Shown in pieces: positions 1 through 64,000 of a DNA stretch of 64,000 nt (position 1 is the first letter of the stretch; every line of letters begins with the position of its first letter). The DNA comes from Clostridium sp. HBUAS56010 (GTDB lineage Bacteria; Bacillota; Clostridia; Lachnospirales; Lachnospiraceae). The stretch lies in contig NZ_SULJ01000004.1 of NCBI RefSeq assembly GCF_007115105.1, positions 124,001 through 188,000 of the forward strand. Reading direction: 5' to 3'. The position numbers were made by a program, and so were the translations under genes. The notes under the pieces are model-generated. The model searched no databases. It was not told where the DNA came from and saw only the letters and a program-made list of their open reading frames with translations.

Positions 1-1901
1 TGGTTAAACTCTCCGAAAAGATTATCTTCGCCTTCGGGAAATATATCATGAATGGGAATTCCTGCATCGGCAGGAACTGACAAAATGGCAAGCAAAAAGC
101 GGTGAAGATAATACTGCTGTTCATAAAGCACCACTCCGCTCTTGTTTAAATCCCGGAGAAATTCATCTGTAATGGCAAATGCCCCATTTTGGTCCGAAGC
201 ATCCACCGCCTTTTTGATCTCCCCATCCAAAACCAGATTATATCCACTTTTCCCCGTCTTTTGTCCCGCCAGATCTCCATAATAAGTAACAGAGCTGTCT
301 TCCATGGAGATTCCTTCCGTATCCTCATCCCGGTCAGAATGTTCATTGATCTTTAAGGCTTCAATGCTTTCCTTATAAGCTCTTTCACCACCTGTTGGTT
401 CCGTAAATATCCGGCTTACTCCCATGTCCACATAACCGCTGCAGGCCTTAGCAGCAAAGATGGAAAGGCAGTTGCGAAGGGCAAGAATCTTTTGTTCCAC
501 CCGCTGTCTTGTTTCCCCGTCTATCATCATCACAATCGCTCTTGTATGAATAAATGCCGGGAACAGCAAAATATCGTTGATCTCTTCCGGCAGATTCTTT
601 AACAGAGCCAGATTCAAAGCATCCTGCTCCATCTGTTCCCGCTCTTTTCCGCTTTTCTTGCAAAAAATGACAGAAACCACGCAGAGATTGGGAAGAAATA
701 AAATCTTTAGCCGTTCCCCAGTCTGCTGGATTTCAGCTTTCGATAAGCTTCCCCGGATCAGGCGAAAGGCAAATAATTCTGCAAGCTGGTTCTTCTGCCG
801 GTCAATCATATTCATCAGCTCTTCATTGTGATCTGCCAGTGTATGAAGCCCCTGATTAATCAGGGAAAATTCATCGGAGCTGTTCCCAGATTTTCCATTG
901 GAGGGAACCATATCCGTGATCTGGTTAACCAGATTCTTTACGGGCTGGTAAACATGACGGGTACTGTATACGCTGATTAATCCGCTGACCACCAGCACTA
1001 TCCCAATAATTCCTGCCATGGTTATGGGAATCTGCTTTAACTGCCCGTCTGCCAGTGCCGGATCATATCCTGCAATAAAAGTCCAGCCGCTAATAACCGC
1101 CTGCCGTTTTACAATATCAAAGGAACCTGTTTTTGTATGAATCACAGTTTCCTCGTCCTGTTTCAATTTCTCGGGATGCTGTTCATAATAGTCTGCTACT
1201 TCCTGACTTTCTGAACATACAAGTTTTCCATGATTATCAAATACAACCAGTGCTCCAGTTCCAAGGCTCTTTTTTAACATTCCTTCAAACGCATTCCGGT
1301 TTAAGTTAAACAAAAACGCCGCATCCGTAGTCTCCGTATAGGTTGGAACCTTTACAACAAAGGTGAGATAATTATCATTGACATAATCCGGCTGAATCAA
1401 CTGGCTGCTGTCCTCTTTATTGGTTTGATTGACCCAGAACATCTTTCTTCTGTCTGCATTCAGTTCTTTTATCCACTGGACATTCTTAATCCGGTTAAGG
1501 GGAACCATTCCTTTATTGCTAAGCAGCCAGCCTTTTTTATAATTAATAAAACTATAACCGCTGACATAATTAAGATATACCTCATCACCAATAATTTCAT
1601 CTACAAAATCCCGGACTTTCGGGTAAGGAATATCATAATACTCCTGATTTACAATCTCTCCCGCCAGACTGGAGGAAGCAAGACTTAACAGACTCTGCCT
1701 GACAGAGTCCAATACATTTTCTGCTTTATTTTCCACCTGTAATAAAGCAGTCTCGTTGGACTGCCTGATATTCTTACGCACTGCCATGGTACCGCTGTGA
1801 TATGAATAAATCCCCAGAATCAGAAGAGGAACAATGGCAATTGCCATAAAATAAGCAAAGATTCTCTTCCGATATGTGAAACCCCTTTTTTTATTCCCCA
1901 T
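1..1901 (-). CDS. Membrane-anchored AraC-family transcriptional regulator with extracytoplasmic sensor domain (C-terminus cut by window edge)
   Basis: The frame stays open from an ATG at 1901 to base 1 (about 633 codons), so the 3' end lies outside the window. The start follows a GAGGG-type site. Residues 1-40 hold a basic N-terminus and a first membrane segment (FAYFMAIAIVPLLILGIYSY). About 270 residues of a Cache-like sensor region follow, then a second membrane segment (ITMAGIIGIVLVVSGLISVY) and a cytoplasmic linker. Near residues 530-550 is the pattern GVSRIFTEPTGGERAYKES, which in Firmicutes AraC proteins of the YesN kind sits ahead of the two C-terminal helix-turn-helix motifs. Those DNA-binding motifs would lie beyond the left edge and are not seen. 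Such proteins usually control a neighbouring sugar transporter or hydrolase. A histidine kinase is less likely because no H-box appears before the edge. Confidence 0.75.
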   Translation of the reverse strand, partial: MGNKKRGFTYRKRIFAYFMAIAIVPLLILGIYSYHSGTMAVRKNIRQSNETALLQVENKAENVLDSVRQSLLSLASSSLAGEIVNQEYYDIPYPKVRDFVDEIIGDEVYLNYVSGYSFINYKKGWLLSNKGMVPLNRIKNVQWIKELNADRRKMFWVNQTNKEDSSQLIQPDYVNDNYLTFVVKVPTYTETTDAAFLFNLNRNAFEGMLKKSLGTGALVVFDNHGKLVCSESQEVADYYEQHPEKLKQDEETVIHTKTGSFDIVKRQAVISGWTFIAGYDPALADGQLKQIPITMAGIIGIVLVVSGLISVYSTRHVYQPVKNLVNQITDMVPSNGKSGNSSDEFSLINQGLHTLADHNEELMNMIDRQKNQLAELFAFRLIRGSLSKAEIQQTGERLKILFLPNLCVVSVIFCKKSGKEREQMEQDALNLALLKNLPEEINDILLFPAFIHTRAIVMMIDGETRQRVEQKILALRNCLSIFAAKACSGYVDMGVSRIFTEPTGGERAYKESIEALKINEHSDRDEDTEGISMEDSSVTYYGDLAGQKTGKSGYNLVLDGEIKKAVDASDQNGAFAITDEFLRDLNKSGVVLYEQQYYLHRFLLAILSVPADAGIPIHDIFPEGEDNLFGEFN

Positions 1902-1920
1902 AATACCCTCTTTTAAGCAA

Positions 1921-3660
1921 TTAAAGCATCTTGATTACTTCTTCCAGTTGTTGTGCTAACCCCTTTGCCAGTTCAAAATCTTCATTTTTTAAAGCTGTTT
2001 CAATTCTTGTTTCAATGGTTTTCTTTTTATCTTCTATTTCCAGATAGTTTTTATTAAAATACCTGGCATAAATCATCTTTCGAAATGCCCGTATACTCAT
2101 TCTACGAATATTTTTATCTTCAATGAGAAACACATAATCCGCACAGTTGGCAATGGTATTAAAATCGTGAGATACCATTAACACCGCACCATGATAGTCT
2201 CTGATTGCATGTTCAAGAGCAATCTGTGAATAGGTATCCAGATGACTGGTAGGCTCATCGAGAAGAAGAAAATCAGCCTCAGTAGCAGAAATCTTAGCCA
2301 ACTGCAAAAGATTCTTCTCTCCGCCCGACAGGGAGCCGATCTTTTGCACCAGCACCTCTTCCTCAAAACCATATTTTTTTAAATGCTTTATAATATCATC
2401 ATAGGTCTGGAATCCTGCATTAAAAAATTCATCCTGCACCGTACCGTCTTCAAAAAGCATCTCCCCCTGGTTCTGAGACAAAAACGCCATAGTTACCCCA
2501 TCTTCCACAACCAAGGACTCACTGCTTTTTTTATAAATTTCACGAAGCAGTGTTGTCTTCCCTGTCCCATTGGGTCCGATCAGAGCTGCTTTGTCGCCGG
2601 ATTTCATCTCGAAACTTATATTATCCAATAAGACATGGTCAAATGCCACTCCATAACCATTCACATGAAGGATGGTGTGTTCTTCCGTCTTCTCCTTTTG
2701 AGGCAGTGCGATTTCCGGTTCTTTGATATCCACAAAAGGTGCCTTTACTCTGCGGGCTTCCAGCCTTTCCAACACTTTTTCTCTGGCATGAAGAGATTTT
2801 CCTCTTGACGCTTCTGTGTGTTTGGTGGCAGCAATTCTTAAATTATTGACAATGACCTTATTTCTCTCAATCTCCAGAGTATCCGCCACTGCCAGTTCCT
2901 GAAGTTCAATCTTGGTCTGGAGAAGAAAGCATTTATATTCCATAAATCTTCCATCGAATTCCTGAAGTTCTTTATTTTCCAAATGCAGTATTTTATTAAA
3001 ACAATGATCTAATAAATATCTGTTATGGGTAATTACTAATATCATTCCTTTATGGGCATTAATCAGATTTTTCAAAGAATTAAGATTTTCAAAATCCAGA
3101 AATACATCCGGCTCATCCATAATAATAAGGTGAGGATTGGTCAGCATAACCTGAATCACCTGAATCAGTTTAAATTCTCCTCCGCTTAAATGAGATACAA
3201 AGGAGTTTTTCCGGCTGCTCAAACCTGCAAGATTCAGTTTCTTATCAATGTTATTCTCAAAATCATCACCGCCTATGGCTTCAAATTCATCGAATGCTTC
3301 CTGATAGCGTTCCAGTAAAGCTTCCATTTCCAAAGAAGTCTCCATCTCCTTACAGATTGATGCAATTTTATTCTGTGCTTTTCTAAAATCATTGGCAATA
3401 TATTCAAATACGGTAATTTCACCGGTCTGATCCTGCTGAGAAAACTGACTAACATATCCAATCCGGTATCCCGGATCTATCTCCACCTTTCCTTCAAATG
3501 AGAAACGGTCTGGGTCCATCAAAAGATCCGTTAACGTGCTTTTCCCAATTCCACTTGCCCCGATCAAGGCACCATGCTGTCCTTCTTCTATGGTAAATGA
3601 AATATTTCTATATAATTCCTTCTCTGGAAAAGAAAAGGAAAGGTTGTCTACTTTTATCAT
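1921..3660 (-). CDS. ABC-F subfamily ATPase (ribosome-protection type candidate)
   Basis: The 579-residue protein has two ABC ATPase domains and no membrane segment, as in ABC-F translation factors. Domain 1 has Walker A GASGIGKS (about 34-41), signature LSGGE (158-162) and Walker B ending DEPD (182-185). A charged linker of about 80 residues follows, then domain 2 with Walker A GPNGTGKT, LSGGE and DEPTSHLD. A coiled C-terminal tail (DKKKTIETRIETALKNEDFE) ends the protein. Family members bind the ribosomal E site; the resistance members (Lsa, Vga, Msr types) displace lincosamides, pleuromutilins, streptogramins or macrolides. The long linker and the attenuator-like leader upstream favour a drug-responsive member, but no substrate can be assigned. 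In domain 1 the usual DEPTNHLD is DEPDVFLD. The ATG follows CAGGAG at 5-nt spacing. Confidence 0.88.
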   Translation of the reverse strand: MIKVDNLSFSFPEKELYRNISFTIEEGQHGALIGASGIGKSTLTDLLMDPDRFSFEGKVEIDPGYRIGYVSQFSQQDQTGEITVFEYIANDFRKAQNKIASICKEMETSLEMEALLERYQEAFDEFEAIGGDDFENNIDKKLNLAGLSSRKNSFVSHLSGGEFKLIQVIQVMLTNPHLIIMDEPDVFLDFENLNSLKNLINAHKGMILVITHNRYLLDHCFNKILHLENKELQEFDGRFMEYKCFLLQTKIELQELAVADTLEIERNKVIVNNLRIAATKHTEASRGKSLHAREKVLERLEARRVKAPFVDIKEPEIALPQKEKTEEHTILHVNGYGVAFDHVLLDNISFEMKSGDKAALIGPNGTGKTTLLREIYKKSSESLVVEDGVTMAFLSQNQGEMLFEDGTVQDEFFNAGFQTYDDIIKHLKKYGFEEEVLVQKIGSLSGGEKNLLQLAKISATEADFLLLDEPTSHLDTYSQIALEHAIRDYHGAVLMVSHDFNTIANCADYVFLIEDKNIRRMSIRAFRKMIYARYFNKNYLEIEDKKKTIETRIETALKNEDFELAKGLAQQLEEVIKML

Positions 3661-3711
3661 TACTGCTCCTGTCCGTGTACTGTATACACTGAAAACTCTG
3701 CTTTAAAAGAT

Positions 3712-3838
3712 AAAAAAGAGCCTATATCCATAAGCCCTTTCTATGTCCCGTTTCTGCGATCTTATGATGACTGAATTTATTGAATCCAATATTCTTTCTT
3801 AACGTTGGTAGCATATCATTATTTTCGATTTATTTCAA
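3712..3838 (-). promoter_or_regulatory. Promoter, short leader ORF and intrinsic terminator (candidate attenuator) ahead of the ABC-F gene
   Basis: On the minus strand a -35 TTGAAA (3833-3838) and a -10 TATGCT (3810-3815) are 17 bp apart. An 8-bp hairpin with GGAT loop (3718-3737) is followed by six T (3712-3717), 50 nt before the ABC-F start. This is a terminator lying between promoter and gene. Two short ORFs run into it: 3722-3814 (30 codons, ATG, ending inside the hairpin) and 3703-3789 (28 codons, TTG, preceded by AAGAAAG). The first begins within the -10, so it is readable only from another promoter; the second fits the promoter. Drug-induced ribosome stalling on a leader peptide is the known way many ABC-F resistance genes are induced. 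Which ORF is used, if any, is not decided by sequence. Confidence 0.6.
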
Positions 3839-3985
3839 CTATTTCATTTTGGGATATGTCTCTCCAACCGATGACAAATTCTCTGCTTGATCTGTTTTTC
3901 CAGCCAAAGCAGTTGTTATAAGATTTGCAACAACTGAATTTCCAATCAATTTACCTTCATTAAAATCTGTTTCATATGTCTTGAA
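3839..3985 (-). pseudogene. C-terminal remnant of an unidentified gene
   Basis: A 48-codon stretch with protein-like composition (it includes GKLIGNSVVANLITTALAGK) ends in TAG at 3839-3841. It has no start codon of its own, because an in-frame TAA lies just upstream. Between it and the array (3986-4159) both strands carry short open stretches without a convincing start. The simplest reading is a decayed gene between the CRISPR trailer end and the ABC-F promoter. I do not recognise the family. Confidence 0.4.
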
Positions 3986-4159
3986 CTTATAGACTTATTT
4001 CTCCCAGATAAATCGGATCTCTGATCAATGGACAGGCATATTGTTTGGTTTTGCGTATTTATATTGATCTTTATAAGACTATCCGATATCTGGCAAAGTG
4101 TGATTTTGAGTTGGGAAGGATTCACGAGCTGTCTATTGATTTCCCGGAAACAATCATAG

Positions 4160-5243
4160 ATTTCAATCCACGAAGCCACGAAGGCTTCGACATACTATTG
4201 CACTACCTAAGGAGGTTATAGGCATATTTCAATCCACGAAGCCACGAAGGCTTCGACAATTTCATTGAGTATCCACTCACCCAATTAGTCCATTTCAATC
4301 CACGAAGCCACGAAGGCTTCGACAGTCGATTCCAATGCCCTACCCACTGGAATAATAATTTCAATCCACGAAGCCACGAAGGCTTCGACGCCAAAGTTAA
4401 AACTTTCGGAATATGAACAAAAATTTCAATCCACGAAGGCTTCGACGGGGATATGAAGATAAAATATATAAAATACAAAAATTTCAATCCACGAAGCCAC
4501 GAAGGCTTCGACGAGGACGCAGAAAGAATTATAACAAACTATTTAAATTTCAATCCACGAAGCCACGAAGGCTTCGACGAGGAAACAGGATGGCATATCT
4601 ACATGAAAATGTGATTTCAATCCACGAAGCCACGAAGGCTTCGACCCCCATTGTATAGTACTGGGAAATCCCTTTAATAATTTCAATCCACGAAGCCACG
4701 AAGGCTTCGACGGATATTGCTATGGAACGGCTACCGGATACAGACATTTCAATCCACGAAGCCACGAAGGCTTCGACCGGAAATATAAAGCGGATGCAAG
4801 TAATCTAAACTATTTCAATCCACGAAGCCACGAAGGCTTCGACTATTGCATCTTTGGCTGGTAGGGCAGCAGGAAGGGATATTTCAATCCACGAAGCCAC
4901 GAAGGCTTCGACATGATAAGGCCAGGGCAGTGGCACAGAATAAATGATTTCAATCCACGAAGCCACGAAGGCTTCGACATAACAGAGGGTACGCAGTTAG
5001 TAGGCGGTATATAATTTCAATCCACGAAGCCACGAAGGCTTCGACCAAAAGGAGGGAAATGGAATGGATGAGCAGAAAAAATTTCAATCCACGAAGCCAC
5101 GAAGGCTTCGACAGTACAATGTAAGTCCTGGACAGATTGGAAGAATATTTCAATCCACGAAGCCACGAAGGCTTCGACGTGTCAGTCAGTCACACAACAA
5201 TCCTTATAGGCATTTCAATCCACGAAGCCACGAAGGCTTCGAC
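4160..5243 (-). CRISPR. CRISPR array, type I-C-like repeat, 17 repeats and 16 spacers, no cas genes in the window
   Basis: The 32-bp repeat begins ATTTCAATCCACGAAG on the plus strand and ends GGCTTCGAC. Read on the minus strand it starts GTCGAAGCC and ends GTGGATTGAAAT, the 3' end typical of type I-C repeats, so the array is oriented leftward. The repeat can form a 7-bp stem CGAAGCC/GGCTTCG with a 5-nt loop. Repeats start at 4160, 4226, 4292, 4358, 4423, 4481, 4547, 4614, 4680, 4746, 4812, 4881, 4947, 5014, 5081, 5147 and 5212. Spacers are 33-37 nt, mostly 34. All repeats are identical except the one at 4423-4446, which lacks 8 nt. No spacer visibly matches the rest of the window. Some look like gene starts of a target replicon, such as the spacer at 5046-5080 with AAGGAGG before an ATG. 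Flanking genes are ABC-F and pdxA2, not cas. Confidence 0.97.
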
Positions 5244-5292
5244 AGCAAACTTTCACAAATAATCCAAATACATTAATGAAAATCTTATCACA

Positions 5293-5321
5293 ATTATATA
5301 ATACATTCCCATGTATGACAA
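5293..5321 (-). promoter_or_regulatory. Promoter in the CRISPR leader
   Basis: On the minus strand, -35 TTGTCA (5316-5321) and -10 TATAAT (5293-5298) are separated by 17 bp. The predicted transcription start near 5286 lies about 43 nt before the first repeat at 5243. The surrounding 5244-5340 is AT-rich, as a leader should be, so transcription of the array toward lower coordinates is plausible. Confidence 0.65.
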
Positions 5322-5363
5322 TTACTATTTCCATAACCAAGATTTTTTCATCTTATACAGGTT

Positions 5364-5539
5364 AAAAAAAAGTGCGAATCCTCCAGCGATTTCATGTTCA
5401 CTTCCGATTCGCACATACCTGCATACATAACCGATAGATTTTAAATTTATCATTACTACATGTTAGCAATCTGACTTTTCTATGATTCATCTACCTTTTA
5501 CCATTCTCATTTCCCTATGAACAACACTTATATTTTATA
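5364..5539 (-). ncRNA. Candidate small RNA or short leader transcript upstream of the CRISPR leader
   Basis: A minus-strand promoter (-35 TTGACG 5569-5574, 17-bp spacer, -10 TAAAAT 5546-5551) would start a transcript near 5539. It would stop at an intrinsic terminator with a perfect 9-bp stem GTGCGAATC/GATTCGCAC (5372-5380 with 5406-5414) and eight T (5364-5371), giving an RNA of about 175 nt. Inside is a possible 30-codon ORF (5398-5490) with AAAAGG shortly before its ATG and its stop in the terminator loop. The product could be a small RNA, a small protein, or the terminator of a lost operon. No clear complementarity to the CRISPR repeat was seen. Confidence 0.4.
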
Positions 5540-5581
5540 ACCCCATTTTACAAATAATCCCTTCTATCGTCAACCATCTAT

Positions 5582-5734
5582 ATTCAAACACATTCAAACA
5601 CTCCTTCCTAACATTGTGTTTATTTTAACAATTGTTTTCATCACTTTTATATATTTATACCAATCATTTTAAATATATAAACATTTTATTGACATTTTCA
5701 AACAAATATTATACTATAACAACATATTCAAACA
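5582..5734 (+). promoter_or_regulatory. pdxA2 operon promoter with four TTCAAACA direct repeats
   Basis: A promoter with -35 TTGACA (5689-5694), 17-bp spacer and -10 TACTAT (5712-5717) lies 58 bp before the pdxA2 start. The octamer TTCAAACA occurs four times: within 5582-5590, 5592-5600, 5697-5704 (in the promoter spacer) and 5726-5734 (just after the start point). Copy starts are spaced about 10, 104 and 30 bp, close to whole helical turns. The likely binding protein is the DeoR-family regulator at the end of the operon, which is an inference from proximity. Confidence 0.6.
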
Positions 5735-5774
5735 TAAATTAAAGCATAAAACGAACAAGAAAGGATGAATTATT

Positions 5775-6770
5775 ATGAAAAAGCCACTAATAGCCATTCC
5801 CATCGGAGATCCTGCAGGAGTTGGTCCGGAGATTACTGTCATGGCAGTTGCAGACAAGGCTGTTTTCGATCAGGCAGATACCATTATTGTGGGAGATAAA
5901 AAGATTATGGAACTAGCCATTGAAATCGTGGGAGCAGACGTAACCATTCACCTTGTAAACGACCCTTCCGAGGGAAAATTTGAACCGGGTATTTTAAATC
6001 TGATTGACCTTGACAACATTGATATGAACCAGTTTGAATTTGGCAAAGTATCCGGCATGTGTGGAAAGGCGGCGTATGAATACATTGCCAAAAGCGTTGA
6101 ACTGGCTAATAAGAAAAAAGTTTCCGCTGTAGCCACCACACCCATTAACAAGGAATCTTTAAGAGCCGGAAATATCAATTTCATTGGACACACAGAGATC
6201 TTTGGAGCACTGACTAATACGCCTGATCCTCTGACCATGTTTGAGGTTCATGGTATGCGGGTGTTTTTCTTAAGCCGCCATGTACCTTTACGAAAAGCCT
6301 GTGATATGGTGAAAAAGGACCGTCTGATTGATTATGTGCACCGTTGTACCGAAGCATTAAAAAAACTGGGAATTACAGAAGGTACCATGGCAATTGCCGG
6401 ATTAAATCCTCACAGCGGAGAACACGGACTTTTTGGAAATGAAGAAGAAGAGATTTATGCTGCCGTGGAAGTATTGCAGAAAGAAGGTTATCAGGTGGTA
6501 GGTCCTATTGGCGCTGATTCTGTATTCCATCAGGCTTTACAGGGGAGATACAGCAGTGTTTTATCCCTTTATCACGATCAGGGACACATTGCAACAAAAA
6601 CCCTTGACTTTGAACGAACCATCGCCATAACAGGAGGAATGCCTATCCTGCGCACTTCTGTTGACCATGGAACTGCATTTGACATTGCCGGGACAGGAAA
6701 AGTAAGTGCCGTCAGCATGGTGGAGGCAATCCTGCTGGCAGCCAAATACTCACCAAATTTTAACCAGTAA
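5775..6770 (+). CDS. pdxA2: PdxA2-type 4-phosphate dehydrogenase of four-carbon acid sugars (D-threonate/D-erythronate 4-phosphate dehydrogenase candidate)
   Basis: The 331-residue protein belongs to the PdxA family, NAD-dependent metal-binding dehydrogenases. Family motifs seen are [10 protein letters not shown] near the N-terminus, GHTEIF with a metal-ligand His, [11 protein letters not shown] and [14 protein letters not shown] near the C-terminus. True PdxA works in pyridoxal phosphate synthesis on 4-phosphohydroxy-threonine. The PdxA2 branch oxidises D-threonate 4-phosphate (or the erythronate isomer), and decarboxylation then gives dihydroxyacetone phosphate. The catabolic reading rests on the next gene, a DUF1537 sugar-acid kinase 19 bp downstream, followed by a GntP permease and a DeoR regulator. 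No other vitamin B6 gene is nearby. The ATG follows AAAGGATG. Confidence 0.87.
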
Positions 6771-6789
6771 TGATGAAGGAGGAGGTATT

Positions 6790-8088
6790 ATGTTAAAAAC
6801 GGTAATTATTGCGGACGATTTAACAGGGGCAAATGATACGGGGGCGATCATTGCAAAAGACGGGTTCCAGGTGGGAACCATTCTGGATCTAAAGAATCTG
6901 GAGAATTTTAAAGATTTTGATGTTCTTTGTATCAGCACAGACAGCAGAGGTCTTTCAAAAGAGGAGGCTTACAAAGAAGTCGCACTGGCAGCCAGCTATT
7001 TTAAAGACAAAGAAAACATCTTTTTCAGCAAACGGTGCGATTCCACTCTTCGTGGAAACGTTGGTGCTGAAATCGACAGTATTTTAGATGCTCTGGGGCA
7101 AGACACTACTGCAATTGTAGTTGCTTCTTTCCCGTCTTCCGGACGTACCTGTATTGGAGACCATCTCCTGGTTCATCAGATTCCATTAGAAAAAACAGAG
7201 GTGGCAAAAGATCCCATTTCCCCTGTAACCCTTTCAAGAGTGACGGAAATTGTTAAAAAACAAAGCGGTTACCCGGTGGGATATCTTCCACTTTCCCAAG
7301 TGTTAAAAGGGTGGGAAGCCATCAGCTCTTCTTTAAAAGAACTTTCCAAGACCAATCGGATTCTGGTTGTTGATGCAAGAACCAATGATGATATATCAGC
7401 CATTGCAGCAGGATGCATTGCCTCAGGTCTAAAGATTGTTGCCATTGATCCAGGATCCTTTACTGCCGCCATGACCCGTCAGCTCTATGGTGAAAAGAGA
7501 GAAAAGACCAGCAAAAAAAAGATTCTATGTGGAATCGGAAGCGCTTCTGCCTTAACAAGAAGGCAGGTTAAGAACCTAAAAGACGGCCGGAATCCACTGA
7601 TTGTTAAAACAGATGCCTCCCGCTTCTTTTATAAGGAAGAAAGAGAAGCAGAAATCCAGAGAGTCGCCGCAGAAGTAATCAGAAAACAGGACACTGCTGA
7701 TATTCTGGCTGTGGTAACAACCATGGAAGAAAATGATGTTTTAAACCTTTCTGAAATTGCCAAAAAGACCGGAAAGACAACCAGTGAATGTGCCGATGCC
7801 ATCACCTATGGTGTTGCGGAAATCATTTATACCATAAAAGCACAGCTTAACGAAGAAATCCAGGGGATTTACACCTCTGGCGGTGATATTGCCGCAGCAT
7901 TTTGTGACCGGATCGGAGCAGTTGGATTTGATGTAAAGGACGAAGTAGTTCCGCTTGCCATTTACAGTAAAGTTCTTGGCGGTGATTTTGACGGAATCTC
8001 CATGATCACAAAAGGTGGTTTAGTTGGAGATGATTCCACCCTTACCACATGCCTTGACTACCTGATGGATCAGATCAAATCTTTTTAA
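6790..8088 (+). CDS. dtnK: Four-carbon acid sugar kinase (DUF1537 family, DtnK/OtnK type)
   Basis: The 432-residue protein phosphorylates the 4-hydroxyl of a C4 sugar acid such as D-threonate or D-erythronate with ATP, feeding PdxA2. The N-terminal half starts with the family signature IIADDLTGANDTG. The C-terminal nucleotide-binding half includes the glycine-rich TSGGDIAAAF near residue 365. A longer open frame begins at 6706 inside pdxA2, but the ATG at 6790 directly follows GGAGG and is the sensible start. DUF1537 kinases paired with PdxA2 are an established acid-sugar pathway; the exact stereoisomer cannot be read from sequence. Confidence 0.88.
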   Translation: MLKTVIIADDLTGANDTGAIIAKDGFQVGTILDLKNLENFKDFDVLCISTDSRGLSKEEAYKEVALAASYFKDKENIFFSKRCDSTLRGNVGAEIDSILDALGQDTTAIVVASFPSSGRTCIGDHLLVHQIPLEKTEVAKDPISPVTLSRVTEIVKKQSGYPVGYLPLSQVLKGWEAISSSLKELSKTNRILVVDARTNDDISAIAAGCIASGLKIVAIDPGSFTAAMTRQLYGEKREKTSKKKILCGIGSASALTRRQVKNLKDGRNPLIVKTDASRFFYKEEREAEIQRVAAEVIRKQDTADILAVVTTMEENDVLNLSEIAKKTGKTTSECADAITYGVAEIIYTIKAQLNEEIQGIYTSGGDIAAAFCDRIGAVGFDVKDEVVPLAIYSKVLGGDFDGISMITKGGLVGDDSTLTTCLDYLMDQIKSF

Positions 8089-8121
8089 CCAAACAAATCA
8101 CAAGAAAGTTGAGGGTCTTTT

Positions 8122-9489
8122 ATGAATGCTGAAATGCAAATGGTATCAGGTCTTATCCTCGGTATGATTTTATTAATCTTCCTTGTTACCAAAACGAAAG
8201 TTCATGTATTCTTAGCAATTATTATCAGTGCGGTTATCATTGGTATTCTTGGCGGTATGAATCTGGCTGATGTGGCTTCTGCCATTCCAGAAGGATTTGG
8301 CGGAACCCTTAAAAGCATTGGTATTATTATCGGATTTGGGGTCATGCTTGGAAAACTGCTGGAGGATTCAAAGGCAACTAAAGTAATGGCGAATGCCTTA
8401 ATCCGACTGCTTGGGAAAAACAAGGAAGAAGAAGCGATGGGAGCCGCAGGATTTATTACTTCCTTATCCATCTTTTGTACCTCCGGATTTATCATTCTGG
8501 CTCCCTTGGTAAAAGGACTTTCCAAAAAGACAAGAAAGTCTGTAGTAGCTCTTGGGATTGCCCTGGCAGGCGGTCTGGTTATGAGCCACAGCCTGGTTCC
8601 TCCTGCTGCAGGACCTATTGGCGTAGCCGGAATATTGAACGCAAACATTGGAAAAATGATGCTCTTCGGAACCCTGATCTCCATTCCCTCCCTGATTGCA
8701 GTGGTTATCTATGCAAGATACATGGGAAAGAAGATCTACCAGCTTCCCGGAGAAAATAACACCTGGATTCGTCCGGACTCATCTGCCGGAACAAATATAG
8801 AGGAAGAAACCTCAGAAACAGAGCTCCTGCCTTCTGCCTGGAAATCTTTCGCTCCGATTTTAACCCCTATTCTTCTGATCCTTATTCACAACGTGCTGGT
8901 CAATACTGGTACAGCCCAGGGATTATTGGGAGAAATAACAGGATTTTTAGGAACCCCGGTGATTGCCCTTGCCATTGGTTTACTTTTAGCTATTCTTCTG
9001 CTGACTAAAACCATGACTAAAGCCCAGACACTCAGTTCCATGGAAGAAGGATTAAAGTCTTCCGGTAAATTAATGCTTCTGGTTGGGGGCGGCGGAGCAC
9101 TTGGAAAAATCATTCAGGTCAGCGGTCTTGGGGATTTTGTTGCCACAGCCATTGCAGGAACTGCAATTCCTGCCATCCTCCTGCCATTTTTAATCTCCCT
9201 GCTGCTCCGCGTAATACAAGGCTCTGGTTCTGTTGCCATGCTGACTGCTGCTTCCGTTATCTCTCCCATGCTTGGAACTTTGGGACTCGATCCGGTATTC
9301 GCAGGTCTGGCTGCCTGTACTGGCTCCCTGTTCTTTTCCTATTTTAATGACTCTTATTTCTGGGTAATCAATGAAACGCTGGGGATTGAAGATACCAAAG
9401 AACAGATGAAGATATGGTCTGTAACCTCTACCATCTGCTGCATCACAGCTTTAATCTCTTTGCTGATTCTTAACGCATTTTTCGGATAA
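8122..9489 (+). CDS. GntP-family sugar-acid:proton symporter
   Basis: This 455-residue, very hydrophobic protein has roughly 12-14 membrane segments and GntP-family landmarks: a run of small residues in the first third (FGVMLGKLLEDS, FCTSGFIILAPL), SLVPPAAGPIGVA near residue 155, and a C-terminal GSGSVAML / SYFNDSYFWVI region. GntP members import gluconate and related aldonates with protons. Between the kinase and the regulator of the cassette, it is the likely importer of the four-carbon acid sugar. Codon use and spacing match its neighbours (33 bp after dtnK). Confidence 0.9.
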   Translation: MNAEMQMVSGLILGMILLIFLVTKTKVHVFLAIIISAVIIGILGGMNLADVASAIPEGFGGTLKSIGIIIGFGVMLGKLLEDSKATKVMANALIRLLGKNKEEEAMGAAGFITSLSIFCTSGFIILAPLVKGLSKKTRKSVVALGIALAGGLVMSHSLVPPAAGPIGVAGILNANIGKMMLFGTLISIPSLIAVVIYARYMGKKIYQLPGENNTWIRPDSSAGTNIEEETSETELLPSAWKSFAPILTPILLILIHNVLVNTGTAQGLLGEITGFLGTPVIALAIGLLLAILLLTKTMTKAQTLSSMEEGLKSSGKLMLLVGGGGALGKIIQVSGLGDFVATAIAGTAIPAILLPFLISLLLRVIQGSGSVAMLTAASVISPMLGTLGLDPVFAGLAACTGSLFFSYFNDSYFWVINETLGIEDTKEQMKIWSVTSTICCITALISLLILNAFFG

Positions 9490-9505
9490 GAGTTCCGGAT
9501 TTTTA

Positions 9506-9534
9506 TTGAACATCCATTTTGTTTCCTGTATGAT
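9506..9534 (+). promoter_or_regulatory. Candidate internal promoter for the DeoR regulator
   Basis: A -35 TTGAAC (9506-9511) and -10 TATGAT (9529-9534) with exactly 17 bp between them lie in the 69-bp gap after the permease. They would allow the regulator to be transcribed apart from the operon promoter. The TTCAAACA octamer is not present here. Confidence 0.5.
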
Positions 9535-9558
9535 AGAGAAGAGGCAGGAGGTAGAACG

Positions 9559-10311
9559 ATGTTAATGGCACAACGTCAGTTGAAAATTATAGATTTGATA
9601 CAAAAAAGGGGCAGTGTTCAGGTGGAGGAACTTGCCAGAGAACTGAAGGTCAGCACCATGACCATACGAAGGGATCTGGAAAAATTAAATGCCGAGGGCG
9701 CCATTGAACGATGCCACGGCGGTGCAGTCTACAAGCAGGAAGTCACCTATGCAGATAAGCAGATAAGCAACAGAATCATAAAGGAAGCTCTTGCCAGGAT
9801 CGGCGCCGGATATGTGAAAGCAGGTGATGCCATCTTTTTAGATGCAGGAACCACAACCTATGAAATAGCAAGACGAATCATGGAGATTCCAAACATTCTG
9901 GTGCTGTCCAATGATCTGGAGATCATTAAACTTCTCATGGGCAGCGGAGTGGATCTAATGATATGCGGAGGCAATGTCCAGAAAAGCACCGGGAGCATCC
10001 ATGGGTATTATGCTACACAGATGATCAGTCAGCTCCGCTTTGATATCGGTTTTTTCGGAACGGCTGCCATAGATAACCATTTAAAAGTCATGACTCCAAC
10101 CACAGATAAAGCCTTTTTAAAGAGGACGGTAGTCGAGCATTGCCGGCAATCCTTTCTTTTGGCTGACCAGTCTAAATTCAATCGGACCGCATTCACTCTG
10201 GTCAATGAGTTAACCGATTACAACTATATTGTAACCGACTACCAGTTCAGTGACAGAGAACAAACGCTGCTGCAAAAGAGCGGAACGAAACTCTTAGAAG
10301 CTTCCATATAA
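9559..10311 (+). CDS. DeoR-family transcriptional regulator
   Basis: The 250-residue protein has a DeoR-type N-terminal helix-turn-helix (RQLKIIDLIQKRGSVQVEEL then VSTMTIRRDLEKL, about residues 5-45). A C-terminal sugar-phosphate-sensing domain follows (DAGTTTYEIARRI near 95, SNDLEI, GFFGTAAID). DeoR proteins are mostly repressors released by a phosphorylated intermediate, here probably the acid-sugar phosphate made by the DUF1537 kinase. The ATG at 9559 follows AGGAGGT at good spacing; a second ATG two codons in is possible. It is last in the cassette and is followed by a strong terminator. Confidence 0.9.
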   Translation: MLMAQRQLKIIDLIQKRGSVQVEELARELKVSTMTIRRDLEKLNAEGAIERCHGGAVYKQEVTYADKQISNRIIKEALARIGAGYVKAGDAIFLDAGTTTYEIARRIMEIPNILVLSNDLEIIKLLMGSGVDLMICGGNVQKSTGSIHGYYATQMISQLRFDIGFFGTAAIDNHLKVMTPTTDKAFLKRTVVEHCRQSFLLADQSKFNRTAFTLVNELTDYNYIVTDYQFSDREQTLLQKSGTKLLEASI

Positions 10312-10364
10312 CAGAAATGCTGCAAACCGGGATTCTCATCCGATCTGCAGCATTTCTGTTTTTA
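10311..10364 (+). terminator. Intrinsic terminator of the acid-sugar operon
   Basis: A perfect 14-bp stem, ACAGAAATGCTGCA with TGCAGCATTTCTGT (10311-10324 and 10346-10359), is followed by TTTTTA. It starts at the last base of the DeoR stop codon. Confidence 0.9.
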
Positions 10365-10395
10365 TACTCATATATCATTGAAGCATATCCTTATT

Positions 10396-12438
10396 CTATT
10401 TCTCCTCTTTTTTCTTTCTCTTCACCGTCAAAGTCTCGTAACCGCCAATTTCTCCATTTTCCGTCAGTGCTCCCAGCAGAATCGTTTCCGATGCAATCTC
10501 CCTTACCGTTTCAGGGGCAAGCGTAACCGGATCTTTGCTGAAATTCTGAATAAATAAATATTCATAACCATCAGACTGCCTGGATGTCACTTCGATATCC
10601 TGGGGAATTTTCCCCTCTATAAGAGGTGTCAGACCGCCCTCTTTTACAACCTGTTCCACAAGATCATCATAACACTTCTGCTCAACATCGGCACAGATAT
10701 AATAAGCGGTTCCTTTTCCATACCGGTTCCTGGTAAGAGCAGGATATCCCTGATAGAAGTCGTCCTCATATACATACACCACCTCTGCTCCTTGAAGTTC
10801 AACCAGATCACAAAGGTTTTTGCACTCATACCGTTTCCCTTCATTTACCGCTCCAGGAGACACCATATGGTTACATTCTCCGTCATAGAGACCGTCAATC
10901 TCTGTGCTCCGGATTCCCAGGACCTCCGTCAAGTCATTGGGCACTCCCTGTAAAAAACAGCGGTCCCATTCATCTGCAATTCCAGACCAGTAAGTCATCA
11001 AAAGCTGACCTCCCTGTTCCACAAAGGTCTGAACCTTTTCCTCAATTCCACAACGGAACAGATAAAGCATGGGAGCCGCTACCAACTGATAATCCTCCAG
11101 ACTGTCTTCCATGGAAATCATATCTACGTTAAAGCCCTTCTTCCTGATAGCATGGTACATCTTTACTGCCGTATCATGATAGTAAAGCCCCTTATTACGG
11201 GGACCTTCTGCATCTTCCATTGCCCACCGGTTTTCGATATCATAAATAATGGCTGCTCTTGACTGAACCGTGGTTCCTCTTACTTCTTTTAATTGTTGAA
11301 GAGAATCTGAAACACCGCAGACCTCTTTAAAAACCCTGGTGTCATCCCTGCCGGAATGGTCAATCACCGCTCCATGGAACTTTTCCGAAGACCCTCTGCT
11401 CTGGCGTATCTGAAAATACATGACACTGTCAGAGCCATGGGCAATTGCCTGGAGAGAACTGAGCCGTAACATCCCAGGCTGTTTTAACTTACTGACCCCC
11501 TGCCAGTTGGTGCTGCTGGGACAGCATTCCATCAGTAGAAAGGGCTGCTTTTTCAGACTTCTCATATGGTCATGCTGCATTCCATTGTCTCTGGCTGTGA
11601 GAATTTCTCTTTCCTTATGCCACAGAGGATAGGTATCCCAGGATACCACATCCACTTCTTCTGCCAGCCGTTTGTAATTTAACCCTTTGTAATCATACAT
11701 CATGTTGGTTGTGACAGGCTGCGTGGCTCCCGCCTCTTTTAAGGATGCAATCTCCCACTTTGCAAAATCCGCAGTCTGTTCTGTAACAAACCGTTTCCAT
11801 TCCAGGTTTAATCCATGAACTTTATGCTCGCCAATGGAGGAAGGGCTTTCAATCTGATCAAAAGAGGAATAGATATGGCTCCAGAATGCAGTGCACCACT
11901 TCCGGTTCAGGTCTTCAATGGAGTTATATCGTTTTCTTAACCAGTTCTGAAAAGCTTTCTGGCACAGAGGGCAGTGGCATTCCCCTCCATACTCATTGGA
12001 TATATGCCACATAAGCACTGCCGGATGATTCCCAAAGCGTCTGGCAAGTTCTCCATTGATCCTGCGTACTTTTTCGCGGTACACCGGCGATGTATAACAG
12101 TGATTGTGTCTTCCTCCGAACAAGTTTCTTCTCCTGTCCTCATTTACCCGAAGCACTTCCTCATAACGGTCTGCCAGCCATTTAGGCCGTGCGGCAGAAG
12201 GCGTTGCCATAATTACAGAAATTCCATTTTCATATAGTTTGTTCACCCGTTCCATGAGCCAGTCAAATTCAAATCTGCCTTCTTCCGGCTCCAGAAATGA
12301 CCAGGAGAAGATTCCTACAGTCGCCTCATTTATTCCGGCTTTTTTCATGTATTCCACATCTTTTAACAGTATTTCCGGCTGGTCCAGCCATTGTTCCGGA
12401 TTATAATCACCACCATGCCACAGTTCCAGATTCTTCAT
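10396..12438 (-). CDS. Beta-galactosidase, glycoside hydrolase family 42
   Basis: The 680-residue protein has the GH42 (beta/alpha)8 barrel start WHGGDYNPEQW. The acid/base Glu149 lies in HISNEYGG and the nucleophile Glu304 in LLMECCPS. Four cysteines of the structural zinc site seen in many GH42 enzymes are present (Cys114, Cys154, Cys156, Cys159). A trimerisation domain and a small C-terminal beta domain complete the usual length. No signal peptide is present, so it acts in the cytoplasm on imported beta-galactosides. The ATG at 12438 follows AAAGGAG; an upstream extension of the frame to 12561 has no ribosome site. It is the last gene of an operon with an ABC sugar importer. GH42 enzymes often prefer plant- or host-derived beta-galacto-oligosaccharides over lactose. 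Confidence 0.92.
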   Translation of the reverse strand: MKNLELWHGGDYNPEQWLDQPEILLKDVEYMKKAGINEATVGIFSWSFLEPEEGRFEFDWLMERVNKLYENGISVIMATPSAARPKWLADRYEEVLRVNEDRRRNLFGGRHNHCYTSPVYREKVRRINGELARRFGNHPAVLMWHISNEYGGECHCPLCQKAFQNWLRKRYNSIEDLNRKWCTAFWSHIYSSFDQIESPSSIGEHKVHGLNLEWKRFVTEQTADFAKWEIASLKEAGATQPVTTNMMYDYKGLNYKRLAEEVDVVSWDTYPLWHKEREILTARDNGMQHDHMRSLKKQPFLLMECCPSSTNWQGVSKLKQPGMLRLSSLQAIAHGSDSVMYFQIRQSRGSSEKFHGAVIDHSGRDDTRVFKEVCGVSDSLQQLKEVRGTTVQSRAAIIYDIENRWAMEDAEGPRNKGLYYHDTAVKMYHAIRKKGFNVDMISMEDSLEDYQLVAAPMLYLFRCGIEEKVQTFVEQGGQLLMTYWSGIADEWDRCFLQGVPNDLTEVLGIRSTEIDGLYDGECNHMVSPGAVNEGKRYECKNLCDLVELQGAEVVYVYEDDFYQGYPALTRNRYGKGTAYYICADVEQKCYDDLVEQVVKEGGLTPLIEGKIPQDIEVTSRQSDGYEYLFIQNFSKDPVTLAPETVREIASETILLGALTENGEIGGYETLTVKRKKKEEK

Positions 12439-12482
12439 ACCAGTCTCCTTTCTCATAAACCACCCATCTTTTATGTACAACC

Positions 12483-13298
12483 TTATTTTACCGCACCTGT
12501 GATCCCTTCTGCAAAGCTTTTTTGAAGAATAAAGAAAATAATTACAGTGGGAATGGTACAAATCAAAACAGCCAGCATAAGAGTACCGTAATCCGTCACA
12601 TATCCCTCCGTAAGATTTGCCACCAGCATGGGCATGGTAATGCTTTTGGCATCAGACATAATTACTTTTGGCCAGAGATAACTGTTCCAGGCATTCATAA
12701 ACGTTATGGTCATGGCTGCTGCATAGTTAGAACGCATAGTGGGCACAAACATCCGGTAAAAAATCTGGAATTCCGTCAGACCGTCAAGCCTTGCCGCCTC
12801 CATAATATCAACAGGAAATGACCTGGCACTCTGCCGGAACATCATGATTAAAAACGGGGTGGAAATGGTGGGAAGAATAAAGCCCAGGGTACTGTTTAAA
12901 AGCCCCGCCTTTGAAAACATTTTATAAAGGGGAATCATGGTTGCCGCAAAGGGAACCATCATTGCCAGTAGAATCAAGGTCATAACCCGGTCCTTCGCCT
13001 TATTATGAAACACTTCAAATCCATAACCTGCAAGGGAACAGATAAATAAGGATAATGCTGTCATGGTGACAGAATACCGAAAGGAGTTAAAAAGAGCTGA
13101 ACTCACATTTTGGGAAGACAGCAGTTTTTCCCCATTATCCCAAAGAGCCGTTCCAAACAGTAAGGTTCCCCGGCTTACATCCACACTCTTATTGGTTGCC
13201 GCCACCAGCATCCAGTATAAAGGAAACGCAGAGATAAAAGATACAACAATTAAAAATGTATAAGCACCAATTTTCTTTCCTTTAGTCACGTTTATCAC
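12483..13298 (-). CDS. Carbohydrate ABC transporter permease (MalG/LacG type)
   Basis: The roughly 271-residue membrane protein has six predicted helices and the permease EAA loop (EAARLDGLTEFQIFYRMFVP) that contacts the ATPase. It pairs with the permease just upstream, which it overlaps by a few bases. GTG codons at 13298 and 13289 are both possible starts; the second has better spacing from GGTAGGTG. The operon carries no ATPase gene, so a shared MsmK-like ATPase elsewhere probably energises it, as in many Firmicutes CUT1 importers. Confidence 0.9.
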   Translation of the reverse strand: MINVTKGKKIGAYTFLIVVSFISAFPLYWMLVAATNKSVDVSRGTLLFGTALWDNGEKLLSSQNVSSALFNSFRYSVTMTALSLFICSLAGYGFEVFHNKAKDRVMTLILLAMMVPFAATMIPLYKMFSKAGLLNSTLGFILPTISTPFLIMMFRQSARSFPVDIMEAARLDGLTEFQIFYRMFVPTMRSNYAAAMTITFMNAWNSYLWPKVIMSDAKSITMPMLVANLTEGYVTDYGTLMLAVLICTIPTVIIFFILQKSFAEGITGAVK

Positions 13299-14178
13299 CT
13301 ACCTTTAATTGTACCCATGCAAGAACTGCTACCAACAGAAGAATTAAGTAGGACATGGCTGCCGCATAACCAAAGTTTGGTACATATTTGAAAGAAACAT
13401 TGTATATATAGTGAGACATGGTAATGGTGGCATTGGCAGGTCCTCCATTGGTTAAGTTCACAGATTCATCAAATAACTGCAATGTTCCATTGGTTGACAT
13501 AATCGCGGTCAGTAAAATAGTTGGCTTTAACAATGGGATGGTTATCCGTAAAAAAGACTGTACGGGAGAAGCCCCGTCAATTTTTGCCGCTTCATAAACC
13601 GTATATTCAATATTTTGCAGACCAGATAAGTAAAATACCATATTATAACCGGTCCACCTCCATATAAGTGCCAGAATTATTACAACTCTGGCACTGCCTG
13701 GATGCCCCAGAAAATTATATCCTGTAGAAAGGATTCCAAACTTGATCAACAGAACATTGACCAGCCCGTCTACCGCAAATAAAGAGCGGAAAATCACTGC
13801 ATAAGACACCAGGGAAGTGGCACAGGGAAGAAAAATAGCGGTACGGAATACCCCTTTGAATCTTAAATCCTTGTGATTAAGCAGGGAAGCCAGAATTAAT
13901 CCCAACATGAGCATCATGGGAACCTGAATAACCAGGTATATAAAGTTATTTTTCAGTGCCTGAATAAAAACTCCATCCTGTGCCATACGCAGGTAATTGG
14001 TTGTTCCCGCCCATCTTGTCTTAGCCCCGATTCCAGTCTGAAAGGACAGAATCAATGCCTGAATCATAGGGAGAAAGCTCATAACTGCAATCAACAATGC
14101 GGCAGGAGTTAAGAATGTCCAGCCCGCCAGACTCTGTTTCTGTCCCAGAGACAACTGCTTCTTTGAATTTCTTATCAA
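13282..14178 (-). CDS. Carbohydrate ABC transporter permease (MalF/LacF type)
   Basis: The 298-residue membrane protein has six helices and an EAA motif (YEAAKIDGASPVQSFLRITI) of the CUT1 sugar permease family. The start is TTG, five bases after GGAGGTGAA. It lies between the binding protein gene (16 bp upstream) and the second permease (overlapping). Together they form the channel of an importer whose cargo is probably a beta-galactoside, given the GH42 gene downstream. Confidence 0.9.
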   Translation of the reverse strand: MIRNSKKQLSLGQKQSLAGWTFLTPAALLIAVMSFLPMIQALILSFQTGIGAKTRWAGTTNYLRMAQDGVFIQALKNNFIYLVIQVPMMLMLGLILASLLNHKDLRFKGVFRTAIFLPCATSLVSYAVIFRSLFAVDGLVNVLLIKFGILSTGYNFLGHPGSARVVIILALIWRWTGYNMVFYLSGLQNIEYTVYEAAKIDGASPVQSFLRITIPLLKPTILLTAIMSTNGTLQLFDESVNLTNGGPANATITMSHYIYNVSFKYVPNFGYAAAMSYLILLLVAVLAWVQLKVGDKRD

Positions 14179-14193
14179 ACTTTCACCTCCTGC

Positions 14194-15471
14194 CTATTGC
14201 CCCATTGCAAACCTTACCGTATCTTCTGCCGTCTTGATCTCCGCTGCAATCTCTCCTCCTGCTACAATTTTTGTAATCGCCGTAGCCACTGCATCTCTTG
14301 CTTCATAATAATAAACACCCGTGTTGTTGGATGGCGCCTTTGACGCATAATCAGTAATCATGGCATAAACAGCTTCCCCACCAAAGAATTCCTGCGGTTC
14401 CTCATACACCTTACTATCTGCTGCCGGAAGATACGTTGTCATGGCACCAGATTTGGGAAGAATGGTTTCATACAGTTCTTTGCTTCCTGCAAAGGTTTTG
14501 CTTAAAAAATCAAATGCCAGCTCTTTGTTTTTACAGGCGGACATAACCGCCCAGCTAGAGCCGCCGTTGTTGGAATAATTTGTTGCCCCATCTACCTGCT
14601 CTAAACGGGGCATGTTGGTAATTCCCCAATTTCCTGCCTGATCCTCTGCAGTCTGTATGCTTGCCATGATCCAGCATCCGTTCATGGTTCCCCCTACAGT
14701 GTCGTTGGTCATGGTTCCTACATATTGATCCCAGTCATTGACCTCCACAAGTACTCCGCTTTTCACCAGAGAAGCGTAAGTCTCCATAACCCGTTCTAAA
14801 GTCTGGTTTCCTGCCATATCTGGGTTTCCATCCTGATCAAATAAACTTCCTCCGGCAGATTGAAGCATCATCATAATCAAGTCTGACTCTCCCGCCTGGC
14901 AGGAAAGCAGAGGTTTTCCCGTCTTTGCCAAAACCTTTTCTCCCATGGTCTGATATTCTCCCCAGGTAATATCTGTAAAATCTTCTATGGTATAACCTGC
15001 CTCCTTTAAAACATCGGTACGATAACAGGCTACTACTGTTCCGTTGTCAAAAGGCACACCATAATTTTTCCCTTCCACAACAGAATAGGCTGTTTTTGCT
15101 TTTGCAAATTTAGAAAAATCAACTCCGCTTTCTGTCAGATCTTCAAATGCGTCCGGATAGCTGATGACATTTTTCTGAAACGCATTATCCTGTAACAGCA
15201 AAATATCCGGAAGGGAATCCAGATTGCCTGAGGTTGCCGCTGTAGTCAGCTTCGTCTGTACATCAGCCCACGGGGTCTCCACCACATTGACTTTAACATC
15301 CGGATGTTCCTTTTGATAGACCTTTGCTGCTTCTTCCATGGCATAGACATTAAATGCCGGGTCCCAGCACCAGACCGTCAATTCATTGGATGCCTGTAAG
15401 TCTTTCCCCGGGCTGCATGCAGTCAAAAATGCCACAGCCCCTGCCAACAGAAATAATCCAACTTTCTTCAT
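14194..15471 (-). CDS. Extracellular sugar-binding lipoprotein of the GH42 operon
   Basis: The 425-residue protein has a lipoprotein signal (MKKVGLFLLAGAVAFLTAC, lipobox Cys19) and the fold markers of family 1 sugar-binding proteins: LTVWCWDPAF, KEHPDVKVNV, SLPDILLLQD and a late AGSKELYE. It captures the sugar outside the membrane for the two permeases downstream. The ATG at 15471 follows GAGGAGG; the longer frame to 15537 lacks a ribosome site. It is the first gene of the operon. The 150 bp upstream hold the ferritin terminator and presumably the promoter, but I found no well-matched -35/-10 pair. Confidence 0.9.
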   Translation of the reverse strand: MKKVGLFLLAGAVAFLTACSPGKDLQASNELTVWCWDPAFNVYAMEEAAKVYQKEHPDVKVNVVETPWADVQTKLTTAATSGNLDSLPDILLLQDNAFQKNVISYPDAFEDLTESGVDFSKFAKAKTAYSVVEGKNYGVPFDNGTVVACYRTDVLKEAGYTIEDFTDITWGEYQTMGEKVLAKTGKPLLSCQAGESDLIMMMLQSAGGSLFDQDGNPDMAGNQTLERVMETYASLVKSGVLVEVNDWDQYVGTMTNDTVGGTMNGCWIMASIQTAEDQAGNWGITNMPRLEQVDGATNYSNNGGSSWAVMSACKNKELAFDFLSKTFAGSKELYETILPKSGAMTTYLPAADSKVYEEPQEFFGGEAVYAMITDYASKAPSNNTGVYYYEARDAVATAITKIVAGGEIAAEIKTAEDTVRFAMGQ

Positions 15472-15615
15472 ACCAAACTCCTCCTCTATTATGATAATTT
15501 TTAAACGGACAGGAAATAATCCAATCATCTGTTTCATCTTACGATCAGATTGTCCCGAACATGCTTCTTTTTGGCATTTTACTTAATCGTTTTATCCTCA
15601 GATATAAGAAAGGGG

Positions 15616-15666
15616 TTAAAAAAGCTGCTCCCTATGATGCAGTTTCCTGCACCATAGAGAACAGCT
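15616..15666 (-). terminator. Intrinsic terminator after ferritin
   Basis: An imperfect 19-bp stem (15623-15641 with 15648-15666; right arm TGCACCATAGAGAACAGCT) is followed on the minus strand by a T run. It lies 29 bp past the ferritin stop. Confidence 0.85.
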
Positions 15667-15694
15667 TCTCTAAGTAAGATAAATTCTTATTCCA

Positions 15695-16207
15695 TTAAAG
15701 CACCAGTGTCGGAGGTGCATAAACTCTTGCAGCCAGTTCCGAATCAATTAAATAAAGCCCTTTGGCATCGTGTCCAAATAAATCATATCGTTTAATGATA
15801 TCATCCGTATTCTTCTCTTCCTCACTCTGTTCTTTTACGAACCAGTCCAGAAACTGCATGGTACGGTAATCTTTTAAATCATACGCAGCCCCATAAATAT
15901 CATGGATTGCCTTGGTTACTTTCAGCTCATGCTCATAAGCTTCTACCGTCGGCTGGCGGAAATCTTCATATATATAGTGAGGAGCTTTCACATCTCCCAA
16001 TTCAACTTTTGCACCATTGTTAAGAAGATAATCCATAAAGAGCAAAGCATGATCACGTTCTTCCTGGGTCTGGATCTTAAACCAGTTTGCAAATCCGTTT
16101 AAATTGTTTTCTGCATAATAGTTTGATATATCGAGATAAACATAAGCAGAATAGAATTCAAAATTAATCTGTTTATTTATTTTTTCTATAATTGTCTTAT
16201 CCAACAT
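15695..16207 (-). CDS. ftnA: Ferritin
   Basis: The 170-residue four-helix protein stores iron in a 24-subunit shell. Ferroxidase-site residues are visible: Glu in NFEFYSAY, the EERDHALLFMDY pair, and QFLDWFVKEQSEEEKN in helix 4. Length is usual for bacterial non-haem ferritin. The ATG at 16207 follows GAAAGGGG; an in-frame TTG two codons earlier is less likely. It stands alone with its own terminator. The upstream 180 bp are AT-rich; no clear Fur box was read. Confidence 0.95.
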   Translation of the reverse strand: MLDKTIIEKINKQINFEFYSAYVYLDISNYYAENNLNGFANWFKIQTQEERDHALLFMDYLLNNGAKVELGDVKAPHYIYEDFRQPTVEAYEHELKVTKAIHDIYGAAYDLKDYRTMQFLDWFVKEQSEEEKNTDDIIKRYDLFGHDAKGLYLIDSELAARVYAPPTLVL

Positions 16208-16389
16208 TATCAAATACCCCTTTCTTCTCTCTGTTTTTCACACCAGATTCTTGATTTCCTCTGGTGTTACTATATTCTAACACTTTGACCATAATTTTTC
16301 AATCATATATCATAAAATAATTATTAAATATAACGTCAGACAATTAAGCACTTATCTTCTTATTTGTATATTTATCTTCTATAAGATAC

Positions 16390-17760
16390 CTATTTGATGA
16401 TCTGCTTCAGCAAGAACTCTTTTCCAGAGGTATATGGTCTGTTTCGAAGCGGATTATCCAGTCTTCCACAATTTCTCATAATACTGCGGTAATGGGTAAA
16501 GGTATCAAAACTGTATTTCCCGTGATATCCGCCCATGCCGCTGCCGCCTACACCTCCAAAAGGCATATGACCGGTTGCCAGGTGTAAGATGGTATCATTG
16601 TGACAGCCCCCGCCGAAATTACAGTGCTTTCTTAATTTAGCAAATCTTCTCCCTGATCTGGTAAAGAAATAAAGAGCCAGAGGCGTATCCTTTTCATTGA
16701 TATAATCAATCACCTCATGGAAAGAACGGTATGAGGTCACCGGAAGAATCGGGCCAAAGATCTCCTCCTGCATCACAGGACTTTCTTTGCTTACATTGTC
16801 TAAAATAGCAGGTTCCAGCAAACACGTTTCCCTGTCGCTCTTTCCTCCGTAATATATATCCTGATCTTTTAATAAACTGATAAGGCGGTCAAAATGCCTC
16901 TGGCTGATGATCTTTCCATAGCTTTTATTATTCAGAACATCTTTTCCAAGATTTTTTTTCATATATGCCTTCAAATAAAACATCAGTTGATCTTTTACCG
17001 ATTCCTGAACCAGAATATAATCCGGCGCCACGCAGGTCTGACCGGCATTAATAAGCTTTCCAAATACGATTCGCCTGGCTGCCAGTTTTAGATCAGCGGT
17101 TTCATCTACAATACAAGGACTTTTCCCTCCCAGTTCCAAAGTAACCGGAGTCAGATGGCGGGCTGCTTTTTCCATGACAATGGTTCCAACCGCCTTGCTT
17201 CCTGTAAAAAAGATGTAATCAAAACGGTGTTCCAATAACTCTGTATTCTCTTCTTTTCCGCCCAGAATCACATCCACATGACCCCGTTCAAACGCATCCT
17301 CAATAATGTCCTTGATTACAAGAGAGGTATGTTCGCTGTATTCACTTGGTTTTACAATGACACAGTTTCCTGCTGCCACTGCTCCCAGCAAAGGACCCAT
17401 AGACAGCATAAATGGGTAGTTCCAGGGAGAGATAATCAGCACTCTTCCATAAGGGTGAGGACTTCTGTAGCACAAGGCAGGAATCTGCATCTTTGAGGGC
17501 AGAACAAGCTGATTCCTGGAAAAACGTTTTGTATTGCAGATCATCTCCGTCAACTCATTTAAGATAAATCCCACTTCCGTTAAATACGCTTCATAGGAAC
17601 TCTTCCCCAGATCTGTATACAAGGCTTTTTCCAGTTGGTTCCTATGTTTTTTTATAGACTTTTTCAGCCGGATCAGACTTGCAATCCGGTATTCCGGGTT
17701 CAGAGTAATTCCTGACTTATAAAACTTTTTCTGCTTTTCTATTACCTTGTTGATGATCAT
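16390..17760 (-). CDS. NAD(P)-dependent aldehyde dehydrogenase, class 3-like
   Basis: The 456-residue protein oxidises aldehydes to acids. Family motifs are ISPWNYPFML (cofactor binding), FFTGSKAVG, the general-base Glu in VTLELGGKSP, and the catalytic Cys in NAGQTCVAPDY. The short length (about 456 against 490-500) and lack of a long N-terminus fit class 3 / fatty or aromatic aldehyde dehydrogenases. The ATG follows GGAGGTG. The C-terminal extension after GGYHGKYSFDTFTH is basic. No partner gene indicates the substrate. Confidence 0.92.
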   Translation of the reverse strand: MIINKVIEKQKKFYKSGITLNPEYRIASLIRLKKSIKKHRNQLEKALYTDLGKSSYEAYLTEVGFILNELTEMICNTKRFSRNQLVLPSKMQIPALCYRSPHPYGRVLIISPWNYPFMLSMGPLLGAVAAGNCVIVKPSEYSEHTSLVIKDIIEDAFERGHVDVILGGKEENTELLEHRFDYIFFTGSKAVGTIVMEKAARHLTPVTLELGGKSPCIVDETADLKLAARRIVFGKLINAGQTCVAPDYILVQESVKDQLMFYLKAYMKKNLGKDVLNNKSYGKIISQRHFDRLISLLKDQDIYYGGKSDRETCLLEPAILDNVSKESPVMQEEIFGPILPVTSYRSFHEVIDYINEKDTPLALYFFTRSGRRFAKLRKHCNFGGGCHNDTILHLATGHMPFGGVGGSGMGGYHGKYSFDTFTHYRSIMRNCGRLDNPLRNRPYTSGKEFLLKQIIK

Positions 17761-17784
17761 CCATGCACCTCCGGTATTCTTATC

Positions 17785-17873
17785 AGGGTGTGTCTAAAAA
17801 CTCATTGTTTCAAGATGTGCGTCACACTTCGTGGGACGTGCAGATTGGATCAATGAGTTTTCAGACACGCCCT
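17785..17873 (+). repeat. 89-bp palindromic element (MITE- or REP-like)
   Basis: Two 23-nt arms in inverted orientation (17785-17807 and 17851-17873) differ at only two positions and enclose 43 nt. Each arm contains AACTCATTG at its inner end and AGGG at its outer end. There is no T run, so it does not look like a terminator. It lies between aldehyde dehydrogenase and the secDF terminator. A non-coding mobile palindrome is the best reading, but no second copy is present in the window to prove it. Confidence 0.5.
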
Positions 17874-17945
17874 AATTAGAATCTATAAATGTTATAGTAT
17901 AGCTGCTTTTCCCTGTTTCATGCAAAATCCACTTTTACTGCAAAA

Positions 17946-17984
17946 GTAAAAAGCCGGAAAGCCACAACTTTTATGACTTTCCGG
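17946..17984 (-). terminator. Intrinsic terminator after secDF
   Basis: A perfect 8-bp stem CCGGAAAG/CTTTCCGG (17954-17961 with 17977-17984) is followed on the minus strand by CTTTTTAC. It lies 14 bp past the secDF stop. Confidence 0.85.
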
Positions 17985-17997
17985 TTTCTTTTGTCTT

Positions 17998-20160
17998 TTA
18001 ACGTTCTTTTCTTTTCTCCCACATTGCCCATAACGTACCGGCAACACAGATAGAGGAATAACATCCCGTAACCACACCAAACAGCATTGGCAGAGAGAAT
18101 TCAATAATAGATTCAATCTGAAAATACATGGATGCAGCCAGGATAATTACCACACAGATTGTGGTTGCGAGAGAAGTATTAATGGATCTTCCAAGGGTCT
18201 GGCTGGTACTGATATCAACCAGATCCGCAACAGAAAGCTTGCTGTTGTGTTTCTTGTTCTCCCGAATTCTATCATAAATAACAATGGTATCATTGATGGA
18301 ATATCCAATGATCGTAAGGACCACCGCCACAAACGCATCATTGAGCGGGATTCCAAACAACACGAATGCAAAGAACACCACCATGGTATCATGGAACAGA
18401 GCGATCATTGCCGTAACTCCTGCGGGCAGTCCGGATATGGCTGAGAATCTGATCCATACATAGACAATGACAAACAGCAATGCCAGTCCTATGGCAAGAC
18501 CTGCGTTCTTTAATGCTTTCGCACCAATATAAGGCTCTACAACATAGGTTTCTGAAAGCTTTGCATTTACCTGGTCAGAAGTGCTGTTAATGGCATCTGT
18601 AATAGCTTTCTGTGCATCCGGCGACATTCCTGCATTTCCTGCAAAGGTAACAGAAAGTCTCTTTAATCCTGTCATATTATCTTCTTTAATCTGAACAGTA
18701 ACCGGTCTGTTGGTCTCTTTCTCCACGGCTGCCTGGATTTTATCGGTATCCGCATCATTGGATACGGAATAGCTTAATACAGCACCTCCGGTAAACTGAG
18801 TATCTAAGGTAACGCCTTTGGTGTAGCAGCCTGCAATTCCTGCAATCGTAATAACACCGGAAATAATGGCAAAAAGATATTTCTTCTGATAAAATGGTAT
18901 GGTTTTAATATCTTTTCTGACCCGGAAATGTTTCACTTCTGCCAGTTTTCCATTCTCAATAAAGGATAAAAGCAAGTGCTTTGATACAGGAATTCCAATA
19001 CATAAGTTAATGATCATACCCATCATCAGTGTATAACCAAAACTCAACATGGTCCCCGAACCAAGTGCCATTAATATAGCTGCAATAATTGCTGCCGTAA
19101 TATTACCGTCAAAAACAGAAGAAAAAGCATTCTTATATCCATGAGTCACAGCGCCTTTGATGGACGCACCCTGTTTTAATTCATCGGATATACGTTCTGA
19201 TGTAATAATGTTGGTATCTACGGTCATTCCCAACGTCAGAATAATACCTGCAATACCTGGAAGGGTCAGGGTATACTGCGGAATGGAAAGTGCCAGTAAC
19301 TGAATCACCATCTGCAAAAATAAAGTAATGCAGGCAGAGACTCCAGGCAATTTATAGACACCGATCATAAAGATACAGATAATAATAAATGCAGCAATTC
19401 CTGCATCAATCATAATCGAAAGAGCGTTATTACCGAGAGCCGGGCTGATGGTGGAGAAGTTAGAGGTTGCAAGGGAAAACGGAAGCGCTCCTGCATTGAT
19501 CTTTTCTGCCAGACTTTTCGCCTCATTATAATCTCTCATTCCCGTGATAACCGCCTGACCTCCGGAGATCTTTGTCTGCACTGTTGGGCTGGAAATCAGA
19601 TCTTTATCCATATAGATGCTCATTCTCTTCCCAATCAGTTTGCCAGTAGCTTCTTCAAAAAGCTTTGCACCTTCTGCAGTAAAGCTTAAGGTTACATTAT
19701 AAGCCTTGACTCCTTTGTCCGAGGTGGTCTGAGGTGTTGCAGTCTTTACGTCTTTTCCCCGGATCATCACATTTCCTTCCGGATCTTTAAAGCTCAGTTC
19801 TGCCATCTGACCCAGTTCCGCAATGGCATCTTCCGGGTTAAAATCAGTTTCTCCAGACTTCCATGGGAACTGTACAATAATATAACCGGAATTTTTATCC
19901 ACCGTAACTTCACGGTCAGAAATATTCTGGTTATCCATTCTGGTTTCAATGATTTCTCTTGCCGCCTGAAGCTCCTCTTCTGTTGGCTTCCGGTCCAGAT
20001 TCTGGGGTTCAAAAACAGCTTCAACCCCTCCTCGTATATCAATGCCGTAACGCATCTCAAAGATGCCCTTGATATCGCTTCCAAGACCAAATACGGCAAG
20101 TGCACATACGGCTGCAAGAATAACGAAAATCAACCCAAGCATTTTCTTTCCTGGTTTCAT
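17998..20160 (-). CDS. secDF: SecD-SecF fusion, protein translocase accessory subunit
   Basis: The 720-residue protein is a natural fusion of SecD (first half, six membrane segments with a large outer domain) and SecF (second half, six more), as in Bacillus SecDF (about 737 residues). Recognisable parts are MRYGIDIRGGVEAVFEPQ and AGIILTLGMTVDTNIITSERI in SecD, and DTQFTGGAVLSYSV and LTIIGYSINDTIVIYDRIRE in SecF. It uses the proton gradient to help pull exported proteins through SecYEG. The ATG at 20160 follows AGAGGAT; the frame extends upstream without a ribosome site. Confidence 0.96.
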   Translation of the reverse strand: MKPGKKMLGLIFVILAAVCALAVFGLGSDIKGIFEMRYGIDIRGGVEAVFEPQNLDRKPTEEELQAAREIIETRMDNQNISDREVTVDKNSGYIIVQFPWKSGETDFNPEDAIAELGQMAELSFKDPEGNVMIRGKDVKTATPQTTSDKGVKAYNVTLSFTAEGAKLFEEATGKLIGKRMSIYMDKDLISSPTVQTKISGGQAVITGMRDYNEAKSLAEKINAGALPFSLATSNFSTISPALGNNALSIMIDAGIAAFIIICIFMIGVYKLPGVSACITLFLQMVIQLLALSIPQYTLTLPGIAGIILTLGMTVDTNIITSERISDELKQGASIKGAVTHGYKNAFSSVFDGNITAAIIAAILMALGSGTMLSFGYTLMMGMIINLCIGIPVSKHLLLSFIENGKLAEVKHFRVRKDIKTIPFYQKKYLFAIISGVITIAGIAGCYTKGVTLDTQFTGGAVLSYSVSNDADTDKIQAAVEKETNRPVTVQIKEDNMTGLKRLSVTFAGNAGMSPDAQKAITDAINSTSDQVNAKLSETYVVEPYIGAKALKNAGLAIGLALLFVIVYVWIRFSAISGLPAGVTAMIALFHDTMVVFFAFVLFGIPLNDAFVAVVLTIIGYSINDTIVIYDRIRENKKHNSKLSVADLVDISTSQTLGRSINTSLATTICVVIILAASMYFQIESIIEFSLPMLFGVVTGCYSSICVAGTLWAMWEKRKER

Positions 20161-20179
20161 AAAATATCCTCTTTTCTGT

Positions 20180-20623
20180 TTAATTTTCACACATAATTTT
20201 AGCGCATGAAAATTCTCCTTTTTCTCCATCCGAATCGTGGATAAACCGGATCAGAAACATTCTGCTGATATAGCCTGCCTGCAGCAAAACAATAATAACC
20301 GCCCATAGAATCAGCGGAACAAATAAAAGCTCTGTGCCTGCAATCAGATATTTTACCGGAGAAACTCCAATGGAGAATCTGCCGCTTGAATTCGGAATCA
20401 GTTCATTATCGGTATCATCGTCAAATGCACCTGCAATCTCTAAAAGTCCTTTTGATCCCCGATGACCTGCACCCCGCTCCGAAACCGTCTTTTTAATGGC
20501 ATGAGGCAGTCTTTTTCCCACATCAACAGGGAAAATATGAAATTCTGACAACAGCAGAGCAATACAAAATATGTAGGCTAAGATTCTTCGTATTCCTTCA
20601 CTGCCTTTCGTCTGGTATCCCAT
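20180..20623 (-). CDS. Hypothetical membrane protein upstream of secDF
   Basis: The 147-residue protein has two hydrophobic segments (RILAYIFCIALLLSEFHIF near the N-terminus and FVPLILWAVIIVLLQAGYI near residue 110). A polar loop lies between them with an acidic stretch (GAFDDDTDNELIP). It ends 19 bp before secDF and is probably co-transcribed with it. The ATG at 20623 has GGAGGG close upstream; the frame extends to 20656 without support. I recognise no family and assign no function. Confidence 0.7.
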   Translation of the reverse strand: MGYQTKGSEGIRRILAYIFCIALLLSEFHIFPVDVGKRLPHAIKKTVSERGAGHRGSKGLLEIAGAFDDDTDNELIPNSSGRFSIGVSPVKYLIAGTELLFVPLILWAVIIVLLQAGYISRMFLIRFIHDSDGEKGEFSCAKIMCEN

Positions 20624-20824
20624 AGGTACCCTCCTGTAACGAATACACAAATCCATTGTTTTCCGGATTTATATTTCAAAGAGCATTGTACTACAAATTT
20701 TTTAGAAATACAACTGCGGGTTGTAACTGGTATGTACATTTTTCATTATATTGGATATTTTAGCAATGCCACTTTTGCTGTATGATTGATTGAAATCAAA
20801 CATCTTTTATTTTAGGAGGAAATC

Positions 20825-21319
20825 ATGAACAACGGAAAAATCAAAAAGATTGTCTTCACAGCCTTAATGATCTCATTGACTGCAACCGCTACAATGGTAA
20901 TTCGCATTCCATCTGCTTTTCAGGGATACATCCATCTGGGAGATGGAATGGTATTGTTAAGCGGACTGCTTCTCGGACCCTTTTTAGGAGCCGCCGCCGG
21001 AGGGCTTGGCTCCATGCTGGCAGACTTGCTCTCCGGCTACGTTCTTTATGCGCCAGCCACTTTTTTTATTAAAGCACTGGCAGCTTTTTTTGCAGGATTG
21101 ATCTACCGGAAGTTTTCACACCTTCCATTTCTAAGTGCAGGTATTTTATGCAGTGTTATTATTACCGGAGGATATTTTTTATTTGAACTGATTTTATATG
21201 GACTCTCCCCTGCTCTGATCAACGTTCCATTTAATATGATTCAGAACATTGCAAGTCTTGTAACAGCCGGATGTCTGCTTCCCGTTCTTAAAAACATTAC
21301 GGCAAGATTTGTATCATAG
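20825..21319 (+). CDS. ECF transporter S component (vitamin/cofactor specificity unit)
   Basis: The 164-residue protein has five or six membrane helices and the ECF S-component hallmark near the N-terminus: a basic start (KIKKIVFTALMISL) and HLGDGMVLLSGLLLGPFLGA. S components bind a vitamin or metal and dock to a shared EcfA/A'/T module, here encoded elsewhere. The substrate cannot be told; the HLGDG pattern occurs in several sub-families of uncertain cargo. AGGAGG precedes the ATG. No riboswitch was recognised in the 200-bp upstream region, which has only a small AT-rich ACAAC/GTTGT inverted repeat. Its 3' end overlaps the convergent dehydrogenase gene by 6 bp. Confidence 0.85.
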   Translation: MNNGKIKKIVFTALMISLTATATMVIRIPSAFQGYIHLGDGMVLLSGLLLGPFLGAAAGGLGSMLADLLSGYVLYAPATFFIKALAAFFAGLIYRKFSHLPFLSAGILCSVIITGGYFLFELILYGLSPALINVPFNMIQNIASLVTAGCLLPVLKNITARFVS

Positions 21320-22270
21320 AACCGGGCAGTTCACCGGCCACGATGGCCTTTTCCCAGATAGAACCAGATCTATCTGGGCTGCTGCCTGTACTGCCATTTT
21401 AATCATACATTCTTCCGTATTGGATGCCATGTGAGGAGTTACCACCACCTGTTCAAGAGAAAGAAGGGGATTGTCTTTTTGGGGTGGTTCCTGGTGAAAT
21501 ACATCTATAAATGCACCTGCAATCTTCCCGGACTCCACTGCTTTTGCCAGTGCCAATTCGCATACCACTTCTCCTCTGGCACAGTTAATCAGATAAGCAC
21601 TCTTTTTCATTAAATCAAATTCCTTTTCCCCAACCATTTCACTGGTACCAGAGGTCAGCGGAACATGAAGAGAGATAAAGTCAGACTGCTGGAATATCTG
21701 TTCCCAGCTTGCCAGACTCACATAATCCGGTAAGGAATCTTCTGTTAAATGAGGTCCGTAAGCGATGACTTTCATATCAAAAGCAAGACTCGCCTTTTTT
21801 GCAACTTCTCTGCCAATCCGACCAAAACCAATGATTCCCAGAGTCTTCTGATACAGATCCATCCCTTTATGACTGTTCTTATAATAAAAATTACTATCAA
21901 GCATTGCCTTATGGAGCAAAACGGTTCTCTTTGCTGCAGCGGCAATGGCACCTATGGTAAACTCTGCAACAGAGGTGGTTGTAGCATCAGGAGTATTGGT
22001 AACCCATATACCAAGTTGGCTGGCTACGGCAAGATCTATATTATTATATCCTGCCCCGTGACGAGCTACAATTTTCAAATTTTTCCCTGCTTCCAGTACT
22101 GCTTTGCCCACTGGTGCGGTTCTTAAAAGAATGGCATCGCAATCTTGTACATCCCGGCCGATATCTGCCTCTGATACACCGCTTCCCATCTTGATCTCAT
22201 AGCCACGCTCTGTTAAGAATTCCTTTCCCTCCAAAGCAATATCCTGAGGAATCAACACCTTACCACTCAT
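21314..22270 (-). CDS. D-isomer-specific 2-hydroxyacid dehydrogenase (phosphoglycerate/hydroxypyruvate dehydrogenase-like)
   Basis: The 318-residue protein has the two-domain fold of the family. The NAD-binding motif is LGIIGFGRIGREVAKKA (about 140). The catalytic Arg is in INCARGEVV, and the His in VVVTPHMASNT. It lacks the regulatory C-terminal domain of true serine-pathway SerA. It starts 4 bp inside the end of the glycerate kinase gene (ATGA overlap), so the two are translationally coupled. In this operon it may interconvert hydroxypyruvate and glycerate or act on a related 2-keto acid. The ATG at 22270 follows GGGAGGA. Confidence 0.88.
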   Translation of the reverse strand: MSGKVLIPQDIALEGKEFLTERGYEIKMGSGVSEADIGRDVQDCDAILLRTAPVGKAVLEAGKNLKIVARHGAGYNNIDLAVASQLGIWVTNTPDATTTSVAEFTIGAIAAAAKRTVLLHKAMLDSNFYYKNSHKGMDLYQKTLGIIGFGRIGREVAKKASLAFDMKVIAYGPHLTEDSLPDYVSLASWEQIFQQSDFISLHVPLTSGTSEMVGEKEFDLMKKSAYLINCARGEVVCELALAKAVESGKIAGAFIDVFHQEPPQKDNPLLSLEQVVVTPHMASNTEECMIKMAVQAAAQIDLVLSGKRPSWPVNCPVL

Positions 22271-23433
22271 CTTATTTCCTCCCCTTTCTCCGTCTGTCCC
22301 AGACATTTTCCCGCCCGGAGCATGCGGAAAGTCCGTTCTGCCGCATTGCGGTACAATTCCTCCGCCCGTTCCATGGCTTCTTCGATTGACATAATTCCAG
22401 AAACTGTTGTTACAATACTCTCAATTCCAAAATCATATAACTGCTCTGCTCCATCTCCCATGCCGCCTACAATGGCAATGGCAGGAATGTTCTTTGCCCG
22501 ACAGCGCATACCGATACCACTTGGAACCTTTCCAAACGCGGACTGCCAGTCCATACGTCCTTCTCCGGTAATAACCAGATCCACCCCTTCCAGCATGGAA
22601 TCAAATTCAATAAGGTCCAAAACGGTGTCAATTCCAGACTTCATATCCGCATGAAGGAAGACCTTAAGTGCGGCACCAAGCCCTCCTGCTGCCCCGGTTC
22701 CTTTGATCTGATTCACATCAATTCCAGTCAGTTCTTTCAACCGGAACGCATAGTTTTCCATGCCTTTTTCCAACTGAGAAAGAATCTCTGCTGTGCCTCC
22801 CTTTTGTTTTCCAAAAGTATAAGTAGCCCCATCAGGACCGGTAAGGGGATTGGTTACATCGCACATGACAGTAAACTCCGTCTCCTTTACAGCCGGATGA
22901 AGGGCACTTAAATCAATGGATTTTACATTTTCCAGATCAGACCCAAAACCAGCAAGCAGATTCCCCTCTTTATCAAGGAAACGGATTCCAAGAGCCACCA
23001 TGGCTCCCATTCCTCCATCATTGGTTGCACTTCCCCCAATGGCAATCGCAATCTTTCGATATCCCCGGTCCAGAGCATCACGGATCATCTCTCCGGTGCC
23101 ATAAGTGGTGGTATGAAGAGGATTTCTCTTCTCCTCCGGCACCATGGGAAGACCAGAAGCAGCCGCCATCTCAATGACGGCATGATCTCCGTGAAATACA
23201 CCATAGGAACAGGATACCGGTTCCATGAAAGGACCATGGGCATCTATGGTCTGAATCTGTCCATTCATTGCCTGTACTACCGCCTCCACTGTTCCTTCCC
23301 CTCCGTCGGCAACGGAGATTCCAGTGCACTGGCAGGAGGGAAATATCTGTTTTGCCGTTTCGGTCAGAATGGCAACAATCTGTCTGGAAGTCAAAGAGCC
23401 TTTAAAGGAATCAGATGCAAATAACAGCTTCAT
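22267..23433 (-). CDS. Glycerate kinase (GarK/GlxK family)
   Basis: The 388-residue protein phosphorylates D-glycerate (usually to 2-phosphoglycerate in this family), bringing the pathway into glycolysis. Family motifs are FASDSFKGSLTS at the start, VADGGEGT near 45, IGGSATNDGGMG near 135 and VITGEGRMDWQS near 285. It is preceded by the DapA-like gene and followed by the hydroxyacid dehydrogenase. Together with tartronate-semialdehyde reductase this is the usual route for glycerate coming from glucarate, galactarate, glyoxylate or tartronate. Confidence 0.93.
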   Translation of the reverse strand: MKLLFASDSFKGSLTSRQIVAILTETAKQIFPSCQCTGISVADGGEGTVEAVVQAMNGQIQTIDAHGPFMEPVSCSYGVFHGDHAVIEMAAASGLPMVPEEKRNPLHTTTYGTGEMIRDALDRGYRKIAIAIGGSATNDGGMGAMVALGIRFLDKEGNLLAGFGSDLENVKSIDLSALHPAVKETEFTVMCDVTNPLTGPDGATYTFGKQKGGTAEILSQLEKGMENYAFRLKELTGIDVNQIKGTGAAGGLGAALKVFLHADMKSGIDTVLDLIEFDSMLEGVDLVITGEGRMDWQSAFGKVPSGIGMRCRAKNIPAIAIVGGMGDGAEQLYDFGIESIVTTVSGIMSIEEAMERAEELYRNAAERTFRMLRAGKCLGQTEKGEEIR

Positions 23434-23470
23434 ATTTCATACCTCTTTTCTTTCTATTTATAGCGAAAAC

Positions 23471-23499
23471 AGACTGGCGGCAACAGGCGCCACCAGTCT
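23471..23499 (-). other. Hairpin inside the glycerate operon
   Basis: On the minus strand a 10-bp stem (AGACTGGTGG with CCGCCAGTCT) with a 9-nt loop lies in the 98-bp gap between the DapA-like gene and glycerate kinase. Only a short GTTTTC follows. It could be a weak terminator or an mRNA-processing and stability element setting the ratio of upstream to downstream genes. Confidence 0.5.
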
Positions 23500-23531
23500 T
23501 GTTTCATTAAAACCACAGCAGATCATAAAAA

Positions 23532-24431
23532 TCAAAGCAATCCCGCTGTCTTCATCTCTTTTTTAATTCGCTCCAGAACCGGACCTTCCTGGGTTGCCAG
23601 ATTTGGTTTATAAGGAAGCCCTACGTTCCTTCCTCTCAGATTCGCCATATCCTTTGCCGCTACCGGGAAACTGGCAGGGTCCATGGAAAGACGGACCGGA
23701 TTTAATTTAAACTGTGCCTCTAAAGACCCTTTTAAATCCCCTTCTATGTATTTATTATACACATCCGTAATCAGCTCCGGCATAAAATTAGCCGCCGTAC
23801 ACACTCCGCCCACGGCTCCATGACACATGGAAGCATAAAGAAGAGTATCTTTTCCTCCAAACACCTTAAATCCAAGGTGGCGGGTTCTGCGGATGAATTC
23901 CGATGTCTGGGTAATATCTCCGCTGGTGTCTTTCATTCCTACAATATTTTTGACATCCGTTGCAAGGCGTTCCACCAGATCGGCAGACATGGTGTAGTTC
24001 ACTCTGCCTGGATTATTGTATAAGAGAACCGGAGTCTCTGGAACAGACTGGGCAATGGTTTTAAAATGCTCATACAGTTCTTCTTCTGTAGGCTTTAAAA
24101 ACATTGGCTGTAGCACAGATATGCCGGAGGCTTTATGCTCTACTGCCATTTTGGCAAGACGGCAGCACTTCTTCGTGCTGATAGCACCGATCCCAAAGTA
24201 TACGGGGACCCGTCCGGCGGACTGATCCACCATAATGTCCAGTCCACGTTCCATCTCATCTTCTTCGATCACATAGAATTCACCATTGCTTCCAAATGCC
24301 AGAATTCCAAGGACTCCGCCTTCGATCACATAATCTACCTGATCTCTTAGTCTTTTCTCATCAATCAGTTCATTTTCATCAACAGGAGTGAGGATCGGAA
24401 CAATCACACCTTTTATAAAATCTGTATTCAT
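23532..24431 (-). CDS. Dihydrodipicolinate synthase/N-acetylneuraminate lyase family aldolase or dehydratase
   Basis: The 299-residue protein is a class I (Schiff-base) lyase of the DapA superfamily. Seen are the substrate loop FGSNGEFY (GTTGE in DapA), the catalytic Tyr in LLYNNPGRVNYT and the Schiff-base Lys in IVGMKDTSGD. Genuine DapA belongs with lysine biosynthesis. Here the partners are tartronate-semialdehyde reductase and glycerate kinase, so a catabolic sugar-acid lyase or dehydratase is more likely. The position could equal that of GarL (which is from another fold) in the glucarate/galactarate route, but the substrate is unknown. ATG at 24431, 19 bp after the reductase gene. Confidence 0.85.
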   Translation of the reverse strand: MNTDFIKGVIVPILTPVDENELIDEKRLRDQVDYVIEGGVLGILAFGSNGEFYVIEEDEMERGLDIMVDQSAGRVPVYFGIGAISTKKCCRLAKMAVEHKASGISVLQPMFLKPTEEELYEHFKTIAQSVPETPVLLYNNPGRVNYTMSADLVERLATDVKNIVGMKDTSGDITQTSEFIRRTRHLGFKVFGGKDTLLYASMCHGAVGGVCTAANFMPELITDVYNKYIEGDLKGSLEAQFKLNPVRLSMDPASFPVAAKDMANLRGRNVGLPYKPNLATQEGPVLERIKKEMKTAGLL

Positions 24432-24450
24432 TATGTACCCTTTCCCCTTT

Positions 24451-25341
24451 TTATTCGGCTGGCTTTACTGTGGTGTTGGCGATCTTCTCGTAATATTTAA
24501 CAAGGCTGGAATGATCTTCTTTTTCCAATCCATCGGCTTTTAATCCCTGCATCATCTCCATTAACTGTCCGGTTAACGGAACGGGAGAACTGATGGCATG
24601 AGCTGCATTTAAGGCATTGTTTAAATCTTTGATATGAAGTTCAATCCGGAAACCAGGATTAAAGTTGCGGTTTAAAATCATAGGTGCTTTGGCGTCCATA
24701 ACGGTGGAGCCTGCAAGACCGCCCCTGATTGCCTGGTATACCAGCTCAGGATCTGTACCTGCTTTTTTAGCAAAGGTTAAAGCTTCTGATACAGCGGCAA
24801 TGTTCACAGCAACCACGATCTGATTGGCAAGTTTGGCAACATTACCAGAACCAAGATCGCCTACATAAACGACGGAACCTGCCATGACCATAAGCATGTC
24901 ATAATATTTATCAAACAGCTCCTTTTTTCCTCCAACCATAACCGAAAGTGTTCCGTCAATGGCTTTTGGCTCTCCGCCGGATACAGGGGCGTCTAACATG
25001 TCAATTCCAAATGCTTCCAGTTCTTTTCCGATGGCTTTGCTTTCTGTTGGGTCAATGGAACTCATATCAATCACAACCGTTCCTGGTTTTGCACCTTCTG
25101 CTACTCCGTTTTCTCCAAGTACAGCCGCTCTCACATGGGGGGAATTGGGCACCATAGTAATCACGACTTCACTGACAGCAGCCACTTCCTTACCGCTGGA
25201 AGCTTCTGTTGCTCCTGCAGATACCAGTTCTTCCACCGAACTTTTTTTATGGTCAAATACAGTCAGTTCATGTCCAGCTTTTAACAAATTCTTTGCCATG
25301 GGCTTTCCCATGATTCCTAATCCAATAAATCCAATCTTCAT
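24451..25341 (-). CDS. garR: 2-hydroxy-3-oxopropionate (tartronate semialdehyde) reductase, beta-hydroxyacid dehydrogenase family
   Basis: The 296-residue protein has the family N-terminus IGFIGLGIMGKPMAKNLL (NAD(P) binding). It also has the substrate motif DAPVSGGEPKAIDGTL and the catalytic Lys in GSGNVAKLANQIVV. It reduces tartronate semialdehyde to D-glycerate, the substrate of the glycerate kinase downstream. The related 3-hydroxyisobutyrate dehydrogenases are the alternative; operon context favours GarR. The ATG at 25341 is nine bases after GAGAGG; an ATG three codons upstream touches that site and is unlikely. It is the first gene of the operon. Confidence 0.9.
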   Translation of the reverse strand: MKIGFIGLGIMGKPMAKNLLKAGHELTVFDHKKSSVEELVSAGATEASSGKEVAAVSEVVITMVPNSPHVRAAVLGENGVAEGAKPGTVVIDMSSIDPTESKAIGKELEAFGIDMLDAPVSGGEPKAIDGTLSVMVGGKKELFDKYYDMLMVMAGSVVYVGDLGSGNVAKLANQIVVAVNIAAVSEALTFAKKAGTDPELVYQAIRGGLAGSTVMDAKAPMILNRNFNPGFRIELHIKDLNNALNAAHAISSPVPLTGQLMEMMQGLKADGLEKEDHSSLVKYYEKIANTTVKPAE

Positions 25342-25403
25342 GTTATTCATCCTCTCTTTTAATCCATTGTCAGTAACTGATGGAATCAGCCATCTATGTT
25401 GTG

Positions 25404-25519
25404 ATTATAAGAAAATAAGGAAGAATTTACTATAGGCGGTTTTACTGAATGATCGGACAATTCTTATACAAACCGCATATGGTTTCATTATTGTTTCTAA
25501 AACGTTTCATTATCGTTTC
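25404..25519 (-). promoter_or_regulatory. Control region of the glycerate operon: TATAAT box and four GTTTC repeats at 11-bp spacing
   Basis: A -10 TATAAT (25404-25409, minus strand) has only a weak -35 (TAGTAA-like), as expected for an activated promoter. Upstream of it, at 25482, 25493, 25504 and 25515 on the plus strand, GTTTC recurs with exactly 11-bp period, making two near-identical 16-mers, GTTTCATTATTGTTTC and GTTTCATTATCGTTTC. No GG-N10-GC sigma-54 promoter was seen. The PrpR-like regulator gene lies immediately on the other side. Confidence 0.6.
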
Positions 25520-25536
25520 ACATTAAAAACAAAATT

Positions 25537-27408
25537 CTAATCCAGATGATACTTCTTCCTCTTCCGCCAAAACGTTGTTTTACTCATCCCCAGTTCCTTT
25601 GCCGCTGCCTCACGGTTTCCTCCAAAACGAACCATTGCATCCTGTATCCGAATGGCTTCTTCCGGTATCTCAGACCAGCCCTGTTCTTCCTCCATGTCTT
25701 TGTGGCACTTATCTGGATAAAGTTCTTCCAGAAGGCGTTTCACAAAAGACTCATCAAGACTCCGTTTATTCGCCGTAAGAATCATGCGTTCACAAAAATT
25801 CTCCAACTGATACAGGTTCCCGCTCCAGGAATAATCAAGCAGCAGCCCCTCTGCTCCTTTTGTGAGAACATGATATCTGGAATAATGTTCACAGCATCCT
25901 CTTATGCAATCGTTTAATCTCTGCTTTAAATCCTCTTTTCGTTCCCGCAGCGGCGGAATCGTAACAGTCAGACCGGTCAGAAGATAAAATAGTTCCTCAA
26001 TCAGTATTCCTCTTTCCTTATACTCTGATAATGAAAGTCTGGAAGTAACCATGACCCGCACCCGAATCCCCTGCTGCATTGTAAAATCAGCCCCTGATAT
26101 GGACTTATACCGGATAAGCTGGCATAGCCGGTGCTGATTGGCTCTGGTAAGGCTTTCAATCTCCTCCAGCAATAGAGAACCGCCGGCTGTATGAATCACG
26201 GCACCTTTGTTCCCAAATATGGCTTCATACTGAGCAGCTTCATCAAGACCTTCACAGGATACGGCAGCAAAGGGACCATCTTTATTGATTCCTGCATTGT
26301 GAATGCTCTGGGCTAAAAGCCGCTTTTCCGTCCCCGGCTCTCCCGTGATGGACAATGGCTTTTCTGATAAGGCATAGAGCTTTGATAAGCGGACGCACTC
26401 CTGCATCGCCACTGATTCCTGTAATATATCCTCAAACGCTCCAAGGGCAACAAAGCCTTTTGACTCCTTCTTTCCTCTGGAAGTCTCTTTTTTCAGTCCC
26501 CCCTTTTTCATGCGGTGACAGGTTAAGATGGCTCCTTCCACCTTTCCTTCCATGACCACAGGTGCCACAATGGCAAACAAGGATACCCGGTTGATCTGCA
26601 TGAACAAAGAATAGGATTCGCTTCCATACTCCAGCACCTGATGAAACGGTTCCCCTTTCAGCTCCGGAAACACCTCATATGCCGGGCGGTGCATGAACAG
26701 ATTCTTTCCATTTCCAAGAATATCTTCCATGACAGCATTCATATCCACAATGATCCCCCGGCTATCCAGTCTGGCTACTCCGTTGAAGGAATAATCCAAA
26801 AGTGTTTCAATCTGGGCTGCATTACGTTTTTCCACCTCCATGGCATAATCCACCCGCTCTGCCATGGAAAACGCATTCTTTAAAGAATCTTCCGTATTGG
26901 AAAGAAACAGGGAAGCAATAGAAGCTTCTGCGGCGATCTCAACAGCCGTATCACCGCCGATCAATAGATCCACCTGATCTTTAACCGCCTGTTTTGCCAT
27001 CTCCTCCAGACGGTCCCCTTTTTCTGCAAAATAAGTCCGCAGTTCAATGTCATAAATCTCATCAAAATACGTCATATCGCAGAACATGTTCTGAAAACCT
27101 GCCACACCGATGACAGGAGTCTCTTTCTTTAGGATCTGTTTTGCTTTTCTCACAAGAAGAGCCATCTCCTGGGCGGTAATGACGATCTCCACAACCGGAA
27201 TATCCGTATATTGTTTGATTAATGACGCCTGAAGCCCTCTGGCGATGATAATGGTTGCTCCGCCTGCAATGGATTGTCTTGCCTCAGAGACAGAATTCTG
27301 AGTCTTTATGACTTTCATCTCATGGATGTTATAATTTTTTTCCTGAAGGATGTTATGAGCCTGATAAAGCATTTCCTCTCTGGAAACAAGTAATGCGATC
27401 TTTCCCAT
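25537..27408 (-). CDS. PrpR-N/PAS/AAA+/Fis regulator with degenerate sigma-54 interaction region
   Basis: The 623-residue protein has a PrpR-type N-terminal effector domain (about 1-190; GVAGFQNM, DLLIGGDTAVEIA) and a PAS-like domain (about 200-300). An AAA+ domain (about 320-545) is followed by a C-terminal Fis helix-turn-helix (REAAAKELGMSKTTFWRKRK). The AAA+ core is degraded. Walker A reads GEPGTEKR (356-363) instead of GETGTGKE, Walker B is GGSLLLEEI (409-417), and the stretch that should carry GAFTGA is cut down to IFGNKGAVIHTAGG. GAFTGA contacts sigma-54, so this protein probably cannot activate a sigma-54 promoter and may work on a sigma-A promoter. The gene ends 195 bp upstream of garR in the same direction, and its product is the likely regulator of that operon. 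Confidence 0.85.
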   Translation of the reverse strand: MGKIALLVSREEMLYQAHNILQEKNYNIHEMKVIKTQNSVSEARQSIAGGATIIIARGLQASLIKQYTDIPVVEIVITAQEMALLVRKAKQILKKETPVIGVAGFQNMFCDMTYFDEIYDIELRTYFAEKGDRLEEMAKQAVKDQVDLLIGGDTAVEIAAEASIASLFLSNTEDSLKNAFSMAERVDYAMEVEKRNAAQIETLLDYSFNGVARLDSRGIIVDMNAVMEDILGNGKNLFMHRPAYEVFPELKGEPFHQVLEYGSESYSLFMQINRVSLFAIVAPVVMEGKVEGAILTCHRMKKGGLKKETSRGKKESKGFVALGAFEDILQESVAMQECVRLSKLYALSEKPLSITGEPGTEKRLLAQSIHNAGINKDGPFAAVSCEGLDEAAQYEAIFGNKGAVIHTAGGSLLLEEIESLTRANQHRLCQLIRYKSISGADFTMQQGIRVRVMVTSRLSLSEYKERGILIEELFYLLTGLTVTIPPLRERKEDLKQRLNDCIRGCCEHYSRYHVLTKGAEGLLLDYSWSGNLYQLENFCERMILTANKRSLDESFVKRLLEELYPDKCHKDMEEEQGWSEIPEEAIRIQDAMVRFGGNREAAAKELGMSKTTFWRKRKKYHLD

Positions 27409-27600
27409 GATAACTCCTTTTTCTGCTTTCTTCTGTCATTCTACTACAGGAGCCTGTGTCTGTCCATCATGAAAAAGCGGAAGAATAAGACTAAAAGCCT
27501 GATTGAAACCGGTTTAATATAAACGCAATATCTTTTCCTATACTCTCTTATAAAATTCTTATTCTGTTTAAAGCAGTACCACAATGACGCACAAGGAAAA

Positions 27601-27639
27601 GTTCAGCCAATGTTCAGATAAGCGACACTTGTAATTCAG
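27601..27639 (+). promoter_or_regulatory. Candidate OmpR-family binding box ahead of the VTC operon
   Basis: TTCAG occurs at 27602, 27613 and 27635, all in an 11-bp register; the first two are part of GTTCAG-N5-GTTCAG. A TGTAAT -10-like hexamer (27630-27635) lies 12 bp after the second copy. That layout is usual for PhoB/PhoP-type activators replacing the -35. The operon encodes an OmpR-type regulator four genes downstream. Inference from pattern only. Confidence 0.4.
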
Positions 27640-27677
27640 AGACCTCATTTATGATATGTCTGTCAGGAGGTAACAAT

Positions 27678-28352
27678 ATGGAAGAACACGGCAGACATGA
27701 ACACAAACTTTATATTAACTTGTCAGATTATATTCAACTTCGCTCAAAAATGAAGTGCATCGCAAAGCCAGATGCCAATGCTGGCAGCAATGGCAAGTAT
27801 AAAATAAGAAGCCTGTATTTTGACAATTATGCCGACAAAGCTGTTGTTGAAAAACTTTCAGGTCAAAGTAAACGGGAGAAGTTCAGGATACGGTTTTACA
27901 ACGATGACCCTGCATTTATCCGATTGGAAAGAAAAAGCAAAGCGAACAGGTTGTGCTACAAGCAAAGCGCAGCAATTACAGAAGAACAGTGCAGATTAAT
28001 CATTGCGGGGCAGTATGATGTTTTAAAAAATATTGATTCCCCTTTGGCAATGGAGCTCTACACAAAAATTCAATACCAAAACTTGCGGCCCAAAACAATT
28101 GTGGATTATAAGCGTGAAGCCTTCGTCTATCTCGCCGGTAATGTGCGCATTACATTTGATGATGATATTCGTTCTTCAAACAACGTCCAAGGACTTTTTA
28201 ATCCGGAACTTGTAACTACTCCGGCTGCAAACATGGCGGTATTAGAAGTTAAGTATGATGGCTTCATACCAGAAATCATCCGGCAGATGATACGGATAGA
28301 TGGGCGGTACGAAACAGAGTTTTCAAAATATGTGGTGGCACGATTAGTATAA
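27678..28352 (+). CDS. VTC-domain polyphosphate polymerase
   Basis: The 224-residue protein is a stand-alone VTC catalytic domain. It shows the tunnel residues of the family: an early EHKLYIN, IRSLYFDNY, the basic FRIRFYN strand, FIRLERKSK, and a late YDGFIPEIIRQM and TEFSKYV. In yeast the Vtc4 domain makes polyphosphate from ATP; bacterial stand-alone VTC proteins are thought to do the same or a related phosphoryl transfer. No SPX domain or membrane anchor is present. The ATG at 27678 follows CAGGAGG. The next gene, a DUF4956 membrane protein 20 bp on, is its usual neighbour. Confidence 0.88.
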   Translation: MEEHGRHEHKLYINLSDYIQLRSKMKCIAKPDANAGSNGKYKIRSLYFDNYADKAVVEKLSGQSKREKFRIRFYNDDPAFIRLERKSKANRLCYKQSAAITEEQCRLIIAGQYDVLKNIDSPLAMELYTKIQYQNLRPKTIVDYKREAFVYLAGNVRITFDDDIRSSNNVQGLFNPELVTTPAANMAVLEVKYDGFIPEIIRQMIRIDGRYETEFSKYVVARLV

Positions 28353-28372
28353 TAATAAAAGGAGCATATATC

Positions 28373-29041
28373 ATGTTAGAACAATTACTGAATTTTTCAT
28401 TTTTAAATAAGGCGGCATCTTTTTCCATTCCAGATATACTGGCTGCATTGGCCATATCATTTGTCATTGGACTATTTATCTTTGTGGTTTACAAAAAAAA
28501 CTATTATGGTGTTATGTACTCATCATCGTTTGGCATCTCGCTAATCGCCATGAACCTGATTACCACTCTTGTTATTCTTGCAGTTTCATCAAACCTGATA
28601 ACATCTTTAGGTATGGTCGGCGCACTCTCTATCGTCCGTTTCAGAACGGTTGTAAAGGAACCACTTGATCTTGTGTATCTGTTTTGGTCGATTACTGTTG
28701 GAATTATCGTAGGTGTTGGGCTCATTCCGTTAGGCATTATTGGATCTGTTGTTATCGGGCTGGTATTGTTTATCTTCGTAAACCACAAAACAAACGATAC
28801 ACCCTATGTAATTGTAATTAACTGTGATGACGATAATGCCGAAACAAAATCACTTGACATGGTGAAAAACCTGACCAAAAAGCATATCGTGAAAGCGAAA
28901 AATGTATCAAAAAATGGAATTGAACTTACTGTTGAAGTTCGCCTTAAAGATTCTTCCGTAAAATTTGTAAATGACTTGTTGGATGTTGGCGGCGTAACCA
29001 ATGCAGTATTAGTAAGCTACAATGGCGATTACTATATGTAA
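28373..29041 (+). CDS. DUF4956 family membrane protein
   Basis: The 222-residue protein has about four membrane helices in the first 145 residues (LAALAISFVIGLFIFVVY, LITTLVILAVSSNLITSL, ITVGIIVGVGLIPLGIIG and one more). The motif GALSIVRFRTVVKEPLDL is characteristic of DUF4956. A soluble C-terminal domain of about 70 residues follows. Its function is unknown. It is repeatedly found with VTC polymerases and CotH-like proteins, which suggests it guides or exports their product. Spacing of 20 bp on one side and 23 bp on the other supports one operon. Confidence 0.88.
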   Translation: MLEQLLNFSFLNKAASFSIPDILAALAISFVIGLFIFVVYKKNYYGVMYSSSFGISLIAMNLITTLVILAVSSNLITSLGMVGALSIVRFRTVVKEPLDLVYLFWSITVGIIVGVGLIPLGIIGSVVIGLVLFIFVNHKTNDTPYVIVINCDDDNAETKSLDMVKNLTKKHIVKAKNVSKNGIELTVEVRLKDSSVKFVNDLLDVGGVTNAVLVSYNGDYYM

Positions 29042-29064
29042 ATAGCAAATGGAAGGTGAAAGCG

Positions 29065-31044
29065 ATGATAAATAGCAAGCATATAACTAAAATTGCAGCC
29101 CTGCTTATCTGCCTGTCACTGCTTCTCTGTGTGGGAATTGTATATGTCGCAAACGGAAACACAAAAGCAAAGGTTGTCGAGTATAAATCACGGCTTTTTG
29201 GTGACGAAATCATTAGTCTGGATATTCAGGTGAATGAAACTGACTGGCAGGAAATGTTAGATAACGCCACCGCAAAAGAATACATATCTGCAGATTTAAT
29301 GATAAATGGTGAACTGTTTACTACGGTAGGTTTACGCACAAAAGGCAATTCCAGTTTATCACAGGTATCACAGATGCAAGACAGCGACCGATATAGCATC
29401 AACATCAAGTTCAATCATTATAAAAAGGGGCAGACCTACTATGGACTTGATACCTTTTGTATCAATAACCTTGTTGGCGATACCACCTATATGAAGGACT
29501 ATCTGTCCTACGACATCATGAAATACATCGGTGTAAATACACCTCTGATGAATTATGCAAGCGTAACTGTAAATGGAGAAGATTATGGCTTTTTCCTTGC
29601 CCTTGAACGTTACAATAAATCTTATCTTGATAGGATTTATGATACATCAGGCGGACAACTTTACAACGTAAAAATCTCTATGGGCAGACATGAAGATCTT
29701 ACGGACGACAGTGACAACCAAAATGCTGGTGAAGCACAAAAGGCAATGAATAATACACAGAGACAGCCACCAGCTAATTCGGGAGACGGTGAGCAGGATT
29801 CACCGGACGGCGACAAGCAAAGACCGGGGGGTGGCACGGGGGGCTTTCCTATGGGGGGCATGAACAACCGAGGTGGAGGCGACCTTGTGTATGTGGATAA
29901 TAAAATTAGCAGCTACAGCAGTATTTTTGAAAATGCGGAGTTTAAGTCAAACTCCGATAAAGATAAACAGCGAGTGATAAGAGCCCTTAAAAACTTAAGC
30001 GAAGGAAAGAACCTTGAAGAATATTTTAATGTAGATGAAACATTGCGGTACCTGGCGGCACACACGGTTGTTGTGAACCTTGACAGTTATTCATCCGGCA
30101 TGGCACAAAACTACTACATCTACGAGCGTAATGGCAAAATAACAATTTTACCGTGGGACTATGGACTTGCCTTTGGCGGTTTCCAAAGTGAAAGTGCAGA
30201 CAGTGTTGTGAATTTTCCCATTGATACGCCGGTGAGTGGTGTTACGATGGAATCCCGGCCTCTCATTGATAAGCTATTGGAAGTACCGGAATACAAAGAG
30301 AAGTATCATGAGTACTTGCAACAGATTGTGGAGGGCTATTTTGAAAGCGGTACTTTTGCACAAACGGTAATGTTGCTAGACGATAAAATAAACAGCTATG
30401 TAAAAGGAGACTCCACCTCTTTCACTACTTACGAAGCATATGAGACATCCATTCCAGTTTTAATTGACCTTGCAACACTGCGTGCGCAAAGCATTGCCGG
30501 ACAGTTAGACGGCAGTATTCCATCGACCACAGACGGTCAAAATTCTGATAAAAGTTCATTAATAGATGCTTCTCACATCAATCTGTCTGCCTTAGGAAGC
30601 ATGATGGGTGGTGGCAGAGACCGTGAGAAGGATGGCGGTTTTGGTGGCGGTGAGCGTGGACACGGCGGGTTCGGCGGCAATATGTTTGACCGCGAACTGT
30701 TACAGAAAATCATCCCTATTTTGCAGGAAAGCGGCGACGAAATGACCGAAGATGTTAAAGCCAAGCTTTTGGATTTAGACTTGACCGAAGAACAGATTGA
30801 ACAGGCAGCGGAGCTTATGAATCAAATGGCCAATGGCGAATTTGACGTACAAAACAGACAGAGTGGCTTCCCCGGGGGCGATCAGAAAGAACGAGGACAG
30901 TTCCCCGGCAATATTCCGGCCATGCAAAGTAGCGTAGGAACTCAAAGCGCATTAAATCCTACTACTATGATTGTGACACTTGCCTTATTGCTTGTTCTAG
31001 CCGGTGCAATAGTTTTTATCGCGCGGAAGAAAAAGACTTACTAA
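29065..31044 (+). CDS. CotH-family protein kinase-like protein, membrane-anchored
   Basis: The 659-residue protein starts with a signal anchor (KIAALLICLSLLLCVGIVYVA) and ends with a membrane helix (MIVTLALLLVLAGAIVFIA) and a basic tail. Its body faces outward. The CotH core shows LRTKGNSSL (about 90), YGLDTFCINNL, the mid-domain FFLALERYN and the acidic active-site stretch ILPWDYGLAFGG (about 365). Two low-complexity regions rich in Gly, Pro and Asp flank the core (around 235-270 and 510-545). CotH of Bacillus phosphorylates spore-coat proteins using ATP. An outward-facing CotH beside a polyphosphate polymerase raises the question of its phosphate donor. The ATG at 29065 follows GGAAGG; a GTG at 29056 overlaps that site. 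Confidence 0.87.
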   Translation: MINSKHITKIAALLICLSLLLCVGIVYVANGNTKAKVVEYKSRLFGDEIISLDIQVNETDWQEMLDNATAKEYISADLMINGELFTTVGLRTKGNSSLSQVSQMQDSDRYSINIKFNHYKKGQTYYGLDTFCINNLVGDTTYMKDYLSYDIMKYIGVNTPLMNYASVTVNGEDYGFFLALERYNKSYLDRIYDTSGGQLYNVKISMGRHEDLTDDSDNQNAGEAQKAMNNTQRQPPANSGDGEQDSPDGDKQRPGGGTGGFPMGGMNNRGGGDLVYVDNKISSYSSIFENAEFKSNSDKDKQRVIRALKNLSEGKNLEEYFNVDETLRYLAAHTVVVNLDSYSSGMAQNYYIYERNGKITILPWDYGLAFGGFQSESADSVVNFPIDTPVSGVTMESRPLIDKLLEVPEYKEKYHEYLQQIVEGYFESGTFAQTVMLLDDKINSYVKGDSTSFTTYEAYETSIPVLIDLATLRAQSIAGQLDGSIPSTTDGQNSDKSSLIDASHINLSALGSMMGGGRDREKDGGFGGGERGHGGFGGNMFDRELLQKIIPILQESGDEMTEDVKAKLLDLDLTEEQIEQAAELMNQMANGEFDVQNRQSGFPGGDQKERGQFPGNIPAMQSSVGTQSALNPTTMIVTLALLLVLAGAIVFIARKKKTY

Positions 31045-31170
31045 AAGTTAACGGCTGGATATCAACTTCCAGCCGTACTTTGCTGTGATTCCATTTATTT
31101 CATGGTATAATAATCACAAAGGGCAGGGTTATGATACTGTATTCAAATGGCCCGCCTATGGCGATGGCCA

Positions 31171-31204
31171 ATTATACCATAGCGCTTCACTTCTATGGTA
31201 TAAT
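31171..31204. repeat. 12-bp perfect inverted repeat containing TATAAT, ahead of the response regulator
   Basis: ATTATACCATAG (31171-31182) and CTATGGTATAAT (31193-31204) are exact inverted copies with 10 bp between them. A third, near-identical copy, CATGGTATAAT, lies at 31101-31111. Each copy carries a TATAAT hexamer, so the site may be an operator overlapping a promoter, or a pair of divergent -10 boxes. The response regulator starts 26 bp on. Confidence 0.5.
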
Positions 31205-31229
31205 ACTTCATAACAAGGTGGTGAATTCT

Positions 31230-31916
31230 ATGGCAAAGATATTGATTTGCGATGACGAAAGCGGTCTGCGTGCCGTAATAAAGCGTTATGCTCTTTTCGA
31301 GGGTTATGAGGTAGCAGAGGCTTCTAATGGTATGGAAGCTATTGAAGCCTGCCAGAAAGAAACATTCGACATTATCATAATGGATATTATGATGCCGGAG
31401 TTGGACGGCTTTTCGGCAGTTAAAGAAATACGTAAGATTTCCGATACACCAGTTATCATGCTATCGGCACGTAGCGAGGAGTATGACAAAGTGCTTGGTT
31501 TTGAAGTTGGTATTGACGACTATGTTGTAAAACCATTTTCTTCAAAAGAAATTATGATGCGCATAAACGCAATTCTTAGAAGAACAAGCAGAAGAGTAAA
31601 TAGTGATACCAATAACGAAGGTCATGTTGTTTTTAAAATAGCTGGCTTTGAGGCTGATTTAACTGCTCACAAAGTCACTATTGACGGCGTAGTGGCAAAC
31701 ATGGCACCCAAAGAATATGATTTGTTGTTTTTTCTGATCCGGAACAAAAACATTGCCGTGCCACGAGAAAAAATATTAACCGAAGTATGGGGCTATGACT
31801 ATTTTGGAGATGACCGAACATTAGATACCCACATAAAGCTGTTGCGAAAATCTTTGGGACAGTACGCAAACCTGATTGTAACTTTGCGCGGGCTTGGGTA
31901 TCGGTTTGAGGGGTGA
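31230..31916 (+). CDS. OmpR-family response regulator
   Basis: The 228-residue protein has a receiver domain (ILICDDESGLR at the start, phospho-acceptor Asp in IIIMDIMMPELDG near 50, VVKPFSSKE near 103). A winged-helix OmpR DNA-binding domain follows (TPKEYDLL-like APKEYDLLFFL, VWGYDYFGDDRTLDTHIKLLRKSL). It is the partner of the histidine kinase that starts 4 bp after its stop codon. The ATG at 31230 follows AAGGTGG. The frame extends to 31131, through the inverted repeat, without a ribosome site. Its likely targets are the VTC/CotH genes directly upstream. Confidence 0.93.
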   Translation: MAKILICDDESGLRAVIKRYALFEGYEVAEASNGMEAIEACQKETFDIIIMDIMMPELDGFSAVKEIRKISDTPVIMLSARSEEYDKVLGFEVGIDDYVVKPFSSKEIMMRINAILRRTSRRVNSDTNNEGHVVFKIAGFEADLTAHKVTIDGVVANMAPKEYDLLFFLIRNKNIAVPREKILTEVWGYDYFGDDRTLDTHIKLLRKSLGQYANLIVTLRGLGYRFEG

Positions 31917-31920
31917 AACG

Positions 31921-33228
31921 ATGAAAAAATCCGGGCGTTTGATGTGGAAAATATTTGCCTTTTTGCTTGGCTTTTGCGGCTTGCTTTTGGCAGTCTTATG
32001 GGTGTTTGAAACAGTTCTGCTTGACCGGATGTATGAGGGCATCCGTAAAAACGAAATTAACGATGCCATTGTTTTGATAGAAGAAAACATTGACAACCCA
32101 AAACTAAATCAAATCATCATGTCACTGGCTGATGATTCGGAAATTTTAGTTTCCCCGGCTCATGAATTCGCGCCGCCAGACAGACCGCGTGGTGGTATGC
32201 CTCCCATGCGGCAAACCATTACCAAAACAAAGGACTTTATCACAGCCGAGGGAAAGACGGTTACGCTGGTATTTTACGCTATCATTACGCCAGTTAGTGC
32301 AACCATATCCACAATAAAGGTTCAGCTTTATTATGTGACAGGTATCATGGTGGTTCTTTCAATTGTACTAGCTTTCATCATAGCCAAAACAGTTTCAAAA
32401 CCCATTGAAAACTTGAATGAAGGCGCAAAAGTTCTTGCTGCTGGAATTTATGATGTTCATTTTTCTGGCGAGGGGTATCAAGAAATCCATGAGCTTTCCG
32501 ACACACTGAATACTACTGCCTATGAACTTTCAAAGGTCGAATCACTGCGGCGGGAATTACTTGCGAATGTGTCGCACGACCTGAGAACGCCACTCAGCCT
32601 AATTTATAGCTATTCTGAAATGATGCACGATTTTCCGGGCGAGATAACACAAGAGCAAATACAAGTTATTATGGATGAAACAACCCGTCTAACATCGCTT
32701 GTAAATGATATGCTGGATATTTCAAAATTTGAAAATGGCGTTCAAACACTAAACCCGACATGGTTTAATTTGCACGATACATTGCAGCCGATCACACAGC
32801 GAATGAATGCCATTCTCAAAAAAGATGGTTATGTTGTGGAGTTTGATGGCACAGATGATGTTCTCATTTTTGCCGATAAGGTTAAATTGGAGCAGGCATT
32901 TTATAACCTTTTGACAAATGCCATCAACTACACCGGTGTTGATAAAAAAATATCTGTATGGGTGGAAGATGTACAAGATAGAGTAAAGATCAGCGTCCGG
33001 GATTTTGGCGATGGAATTGAGGCAGAGAACCTCCCATTTATTTGGGATAGATATTATAAAATTGACAAGGAACACAAAAGAGCTTTAATGGGAACAGGAC
33101 TTGGACTTTCTATTGTGAAAAAAATAGTAGAGATGCACAAAGGAGAATACGGGGTAGATTCACAGGTTGGCAAAGGCAGTACGTTCTGGTTTTTTATTCC
33201 TATAGAAGCAGCGAACACGATGTTATAA
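31921..33228 (+). CDS. Sensor histidine kinase of the VTC/CotH cluster
   Basis: The 435-residue protein has two membrane helices (about 8-35 and 140-162) bounding a sensor loop of about 100 residues with a Pro-rich stretch (APPDRPRGGMPPMRQ). A HAMP linker, the HisKA H-box ELLANVSHDLRTPLSLI and a full ATPase domain (N box, DFGDGIEAENLPFIWDRYY, GTGLGLSIVKKIV) follow. It starts 4 bp after the response regulator and is the last gene before a bidirectional terminator. The signal is unknown; cell-envelope or phosphate-related signals are possible from context. Confidence 0.93.
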   Translation: MKKSGRLMWKIFAFLLGFCGLLLAVLWVFETVLLDRMYEGIRKNEINDAIVLIEENIDNPKLNQIIMSLADDSEILVSPAHEFAPPDRPRGGMPPMRQTITKTKDFITAEGKTVTLVFYAIITPVSATISTIKVQLYYVTGIMVVLSIVLAFIIAKTVSKPIENLNEGAKVLAAGIYDVHFSGEGYQEIHELSDTLNTTAYELSKVESLRRELLANVSHDLRTPLSLIYSYSEMMHDFPGEITQEQIQVIMDETTRLTSLVNDMLDISKFENGVQTLNPTWFNLHDTLQPITQRMNAILKKDGYVVEFDGTDDVLIFADKVKLEQAFYNLLTNAINYTGVDKKISVWVEDVQDRVKISVRDFGDGIEAENLPFIWDRYYKIDKEHKRALMGTGLGLSIVKKIVEMHKGEYGVDSQVGKGSTFWFFIPIEAANTML

Positions 33229-33349
33229 TTCCACATCTTGTGATTTCTGTGGCTGCTATACCCGCTGCTCCTGTAGCAAAATACGATAAACACCTTTACG
33301 TATTTTCTTGGCTTCGGCAACTTCGTCTTTCAATATTTCCTATAAAGTA

Positions 33350-33387
33350 AAAAAGAGGGTCTTCTCGATAGAGAAGACCCTCTTTTT
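33350..33387. terminator. Bidirectional intrinsic terminator between the kinase and transaldolase genes
   Basis: A perfect 17-bp stem (33350-33366 with 33371-33387; core GAGGGTCTTCTC) with a GATA loop has A and T runs on both sides. It can end the VTC/CotH operon rightward and the transketolase operon leftward. The 120 bp between the kinase stop and this stem hold no recognisable gene. Confidence 0.92.
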
Positions 33388-33396
33388 CCCATGTTA

Positions 33397-34050
33397 TTAT
33401 TTCCCAAATGCTTCCCTTTCGTCTGCCAGGAATTTTTCAATTCCCTGATCCGTCAAAGGGTGTTTCATCATCTGCATCAGAACGCCATAGGGAACCGTAG
33501 CAATATCTGCCCCTGCCTTTGCGCAGTCAATGATATGAATCGGGTTGCGAATGCTTGCCGCAATAATCTCTGTTTCAATACCATGTACCTGGAAAATCTC
33601 TGTAATGTCACAGATTAAATCAATTCCCGGCATGGAGATATCGTCAAGACGACCTAAAAATGGAGATACATAAGCAGCTCCTGCTCTGGCAGCCAGAAGT
33701 GCCTGTGCCGCAGAAAAAATCAAGGTTACATTGGTCTTAATTCCCTCTGCATGTAACACCTTAACAGCCTTTAATCCCTCTGGTGTCATTGGAATCTTTA
33801 CGATCATATTGGGATGAATGGCAGCGATCTGCCTGCCTTCTTCAATCATGCCTTCTGCATCTGTGGTAGAAGCTTTCACCTCACCGCTGATGGGTCCATC
33901 CACAAGGGAAGTGATCTCCTTTATTACTTCACCAAAATCACGGCCTTCTTTGGCAATTAACGATGGATTGGTAGTTACCCCGCAGATGATCCCCATATCA
34001 TTTGCTTTCTTTACATCTTCCGTATTCGCTGTATCTATAAAAAATCTCAT
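33397..34050 (-). CDS. TalC/FSA-type transaldolase
   Basis: The 217-residue protein is a short transaldolase (about 215-220 residues). It has [16 protein letters not shown] at the start, the [11 protein letters not shown] loop, the Schiff-base Lys in [11 protein letters not shown] and [11 protein letters not shown]. This subfamily includes true transaldolases and fructose-6-phosphate aldolases; sequence alone does not separate them here. It is the last gene of an operon with a ribose-type ABC importer, split transketolase and an RpiB-like isomerase. That suggests entry of an imported sugar into the non-oxidative pentose phosphate reactions. Confidence 0.93.
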
Positions 34051-34083
34051 TGCAACTCTCCTTAGGTTTTCTATTCGTACCTG

Positions 34084-34458
34084 TTAACTGACCTTGCAAA
34101 ATTCAATTTTTTCCCCATTTGGTCCTTCAAAAATAAAAAAGCGGTTATTTCTGGGAGCAAACATCTGATTGGACTCAATCCCATTGGAAATAAGCTTATG
34201 CCCCTGTTCCACAATTTCTAAAAAAGCTTCATCAAGATTGTCACAGGTTAAGGCAATATGGTCGATATTGCCCACAGGCTTCTTCTCCTGACGCCTTGGA
34301 TAGAATTCAATCACACAGGTTCCGCATTGGAGCATTCCCCGGATGCCCCCATCCACCAGATAAGTAAATCCCAGATTCTCATAAAATGCCTTTGTTGTCT
34401 CTGGATCGTCGGTGGGAATTGCCACATGGGCAATTCCGGACGGTCTGTTCACCAGCAT
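34084..34458 (-). CDS. VOC (glyoxalase/dioxygenase fold) family protein
   Basis: The 124-residue protein has a single vicinal-oxygen-chelate domain. It carries HVAIPTDDPETTKAFYENLGF at the start, IDHIALTCDNLDEAF in the middle and FFIFEGPNGEKIEF at the end. The His, His and Glu positions could bind a metal, as in epimerases or lyases of this fold. In a sugar operon it may be an isomerase or epimerase, or a detoxifying enzyme. The ATG at 34458 follows AGGAGGT; it begins 11 bp after the isomerase gene. Confidence 0.85.
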   Translation of the reverse strand: MLVNRPSGIAHVAIPTDDPETTKAFYENLGFTYLVDGGIRGMLQCGTCVIEFYPRRQEKKPVGNIDHIALTCDNLDEAFLEIVEQGHKLISNGIESNQMFAPRNNRFFIFEGPNGEKIEFCKVS

Positions 34459-34468
34459 GGCAAACCTC

Positions 34469-35107
34469 CTATGCAAGCAGGCTCTTTACATACTCTGCGA
34501 TTGCTTCATCTTTACAGTGTGCAAAGAACAGGTCTTTGAATTTCTCTCCGCTGATAGCACCTTTTAACAATTCCTGGTCAAGGCCCTTTAAGCAGGTGAG
34601 AATGTCTTTTAAGTTGTTTTCTCTTACTACATCTAAGATCTTTTTATTTCTCTGTTCCGGAACGGCTCTCTCCCTTGGATAGCCCTGTCCGCTTTCCTCT
34701 GAGAATAATTTTTCAAATACATATTCCAGGTTCAGTTCAGCACCCCAGCCAAATCCTTTTGCAAATGGCATTGCAATGGCATTGCCATCATTGATCTGTG
34801 CAAACATATATGCGTCACTTGGGTCAATAACAAGCCCGCAGATCACACCTGGAAAGCTGTTTAATGCCAGCATGGCACCTGATCCGGTTCCACATCCGGT
34901 AATTACATAATCTGCTGCACCAGAATTTAAAAGGATAGCTGCAAGAATTCCATTCTGTACATAAGTAAGGGAACAGGAATCCTCTGGGGAATACATTCCA
35001 TAGTTGTCTACTTCATAGCCCTTGGTATCTGCAACTTTCTTTAAACTCTTATAGATCAATTCATTCTTAGCCGCCTGGCTGTTCTCGTTAATTAATGCGA
35101 TTCTCAT
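34469..35107 (-). CDS. RpiB/LacA/LacB family sugar-phosphate isomerase with C-terminal extension
   Basis: The 212-residue protein opens with MRIALINENSQAAKN and has the active-site run ITGCGTGSGAMLALN. In RpiB the matching segment holds the catalytic Cys. RpiB and LacAB proteins are about 145-170 residues; this one has about 60 extra residues at the C-terminus (KKILDVVRENNLKDILTCLK onward). The start overlaps the end of the transketolase gene by 4 bp (ATGA). The substrate is not known; the operon context calls for an aldose-ketose isomerisation of a C4-C6 sugar or its phosphate. Confidence 0.87.
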   Translation of the reverse strand: MRIALINENSQAAKNELIYKSLKKVADTKGYEVDNYGMYSPEDSCSLTYVQNGILAAILLNSGAADYVITGCGTGSGAMLALNSFPGVICGLVIDPSDAYMFAQINDGNAIAMPFAKGFGWGAELNLEYVFEKLFSEESGQGYPRERAVPEQRNKKILDVVRENNLKDILTCLKGLDQELLKGAISGEKFKDLFFAHCKDEAIAEYVKSLLA

Positions 35108-36039
35108 ACTTCCAACACTCCTTTGATTTGATGATATACTTGTTCCTGGCTCAGACCGTATTCTTCCAGAAGTTCTTCTGGTTTTCCGGACTGTCCAAAC
35201 CGGTCTTTTACACCGATTTTTTTGAATGTTACATGACACTGATTCTCAAGAAGAACCTCTCCCACCGCATCACCAAGTCCGCCAATGGTACTATGCTCCT
35301 CTACAGTAATAACCTTACCGCATTTTGACGAATAATGCAAGATACATTCGCGGTCAATAGGCTTTATTGTGTGCATATTCACAACTGTAATGGATTTTCC
35401 TTCTGTTTTTAGTCTTTCTGCACAATTAAGGACAGTGGCGACCATGATGCCACAGGCAAAGACTACGGCATCACTGCCTTCTTCCAGCACGTTGGCTTTT
35501 CCGATCACAAAAGGCATCTCCTTTTCAAACACAGGACTGGGAAGTCTTGCCAGACGCAGATATGCCGGTCCTTTCATCTCTGCCACTGCCTTTACTGCCC
35601 GGTGAGTCTCACTGGCATCACAGGGAACAACAACCGTCATTCCAGGAATAACACGCATCAGTGCCAGGTCTTCAATTGCCTGATGGCTTCCTCCGTCCTC
35701 TCCAAGAGTAATCCCGGAATGGGTCATACCCAGTTTTACGTTGAAATTGGGGTAAGCAACACCGTTACGAACCTGTTCATAGGCGCGTCCTGCACCAAAG
35801 ATGGCAAAGGTACTGCAAAAAGGAATATATCCCATCGTAGAAAGCCCCGCGCTCATATCAACCATATTTGCTTCTGCAATTCCTGCATTGAAAAAACGAT
35901 CCGGAAATTTTTCTGCGAAAGTCGCGGTCATGGTGGCATGGGCAAGATCTGCATCCATAACAACCACCTTCTCGTTTGCTGTTCCAAGCTCTGCAAGTGC
36001 TTCTCCGTATGCTACTCTGATTGCTTTTAATTCACTCAT
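35104..36039 (-). CDS. Transketolase, C-terminal subunit
   Basis: The 311-residue protein holds the pyrimidine-binding and C-terminal domains of transketolase. Seen are VVVMDADLAHATMTATFAEKF, the catalytic-Glu region FFNAGIAEANMVDMSAGL, GEDGGSHQAIEDLALMR and a C-terminal domain with VVNMHTIKPID. It works only as a complex with the N-terminal subunit encoded 3 bp upstream. Split transketolases are common in Clostridia, and several are dedicated to one unusual sugar (for example the apulose-phosphate transketolases) rather than to central metabolism. Confidence 0.93.
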   Translation of the reverse strand: MSELKAIRVAYGEALAELGTANEKVVVMDADLAHATMTATFAEKFPDRFFNAGIAEANMVDMSAGLSTMGYIPFCSTFAIFGAGRAYEQVRNGVAYPNFNVKLGMTHSGITLGEDGGSHQAIEDLALMRVIPGMTVVVPCDASETHRAVKAVAEMKGPAYLRLARLPSPVFEKEMPFVIGKANVLEEGSDAVVFACGIMVATVLNCAERLKTEGKSITVVNMHTIKPIDRECILHYSSKCGKVITVEEHSTIGGLGDAVGEVLLENQCHVTFKKIGVKDRFGQSGKPEELLEEYGLSQEQVYHQIKGVLEV

Positions 36040-36042
36040 GTC

Positions 36043-36858
36043 TTAACCCTCCAGTTCCTTAATTGCCTTCTGTCTTTCCTCTTCGTTTGGTGCCTTTCCA
36101 TGCCAGCCCACCTGGTTTTCCATAAAGGAAACGCCTTTCCCTTTCACCGTATGGGCAAGGATGCATTTAGGCTTTCCTTCCATGGTGCTGATGGAATAAG
36201 CGGCCAGAACTTCTTCTAAATTATTCCCATCCGGCAGTTCCAGCATCTGAAATCCAAATGCTTTGAACTTGGAATAAATATCTCCAAGAGACATAACCTG
36301 ATCGTTGCTTCCATCAATCTGAAGTCCATTGTTGTCAATGATAATGGTCAGATTATCCAGTTTGTAATTGGCTGCAGACATACATGCCTCCCACACCTGG
36401 CCTTCCTGCAGCTCTCCATCCCCTAAAAGGGCAAACACCTTCGTATCTTTGTTCTGTGTCTTTGCACCAAGAGCCATTCCCACTGCAATGGAGATTCCCT
36501 GTCCCAGGGAACCGGTGGAAGCATCAATCCCTGGAACTTTCTTTGAATCCGGATGTCCCTGCAAAATGCTGTGAAGCTGGCGGAAATTCTTAAATTCTGC
36601 CTTGTCAAAAAATCCCATCTCCCCAAGAACTGCATAGTAACAGGGCGCCGCATGTCCTTTACTCAGTACAAAACGATCTCTGTCTTCCCAGTCAGGATTC
36701 TTAGGATCGACTCTCATCTGGGTGTAGAACAGGGCTGCCATTAACTCTACTGCGGATAGGGAACCGCCTGGATGACCGCTCGCCGCATCCGCTGTCATGT
36801 TGATAATATCTTTTCGGATATCCACACACTTTTTCTTTAATTCCATTATGTCCATCAT
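36043..36858 (-). CDS. Transketolase, N-terminal subunit
   Basis: The 271-residue protein is the thiamine-diphosphate-binding half of a split transketolase. It has SGHPGGSLSAVELMAALF, SKGHAAPCYYAVL, GSLGQGISIAVGMA and the cofactor motif GDGELQEGQVWEA ending in NN. It transfers a two-carbon unit from a ketose to an aldose with its partner encoded immediately downstream. The ATG at 36858 follows GGAGG at nine bases; a second ATG is adjacent. Confidence 0.94.
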   Translation of the reverse strand: MMDIMELKKKCVDIRKDIINMTADAASGHPGGSLSAVELMAALFYTQMRVDPKNPDWEDRDRFVLSKGHAAPCYYAVLGEMGFFDKAEFKNFRQLHSILQGHPDSKKVPGIDASTGSLGQGISIAVGMALGAKTQNKDTKVFALLGDGELQEGQVWEACMSAANYKLDNLTIIIDNNGLQIDGSNDQVMSLGDIYSKFKAFGFQMLELPDGNNLEEVLAAYSISTMEGKPKCILAHTVKGKGVSFMENQVGWHGKAPNEEERQKAIKELEG

Positions 36859-36888
36859 GTTCTTATGCCTCCGTCTTAATGATTGCGG

Positions 36889-37896
36889 TTACTTTTTCAG
36901 TGAACCCCTCTTTTTTAGATAATCTACATATACCGCTCCAAGAATTACAATTCCTTTTACTACAAACTGCCAATAGCTGTTTATCTTAAGCAGGTTCATT
37001 CCATTATTCAGCACTCCAATGATCAGAACACCTATGACAGTGCCGCCTAAGGTGCCGATACCGCCGTTAAAACTGGTTCCTCCAAGAACTGATGCAGCAA
37101 TGGCATCACGCTCAAATCCTTCTCCTACGGAAGGCTGTCCGGAATACAGTCTTGCCGCCAGCACCACACCGGCAAGGGCTGCCATCACTCCACTGATAAT
37201 AAAGACTCTCACCTGAATCCATTTGGTGTCAACACCTGCATATTTTGCTGCTTCTTTATTCCCTCCAGTGGCATACACATGACGGCCAAAGGAAGTACGG
37301 TTCATGATAAAATAGAGAATAATAAACGCAGTAATTACAAATATAACCGGAATTGGAATTCCAAGAATACTGCCTACTCCCATGTTATTAAACACTTCAT
37401 TGCCAGACTGGGCGGGCTGTCCCCCAGTTAATATATAACTGATTCCCCGGACAATAATCTGTGTGGACAAGGTTACAATAAAAGGTGGTAAGGTGGTATG
37501 GGAAATCACATATCCATTAAAAAATCCAATCACTGCACCAAAGAGCAATGGAACCAGAATGCACACAATCAGCGGCAATCCTGCATTCCCACAGCGTACT
37601 GCTATAACACCTGCTGCCGCAACCACAGAACCTACGGACAGATCAATCCCGCCGCAGATGAGCACGCAGGTAATGCCAAAGGCAATAAAGCAATTGACGC
37701 ATACCTGGCGCAATACGCTGAAGAGGTTATTTTTAACAAGAAATGTATCGGTTGTGATGGATAATACAATACATAAAAATACCAGTGCGATCATGGCTGC
37801 CATATTTCGTTTCAGCCAGATAAAAAAAGGATTGGTTGTCCAGACACCTGGTACTTTTAACTGGGCTGTCTCTGCTTGATTTTTCCTGTTTAACAT
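36889..37896 (-). CDS. Ribose-type (CUT2) sugar ABC transporter permease
   Basis: The 335-residue membrane protein has about ten helices and RbsC-family markers: ALVFLCIVLSITTDTFL, CGGIDLSVGSVVA near 85, ATGGNKEAAKYAGV near 210 and AASVLGGTSFNGGIGTLGGT near 270. It forms the channel of a CUT2 importer with the ATPase encoded upstream, which it overlaps by 7 bp. CUT2 systems carry monosaccharides such as ribose, xylose, or branched or deoxy sugars. Confidence 0.94.
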   Translation of the reverse strand: MLNRKNQAETAQLKVPGVWTTNPFFIWLKRNMAAMIALVFLCIVLSITTDTFLVKNNLFSVLRQVCVNCFIAFGITCVLICGGIDLSVGSVVAAAGVIAVRCGNAGLPLIVCILVPLLFGAVIGFFNGYVISHTTLPPFIVTLSTQIIVRGISYILTGGQPAQSGNEVFNNMGVGSILGIPIPVIFVITAFIILYFIMNRTSFGRHVYATGGNKEAAKYAGVDTKWIQVRVFIISGVMAALAGVVLAARLYSGQPSVGEGFERDAIAASVLGGTSFNGGIGTLGGTVIGVLIIGVLNNGMNLLKINSYWQFVVKGIVILGAVYVDYLKKRGSLKK

Positions 37897-39407
37897 ACTG
37901 AATGTTCTCCTCCTACTGCATATGACATGATGGTTTCCTGGGAAATCTCTGTTTCTTCCTGATTCAGTATCCCTGCCAGACAGCCTTCTCTCATAACTGC
38001 AATCCGGCTGGAATTATTGATGATCTCAGGAAGTTCAGAAGAAATCATGATAATTGAAACTCCCTCTTCTGCCAGGGTGTGCATAAGCTTATAGATCTCC
38101 GCTTTTGCACCTACATCAATGCCCCTGGTAGGCTCATCCAGAATTAGAACCTTTGGCTTTGCCGCCAGCCACTTGGAAATAACGATCTTTTGCTGGTTTC
38201 CGCCGGAGAGTTCTCCTGCTGACTGTTCCGTAGATGCCATCTTTATGGAAAGCTTTTGCTTAAATTCGTCTACAATCTCTGCTTCTTTTTTCCGGTCTAC
38301 TTTCAGATGGTGAATGAATTCAGAAAGCACCTGAAAGGTTAAATTGGTTCCAATGCTGTGTCCCAGGAAAAGTCCCTGTTCTTTTCTCTCCTCCGGCACC
38401 AGGGCAATTCCTGCACTGATGGCATCTTTGGGACTGCGGATGGAACATTTCTTTCCTTCCAGCCAGACCTCCCCGGACTGAATGGAATCAATTCCAAAGA
38501 GAGCCAGAGCCAGTTCCGTACGTCCTGCTCCAACAAGACCGGAGAATCCAAGAATCTCACCTTTTTTCAATGTAAAACTGATATCAGATACCTTATGGTT
38601 GGTTAAATTCTTTACTTCCATAATAACCGGTCCACCAACTACCCGTTTATTTCCATAGATGTTATTGAACTCACGTCCTACCATCATACTGATCAGTTCA
38701 TTTTCCGTGGTTTCCTGTGTGTTTCTGGTTCCGATGAATTTGCCATCCCGCAGTACGGTTACAGAATCACAGACCTGAAATGTCTCTTCCATCCGATGGG
38801 AAATATAGATCATGGCAACTCCCGCCTGTTTCAGTCTCTTGATCTGGGCAAATAAGTTCTCTGTCTCACTGTTTGACAGGGAAGCAGTCGGTTCGTCAAG
38901 GATAAGAATTTTTGCTCCCTCATTCACCGCTCTGGCAATCTCAATCATCTGCTGCTGTGCCACGGACAAGCCCCGGATCAGCATTCCTGCATCCAGTAAA
39001 AGTCCCAGTTCATCAAGCGCCTTCTGCGCCTCCTGCTTCATCTTTTTATAATCAACCATCTTTAACTGGTTCTTTGGTTCCCTGCCAAGAAAGATATTCT
39101 CTGCTATGGTCATCTCTGGAACATTGGTGATTTCCTGATGAATAAAACTGACGCCATATTTCCTGGCATCGTCTACACTTTTTATGGAAGCTTCTTTGCC
39201 CCCCATATAAATCGTGCCGGAATCCGCACTGAAAATGCCTCCCAGAATTTTCATCAAAGTGGATTTGCCTGCGCCATTCTCTCCCATAAGAGCCCGAATT
39301 TCTCCGGGCTTTATGGAAATACTGACTCCGTCAAGCACAACATTCCGACCAAACGCCTTGGTTATATCTTTCATTTCAAAAACATAATCCACTGACATGT
39401 CTTTCAT
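37890..39407 (-). CDS. Ribose-type sugar ABC transporter ATPase (two ATP-binding domains)
   Basis: The 505-residue protein has the tandem ATPase layout of RbsA. The first domain has GENGAGKST (about 42) and DEPTASL; the second has a looser Walker A region (SGLVGAGRTEL), LSGGNQQK and DEPTRGIDVGAKAEI. It powers the permease encoded directly downstream. The gene begins 43 bp after the binding-protein gene. The degenerate second Walker A is usual for RbsA-type ATPases. Confidence 0.94.
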   Translation of the reverse strand: MKDMSVDYVFEMKDITKAFGRNVVLDGVSISIKPGEIRALMGENGAGKSTLMKILGGIFSADSGTIYMGGKEASIKSVDDARKYGVSFIHQEITNVPEMTIAENIFLGREPKNQLKMVDYKKMKQEAQKALDELGLLLDAGMLIRGLSVAQQQMIEIARAVNEGAKILILDEPTASLSNSETENLFAQIKRLKQAGVAMIYISHRMEETFQVCDSVTVLRDGKFIGTRNTQETTENELISMMVGREFNNIYGNKRVVGGPVIMEVKNLTNHKVSDISFTLKKGEILGFSGLVGAGRTELALALFGIDSIQSGEVWLEGKKCSIRSPKDAISAGIALVPEERKEQGLFLGHSIGTNLTFQVLSEFIHHLKVDRKKEAEIVDEFKQKLSIKMASTEQSAGELSGGNQQKIVISKWLAAKPKVLILDEPTRGIDVGAKAEIYKLMHTLAEEGVSIIMISSELPEIINNSSRIAVMREGCLAGILNQEETEISQETIMSYAVGGEHSVC

Positions 39408-39450
39408 TCCTGTTCTGCCTCCTCATTAAAAGTCAACACGTTACGGATTA

Positions 39451-40440
39451 TTAATCTACATTTTCCTTTGTAATGATAGACATGGGAACAACAACCTTCT
39501 CTTCAACCGTCTTGCCTGTTAATAAGCGGTACGCAGTTTCAATACAGGTAGTTCCAATTCCTGCAGGATCCTGTGCAGCAGACGCTACCATCTCGCCGGA
39601 ACGGATAAATCCTTTTCCTTCATCAGAACCATCAACAGAAACTACTTTTGTGTTCTCTAATCTTCCAGCTTCCTTCAATGCTGCAATGGCACCGCGGGCA
39701 GTGGGATCGTTAATGGTGAATACTCCGTCAATCACCGGGTTGGCATTGATAAAGTCAATCATAATCGGCTGGGAGTAGTCAGACTTTGGTTTCTCCACAT
39801 CCTTTGTCTGAATAATCTCAATGTCCGGATATTTCTTTAACGCTTCTTCAAATCCAATCTGGCGGTCATAGCAGACTTCGGTAATACTGTAAGTAATCTC
39901 TACAACTTTTCCTTTTCCGCCAAGAGCTTCTGCCAATGCCTCTGCGCAAAGTTTTCCAGCTTCTTTATTATCTGAAACCACTGTACACTGAACCAGCTCC
40001 GGATTCTTTACTGCAGTATTAAATGCAATAACCGGAATTCCTGCTTCCCTGCATTCCTCCAGAGTAGCCCGTACTCCTTCAGAATTAATTGCTGAAATAC
40101 AAATTACATCACAACCCTGATTGATCATATCGGTAACATCGTTCATCTGCTTATTCTGATCTCCGGCTGCGTCCTGTATAATCAGTTCATCGTCTGGACC
40201 TGTTAAAGCTGCTTCCATCGCTTCTTTGATCTGAATGAAAAATACATTGGTTAAATCCGGTGCCGATACCCCAATTTTAATCGGCTCTCCAGTTGCTTCC
40301 TTCTTTGTCTCCTTGACTGCATCTGCAAGGGTTTGGGCTGTTGACTCTGCCCCAGTCGTTTCCTCTTTTGCAGACCCGCAGGCTGACAAAGAAAATGCCA
40401 TTAACACAGATAAGACAATTGCTGTAACTTTTTTCATCAT
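39451..40440 (-). CDS. Sugar-binding lipoprotein of the CUT2 importer
   Basis: The roughly 329-residue protein has a lipoprotein signal (VTAIVLSVLMAFSLSAC) and a periplasmic-binding-protein type 1 fold of the RbsB kind: IKIGVSAPDLTNVFFIQIKE, GCDVICISAINSEG, IPVIAFNTAV and DGVFTINDPTARGAI. Two adjacent ATG codons can start it; the second (40437) is better spaced from GAGAGGTGG. It is the first gene of an eight-gene operon ending with the transaldolase. It carries no pentose-binding signature clear enough to name the sugar. Confidence 0.93.
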   Translation of the reverse strand: MMKKVTAIVLSVLMAFSLSACGSAKEETTGAESTAQTLADAVKETKKEATGEPIKIGVSAPDLTNVFFIQIKEAMEAALTGPDDELIIQDAAGDQNKQMNDVTDMINQGCDVICISAINSEGVRATLEECREAGIPVIAFNTAVKNPELVQCTVVSDNKEAGKLCAEALAEALGGKGKVVEITYSITEVCYDRQIGFEEALKKYPDIEIIQTKDVEKPKSDYSQPIMIDFINANPVIDGVFTINDPTARGAIAALKEAGRLENTKVVSVDGSDEGKGFIRSGEMVASAAQDPAGIGTTCIETAYRLLTGKTVEEKVVVPMSIITKENVD

Positions 40441-40530
40441 AATCCACCTCTCAACATTTGAATTCTTACCCTATATTTTCTAAATATAGTTTGCTTTTAT
40501 CCCCTATTTTTTGCCTCTAATGCCATATTA

Positions 40531-40632
40531 TTGTATGATATCATTCTTGAATGACTTCCCGGGTTTGCATTTTTGTATGCCATCATACAATATTGGCATC
40601 CTCATAATACAACTTTACTTAATTTTTGTCAA
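40531..40632 (-). promoter_or_regulatory. Promoter of the CUT2/transketolase operon with two palindromic operator candidates
   Basis: On the minus strand, -35 TTGACA (40627-40632), 17-bp spacer and -10 TATTAT (40604-40609) place the start near 40597. Just downstream lies TTGTATGCCATCATACAA (40573-40590), an inverted repeat TTGTATG-N4-CATACAA. A second, partly conserved copy, TTGTATGATATCATTCTT, lies at 40531-40548, 42 bp away. Position after the start point suits a repressor. Related half-sites lie ahead of the GntR gene near 49.4 kb. Confidence 0.65.
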
Positions 40633-40715
40633 TACTATTTTTTATTTTATGCACTTTTTACAATGTGACTCTTTCTAAAACGAGAAAAAAGTCTGATGAG
40701 TAAAATTTATGCACA

Positions 40716-40757
40716 TGAAAAAGAACCAGGTTCTCTTTGATGGGATCCTGATTCTTT
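40716..40757 (-). terminator. Intrinsic terminator of the pilus operon
   Basis: An 11-bp stem with one wobble or mismatch, AAAGAACCAGG with CCTGATTCTTT (40720-40730 and 40747-40757), is followed on the minus strand by a T-rich run. It lies 63 bp past the last sortase gene. The rest of 40633-40819 is AT-rich and holds nothing else I recognise. Confidence 0.75.
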
Positions 40758-40819
40758 TCAAATATCTTCCATTATTCTTTTAAAAATAACACTTCTGCCT
40801 TACTTTTCTGGTTCTTTTA

Positions 40820-41575
40820 TCACTCTTTCCCCAGTCTGTTTTCCTGCCGCAATATTCCTATGACAAGATAGCGCGCATCATCAAAATCGTAGCTGCAGGT
40901 TGAAAGTACGACAAACCGGTCTTCACCGTTATACCTGGCACTGCTTAAAAAAGTAGTATTGGCATCGGCATATTCCAGCAGAGAGTCTAAGTTCCTTTCA
41001 TACATAAATGCCCTGTCTCTCCACTCTCCTGCACTGACCAAACAGCCATATTTTAAGTCTATGCGATAATTCTCCTGCTCCGTATAAAGGTACAAAAAAG
41101 GGTGCTGATCAAAATATTCCTGCTTTTTATAATTGGAAATGGAACCAAACATTTTGCCGGATTTCATGTTATGCCCGTATACAATGTTTAATTTTCCGCT
41201 AAAATCCTGAGGATTGTTAAAATCAAGAAACAAAGATCCATTCTCATTATAAGTTCCATCAGGCAGATGATGAAGATACCAGTTGTAATCCTCTGCCTCC
41301 ATAACCGGATAGTCAATGGGAGTATCCGGTCCGTAAAGCCAGGCACCTGCCGCCGTATTTACCTTTTGAAGCTCTGAAAAATCTACGGAAGATGGGGAAT
41401 AGAATGGGGTGTTGACGGGAAGACGGACCTTGTTTTGCAGTTCTTCATAAGAGTTATCTCCCACCTTATATACCTGTGAATTCTCATGTAGCCTGTATCC
41501 GGAATAAAGAACCATAACAATGGAGACTGCCAGCAGTAACCTGGCAATTGTTCTGTGGTTTTTTTTCTTTTTCAT
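40820..41575 (-). CDS. Class B sortase (second sortase of the pilus locus)
   Basis: The 251-residue transpeptidase has one N-terminal membrane helix (ARLLLAVSIVMVLYSGYRL). The class B active site is His135 in IVYGHNM, Cys227 in VLSTCSYDF and Arg235. It lacks the C-terminal membrane helix of the other sortase. It may anchor the finished fibre or the PKTG-bearing protein to the cell wall, while the other polymerises; the division of labour is inferred. The ATG at 41575 is preceded by AAGG; the frame extends upstream without a ribosome site. Last gene of the operon, 10 bp after the minor pilin. Confidence 0.92.
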   Translation of the reverse strand: MKKKKNHRTIARLLLAVSIVMVLYSGYRLHENSQVYKVGDNSYEELQNKVRLPVNTPFYSPSSVDFSELQKVNTAAGAWLYGPDTPIDYPVMEAEDYNWYLHHLPDGTYNENGSLFLDFNNPQDFSGKLNIVYGHNMKSGKMFGSISNYKKQEYFDQHPFLYLYTEQENYRIDLKYGCLVSAGEWRDRAFMYERNLDSLLEYADANTTFLSSARYNGEDRFVVLSTCSYDFDDARYLVIGILRQENRLGKE

Positions 41576-41585
41576 TTCTTGCCTT

Positions 41586-42770
41586 TCAATACTCTTCCTG
41601 CTTCTGGTATCTGCTATACACCAGATAACCGGTGCATCCAGTCCCAATAAGAAGACCTGCTGCCATCATTGCCCGATAGAGCGTATGATCGGTATCATCC
41701 CCAGTCTTTGGTCCCATCAGTCCCTGCTCCTTGTTCTGTTCTTTATCTCCTTTTGGAACCTGATTGTCCAGATTGGAGGAGGTCTCCTCTTCTTCATCCT
41801 CTGAGCCTTTTTCTATGATTTTGGAACCGGTATCAGAATGACTGTTACCTGTACTTTTTCCTCCTCCGCTTCCTTTGTTCTCGTATTTATTTATAAAAAT
41901 ACAGGAGTCTATCTGTTTCTTTGCCTCATTGGTGACTACCCGGTTAACAACCAACTGTCCGTCTGCGTCCTTCACCATATCTGTAATGGTATAAATAACC
42001 GGGTCATATGTATAACGGGATTCTCCTGTATTTACTTCCGTAATTTTGTAATAATAATTTCCCTCTTTTTGATAGCTCCATGTACCAAACTCTCCTTTTC
42101 CAGAGCCGGCAATGGAAATGGTCTTAATCCCTTCCACACTTCCCTCAGGCATAGGACCGTCTGGGTCTTCTGCCTGGAGTTGAAATAAAAAAACACTGGT
42201 TTTGTGAGGATTTCCAGAGACGGTTTTATGGACCGGCGGATCAGTCATATCTTCCTTACTGCTTGGCAGCGGAGTATAGCTGTGTCCAAAGTGCAAAATT
42301 TCCGCTTTATCTCCTGTATTTTTTGATGTAATAAAATACCTTGCAGAAAGTTCTTCTCCATGACTTTCCACATAAACAGAAATAATGTAAACCTGGCTGT
42401 CATAGCTATAGCATGGAGAATCAGAGTCAGTGACTGCTTTGATCTGATATTGATACAGGCCCGTCTGCCCAAAAAGGATTTTATTCAAATCCTTATCATC
42501 TGTCCCATCAATTGCAAAGGAATAAATCCCATTTACACTTCCTTCTGGCATAGGGTTTTGCGGTAAAAGGGGAGTCAGTTCATAAGAAACTGCGGTATTT
42601 ACCTGTAAAGCAGAGCTGTTCTTTACAAAAACCTGATCTGCCCTTAATTCCACTTTTACCGGTTCAGACGCCTGGCAGGAAAACACGGAAGAAGAGTTTG
42701 CCGAAAAAAGCAGCAAAAACATACACATGAAACCCATTTTTATGAAATTTATAGTTCGGAAAAAGCACAT
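41586..42770 (-). CDS. Minor pilin / anchor subunit with two Spy0128-like pilin domains
   Basis: The 394-residue surface protein has a signal peptide (to about residue 34). Two repeats of about 110 residues each carry the PMPEGSV-GI-SIAGSG pattern of Spy0128/FctA pilin domains, where intramolecular Lys-Asn isopeptide bonds form. An acidic Ser/Gly stalk (GSGGGKSTGNSHSDTGSK onward) precedes a sorting signal: PKTGDD, a hydrophobic helix (AMMAAGLLIGTGCTGYLVY) and a basic tail. The motif PKTG resembles class B sortase motifs of clostridia. It starts 4 bp after the sortase stop codon, using AGAGGTG that overlaps that stop. Confidence 0.87.
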   Translation of the reverse strand: MCFFRTINFIKMGFMCMFLLLFSANSSSVFSCQASEPVKVELRADQVFVKNSSALQVNTAVSYELTPLLPQNPMPEGSVNGIYSFAIDGTDDKDLNKILFGQTGLYQYQIKAVTDSDSPCYSYDSQVYIISVYVESHGEELSARYFITSKNTGDKAEILHFGHSYTPLPSSKEDMTDPPVHKTVSGNPHKTSVFLFQLQAEDPDGPMPEGSVEGIKTISIAGSGKGEFGTWSYQKEGNYYYKITEVNTGESRYTYDPVIYTITDMVKDADGQLVVNRVVTNEAKKQIDSCIFINKYENKGSGGGKSTGNSHSDTGSKIIEKGSEDEEEETSSNLDNQVPKGDKEQNKEQGLMGPKTGDDTDHTLYRAMMAAGLLIGTGCTGYLVYSRYQKQEEY

Positions 42771-42774
42771 GATT

Positions 42775-43668
42775 TCACCTCTTTGTGCGTTTCTTTATAA
42801 GGATCAGGAACACAGGGATAATGAGAAAAAGAAATGGGATTCTTCTCCACACACTTTTCTGCGGATCCACAGAGACTTTTTTAGCCGCATGACCGCCCTC
42901 TTCATCAGAATATTCATCTGTTTTGTTTTCATCTGTAATTCTTCCAATTAAAATGTCTCTGCCATTGGTGGAATCTGAGGAACAGGTACTTAATAAAATA
43001 ATACGGTCCTCCACACTTACCCCAATGTCTCTGGTATACATCGCTTTATCAAGAATATTCTGCAGATAAGCCTGCTGTGCTTCCTGCCCTTTGATACGGG
43101 GTGCAAAAATGCTTCGATCGTAAGCATCTGTATGAACAAAAGCAAAAAACTCCAGCCCATGCTGCTTACCGCCGTAGTACAGGCTTCCATAAGCACGTTC
43201 TTCAAAAAATTTCCTGTTGCCAAACTGTTCAATGGGACCGAACATTGCCTGTTTCTCCATGTGGTGCCCATATAAAATACTGTTAAAATCCTGGAATTGC
43301 TTGTCATTTAAATAATCTAAAAATATAGAGCCCGACAAAGAATAGGACCCATATACATCAGTAATCACATACTTTTCATTGTCTTCTGCCTGAGTAACGG
43401 GATAATCAATGCGGGTACCGGATACAGTGAGCCAGGCAAATACCTCTGGATTAATGTTCTGAAGTTCAGAAAAGGAGACACTTTCTTCTGAACTTGGTTT
43501 ATAAACCGCGTACTGCCTGGCATCTGCTGCCCTGTATATCTGTGCGGAGTCCCATATTGCATAGAGAGCAACTGCAACCAAAGCCAGAATCATAACCAGC
43601 ACGGTAAGATCAACCAGACTATTTGCTATTTTTATTGCTGTTGAGCCTGCTTTTTTTCCTGCTTCCAT
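42775..43668 (-). CDS. Class B sortase with C-terminal membrane helix (candidate pilus polymerase)
   Basis: The 297-residue protein has an N-terminal membrane helix (VDLTVLVMILALVAVALYAI) and the class B catalytic triad His135 in LYGHHME, Cys229 in LLSTCSS and Arg237. A second membrane helix (IPFLFLIIPVFLILI) lies at the C-terminus. Two-helix topology is typical of pilus-polymerising sortases. It lies directly after the major pilin, as SrtC2 follows FctA in the streptococcal FCT-3 island, where a class B enzyme also builds the pilus. Confidence 0.92.
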   Translation of the reverse strand: MEAGKKAGSTAIKIANSLVDLTVLVMILALVAVALYAIWDSAQIYRAADARQYAVYKPSSEESVSFSELQNINPEVFAWLTVSGTRIDYPVTQAEDNEKYVITDVYGSYSLSGSIFLDYLNDKQFQDFNSILYGHHMEKQAMFGPIEQFGNRKFFEERAYGSLYYGGKQHGLEFFAFVHTDAYDRSIFAPRIKGQEAQQAYLQNILDKAMYTRDIGVSVEDRIILLSTCSSDSTNGRDILIGRITDENKTDEYSDEEGGHAAKKVSVDPQKSVWRRIPFLFLIIPVFLILIKKRTKR

Positions 43669-43710
43669 TGGGATAAGGGACTCCTTTCATACTGTATTTT
43701 CTGTCTGTAG

Positions 43711-45003
43711 TTAATAATCCGTATGGGAACGGCGTCTTCTGTTGGATTTCACAACAATAAATGCTCCGAATGCTCCCAAAGCAAGAACCAGAATCATGAT
43801 AAAGGGAAGATTATCAATCATGATACCAGTAGGGGTAATGGTTCCGGTATAAGTGTTGGTAAAGTCCGCAAGGTTGGTATTTTCCCCAATCACTCTCTGC
43901 TTACTGGATGCCAGATCATTTGTAGATAAAGATTCTCCCTCTCCCGCACTGTTGGTTACCGGAGTTCCGCCATTTTCTGTAATCATAACAGCAGGTGTAT
44001 ATCCTGGATTGCCGCTCTCTATTGCCTCATATTTTGAGCCTACATATGGATTGATTAATACAAGCTTCTGACCATGTTTTAGTTTTACAGTTGTCTGGGT
44101 CCCTGGAACAATCTCAAAATATTTATAACCAGAACCATCGGTCTCCAGAGTTTCCTGGGTATTTTCCAAAGATGTAACAACGGTACTGCCCTCTACTACA
44201 TATGCTTTATAGGTAACTGTATCTTCAACCACTTCCGGCTTTGTTACTGTTAACTGATAATCAAAGTATTTGCTCTTATCTCCGAAATCACCTGCAACGG
44301 TTTTTCCTATAGCCAGTCCCTGCTGAGACGGGTCTGTAGGATCGGTTCCTCCAGTCTGTCTGGTAAAGATATTTGTAAAAACAAGTCCGTTGGAATCTCC
44401 CGGGGTCGGATCTACCTTGTCCCCTGCCACACCTGTATTACCCGGATCTGCAACCGCTATGACTGCAGCAATTGCAGATACATAGGGACCTGATTCACTG
44501 TTTTTAACATAGAAGGTAATGGTATATTCCGCTCCGGAATAAGTCATATTTTCCCCGGATTGTAATGAATATGTATTCTGTTTCTCTTTGATATGGTAGG
44601 TGTACTGTCCTGCTCCCGGAAAGACGATTCCCTCCAGTATGTTTTCACTCTGTTTCGAGAGAACCATTGTTTCTCCATCAAGCGTTCCTGTATCCGCTGG
44701 TGCGTAAGAAATGGTCTTGTCTCCAATAACAGGCATCCGGTCCAGTTCTGTCTGGCTTGTCTCACCATTTAAACTGTCCTTTGTAAATTCAAAGATAAAA
44801 TCGGCTGTAGGAGGGGTTGTTCCTTCCGGCATCTTCAGTTTCTTTGTAATGGAAGCGGTGAGAGAATTTCCAGGTGTTCCGCCTGTAACAGGTTCTCCTG
44901 CTGCCAGAGCAGAAAAAGAGGTTAAAAAGCACACCACAAAGGATAGCACCAGTGCCAGATATCTTTTTTGAATCTTTTTGTTTTTCTTCGTTTTCATTAT
45001 CAT
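43711..45003 (-). CDS. Major pilin candidate (Spy0128/FctA-type backbone subunit)
   Basis: The roughly 430-residue protein has a signal peptide (YLALVLSFVVCFLTSFSALAA). A first pilin domain of about 180 residues (ADFIFEFTKDSLNG, FPGAGQYTYHIKE, YTITFYVKNS) is followed by a second (LAIGKTVAGDFGDKSKYFDY, GQKLVLINPYVG). The sorting signal is TPTG, a hydrophobic helix (LPFIMILVLALGAFGAFIVV) and an Arg-rich tail. There is no LPXTG; xPTG instead matches the VPTG-type motifs read by streptococcal class B pilus sortases. The ATG at 45003 follows AAAGGGAT. The gene sits between the signal-peptidase homologue and the first sortase, the usual place of a pilus backbone. Confidence 0.87.
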   Translation of the reverse strand: MIMKTKKNKKIQKRYLALVLSFVVCFLTSFSALAAGEPVTGGTPGNSLTASITKKLKMPEGTTPPTADFIFEFTKDSLNGETSQTELDRMPVIGDKTISYAPADTGTLDGETMVLSKQSENILEGIVFPGAGQYTYHIKEKQNTYSLQSGENMTYSGAEYTITFYVKNSESGPYVSAIAAVIAVADPGNTGVAGDKVDPTPGDSNGLVFTNIFTRQTGGTDPTDPSQQGLAIGKTVAGDFGDKSKYFDYQLTVTKPEVVEDTVTYKAYVVEGSTVVTSLENTQETLETDGSGYKYFEIVPGTQTTVKLKHGQKLVLINPYVGSKYEAIESGNPGYTPAVMITENGGTPVTNSAGEGESLSTNDLASSKQRVIGENTNLADFTNTYTGTITPTGIMIDNLPFIMILVLALGAFGAFIVVKSNRRRRSHTDY

Positions 45004-45078
45004 ATGATCCCTTTCTGCACAAGGCATCGGAAATAAAACCGCTGTGCCCTGTGTCTTGAATATTTTTCTTTTGCTTTT

Positions 45079-45588
45079 TTATATATTCCTGCGCCGGAAG
45101 ATGCCCATAACTTTTCCCATGGTATCAGAAATGTCCACCGCACCGTAAATACGGCTGTCTGCGGCATTGGTTCTGTGGTCTCCAAGAACAAATACTTCGC
45201 CTTCTTTTAGAGTCACTGGAAATTCAACGCCCTCCTCATACCGGTTTGTGGAAACATAAATACCAGGTTCCTGCTGTATGGCTCCATTAATCATCAGACC
45301 TTCTTGTGATATGTCCACCGTATCACCTGCCAAAGCAATCACTCTGCGTACCTGGATTTTTCCCTGGTATTTTAAAACAAGCACATCCTGGGCAACGTAA
45401 CGCTTATCCAGACGGTAAAAAAGCACCAGGTCTCCATCTTTTATGGCTGGATTCATAAAAGAATCCCCATTGCGGCAAAAACCAAACATAAAGGTAAACA
45501 ACAGTACAAACGTAAGGCATATTGCCCCGATTTTTGCAAAGAGAAATAAAATCTCTGCAAAGAGTGAAGGGCTTTTTCTCTCTGGCAT
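45079..45588 (-). CDS. SipA-like signal peptidase I homologue of the pilus locus, active site altered
   Basis: The 169-residue protein has one N-terminal membrane helix and the S26 signal-peptidase fold. At the nucleophile box it reads GDSFMNP (41-47) where active enzymes have G-x-S-M-x-P, so the Ser is shifted by one residue or replaced by Phe. At the general-base box it reads VRRVIALAGD (80-89) where active enzymes have a Lys-Arg pair, so Lys becomes Arg81. The late box GDHRTNAADSR is kept. In Streptococcus, pilus SipA lacks the catalytic dyad and acts as an assembly chaperone. This protein may be similar, or may be an active variant. It starts 1 bp after the adhesin stop codon. Confidence 0.82.
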   Translation of the reverse strand: MPERKSPSLFAEILFLFAKIGAICLTFVLLFTFMFGFCRNGDSFMNPAIKDGDLVLFYRLDKRYVAQDVLVLKYQGKIQVRRVIALAGDTVDISQEGLMINGAIQQEPGIYVSTNRYEEGVEFPVTLKEGEVFVLGDHRTNAADSRIYGAVDISDTMGKVMGIFRRRNI

Positions 45589-45589
45589 A

Positions 45590-48433
45590 TCAGCAAATCT
45601 CCTTATATTTATGGTGAAAAATCTTTATACTTAAAAAAACAGCCAATACCATAACAGCCATTCCCAAAAACAGGAAGTATTCTTCCTTTCCTTTAGCCAC
45701 TCCGGTTGGAACTACATGAAAATAATTACTTGTAAGTTCCATCTTATGAACCCCTTTCAAGGTATGGATTCCTGAATATGCAAAGATGCTTTCATGGGAA
45801 TAATGATTAAGATTTCCGGTATTTAATAAGGTTGCCGAATATTCCTGGTCATTTAATCTCCATTGATGCAGAGTATCAGGGGCTGTAATATAATTATCCG
45901 TAAGCACAGGCTGATTTCCAAAATCTATGATTCCGGATATAAAAGCCTCCTCATTGGATATCCAGGAACGAAGTGCATTGGTTTTGATCTTTACCGACGC
46001 ATTGGTATTACTTTTCATTACATAAGCCTCTTTGTCATTTCTGCCATTGAATAAAACAACGCTCATAGGCTTGTCAAAGGTAATGCCTGGATTGGAAACC
46101 AGGGAAGAAATCTGGATCAGAGTTTCTGCCGCCGTGTTGTTTCCAGCAATGATATTTATTTCCGAATCTTCATCAATACGGATACTGCCGGCATTCACCA
46201 TGCAATTATCTGCCCTGGCGGCGGAACCTTCATAATCTGCCACATACGTCCACTTGCTCCCTCTTTCTGCCGTTATATGCTTCACCGTAAGGTAGGCTGT
46301 GTCACCTGTGTCGTTGCTCCAGAAGCTTATGTCTGCTTTTAAATCAAACACAACACTGGCATATTCACCGATTGTTAAAGCTTCAAGCCGGTTATAGTCT
46401 GTAAGAAATCCATTCCCCCCATTTACATGGTGGTATTCCAAAGTTCCATTCCGTCCCACACTCAGCTCTGCTTTACAATTCGCAATCATTCCCATAAAAC
46501 CAGTTGTAAAGACTTTAGACTTGGTTCTGCCTGCTTCATCCCAGATTACAAGAGAAGCTTCCTCTTCTACTCTGATAAATCCGCTGCCTCCCCAGTAAAG
46601 ATAGAAAATCGGGTCCACATCTCCTTCTGCAGGCGAGTCCTGTTTTGTAATAGTGCTATCCCCTTCAAAGGTAATAAAATTAGCAGCTACAACTTCGGAA
46701 GCATGGGTATCCTGCCACGGGGCGCCATGAGATGCCGAACCTATTTCAGGTAAGCTGCCTCCGTATCCATCAACATCAACTCCCTCACCGCCGGAACCAT
46801 TCCGATAACTCATGGTAATATCACAGTCAATCAGGCGGACCTGAGGATTATAGACCGGATATATTGCAATGTCTCCCATTCCTGGTCCCTTGTATGTAAC
46901 AGAGTCAAAGGTAATACTCACATTAGGGGTTACATTGCCAGCCGGGAAATAACACCCGACCTCACTGCTTCCATACCAGGTAAGGTTGCTCATGGTAAAG
47001 GATTTCACAGAATTTGTGGTGGGAAAATAGAAATTGCCTCTTTCCACAATGGTATGGGGCCAGTTGAATATAATCTTATGACCATTTCCTTCGATTAAAA
47101 AGCTGCCGTCACCTGCATTGGTCTTTGTACCTACAAAAATCCCCTGTGGCTGACCATAATAACCGGGCTGATCCTGGCTCTGATAACTGGAATTCCACCT
47201 TCCGGTTCCATTGGTCATACCATACTCAATTACAATATCTTCCTGCAGTGAAATTTCCCATACGGTATCGCTGTTCACTGCCTCAATAAAATCTTTTGCG
47301 GTATTTACGGTTACTGACATCGCCTGGGGCGGCTCTGCAAGATGGAGTGCCCCATTAATTCCGTCAATGATGACCTCCTCTTCCTCAGATACAACAAGGG
47401 GATCACTGTATGCCGCCAATAGATCCTCACTGATTTCTATCCATTCAAATTTATTATCCCCCGCAATTCCCGATACAGGGAGCAGGTATTCAATTCCTCC
47501 TATTGTTTCAGCAGTGATGCCAACTCTGTAACTGCCTGGCTGGAGATTTTCGAACCAATAAGTTCCGTCTTCTCCGGTTTTTGTAGTTTGCAGCGGATTG
47601 TCCATATCCTCATCCGGATAAAGAGAAACAGAGTAGCCAAGGATCCCTCTTTCCTCTTCATCTATGATGCTGTTGGAATTTTCATCAAGCCACAGCGTTC
47701 CACTGATTGCCTTTCCCAAAGGAGCCTGCTGTAGATTAACCGTTATAAAAACTGGTTCCCCTTCATAATCATGATGTCTGATCTCTCCATTAAAAATATA
47801 GGTTCCCGCCACTTCACTGTCATATTCATCACATGCCCAGATCACAGGAACGTCTTTGACTTTTCCATATATACTGCCGTCTTCTTCACATGCAAACCAT
47901 GCAGATCTTTTGCCATTGTAAGAACCATAGATACGATACGAGACTTCTCCCCAACGATCTGTATAGGTATAAAGTCCTTCGCCTGCTGCCTCATATCCAT
48001 AAAGCTTCTTTGGCTGTTTTAGAACAAAGCCGGTCTGTTCCTCCCCATCAGGAAATACATCTGCGGAGGAAGGAGTCCCAAATGTACTGTCTGATTCTTC
48101 TGGATCTGGATCTGATTCCAATGCTATCCCATCTGAGGGTGTAGCTTTGTTCTCAGGTTTTTCTAACTTCTTAGATTTATGAGGGGGATCTATTTTTTCA
48201 AACTCTTCTTCTGTTTCCTCCAGTTGTACCACTGCCCGCAAAACCTTTGGCAAGTCTGGTTGTTTTGTACCTTTTGGCACAGCCACTTCCTTTGCCATAT
48301 CTGCAGTTTCGAGAGAGAGAATGGTCAATTGTGAAACCGATGTCTGTGCTTTTGCTGTAATAAAAAACAATGAAAATGCGGAAATAGCTGCCGTAAGGTA
48401 CCATACTTTTTTTAAATTCCTGAATCTGTTCAT
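45590..48433 (-). CDS. Large sortase-anchored surface protein, candidate pilus tip adhesin
   Basis: The 947-residue protein has a signal peptide (VWYLTAAISAFSLFFITAKA) and an acidic low-complexity stretch (about 70-135). An SdrD-B/Cna-B-like domain follows (ISGTLWLDENSNSIIDEEE, with a calcium-type DENSN pattern, about 245-345). A long region of beta-helix character (about 375-870; FITFEGDSTITK, SIRIDEDSEINIIAGNN) is of a kind seen in adhesins. The sorting signal is VPTG, a hydrophobic helix (FLFLGMAVMVLAVFLSI) and a basic tail. It is the first gene of the pilus operon, where tip adhesins usually lie. The ATG follows GGAGGTG. No ligand can be predicted. Confidence 0.85.
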   Translation of the reverse strand: MNRFRNLKKVWYLTAAISAFSLFFITAKAQTSVSQLTILSLETADMAKEVAVPKGTKQPDLPKVLRAVVQLEETEEEFEKIDPPHKSKKLEKPENKATPSDGIALESDPDPEESDSTFGTPSSADVFPDGEEQTGFVLKQPKKLYGYEAAGEGLYTYTDRWGEVSYRIYGSYNGKRSAWFACEEDGSIYGKVKDVPVIWACDEYDSEVAGTYIFNGEIRHHDYEGEPVFITVNLQQAPLGKAISGTLWLDENSNSIIDEEERGILGYSVSLYPDEDMDNPLQTTKTGEDGTYWFENLQPGSYRVGITAETIGGIEYLLPVSGIAGDNKFEWIEISEDLLAAYSDPLVVSEEEEVIIDGINGALHLAEPPQAMSVTVNTAKDFIEAVNSDTVWEISLQEDIVIEYGMTNGTGRWNSSYQSQDQPGYYGQPQGIFVGTKTNAGDGSFLIEGNGHKIIFNWPHTIVERGNFYFPTTNSVKSFTMSNLTWYGSSEVGCYFPAGNVTPNVSITFDSVTYKGPGMGDIAIYPVYNPQVRLIDCDITMSYRNGSGGEGVDVDGYGGSLPEIGSASHGAPWQDTHASEVVAANFITFEGDSTITKQDSPAEGDVDPIFYLYWGGSGFIRVEEEASLVIWDEAGRTKSKVFTTGFMGMIANCKAELSVGRNGTLEYHHVNGGNGFLTDYNRLEALTIGEYASVVFDLKADISFWSNDTGDTAYLTVKHITAERGSKWTYVADYEGSAARADNCMVNAGSIRIDEDSEINIIAGNNTAAETLIQISSLVSNPGITFDKPMSVVLFNGRNDKEAYVMKSNTNASVKIKTNALRSWISNEEAFISGIIDFGNQPVLTDNYITAPDTLHQWRLNDQEYSATLLNTGNLNHYSHESIFAYSGIHTLKGVHKMELTSNYFHVVPTGVAKGKEEYFLFLGMAVMVLAVFLSIKIFHHKYKEIC

Positions 48434-48530
48434 CTTTCACCTCCTTCCACACAAAATCCTTATCTTCTGGTTCACAATTTTTATCTTTTCTCTCTCATGA
48501 TTGATTGGAAATACTTTACTTTTTTAGTGT

Positions 48531-48591
48531 AGTATAAAAGTGTTTTATTTTGTAATTCCATGTACTGAATCAATAAATTTATGTACTGAAT
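48531..48591 (-). promoter_or_regulatory. Pilus operon promoter with 11-bp direct repeats at 21-bp spacing
   Basis: A -10 TATACT (48531-48536, minus strand) has a poor -35 (GGAATT, 48554-48559). Directly next to that -35 are two perfect copies of ATGTACTGAAT (48560-48570 and 48581-48591), 21 bp apart. Paired direct repeats of this length and spacing beside a weak -35 are usual for LytTR-type activators, though other regulators are possible. The 98-bp leader ends in the GGAGGTG of the adhesin gene. Confidence 0.55.
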
Positions 48592-48628
48592 ACCTGTCCA
48601 TTTATATCCCAGCCATCAGAATAGATAC

Positions 48629-48671
48629 AAAAAGACCAGGTCCCGTTCATGTTCCGGTTCCTGGTCTTTTT
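48629..48671. terminator. Intrinsic terminator after the GntR gene
   Basis: A perfect 12-bp stem, AAAAAGACCAGG with CCTGGTCTTTTT (48629-48640 and 48660-48671), is T-rich on both strands. It lies 19 bp past the gntR stop and shields the pilus promoter from read-through. Confidence 0.9.
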
Positions 48672-48690
48672 CAATCCGTATTGCTATATA

Positions 48691-49386
48691 TTACCGTCTG
48701 ATAATCACATTCAGATCTATATTAATCAGATTAATATGTCTTTTTGCATAAAGCTCTGCCACTTCTTCATCCCGTGCCTTCAGCGCATCCACAATATCCT
48801 GATGAGCTTTAATGGCATTTTTTGCATTCTGGGGTACCTGAAAGGTTTTTAAACGAAAATCCCTGATACATTCGTCGATCTTCTTACAAATGAAAATCAT
48901 CATCTTATTTTTGCTGCATTCCACAATCTGTCTGTGAAGCTTTTCATCATACTTCGCCATAGCTGCAATGTCTTCTTCCTCCACAGCCCGGATAAAACGC
49001 TGATGAATCCGCTCAATCTGCTCCAGTTCCAGATCTGTGGCACGCTTGGCAATCAGTCTGGCACACAGGGGTTCCACCGCACTGCGGACCTCAATATAAT
49101 CCTTTAACTCCACTTCATTTTTTAGAAACCATTCTGCCAGTTCTTCCTGTCCAAGTTCCTTTTTACTGACCAGGAATGCCCCTCGTCCCGGCTTAATTTC
49201 AACCAGCCCCTTGGCCTCTAAAATACGGAATGCCTCTCTGACCGTTCCCCGTCCTACCGAGAGTTTCTCGCACCATTCTTTTTCTGTAGGTAATTTTTCT
49301 CCGACCTGTATTTCATCGGCTGCAATAAATTCCTTCATACTGTTTACTACCTGCTGCACAATCGGTATTCTGGAAACCTCTGTCAT
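48691..49386 (-). CDS. GntR-family regulator, FadR/FCD subfamily
   Basis: The 231-residue protein has the GntR winged helix (GEKLPTEKEWCEKLSVGRGTV then REAFRILEAKGLVEIKPGRG, about 28-70). An all-helical FCD effector domain follows (YIEVRSAVEPLCARLIAKRA; metal-ligand pattern around YDEKLHRQIVE and KAHQDIVDALKARD). FCD regulators usually sense sugar acids or other small carboxylates. The gene stands alone. Half-sites TTGTATGATGT (49431-49441) and TTGTACGATGT (49505-49515) upstream resemble the operators of the transketolase/ABC operon, so that operon may be its target. ATG at 49386. Confidence 0.92.
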   Translation of the reverse strand: MTEVSRIPIVQQVVNSMKEFIAADEIQVGEKLPTEKEWCEKLSVGRGTVREAFRILEAKGLVEIKPGRGAFLVSKKELGQEELAEWFLKNEVELKDYIEVRSAVEPLCARLIAKRATDLELEQIERIHQRFIRAVEEEDIAAMAKYDEKLHRQIVECSKNKMMIFICKKIDECIRDFRLKTFQVPQNAKNAIKAHQDIVDALKARDEEVAELYAKRHINLINIDLNVIIRR

Positions 49387-49430
49387 GTTATCGCTCCCTC
49401 TTTCTTCCTATCGCTGGCAAAACCATTACG

Positions 49431-49515
49431 ACATCATACAATCATTGTATCACATTTCAATAAAAGTGCAAACATATTCATTTATTTTCTACTTTTTCCA
49501 TAACACATCGTACAA
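49431..49515 (-). promoter_or_regulatory. Two TTGTAYGATGT sites upstream of the GntR gene; rest of 49387-49722
   Basis: TTGTATGATGT (49431-49441) and TTGTACGATGT (49505-49515), both on the minus strand, share their 5' half with the TTGTATG operator candidates at 40.5 kb. They may be autoregulatory sites. The rest of this 336-bp gap holds the glyS terminator at its right end and, at about 49589-49675, a short open stretch without a start codon. I see no gene. Confidence 0.45.
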
Positions 49516-49674
49516 TTTTACCAGTTATCACAATTATTTTCCATAAATTTCCACAATAAAAAGGAAAGTGTTCCTCTCTGCTCCATCAGGCGTTTCCGGC
49601 ATGGGCAATTAATTCACGAAAAGACTCTTCAAAACGCTTGTCATCTTCTGTCGTTCTTTTTCTCCTTTTACCAT

Positions 49675-49712
49675 TAAAAAATGCGGGTCAGGTCTATGAG
49701 CCTGCCCCGCAT
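49675..49712 (-). terminator. Intrinsic terminator after glyS
   Basis: On the minus strand, ATGCGGG pairs with CCCGCAT with a further CAGG/CCTG stem inside (49681-49712), followed by six T (49675-49680). It lies 11 bp past the glyS stop. Confidence 0.9.
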
Positions 49713-49722
49713 ATACGGATTC

Positions 49723-51111
49723 TTAAAAACGGAATTTATCTTCAAAGTAAGCTTTCAGCTCTGCAACCGGAACACGGACCTGTTCCATGGTATCACGGTC
49801 ACGAACAGTTACAGCGTGATCCTCCTCTGAATCAAAGTCATAAGTAATACAGAAAGGAGTTCCAATCTCGTCCTGTCTTCTATAGCGTTTTCCAATATTA
49901 CCTCTGTCATCAAACTCACAGTTATAATATCTGGAAAGTTCCTGAAATACTTTTTCTGCACCGTCGTTGAGCTTTTTGGATAATGGAAGCACACCGATTT
50001 TCACAGGAGCAATGGCAGGATGGAAATGAAGAACGGTACGTACATCTCCCTCTGCAATCTCTTCCTCATCGTATGCTGCACAAAGGAATGCAAGGGTCAC
50101 ACGGTCAGCGCCAAGAGAGGGTTCAATCACATATGGAATATAACGCTCTTTCTTCTCGTCATCAAAATAAGTCAGATCCTGACCGGATGTGGTCTGGTGC
50201 TGCTTTAAATCATAATCGGTTCTGTCAGCAATTCCCCATAATTCTCCCCAGCCGAATGGGAACAGGAATTCAATATCCGAAGTCGCCTTGCTGTAGAAAG
50301 AAAGTTCTTCTTTCTCATGATCCCGGACACGCATCTCCTCTTCTTTAATTCCAAGGGTCTTTAACCAGTTGATGCAGGTCTCTTTCCAGTAAGCAAACCA
50401 CTCTAAATCTGTATCAGGCTCACAGAAGAACTCCAGTTCCATCTGCTCAAATTCTCTGGTACGGAAAGTAAAGTTTCCTGGAGTGATCTCATTACGGAAA
50501 GACTTGCCAACCTGACCAATTCCAAAAGGAATCTTCTTTCTGGAGGTTCTCTGGACATTCTTAAAGTTTACAAAAATACCCTGAGCAGTCTCTGGTCTTA
50601 AATATACAGTATTTTTAGCATCCTCTGTCACACCCTGAAAGGTCTTAAACATTAAGTTGAACTGGCGGATATCAGTAAAATCATGTTTGCCGCAGCTTGG
50701 ACAGCAGATATTCTTCTCATCAATATATGCTTTCATCTCTTCCTGAGACCAGGCATCTACCGACCCTTCTATAACAATGCCGTTTGCAGCCATATAATCT
50801 TCGATGATCTTATCTGCACGGAAACGTTCTTTGCAGGCCTTGCAGTCCATAAGCGGATCGGAGAAACCTCCTAAGTGTCCTGATGCAATCCAGGTCTGGG
50901 AATTCATCAAAATCGCACAGTCCACTCCCACATTGTAGGGACTCTCCTGAATGAATTTCTGCCACCATGCCTTTTTTACGTTATTCTTAAGCTCCACACC
51001 TAAGTTTCCGTAATCCCATGTATTGGCAAGACCTCCATAAATCTCAGAGCCAGGGTAAACAAATCCTCTTGATTTTGCAAGTCCTACAATCTTTTCCATT
51101 GTCTTTTCCAT
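49723..51111 (-). CDS. glyS: Glycyl-tRNA synthetase, homodimeric type
   Basis: The 462-residue protein charges tRNA-Gly. Class II motifs are [20 protein letters not shown] at the start, motif 2 around [26 protein letters not shown], and motif 3 in [14 protein letters not shown]. The zinc-type pairs CKAC and CPSCG are visible near 90 and 137. The C-terminal anticodon-binding domain starts near [11 protein letters not shown]. It belongs to the eukaryotic-like alpha2 type common in Firmicutes. Only 14 bp separate it from the lipoprotein gene upstream, and no T-box leader was found in that gap. Expression therefore probably depends on the upstream operon. Confidence 0.97.
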
Positions 51112-51125
51112 GATCTTAACCTCTC

Positions 51126-51761
51126 TTATTTAAAAATAATGTAATTCTTTCCCTCTGCTGCCTGCACTGTATGAGAATCTTTTATAACAACATTGTCAGA
51201 AACAAACAACAGCTTTCCACCGGTCTGAATGGTGACAGGATTCTTTGTCTCCACAACAACTGCATGGCTCTGTTCTTTTCCGCTGAGCGCCTTATTATCT
51301 GCCTTTGCCTTCTTTTTATCGTCCGCTTTTAAAAGCACAACGCCTTCTGACTGGCTTTGCCCATATATATCAGAAAAAGAGCTGACTTTTATGGAATCAA
51401 CCTGATTGGCTTTGTCTTCATATTCGGCAGTAAAGCCTGCCAGGTCATCCCCTGTTCCATATTGGAATACCATGGTTGCAATGCCCTTTTCCATCGAACA
51501 GGAATCTAAGGTAACCGCTCCTTCCCCATGGTTCTGGTTATAAGATGCTGCAGCCTCTTCTAAGTACGTTTTCAGTTCTTCCACATCATAGTAATCCTGC
51601 TCTGCATACGTTTCTACGGTTGCAGTCTGAAGAACCCCATCTCCTTTTACAAAGATTCTGCTGCTTTCTGCATTCAGCGCATTACCGCCTGCCCTTCCAA
51701 GACAGCCAGTCAGCATTCCTGCTGCAAGCACTGCTGCAAGAAACATTCTCTTTTTCTTCAT
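51126..51761 (-). CDS. Hypothetical lipoprotein
   Basis: The 211-residue protein has a lipoprotein signal ([15 protein letters not shown], lipobox Cys20). The following domain has several short beta-strand-like stretches ([36 protein letters not shown]) and a late basic linker ([12 protein letters not shown]). It lies between recO and glyS, 14 bp before glyS, so it is probably co-transcribed. I recognise no family. A surface-attached role is likely from the signal alone. Confidence 0.8.
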
Positions 51762-51812
51762 GCTTTTCCTCCTTGCAATTGGATTCCAGGAAATTATACC
51801 AAATCCCTCCTG

Positions 51813-52478
51813 TCATTTCAATACTTTACTCCCCATCATGGTCTGTAAAATCTCAAGGGAATGAAACTCCCTGTCCACATAGCGTTTCTTGTTGATTTCC
51901 ACGCAGCGGGCAAATTCTTCCAGCACAGTCTCCGTAAGAGTAAAAGTATAAAGATGCTCCATGGGGGAAGCAATTACATATTCCCATGCGTAATTAGCAG
52001 AATCGCTAACTGAACGGGGCGGTGACTCTGTATATTCACCGCTTAACACCATGGCTTTTAACTCAAAGATTCTCTGGACCAGCTGGTTTTTTAACGCCGG
52101 TTTTAACAGCGCCCGTACAGACTGGTATAGAAGTTTCAGCAGTCCTGTTCCATTTTCGTTCTCCCTGGAATAATAATCTGCCAGCTCCAGAAAATAAGAG
52201 CCATAGCAGGTTCCCTCCATATCAATGGTCAGATCTTCAAAATAATTGCTGATCTCCGCTGACTGGAGGGTATAGGAATCCCTTCCTTCGAACAGCGAAA
52301 ACTCTCCGAAAGCAAACGGTCTGCCAACCGCCATCAATTGATTGCCAGGTCTTCTTGCGCCTCTGGCAAATGCTGTGATCTTTCCCCGTTCCCTGGTAAG
52401 AATCACAAGGCGCTTATCCATCTCTCCCACAGGGAAGGCTTTGATTACCATCCCCGTCAGCTTTACAACTTCCCTCAA
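51813..52478 (-). CDS. recO: DNA repair protein RecO
   Basis: The 221-residue protein has the RecO N-terminal OB-fold (VIKAFPVGEMDKRLVILTRERGKI, then ARGARRPGNQLMAVGRPFAFGEFSLFEG). A helical C-terminal domain follows. The four-Cys zinc cluster of many RecO proteins is not seen, and the protein is short compared with about 240-250 residues. RecO loads RecA with RecR during recombination repair. The start is probably TTG at 52478 after GGTGG; the first internal ATG (52451) would cut into the OB-fold. It follows era by 14 bp, the usual Firmicutes order. Confidence 0.92.
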   Translation of the reverse strand: MREVVKLTGMVIKAFPVGEMDKRLVILTRERGKITAFARGARRPGNQLMAVGRPFAFGEFSLFEGRDSYTLQSAEISNYFEDLTIDMEGTCYGSYFLELADYYSRENENGTGLLKLLYQSVRALLKPALKNQLVQRIFELKAMVLSGEYTESPPRSVSDSANYAWEYVIASPMEHLYTFTLTETVLEEFARCVEINKKRYVDREFHSLEILQTMMGSKVLK

Positions 52479-52492
52479 TTTTTACCACCATT

Positions 52493-53398
52493 TTAAATGT
52501 CTTTTTGATTGTAACCATAATTCTTCATATACAGTTCACTGTCCCGCCATTCCTTGCGGACCTTTACCCAGAGCTGCAGATTCACTTTTGTATCCAATAA
52601 ATCTTCAATCTCTCTTCTTGCCTGACTTCCGATTCGTTTTAACATGGCACCGCCTTTTCCGATGATGATTCCCTTGTGGGATTCTCTCTCGCAGACAATG
52701 TTGGCTTCCAAATCAATGATTCCGTTTTCCCGTTCTTTCATCTTCTCCACAGTTACTGCAATTCCATGGGGAATCTCGTCTTTTAAAAGACGAAGAGCTT
52801 TTTCCCTGATCAGCTCTGCGGAAATCTGACGCATAGGCTGGTCGGTTACCGTATCTTCATCGTAATACTGAGGACCATAGGGAAGATATTTATAAATCAG
52901 TTCCAGCATTAAATCTGTATTCTTCCCTTTTAAAGCAGAAAGAGGAACGATCTCCGCAAAAGGACAGATATCCTTATACGCATCAATGAAGATAAGAATC
53001 TCTTCCTGGTTTTTTACCGTATCAATCTTGTTGATCACTAAAATGACAGGGGTTTTTACAGACCTGAGCTGTTCTGCAATATGCTGTTCTCCGGCTCCGA
53101 TAAAAGTAGAAGGTTCCACCAGCCACAGCACCACATCCACTTCCTTTAAGGTATGCTCTGCCACGCTTACCATATACTCTCCAAGTTTGTTTTTCGCCTT
53201 GTGAATCCCAGGTGTATCAAGAAAGATAATCTGTCCCCGGTCATCGGTATACACGGTCTGAATCTTATTTCTGGTTGTCTGCGGCTTATCGGATGTAATG
53301 GCAATCTTCTGACCGATTAAGTGGTTCATGAGTGTGGACTTGCCTACATTGGGCCGTCCAATCAGAGTTACAAATCCTGATTTATAATTAGTTTCCAT
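52493..53398 (-). CDS. era: GTPase Era
   Basis: The 301-residue protein has the GTPase motifs GRPNVGKSTLMN, DTPGIHKAKNKLG and NKIDTV. A C-terminal KH domain follows (IVCERESHKGIIIGKGGAMLKRIG). Era binds the 3' end of 16S rRNA and helps small-subunit assembly. It sits 17 bp after the M16 peptidase gene and directly before recO. Confidence 0.98.
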   Translation of the reverse strand: METNYKSGFVTLIGRPNVGKSTLMNHLIGQKIAITSDKPQTTRNKIQTVYTDDRGQIIFLDTPGIHKAKNKLGEYMVSVAEHTLKEVDVVLWLVEPSTFIGAGEQHIAEQLRSVKTPVILVINKIDTVKNQEEILIFIDAYKDICPFAEIVPLSALKGKNTDLMLELIYKYLPYGPQYYDEDTVTDQPMRQISAELIREKALRLLKDEIPHGIAVTVEKMKERENGIIDLEANIVCERESHKGIIIGKGGAMLKRIGSQARREIEDLLDTKVNLQLWVKVRKEWRDSELYMKNYGYNQKDI

Positions 53399-53415
53399 AT
53401 GGATTCTCCTTTGTG

Positions 53416-56340
53416 TTATGAGTGGAATAAGTTCTTCGTCTCAAAAAAGAGATCCTTATCCGCTGTTATTTTTTCTTCATTTCCAACGACGCACAGGCTT
53501 CCGGTCTTAAGAACCGCTTTTACAAGAGGCGCCAGATTACGGATGTCTGCCTGAGTGGCATTTAATACTTCTTCTCTTTCTCTGTCAATCATCTCCTGAT
53601 CCACTCCGGAAAGATAGGCAGAAAGCCCTCGGTTTCCTCTGGTAGAGGGCGGATAAGGAACATCCATATCACTGATGGTGCCGATGACATATTTCGTCAT
53701 GTCACGGTCCTCCACTTTAAAGGTATTTAAATACTCCACCACACCTTCATAGATCTGATTGGTCTCTTTTAAATTGGGATCACGGTAAGAAGCAAAATAT
53801 CCTTCCCCAGACCTTCCAAAACCGCTCATACAGCCGTAAGCTCCACCTTTTACTCTTAGATTCAGCCACAGATAATCGTAGCTTAAAATCACTTTTAAGA
53901 TCTTAAGTGCACCGGTATAAACTTCCCCGCTGTCTAAAAAGCTTCCGCATCTTGCTACATAATTCACCTGGGAAGCAGTTGTAAAGCCCTCGTTTTTATT
54001 CCCTGCTTTATATTCAAACGGATATCGGATATCGTCCCCTTTTGGCAGTACACTGGTAAGTTTCTTCATTGCCCCTGGAAGACGCTGATACCCTTCTTCA
54101 TCTGCGGTGTAGCTGACAAGCATATTGCCGGTGGTAAAAAGCTTTGCCATTACAGATTTAAAACGGGCAATCACTGCTTTTTTATCCTGGGCAAATTCCT
54201 TCTCCAGCTGTTCCAGGAATTCGTAATATCCAATTCCTCCTGTCAGATCATTATAAGCAGAGGTTTTAGAAAAATAGGAGGTTGCTCTTGCAACGGCTGC
54301 GGAATGACTGGCACCTTCCAGCTTCATTCTGGCTCTTGATCTGGTCTCACTGATCACTTCTCCCACCCTTTTTTCATCATCTAAAATGGAGCGGGTCAGA
54401 ATCTCTGCCAAAATGGAAAATCCAAAGTCCACCTTGTCGTAAAGCACTCTGGCATTTGCCAGAAATACCCCCTTAAACTCACCCTTATTCTTTAAATCCG
54501 GATAAGAAGTCATGCTAAAGCTGACTCCGCCGCTGTTTAAATGAATCTCACTGGTTAAGTCTCCATAACTGAAGTTCTCCGTATTCACATACCCAAGAAG
54601 GGATTTTAAAAATGCGGCATATGGCAGGTCTTTTTGAGGAACGGCAGAAGTATCAAATAACACTTTCAGATAACCGATTCCAGAGGTAAACATCTCATGG
54701 TGAACCACCTTGATGCCGTCTTCCTCCTTCTCTTCCCATACAATCTTCTCCGCTTCCCTGCTGATATCTTCCCGTTTCAGCATGGGAATCTTCTCTAAAT
54801 CCTTCTGGGGGGATGGTGTCTCCTGATACTCTTTTAACGAACGGGTCTGTTCTACCAGGTTTTCAATCTCTTTCCGGGAAAGGGATGCTTTATAAGCAGC
54901 CAGCTTCTTAGCAGTCTTCTCATCCTCTATTGCGGTCAGATTCTTCCTGGGACTTACGGTCAGCACCGCTTCAAACGGATTATCCAGAAGATATTCCTTA
55001 ATCAACAGTTCAAAATATCCATCGTCCACAACCTTTTTCAAATAATCAAAGGTCTCCTGATATTCCAGATGAGTCATGGGATCTCCGTCATAAAGCCAGC
55101 TATCCAGACACTGGAGACCATACATCAGTCCTTTTGGTGCAGAACCATAGTCCGCTTCCCGATAACGGAATTCGTAATAATTCATTCCTGCTTTTAAGCT
55201 TTTCCGGTTGATTCCTTCATTGGCGAGTTTCCGTAAAGTGCCTTTTACCACGGCAAGAAACTCTCCCTTCTGATCAGCATTGGCATTCTTTGCAATTACA
55301 GAGAAGTAAGGCTGTAAAATTCCGCTGTCATATCCACCCAAAATGTCCTGACCGATTCCTGCATCAATCAATGCCTGTTTTAAAGGTGCTCCAGGCGCAT
55401 CAAGAAGAGTGTATTCCAGAATCTGGAATGCAACATAGTGAATGGGATCTAAATTGTTGCCCATAACGGTATGAATGGAAAGATAGGTCGCATTCTCCTC
55501 AGACTCTCCTTCTGTAATGGAATAAAAAGTCTCTGCTTCTACCGGCTTTTCAAAAGGTTTCTGGGAAGAAATTCTGGAATCAATGGAAATCTCCTCATAA
55601 TGGCTTAAATATTCCTGATCCAGCCATGTAAGCTTCTCTTCCATGTCCATGTCACCATAGAGGTAGATATAGCTGTTGGAGGGATGATAGTATCTTTTGT
55701 GGAAATTGAGGAAATCTTCATAAGTGAGATCAGGAATGAATGCCGGATCTCCTCCAGATTCCTGTCCATAACAGTTCTCTGGGAAAAGAATCTTTCTTGT
55801 AAAACGGTCCAGCACTTCTTCCGGAGAAGAAAAGGCCCCCTTCATCTCATTATATACAACACCATTATAAATCAGATCTGCATCTGCATTCTCCAGCTCA
55901 TAATGCCAGCCTTCCTGCATAAAGATCTTCGGTTCTTTATAAATATTGGGATGAAGAACTGCATCCATATAGACATTCATCAGATTCTGAAAATCTTTTT
56001 CATTACAGCTCGCAACAGGGTATACGGTTTTGTCCGGATATGTCATTGCATTTAAAAAAGTGTTTAAAGAACCTTTTACCAGTTCTACAAACGGGTCTTT
56101 TACCGGGAACTTATCAGAGCCGCAAAGCACGCTGTGTTCCAGGATATGAGCCACACCGGTACTGTCTTCCGGCGGAGTCCGAAAACCAATGGAAAATACT
56201 TTATTGTCATCTTCACAGGATACAGCGAAAATTCTTGCCCCACTTTTTTTATGACGAAGCACGCTTCCAGATGCCTGGATCTCTTTTATCTCTTTTTCTT
56301 CCACAACCTCATAGGCGGGAATCTTCTTCATATCTATCAT
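53416..56340 (-). CDS. M16C insulinase-family metallopeptidase (PreP-like)
   Basis: The 974-residue protein has the inverted zinc motif HILEH (65-69) and the downstream Glu in VVYNEMKGAFSSP. The four-domain length is that of the M16C (presequence-protease) group. No signal peptide is seen, so it is probably cytoplasmic and degrades short peptides. The second half carries an inactive paired domain and the late RVKGGAYGCMSGF region. ATG at 56340 after GGAGG at eleven bases; a second ATG three codons on is possible. Confidence 0.93.
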   Translation of the reverse strand: MIDMKKIPAYEVVEEKEIKEIQASGSVLRHKKSGARIFAVSCEDDNKVFSIGFRTPPEDSTGVAHILEHSVLCGSDKFPVKDPFVELVKGSLNTFLNAMTYPDKTVYPVASCNEKDFQNLMNVYMDAVLHPNIYKEPKIFMQEGWHYELENADADLIYNGVVYNEMKGAFSSPEEVLDRFTRKILFPENCYGQESGGDPAFIPDLTYEDFLNFHKRYYHPSNSYIYLYGDMDMEEKLTWLDQEYLSHYEEISIDSRISSQKPFEKPVEAETFYSITEGESEENATYLSIHTVMGNNLDPIHYVAFQILEYTLLDAPGAPLKQALIDAGIGQDILGGYDSGILQPYFSVIAKNANADQKGEFLAVVKGTLRKLANEGINRKSLKAGMNYYEFRYREADYGSAPKGLMYGLQCLDSWLYDGDPMTHLEYQETFDYLKKVVDDGYFELLIKEYLLDNPFEAVLTVSPRKNLTAIEDEKTAKKLAAYKASLSRKEIENLVEQTRSLKEYQETPSPQKDLEKIPMLKREDISREAEKIVWEEKEEDGIKVVHHEMFTSGIGYLKVLFDTSAVPQKDLPYAAFLKSLLGYVNTENFSYGDLTSEIHLNSGGVSFSMTSYPDLKNKGEFKGVFLANARVLYDKVDFGFSILAEILTRSILDDEKRVGEVISETRSRARMKLEGASHSAAVARATSYFSKTSAYNDLTGGIGYYEFLEQLEKEFAQDKKAVIARFKSVMAKLFTTGNMLVSYTADEEGYQRLPGAMKKLTSVLPKGDDIRYPFEYKAGNKNEGFTTASQVNYVARCGSFLDSGEVYTGALKILKVILSYDYLWLNLRVKGGAYGCMSGFGRSGEGYFASYRDPNLKETNQIYEGVVEYLNTFKVEDRDMTKYVIGTISDMDVPYPPSTRGNRGLSAYLSGVDQEMIDREREEVLNATQADIRNLAPLVKAVLKTGSLCVVGNEEKITADKDLFFETKNLFHS

Positions 56341-56373
56341 TCTATTTTATTCCTCCTGCACAATCCGTATTAT

Positions 56374-57195
56374 TTACATATTGCCCACTAATTTGTCTTT
56401 TAATATCGCAGCACACTCTCTTATACAAAAGTGTACAAAAAGAACCGGGTCTGAGTCACTGGAAATTCCATAAATATCCTCAAATCCCCACTTCTTTGCA
56501 ATCTGCTGGGCCCGAAATACATGAAAATCGCTGGTTAATACTCCAATCTTAACAGGCTTGTCCGGCACCAGTTCATAGGTTCCCGGCTCCATGATCACCG
56601 GATCTCTCTGATTCTCTGATTTTCTGGCTTCCTGATCCTCTAAAATGGCAACCCTGCTATATGCAATATTCTCTACTGTGCTGTAGGAGCGCATCTCCAA
56701 AATCAACTGCTCCTCAGGCACTCCGTTAAAAACAAGGTAATCCCTCATGGCTTCCGCCTCACTGACCGGCTCATCTTCTCCTTTGGCACCGGATAAAACC
56801 AGTATGGTTCCTGGATTGTCCTCCAGATAATCAATTGCCTTGTCCAGACGCTTTTTTAAGGATTTGCTGATTCCATCCTCTTTTACTCTTGCACCTAAAA
56901 CAATCACATAGTCAAGTCTTGACGTGTCACGGGCTGCAACGCCGGTAAACACCAGAACTTCAACTATAACAAATACGAAAAGCCCTGTACCGCATACCGT
57001 TAAAACAGATACAGGCAGCCACAGGGGAACTCTGTCTTTATGTTTCAGATAACCATCCCATCCCAGGCGGAGCATAACACAAACAGCCGCAAGCACCAGC
57101 CACACAAGAGAAAAGGAGGTGGTCAGCCCGGAATACATAACAATTATGACATAATAGATTACACAGAAAACAGCTATCAGCCATAAAATCCACAT
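56374..57195 (-). CDS. YdcF family (DUF218) membrane protein
   Basis: The 273-residue protein has three or more N-terminal membrane helices (MWILWLIAVFCVIYYVIIVMY; SLVWLVLAAVCVMLRLG; LPVSVLTVCGTGLFVFVIV). A DUF218 domain follows (DYVIVLGARVKEDGISKSL, VLSGAKGEDEPVSEAEAM, ENIAYSRVAIL, SDFHVFRAQQIA). DUF218 proteins such as SanA and ElyC act in envelope integrity or polysaccharide processing, but none is well defined biochemically in Firmicutes. The ATG at 57195 follows GGAGGTT; the frame extends upstream to 57462 without support. Confidence 0.9.
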   Translation of the reverse strand: MWILWLIAVFCVIYYVIIVMYSGLTTSFSLVWLVLAAVCVMLRLGWDGYLKHKDRVPLWLPVSVLTVCGTGLFVFVIVEVLVFTGVAARDTSRLDYVIVLGARVKEDGISKSLKKRLDKAIDYLEDNPGTILVLSGAKGEDEPVSEAEAMRDYLVFNGVPEEQLILEMRSYSTVENIAYSRVAILEDQEARKSENQRDPVIMEPGTYELVPDKPVKIGVLTSDFHVFRAQQIAKKWGFEDIYGISSDSDPVLFVHFCIRECAAILKDKLVGNM

Positions 57196-57301
57196 AATAG
57201 GCAAACCTCCGTTCTTACGTTTTAAATCAAGGTAATTTCTGGGTATTATACTTTTATAGCATACCACAAGAAGCCCATTTCTACAACTGCCAGGACAAAG
57301 G

Positions 57302-57352
57302 GATAAAAAAAGCCCGGCAGAATAATTATTTTCATTCATTCTCTGCCTGACT
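57302..57352 (-). terminator. Intrinsic terminator after the U32 gene
   Basis: A 10-bp stem with one mismatch (GTCAGGCAGA with TCTGCCGGGC, minus strand) is followed by seven T (57304-57310). It lies about 20 bp past the U32 stop codon. Confidence 0.8.
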
Positions 57353-57370
57353 TTTTCAATCGTCCTAACT

Positions 57371-58603
57371 TTATGCTTCCATTTCACTGCGGCGTAAAAT
57401 GTCGTACTGCTCCATCTCAACCCCCAGGTCCACATAGATGATCTGTCTTGCGTGAGGAGCACTTTCCTGGGAAATCCCCTCTTCGCTATAGATTCCCTTT
57501 ACGACTGCCTGTATGTTTCTGCCGTCAGGTTTCATCACTTCAATGGTCTCTCCTACAGAAAACTTATTCTTCTGCTCCATACGGGCAAATCCTCTTTCAT
57601 CAATGGATTCAATGGTTCCAATATAGGTATAATTTTTTACATAAGTATTGTTGTCATAGATCTGTGTGGTGGAATCTGCTTTTCCAAAATAAAATCCAGT
57701 GGTAAATTCCCTGTAGGTGCACTTGCCGATCTCTGAACGGTACCAGTCCATATTGGTCTTATAAAGCTCCGGATCCTTGTTGTAGTCATCAATTGCTTTC
57801 CGGTAAGTTCTTGTTACAGTTGCCACATACAACGCCGTCTTCATACGGCCTTCAATCTTAAAGCTGTCGATTCCTGCATCTATCATCTCCGGAATATGTT
57901 CAATCATACATAAGTCCTTGGAGTTAAAGATATAAGTGCCCCGCTCATTTTCATAAACAGGCATATACTCACCTGGACGCTTTTCCTCTACAATCGAATA
58001 TTTCCAGCGGCAGGGATGAGTGCAGGCACCCTGGTTGGCATCTCTTCCCGTCATAAAGTTACTGAGCAGACAGCGTCCTGAATAAGACATGCACATGGCA
58101 CCGTGCATAAAGCTTTCGATCTCCATATCATCGGGAATCTGGTTCCGTATCTCTTTGATCTCTTTTAAAGACAATTCTCTTGCTGTCACCACACGCTTAG
58201 CACCAAGCTGATGCCAGAATAAATAGGTTCCATAGTTGGTATTGTTCGCCTGGGTGCTGATATGGATCTCCATATTCGGAATGATCCGTTTTGCAATGGC
58301 AAATACTCCTGGATCAGATATAATTAAGGCATCGGGACGGATGTCCTTTAATTCTTCAAAATACTGTTCCACTCCGGCAAGATCTTCATTATGAGCCAGA
58401 ATATTGGCTGTAATATATACTTTCACTCCGTGCTCATGGGCAAATGCAATGCCCTCACGGATTTCATCCTGTGTAAAATTCTTTGCCTTGGCACGAAGAC
58501 CAAAGGCTTCTCCACCCAGGTAAACAGCGTCCGCACCATAAACCACTGCGGTCTTTAATACGTCTAAGCTGCCTGCCGGGATCAAAAGTTCCGTCTTTCT
58601 CAT
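57371..58603 (-). CDS. trhP: U32 family protein, tRNA uridine-34 hydroxylation (TrhP-like)
   Basis: The 410-residue protein has the U32 core (LLIPAGSLDVLKTAVVYGADA, VKVYITANILAHN, SFMHGAMCMSYSGRCLLSN). Its Cys cluster includes ACTHPCRWKY, typical of iron-sulfur-bearing members, and a C-terminal beta-barrel domain (GFARMEQKNKFSVGETIEVM). U32 proteins TrhP in B. subtilis and E. coli are needed for 5-hydroxyuridine at tRNA position 34. The gene directly upstream encodes a TrmR-type methyltransferase, the next enzyme on that base, which supports this over a collagenase-like peptidase. ATG at 58603 follows AGAGGAG. Confidence 0.92.
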   Translation of the reverse strand: MRKTELLIPAGSLDVLKTAVVYGADAVYLGGEAFGLRAKAKNFTQDEIREGIAFAHEHGVKVYITANILAHNEDLAGVEQYFEELKDIRPDALIISDPGVFAIAKRIIPNMEIHISTQANNTNYGTYLFWHQLGAKRVVTARELSLKEIKEIRNQIPDDMEIESFMHGAMCMSYSGRCLLSNFMTGRDANQGACTHPCRWKYSIVEEKRPGEYMPVYENERGTYIFNSKDLCMIEHIPEMIDAGIDSFKIEGRMKTALYVATVTRTYRKAIDDYNKDPELYKTNMDWYRSEIGKCTYREFTTGFYFGKADSTTQIYDNNTYVKNYTYIGTIESIDERGFARMEQKNKFSVGETIEVMKPDGRNIQAVVKGIYSEEGISQESAPHARQIIYVDLGVEMEQYDILRRSEMEA

Positions 58604-58631
58604 GAAACTCCTCTCTTGTAGTTGTGCTGCT

Positions 58632-59273
58632 TTACTTCTTGATACTGACCGTGATTCCATCACCAATCGGAATAATGGTGGTAATTAAAAGCGGGGAATG
58701 TTTTAATTCATACAAATATTCCCGCATCCGGCTGTGAATGGTACGGTTTCTCCGTTCTACCGCAAAACGGGACTCAACAATATCACCATCCTGAAGCACA
58801 TTATCGGATATAAGCATTGCTCCGCTTCTCATCAGTTTTAAAACTGCAGGAAGCCAGGTCAGATACTGCCCTTTGGCGGCATCCATAAAGACAAGGTCAA
58901 AGGGGCCGCAAAGCCCCTCTAATGCTTCTTTCGCATCCCCCTCTAATAAGGTAATACGGTTCGTCTCCCCTGCCTTTTCAAAGTTTGCCCTTGCCACCGG
59001 TATCCTTTTTTCATACTTTTCTATAGTTGTAATATGACAGTCAGAGGGCATGACCTGAGCCATCAGTAAAGTGGAATATCCAACTGCTGTTCCAACTTCT
59101 AAGATGGCATCAGGATTCATGGCTGCTGTCATGGTCTTTAAAAATGCAGCAGTCTCTTCCCGGATCACCGGAACCCCCTCCTGTCTCGCTTTCTTTCCAA
59201 TCTGATAAATAAGGGGACTTTCATCCGGTTCTAAGGACCTTATATAATCAGTAATCCGTTGATTTCCTATCAT
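58632..59273 (-). CDS. trmR: O-methyltransferase, TrmR-like (tRNA 5-hydroxyuridine methyltransferase)
   Basis: The 213-residue class I SAM methyltransferase has LEVGTAVGYSTLLMAQV (SAM binding), TTIEKYEKR, LEGDAKEAL and LVFMDAAKGQYLTWLP. These are the markers of the catechol-O-methyltransferase-like family that includes B. subtilis TrmR (YrrM). TrmR turns 5-hydroxyuridine at tRNA wobble position 34 into 5-methoxyuridine. It lies between the MltG-like gene (4-bp overlap) and the TrhP-like gene, the same order as yrrL-yrrM-yrrN in Bacillus. Confidence 0.92.
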   Translation of the reverse strand: MIGNQRITDYIRSLEPDESPLIYQIGKKARQEGVPVIREETAAFLKTMTAAMNPDAILEVGTAVGYSTLLMAQVMPSDCHITTIEKYEKRIPVARANFEKAGETNRITLLEGDAKEALEGLCGPFDLVFMDAAKGQYLTWLPAVLKLMRSGAMLISDNVLQDGDIVESRFAVERRNRTIHSRMREYLYELKHSPLLITTIIPIGDGITVSIKK

Positions 59274-59665
59274 TCTTTGCCTTCCTTTTCCTCTGTATTC
59301 TCATTCATCATCTGAAGGATATCCCTGGAGGTCATGGAAGTATTAAAGGTGTAGCTTCCTGGATTGGTTTTATAATCAAAAAACTTCGCCTGTATCATAA
59401 AGGAATATTCATTGGCAATCAGACCTTTTTCCTTCAACCGCTTCGCTACGCTGCTAACAGCAGCACCCGGTTCTATGGTTATATCCTTATCCTGTCCGGG
59501 TTCTGCTTCCATGGCTGCTGCATGGAAGATCTCGTAGCCGAACTCATACCCTCTGGTCACTCCTTCAAACAGAAAGAGGACCAGAAAAGCAAGGACGATA
59601 AGCCTTATGGATATGGCAATAATCGCTCCGGTTATTTTATTGATTTCTTTTGTCATCCGGCTCAT
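59270..59665 (-). CDS. Short MltG-like (YceG N-terminal) membrane protein
   Basis: The 131-residue protein has one membrane helix (AIIAISIRLIVLAFLVLFLFE). An extracellular domain follows with the LysM-like start of MltG: DITIEPGAAVSSVAKRLKEKGLI, then FKFDYKTNPGSY-like FFDYKTNPGSYTFNTSMTSRDILQMM. Full MltG (about 330-380 residues) cuts nascent glycan strands and has a catalytic Glu further on. Here the protein stops before the catalytic domain. The synteny with yrrL (mltG), yrrM and yrrN of Bacillus supports descent from mltG. It may only bind glycan, or regulate. Confidence 0.85.
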   Translation of the reverse strand: MSRMTKEINKITGAIIAISIRLIVLAFLVLFLFEGVTRGYEFGYEIFHAAAMEAEPGQDKDITIEPGAAVSSVAKRLKEKGLIANEYSFMIQAKFFDYKTNPGSYTFNTSMTSRDILQMMNENTEEKEGKE

Positions 59666-59714
59666 AAAATTCCATTCCTTTCATGTTAAAGGCACGGTTA
59701 TTCTTCGCTTATTC

Positions 59715-61382
59715 CTATACTTCCATGATAATCGGAAGTATCATAGGATTACGCTTCATTCTCTTCCAGAGGAAATCGCTTAAGCTGTCTCTGATAATAT
59801 TCTTGATCTTACCCCAGTCATTAATATGACGGTCCAGACAATCCTGTACTGCATCATTGACAATTCCTCTTGCCTCTTCCATTAAATCTTCCGATTCTCT
59901 CACATAGACAAAGCCTCTGGATACAATATCCGGTCCTGCTAAAAGCTGGTTGGAATACTTCTCCAATGTAAGAACCACTACAATAATACCGTTCTGTGCA
60001 AGGTTCTGTCTGTCTCTCAATACAATATTTCCCACATCTCCAACGCCAAGTCCATCCACTAAAATGGCTCCTGACTGAACATGATCCACAATCTTACATG
60101 ATTCCTGACCTAATTCCACAACATCACCAGAAGACATGATAATTACATTTTCTTTTGGCATTCCCATAGCCTGAACCAGCTTCTTCTGTGCCATTAAATG
60201 TCTGTATTCTCCATGAACCGGTATGGAATACTTGGGGCGAACCAGCGCATACATCAGCTTGATCTCTTCCTGACAGGCATGTCCGGATACATGAGTATCC
60301 TCGCAGATTACTTCTGCACCCTTCACGGAAAGCTCATTGACAACTTTTGAAACTGCCTTTTCATTGCCTGGAATCGGATTAGAGCTTAAAATGATTACAT
60401 CGTTTGGCTTAATGGATACTTTTTTATGGGTGCTGCCTGCCATACGGGACAGAGCTGCCATGGATTCTCCCTGGCTTCCTGTGGTAATTAAGACAGTCTG
60501 CTCTTCCGGATAATTTTTTAAGTGGTCAATATCAATTAAGGTTCCCTCCGGAATATTGATGTATCCAAGTTCGCTGGCTGTTCCAATGACGTTAACCATA
60601 CTCCGTCCTTCTACTACCACCTTACGTCCGTACTTTGCCGCAGAGTTGATAACCTGCTGCACACGGTCAACGTTGGATGCGAAAGTCGCTACGATAATAC
60701 GGTTGGTCTTATGGTCTGCAAATATATTGTCAAATGTCTTGCCTACGGTCTTCTCCGAAGGAGTAAACCCTGGTCTTATGGCATTGGTACTGTCACATAA
60801 GAGTGCAAGAACACCTTTCTTTCCAAGTTCTGCAAAACGCTCTAAATCTGCAATCTCTCCAAATACAGGAGTATAATCAATCTTAAAGTCTCCGGTATGA
60901 AGAATAACGCCTGCCGGTGAGAAAATGGCAAGGGCAGAAGCATCTGCAATGCTGTGGTTCGTCTTAATAAATTCAATCCGGAAGCAGCCAAGGTTAATGG
61001 ACTGCCCGTGTTTGATTACTTTTCTCTTTGTGTTCTTTAAAAGATTATGTTCCTTTAACTTGTTCTCAATGAGGCCGATGGTCAGCTTTGTCCCATAAAC
61101 CGGCACATTGATATCCCTTAAAATGTAAGGAAGGGCTCCAATATGATCCTCATGACCATGAGTAATTACAAATCCCTTTACCTTTTCAATATTCTGTTTT
61201 AAGTAGGAAACGTCTGGGATTACCAAATCAATTCCAAGCATGTCATCGGTTGGGAATGCCAGTCCGCAGTCCACAACGATGATGCTGTCTTCACATTCAA
61301 AAGCAGTGATATTCATACCAATCTGCTCCATTCCGCCTAAGGGAATGATTTTTACTTTCGCATTGATGTCTTGTTTTTTCAA
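59715..61382 (-). CDS. rnj: Ribonuclease J
   Basis: The 555-residue metallo-beta-lactamase/beta-CASP nuclease has the two-zinc motif THGHEDHIG (74-82), LHTGDFKID and the beta-CASP DSTNA. It also has the HVSGHACQEE and IPVHGEYRHL motifs. It acts in 5' to 3' and endonucleolytic mRNA decay and rRNA processing. The start is TTG at 61382, seven bases after GGAGGT. The 210-bp gap on its upstream side (61383-61592) holds a stretch open in one frame but without a start codon; no gene is called there. Confidence 0.97.
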   Translation of the reverse strand: MKKQDINAKVKIIPLGGMEQIGMNITAFECEDSIIVVDCGLAFPTDDMLGIDLVIPDVSYLKQNIEKVKGFVITHGHEDHIGALPYILRDINVPVYGTKLTIGLIENKLKEHNLLKNTKRKVIKHGQSINLGCFRIEFIKTNHSIADASALAIFSPAGVILHTGDFKIDYTPVFGEIADLERFAELGKKGVLALLCDSTNAIRPGFTPSEKTVGKTFDNIFADHKTNRIIVATFASNVDRVQQVINSAAKYGRKVVVEGRSMVNVIGTASELGYINIPEGTLIDIDHLKNYPEEQTVLITTGSQGESMAALSRMAGSTHKKVSIKPNDVIILSSNPIPGNEKAVSKVVNELSVKGAEVICEDTHVSGHACQEEIKLMYALVRPKYSIPVHGEYRHLMAQKKLVQAMGMPKENVIIMSSGDVVELGQESCKIVDHVQSGAILVDGLGVGDVGNIVLRDRQNLAQNGIIVVVLTLEKYSNQLLAGPDIVSRGFVYVRESEDLMEEARGIVNDAVQDCLDRHINDWGKIKNIIRDSLSDFLWKRMKRNPMILPIIMEV

Positions 61383-61592
61383 TCTTTTACCTCCATTTTA
61401 TTATTTTCCGCTCTGTCTGGTTTTGCCTGCCCTGCGGCATCTAAGCAATATTCATAAAAGTTCCCATAAAACAACGACTGTCCAGTCAGATCAAAGATCT
61501 CTTTTTTGCAGTCCGCTGCCTTCTGGCATCTGCCATGAGTTTCAGCACCAGCATAAAATGCCGGTTTATTAACGTTTCTTCCTTACTCCCTG

Positions 61593-61871
61593 TCACTTTT
61601 CAATATCTACATCAGCTCCGTCGAGCAGTTCGGAAAATATCTTAAATAAATAATCTATCTCGTTATCATCTTCTACGAATTCATACAAAGCTTCGGATTC
61701 TTCCTGCTTTGATAAATCTTTTAAGACGTAACATTCACCTTCATCATCATCATCTGCCGCATCGGTCACCAACAGATAATTCATACCGCTTATTCTGGTC
61801 TCTTCCAGAACATAAAAATCCACATAATCCCCTTCTTCTGTTGTCAGGGTAATCTTCTTTTCTTCGCTCAT
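61593..61871 (-). CDS. DUF1292 family protein (YrzB-like)
   Basis: The 92-residue acidic protein has the DUF1292 pattern: [40 protein letters not shown] and [20 protein letters not shown]. Its function is unknown. It overlaps the end of ruvX by 4 bp, the conserved Firmicutes order ireB-ruvX-DUF1292. Confidence 0.93.
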
Positions 61872-62302
61872 GCCTTATCTCCCGTTGCCAGGCTATCTAA
61901 ATAACCTTGCAGAATCAGTCCTGCTGCCACTTTATCAATGACGGCTTTTCTATGTTCTCTTCTTACTCCGCTTTCCATTAAGATCCGTTCCGATGCAACG
62001 GTAGTCAGTCTTTCATCCCAAAGGATTATTGGAAGACCCGTCCGCCTGGCAAGCATTTCTTTAAACTGTTCTGTTTTCTCAGCCCGGTCACCTATGGTAT
62101 TATTCATATTCTTAGGATATCCCAAAACGATGGTTTCAATCTCATATTCCCGAATCAATTCTTCAATCCGGGCACAGGTTTTTCTCAGTTTATTCTCGTC
62201 TTCCCTCGTAATTGTCTCCACACCCTGGGCAGTTATACCCAGTAAATCGGAGACTGCAACTCCTACAGTTTTAGAACCGTAATCTAATCCCATGATTCTC
62301 AT
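61868..62302 (-). CDS. ruvX: RuvX/YqgF family, putative pre-16S rRNA nuclease
   Basis: The 144-residue RNase H-fold protein opens with [19 protein letters not shown]. It has [17 protein letters not shown] in the middle, LWDERLTT and [17 protein letters not shown] at the end, the acidic active-site Asp residues of the family. It processes the 5' end of 16S rRNA in E. coli; a Holliday-junction role was proposed earlier. It is coupled to DUF1292 by overlap. Confidence 0.96.
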
Positions 62303-62361
62303 ATTTTTTTCTCCACGTCAAATTTATGCAACAAAACAAAGCTGGTGCGCAGCCAACTGTA

Positions 62362-62405
62362 TAAAAACAAACTGCCAGAATCCGCCTTTTCACTTCATCT
62401 GACAG
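62362..62405 (-). terminator. Intrinsic terminator after ireB
   Basis: On the minus strand an 8-bp stem CTGTCAGA/TCTGGCAG (62372-62379 with 62398-62405) is followed by TTTGTTTTT. It lies 26 bp past the ireB stop and may reduce read-through into ruvX. Confidence 0.7.
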
Positions 62406-62430
62406 CTAGACTTAAAGATTATCCACGTCG

Positions 62431-62691
62431 TTACTTTAACATCGTATTAATATAAACACTCATCAACTCTTCCAGAATCTCGTCCCGCTCCACTTTCATG
62501 ATCAGACTTCTGGCATTCTTATGACTGGTTATATAAGTTGGATCTCCTGACATAATATATCCCACGATCTGGTTAATCGGATTATATCCCTTCTCTGTAA
62601 GGGCAATATAAACCTGCTCCAGAACCTGACTTACGTCCATTTTATTTTCCTGCACTGCTTTGAAAAATTGTGTGTTATGAATATCGCCCAT
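62431..62691 (-). CDS. ireB: IreB family regulatory phosphoprotein
   Basis: The 86-residue protein matches IreB/DUF965: FFKAVQENKMDVSQVLEQVY, LTEKGYNPINQIVGYIMSGD, PTYITSHKNARSLIMKVERD and LEELMSVYI. In Enterococcus, IreB is phosphorylated by the PASTA kinase IreK and acts in cephalosporin resistance. The ATG at 62691 is chosen; a GTG three codons upstream is too near its AAAGGA. It precedes ruvX as in many Firmicutes. Confidence 0.94.
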   Translation of the reverse strand: MGDIHNTQFFKAVQENKMDVSQVLEQVYIALTEKGYNPINQIVGYIMSGDPTYITSHKNARSLIMKVERDEILEELMSVYINTMLK

Positions 62692-62758
62692 GTTCCTCAC
62701 GTCCTTTAACTGTTCTATTATATTCTAAACCATAATCTCAATTTCGGCAAGACAAAAA

Positions 62759-64000
62759 TTAATTTTGTCCATCTATGTTTAAAAATATTACTTCTTCATT
62801 GAGCATTTCGCCAAGAATTCCTGTTACGATTTTCCCTTTTAAGCCCTCTTTATAAGGAACCACTGCTTTTACATATTCTCTGGTATGACCGATCATATAA
62901 GTCTTTCCATTAAGCTCAAAGGTTTCTTCCATAAGAACTTCTGCCTTGCTTCCCACAAAGGATCTGCGGTATTCTATGGACATTTCCTTTTCCAGCTTTA
63001 ATAATTCATTACTTCTTGCGGTTTTTTCTGATTCCGGCACCTGATCCGGCATTTCGGCTGCTCTGGTTCCGTTTCTTTTAGAGTATTTGAACACATGCAT
63101 TTCATAAAAACGCACCTTTTCCAGATATTGTCTGGTAACTTCAAATTCTTCTCTGGTCTCTCCAGGAAAACCTACAATTACGTCTGTGGTAATTGCCGGA
63201 TTGCAAAACGCTTTTCTTAAAATGCCGCAGCAGTCATAATATTCTTTTGCAGTATAGTGGCGATTCATTCGCTTTAACGTATTGTCACAGCCGCTTTGCA
63301 GGGATAAATGAAAATGAGGGCATATCTTATCCAGTTTTGATAAGACATCAACGAATTCTTCGGTTACAATCCTCGGTTCCAGAGAACCGAAACGAATTCT
63401 TTTTAATCCTTCGATCTTATGAATGCGGACAATCAGATCCAAAAGAGTGATCCGCTCTTCTTCCTTAAAATCTTTTCCATAAGAACTTAAATGGATTCCC
63501 GTAAGCACGATCTCCTGGTATCCTGATTCAGTCAGACGGGTAATCTCCTCTGCCACTTCTTCCGGTCTGCGGCTGCGGACCTGTCCTCTTGTATAGGGAA
63601 TGATGCAGTAGCTGCAAAACTGGTTGCAGCCGTCCTGGACTTTAATAAAGGCTCTTGTATGATCTGCAATTTTGTCAATTGACAGACTTTCATATTCTCT
63701 GGTCCCCCGGATATCAATGATGGTGTCTTCCGGTTCTTCCTCTCTGCCGGAAAAATAATCTTCCAGAATGGAAACCAGCTCTGTCTTTTTATTATTTCCG
63801 ATCACAAGGTCCACTGCCTCATCTTTTTTCAGTTCTTCACCTGCTGCCTGGACATAGCAGCCGGCTGCTACCACCACTGCTTTGGGGTTTAAGTTCTTTG
63901 CCCGGTGAAGCATCTGTCTGGATTTGCGGTCCGCAATATTGGTGACCGAACATGTATTAATGATATAAACATCCGCCTCCTGCGCAAAGGGGACAATCTC
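62759..64000 (-). CDS. mtaB: tRNA t6A37 methylthiotransferase MtaB (5' end cut by window edge)
   Basis: The open frame runs from the stop at 62759 to the right edge (413 codons seen), so the start lies beyond 64000. The N-terminal MTTase domain shows ADVYIINTCSVTNIADRKSR. The radical-SAM domain has CNQFCSYCIIPYTRG (three-Cys iron-sulfur site), RIRFGSLEP and FHLSLQSGCD. A C-terminal TRAM domain ends the protein. MtaB (YqeV type) turns t6A into ms2t6A at tRNA position 37. The RVRSRRPEE-like QVRSRRPEEVAEEI stretch supports MtaB over MiaB or RimO. Confidence 0.95.
   Translation of the reverse strand, partial: EIVPFAQEADVYIINTCSVTNIADRKSRQMLHRAKNLNPKAVVVAAGCYVQAAGEELKKDEAVDLVIGNNKKTELVSILEDYFSGREEEPEDTIIDIRGTREYESLSIDKIADHTRAFIKVQDGCNQFCSYCIIPYTRGQVRSRRPEEVAEEITRLTESGYQEIVLTGIHLSSYGKDFKEEERITLLDLIVRIHKIEGLKRIRFGSLEPRIVTEEFVDVLSKLDKICPHFHLSLQSGCDNTLKRMNRHYTAKEYYDCCGILRKAFCNPAITTDVIVGFPGETREEFEVTRQYLEKVRFYEMHVFKYSKRNGTRAAEMPDQVPESEKTARSNELLKLEKEMSIEYRRSFVGSKAEVLMEETFELNGKTYMIGHTREYVKAVVPYKEGLKGKIVTGILGEMLNEEVIFLNIDGQN

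Follow-up and report, generated by a model that had tools for sequence, protein, structure and literature searches.

The window, the 64,000-nucleotide stretch of Clostridium sp. HBUAS56010 DNA that we analysed, carries a pilus locus of six genes (Table 1). An ORF check of the window found 6/6 reading frames, all of them intact, at the coordinates and on the strand given in the original prediction. The six proteins were assigned to families with Pfam and NCBIfam profiles, which were in agreement, and the gene order claimed earlier (tip, SipA, backbone, sortase, minor subunit, sortase) was thus upheld, as was its likeness to FCT-3, by ORF positions and domain content. The expected VPTG/TPTG sorting motifs were present as VVPTG on the tip and ITPTG on the backbone, and the minor subunit carries GPKTGDD, a signal absent from the original prediction. 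Two frames extend upstream of the likely ATG: the backbone ORF opens at 45027 (43711-45027, 438 aa) and the Srt2 ORF opens with TTG at 41647 (40820-41647, 275 aa). The arrangement is not a matter of chance, because six loci in five congeners share the same order, with sortases 55-62% identical. No promoter was listed on the minus strand over the 257 bp preceding the tip gene. The direct repeat lying there is the only exact pair of its kind found in the genome and was not common to any of the seven relatives compared; it is possibly a regulator site.

Table 1. Features of the pilus locus, in window positions.
Feature	Position	Strand	Description
Tip gene	45590-48433	-	947 aa; SdrD_B, pectate-lyase-like (beta-helix) domain, VVPTG
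SipA-like gene	45079-45588	-	169 aa; pseudo-signal-peptidase, Peptidase_S26
Backbone pilin gene	43711-44997	-	428 aa from likely ATG; FctA + DUF7601, ITPTG
Srt1 gene	42775-43668	-	297 aa; class B sortase, pilus-polymerase type
Minor pilin gene	41586-42770	-	394 aa; base-like, two FctA-like stretches, GPKTGDD
Srt2 gene	40820-41575	-	likely ATG at 41575; second class-B-type sortase
Inserted block (approximate extent)	40668-48690		between sugar-binding protein gene and gntR-type regulator gene
Direct repeat ATTCAGTACAT	48560-48591	-	upstream of tip gene, in two copies 21 bp apart

In the tip protein, SdrD_B and Pectate_lyase_5 scored above the Pfam cut-offs and no Cpa or thioester domain was found at E 0.1, in line with the earlier description of a beta-helix protein unrelated to Cpa; the Pfam match is the sole basis of the beta-helix assignment, and no solved relative was found by sequence. 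The beta-helix tip is likely the adhesive part of the proposed fibre. Its incorporation into the fibre is less sure, because DUF7601, which five scanned relatives carry near the C-terminus, is absent. The backbone combines FctA and DUF7601 domains (Pfam) with a sorting signal and has two Lys-Glu-Asn triads and a conserved candidate linking lysine, Lys194. Its predicted model, compared by VIA-align alignment, has the FctA/PitB fold of a pilus shaft pilin. The claim of Spy0128-like domains held only in part: FctA and DUF7601 were there, but the protein resembles PitB of PI-2 more closely than it does the GAS major pilins.

The gene after the tip gene encodes a SipA homologue, as had been proposed: it matches Peptidase_S26, and its best solved relatives are SipA (4n31) and LepA (4k8w). 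Phe occupies the position of the catalytic Ser and Arg that of the catalytic Lys. An active signal peptidase was rejected since both residues are replaced, and the protein is, as in SipA-dependent pili, a signal-peptidase family member without the Ser-Lys dyad. The lysine was missing in 71/71 aligned copies (two fragments without the Lys column, L107 and L120, are outside the 71), and Ser and Lys are both retained by the signal peptidases, companion or housekeeping, that were aligned with them. According to a GAS review, it is still unknown what SipA does (PMC7900414).

Srt1 scored 198.9 bits with TIGR03064 (NCBIfam cut-off 153.75), has 4y4q and 3psq as best solved relatives and bears hydrophobic segments at its N- and C-termini, as a pilus-type class B sortase inside a pilin operon. 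Srt2 reached 143.2 bits, under the curated cut-off, yet this was its best family by far; no class A, C, D or E sortase model was listed at E 0.1, and its sequence is similar to SrtB structures. Both sortases fell slightly under the cut-off of the Pfam Sortase model (25.3 and 25.9 vs 26.6) and both retain His, Cys and Arg. In a tree with SrtG-type sortases, containing 22 chosen Srt1 rows out of the 82 in a larger tree, Srt2 formed its own clade, apart from Srt1 and from the SrtG1/SrtG2-type pair. The original prediction of two class B sortases was therefore right as to class B rather than class C, but judged by sequence they are different kinds, Srt1 being the polymerase type and Srt2 another, which tracks xPKTGD base pilins. 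The C-terminal membrane segment was found in 0/19 Srt2 proteins vs 70/78 Srt1 proteins across the loci compared; the PI-2-type sortases examined also have one, whereas Spy0129 was reported to be without a C-terminal membrane anchor (PMC3019223).

We considered whether Srt2 might be a second polymerase, redundant or auxiliary in the manner of SrtG2, with the fibre anchored by one of the three further class-B-type sortases that the genome encodes. PI-2 consists of pitA, sipA, pitB, srtG1 and srtG2, of which SrtG2 was called unnecessary in a review (PMC10548224). Two PI-2-type islets in our comparison, L199 and L200, likewise have tandem sortases. In the tree, however, the second sortase of these islets groups as sister to the first; against the Srt1 profile the SrtG2-type proteins reached 251-252 bits, against the Srt2 profile only 97. 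Tree and profile scores thus reject the two window sortases as the SrtG1/SrtG2 pair of PI-2. Furthermore, L199 and L200 have no base pilin, whereas in the window it lies between the two sortases, and the L199 tip carries a vWA domain, the domain of PitA, whereas Pfam finds none in the window tip. The missing membrane segment of Srt2 and the position of its gene after the base pilin gene also argue against an auxiliary polymerase, as does one natural base-Srt2 fusion.

The signals themselves bear on the same question. Across loci, Srt2 presence followed the xPKTGD/xPxTG signal of the base pilin; tip and backbone mostly end in xxPTG-[I/V/L] and the base in xPxTG-[D/E]. The survey applied score floors of 100 bits for tips and 40 bits for minors. 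Its no-proline pattern allowed only D/E after the motif, for which reason the 18 minors and three tips concerned lie outside the signal ratios (29/34; 20/22), and no motif was found in 17/81 backbones, 11/36 tips and 17/69 minors. The base-tail table covers 85 loci, 16 of them without a classified base tail, among which L063 has Srt2 together with DGPKTGDD. Its class 'other' holds membrane-type ends and also cut or split ORFs; at L046 the pattern took an upstream APQTGV (the real end is IPKTGD), and the second-sortase flag of L119 is a second Srt1-type sortase. No Srt2 was found in the available sequence near 13 of the 33 xPxTG base pilins (10/28 where at least 2.6 kb was available), and a different sortase can therefore act on this signal, which favours the auxiliary role. 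The locus counts are not independent, because the loci share ancestry. Taken together, an auxiliary Srt2 is an unlikely reading, albeit the one we take most seriously among the alternatives. Dedicated tip-loading sortases occur in some class C pili, and Srt2 might by that analogy work on the tip or the tip-backbone joint; since its presence tracks the base signal, which differs from the xxPTG type that tip and backbone mostly share, we regard this as very improbable.

The signal of the base pilin, a protein with two FctA stretches (Pfam/NCBIfam), also sets the locus apart from GAS FCT-2/3/4 (cpa, sipA, fctA, class B SrtC1/SrtC2, fctB). Both have a base pilin after the sortase, a non-catalytic SipA, a class B polymerase and VPTG-type signals. 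However, the GAS base signal is described as LPXTG-type and SrtA-anchored (PMC7900414), whereas here it is GPKTGDD, and the GAS loci have one class B sortase and a Cpa tip where the window has two sortases and a tip assigned by Pfam to the beta-helix type. The pilus loci in the cited literature mostly use class C sortases and SrtA anchoring. In the HBUAS56010 genome SrtA gave no TIGR01076 match at E 0.01, a search in which 3/14 controls matched, two of them over the cut-off; its absence rests on two models, of which the Pfam one missed Srt1 in the genome search. The base signal resembles the NPKTG, SPKTG and PPKTG substrates anchored by class B sortases of B. anthracis and C. difficile, in being xPKTG followed by Asp (PMC4155245, PMC11987632), though GPKTG is not among the tested substrates described there. 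Those wall-anchoring enzymes attach single proteins, whereas the proposed substrate of Srt2 is a pilus base.

TEM and an immunoblot ladder have already demonstrated one clostridial pilus made with a class B sortase, namely the NE pilus of C. perfringens (CnaA, FimA, FimB, signal peptidase and class B sortase at VR-10B; PMC8088525). The window locus likewise has a signal-peptidase homologue, a class B sortase and three pilins in one predicted operon, a likeness of gene content and not of sequence. In that work a class B sortase had been put forward as acting on the base pilin, and a second srtB was pointed out nearby; that srtB2, however, lies upstream of the locus in opposite orientation, and the NE tip has a collagen-binding domain.

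Very probably, then, the six-gene block of this gut-type bacterium builds a hair-like surface fibre whose subunits are linked by one sortase of the unusual class B, and most likely the second class B sortase fixes it to the cell wall. Srt1, aided by the non-catalytic SipA, would cut the xxPTG-[hydrophobic] signals of the exported tip and backbone and join them to the following backbone unit through one of its lysines, perhaps Lys194, giving tip-(backbone)n; a Lys-Asn bond within each backbone domain would make it stiffer. Growth would end once the minor pilin had been joined as the last subunit; Srt2, as a wall-anchoring class-B-type sortase, would then cut GPKTG-Asp and attach the finished fibre to peptidoglycan, the counterpart of the SrtA step in streptococci. 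Such a Srt1-linked three-component pilus anchored by Srt2 through the base is the best explanation and a probable one. The proteins could instead sit singly on the wall, as a sortase-anchored adhesin set or a decayed pilus locus, and the window tip without DUF7601 and the lack of the companion signal peptidase found at congeners' loci would suit this. The intact frames and sortase residues, the shaft-pilin fold of the backbone model and its conserved candidate lysine, together with the fibres published for related loci, both streptococcal and from C. perfringens (PMC8088525), make it improbable.

The cassette is not an ancestral fixture of the genus, an idea that we rejected: a SipA ortholog (67-70% identity) occurs in only 5/24 other same-genus genomes, four of those five have a gntR match with their cassettes elsewhere, and in nine congeners the sugar-binding protein and gntR-type regulator genes are direct neighbours, leaving the site empty. 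Its distribution is patchy and takes in many Bacillota and some Actinomycetota (counts and trees exclude L060 and L065, whose contigs are those of L045 and L040 as judged by length and proteins; L041, which has no Srt1, is absent from the base-tail table and the distribution count). The prediction of a less-studied assembly type was borne out as to little study, and we found nothing on point in the literature on such pili in Lachnospiraceae, but the type is widespread and, as noted above, known from a clostridium. The cassette core is thus a known, little-studied fibre type scattered across many bacteria, and the new part is the second sortase. We lean towards a self-sufficient, SrtA-independent pilus encoded by a modular mobile cassette, in which the Srt1 clade polymerises xxPTG and the Srt2 clade anchors xPKTGD. 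Under this reading the cassette moves between Bacillota, its SipA-Srt1 core also reaches Actinomycetota, and the ending of the base pilin has evolved together with the way in which the fibre is anchored, whether by Srt2, by a sortase encoded elsewhere or by keeping the base in the membrane. The pairing of Srt2 with the base pilin gives a concrete prediction of how the fibre may be anchored where no SrtA is found, and the SipA-backbone-class B sortase cassette in so many anaerobes constitutes a large natural data set on the role of SipA.

All six ORFs were found on the minus strand at the positions given in the original prediction, with operon-like tight spacing. In alignment, the catalytic His, the TC cysteine and the next Arg were retained both in Srt1, the class B sortase of polymerase type, and in Srt2, the proposed base anchor, residue roles being assigned after the parts of the Spy0129 paper available (PMC3019223). 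Pilus systems that pair a class B sortase with SipA are established for GAS FCT-2/3/4, PI-2 and C. perfringens, according to portions of the published accounts (PMC7900414, PMC3178606, PMC10548224, PMC8088525). For C. perfringens, the relevant sections report a fibre shown by pilin mutants, ladders and electron microscopy, and a class B sortase was proposed by the authors for the base pilin (PMC8088525). That work, as far as its excerpts go, qualifies the view that this type of assembly has had little study in gut anaerobes: the attention has been slight, not absent. It is very probable that the locus in the window is a SipA-dependent class B sortase pilus locus. Its backbone was closest to that of PI-2 and its subunit set to that of FCT-3; by the own features of these two systems the locus is a member of neither. 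Its distinctive part is Srt2 together with the matched base signal.

Features of the window locus and of compared loci (L handles denote compared loci or contigs; domains from Pfam/NCBIfam)
Feature	Location or gap	Detail
Tip		SdrD_B + Pectate_lyase_5
SipA		Peptidase_S26
Backbone		FctA + DUF7601
Srt1		class B sortase, 198.9 bits, above cut-off
Minor (base-like) pilin		two FctA stretches
Srt2		class B sortase, 143.2 bits, under cut-off 153.75
Tip/SipA	1 bp	minus strand
SipA/backbone	51 bp; 81 bp	to long backbone ORF; to likely backbone ATG
Backbone/Srt1	42 bp	
Srt1/minor	4 bp	
Minor/Srt2	10 bp	to likely Srt2 ATG at 41575
Exact direct repeat ATTCAGTACAT	48560-48591	upstream of tip gene; copies 21 bp apart
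Second signal peptidase, apparently active (retains Ser and Lys)	L042:5346-5888, L043:11764-12306, L044:13544-14086, L045:11665-12219, L046:11985-12578, L057:3484-4041, L058:1285-1839	just upstream of tip
Base pilin-Srt2 fusion	L099:9927-11819	Eubacteriaceae MAG; one open frame, 630 aa, GPKTGD signal
Srt1-base pilin fusions	L108:121-2184, L118:8962-10935	two Bifidobacteriaceae MAGs; LPFTG end
Repeat adhesin, 2569 aa	L050:8143-15852	window's own genome; GEKTGDN end
Class-B-type sortase adjoining the adhesin	L050:7263-7748	first usual start codon gives just 161 aa; class B match extends further upstream
Class-B-type sortase	L051:8235-9014	window's own genome
394-aa protein beside it	L051:9011-10195	MPKTG end
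Two tandem backbone-type genes ahead of Srt1	L090:6013-8784, L092:6101-8818	Coriobacteriia MAGs

The two sortases fell into distinct clades in our tree (Srt1, 82 rows, 99/99; Srt2, 21 rows, 100/100), with caution due at their join, where long branches meet. When Lactobacillales loci were added in a quick tree without bootstrap, Srt2 remained apart; the two sortases of L199 and L200 were sisters within the Srt1 clade, and those of the FCT-3-like loci L203 and L204 were also within it. L199 was called PI-2-type by its M20 peptidase and ferrochelatase flank and vWA tip, and L200 by the same gene set. A C-terminal membrane segment was present in 70 of the 78 Srt1 with a recognised TC motif (unrecognised in 7 of 85) and in 0 of 19 Srt2. 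Both sortases of L199 and L200 have a terminal hydrophobic segment, those of L203 and L204 (242 and 241 aa) stop at the catalytic domain, and Spy0129 was reported without a C-terminal membrane segment in the part of its description consulted (PMC3019223). The genome of the window encodes five sortases, each with the class B model as best match; four of them, and no others, were recovered by the Pfam sortase model, and the general sortase model TIGR01076 had no match in this genome and matches in 3 of 14 controls.

The residue after TG was I, V or L in 64/64 backbone motifs and in 20/22 proline-containing tip motifs, and D or E in 29/34 proline-containing base motifs. Srt2 lay nearby in 20 of 33 xPxTG base pilins, 0 of 15 with VKTGD-like signals and 0 of 21 without such motif, in 85 loci of which 16 had an unclassified base pilin ending; these counts are non-independent owing to shared ancestry. 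When only loci with 2.6 kb or more of sequence following Srt1 were counted, the figures were 18/28, 0/12 and 0/15, respectively. Four Lactobacillales loci (L201, L203, L204, L205) showed no Srt2, and their base pilins have LPQTGE, LPFTGE or LPETGE at the end. Available passages on C. difficile SrtB describe a cut between T and G in both SPKTG and PPKTG, with better performance when the native residues follow (PMC4155245), and a B. anthracis SrtB assay peptide contained NPKTGDE in the excerpted account (PMC11987632); xPKTG followed by Asp is, in these sources as excerpted, a tested substrate type of anchoring class B sortases (PMC4155245, PMC11987632). The gene fusions, that of base pilin and Srt2 being known from a single MAG contig, add weight to a pairing of two sortases with two signals. 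Eight loci (L068, L072, L077, L090, L092, L093, L101, L102), mostly from Coriobacteriia and Family XIII MAGs, carried after Srt1 a base-like gene with a hydrophobic end and no recognised sorting signal, which suggests that these proteins may be held in the membrane.

The nearest solved relatives of the window SipA were GAS SipA/LepA (83.1 and 80.8 bits), with true signal peptidases next (32.1 bits). Its alignment places Phe at the catalytic Ser position and Arg at that of Lys. Among 71 SipA proteins from 71 loci, collected with a profile made from Arg-bearing proteins and hence mildly biased, the Lys position held Arg in 57, Gly in 7, Glu in 4, Ser in 2, Leu in 1 and Lys in none, and the Ser position held Ser in 27. 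Both residues are kept in nine other signal peptidases of these loci, eight of which adjoin the tip gene. Lysine loss is thus the steady mark of the cassette SipA. It is consistent with the published view, as stated in the accessible part of the source, that SipA is no protease yet is required for polymerisation (PMC4049620). An active-type companion peptidase stood upstream of the tip in 5/6 congener loci; the sixth is truncated where its contig stops, and a separate contig from the same genome, L041, has such a peptidase beside a tip fragment. None was found at the window locus, and a search of its genome gave no close match (best besides SipA, 58.1 bits, 35% identity).

A scan of named genomes placed the closest congeners in Lacrimispora; the cassettes of L. 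celerecrescens (L060) and L. amygdalina (L065) are the same as in same-genus genomes G008 and G021. Five of 24 other same-genus genomes encoded a SipA ortholog (67-70% identity), one genome having two copies. All six congener loci (L040, L042-L046) have the order tip-SipA-backbone-Srt1-minor-Srt2, with identities to the window of 55-61% (Srt1), 55-62% (Srt2), 38-46% (backbone), 40-47% (minor) and 25-27% (tip); the flanking gntR-type and sugar-binding proteins, in congeners having them, reach 81-89%. Of the 19 gntR loci in congeners, 9 have these flanking genes directly adjoining; in the remaining 10, the 1.5 kb examined did not include the sugar-binding gene. Because they adjoin in relatives, and homology ends at window 40653-40667 and restarts at 48691-48701 in 8 of the 9 empty-site congeners compared, the six-gene block appears to have inserted cleanly where relatives have an empty site. 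Oscillospiraceae, Clostridiales and Desulforamulus copies were at least as near to the window Srt1 in the tree as congener copies, and horizontal spread is likely behind this placement.

The SdrD_B domain is common to the window tip and both congener tips scanned (L042, L043), with a variable middle part. DUF7601, the family of the backbone's second domain, was near the C-terminus in 5/5 relatives' tips scanned; Pfam found none in the window tip, and sequence comparison with solved structures found no relative of it. From architecture only, we infer a putative role in adhesion. The ATTCAGTACAT repeat pair has a 9-bp core and 12-bp gap that we take to resemble LytTR-type sites, and no other pair of this kind was found in the genome; the genome has seven LytTR matches, and none of seven related cassettes compared has the repeat upstream.

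The cassette was sought in one profile scan of genome contigs with a seven-sequence Srt1 alignment, and 80 of 89 confirmed loci were kept. Their titles, with MAG labels used as deposited, include Lachnospiraceae, Oscillospiraceae, Family XIII, Erysipelotrichaceae, Peptostreptococcus, Enterococcus, Vagococcus, Desulforamulus, Coriobacteriia, Propionibacteriaceae, Bifidobacteriaceae and one MAG labelled Dehalococcoidia. Gene order was compared in 85 loci (78 of the 80, two duplicates being dropped, plus the window and six congener loci), 17 of which had too little upstream sequence for a call. In the other 68, sipA-backbone-srt1-minor was found in 51, sipA-backbone-srt1 followed by something else in 8 and a different order in 9; as loci were picked via Srt1, this measures how often the cassette accompanies Srt1. 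Its distribution is patchy: 12 of 299 genomes of the family were positive at E 1e-60 (one per genus, the window's counted) and 12 of 395 of the Enterococcus-containing order at E 1e-50 (two starting genomes counted). None of the matches listed from openly licensed PMC papers dealt with a dedicated anchor of the Srt2 type, or with this cassette in Lachnospiraceae. The class B sortase/SipA kind of pilus is already known; what is new here is Srt2 paired with the base signal.
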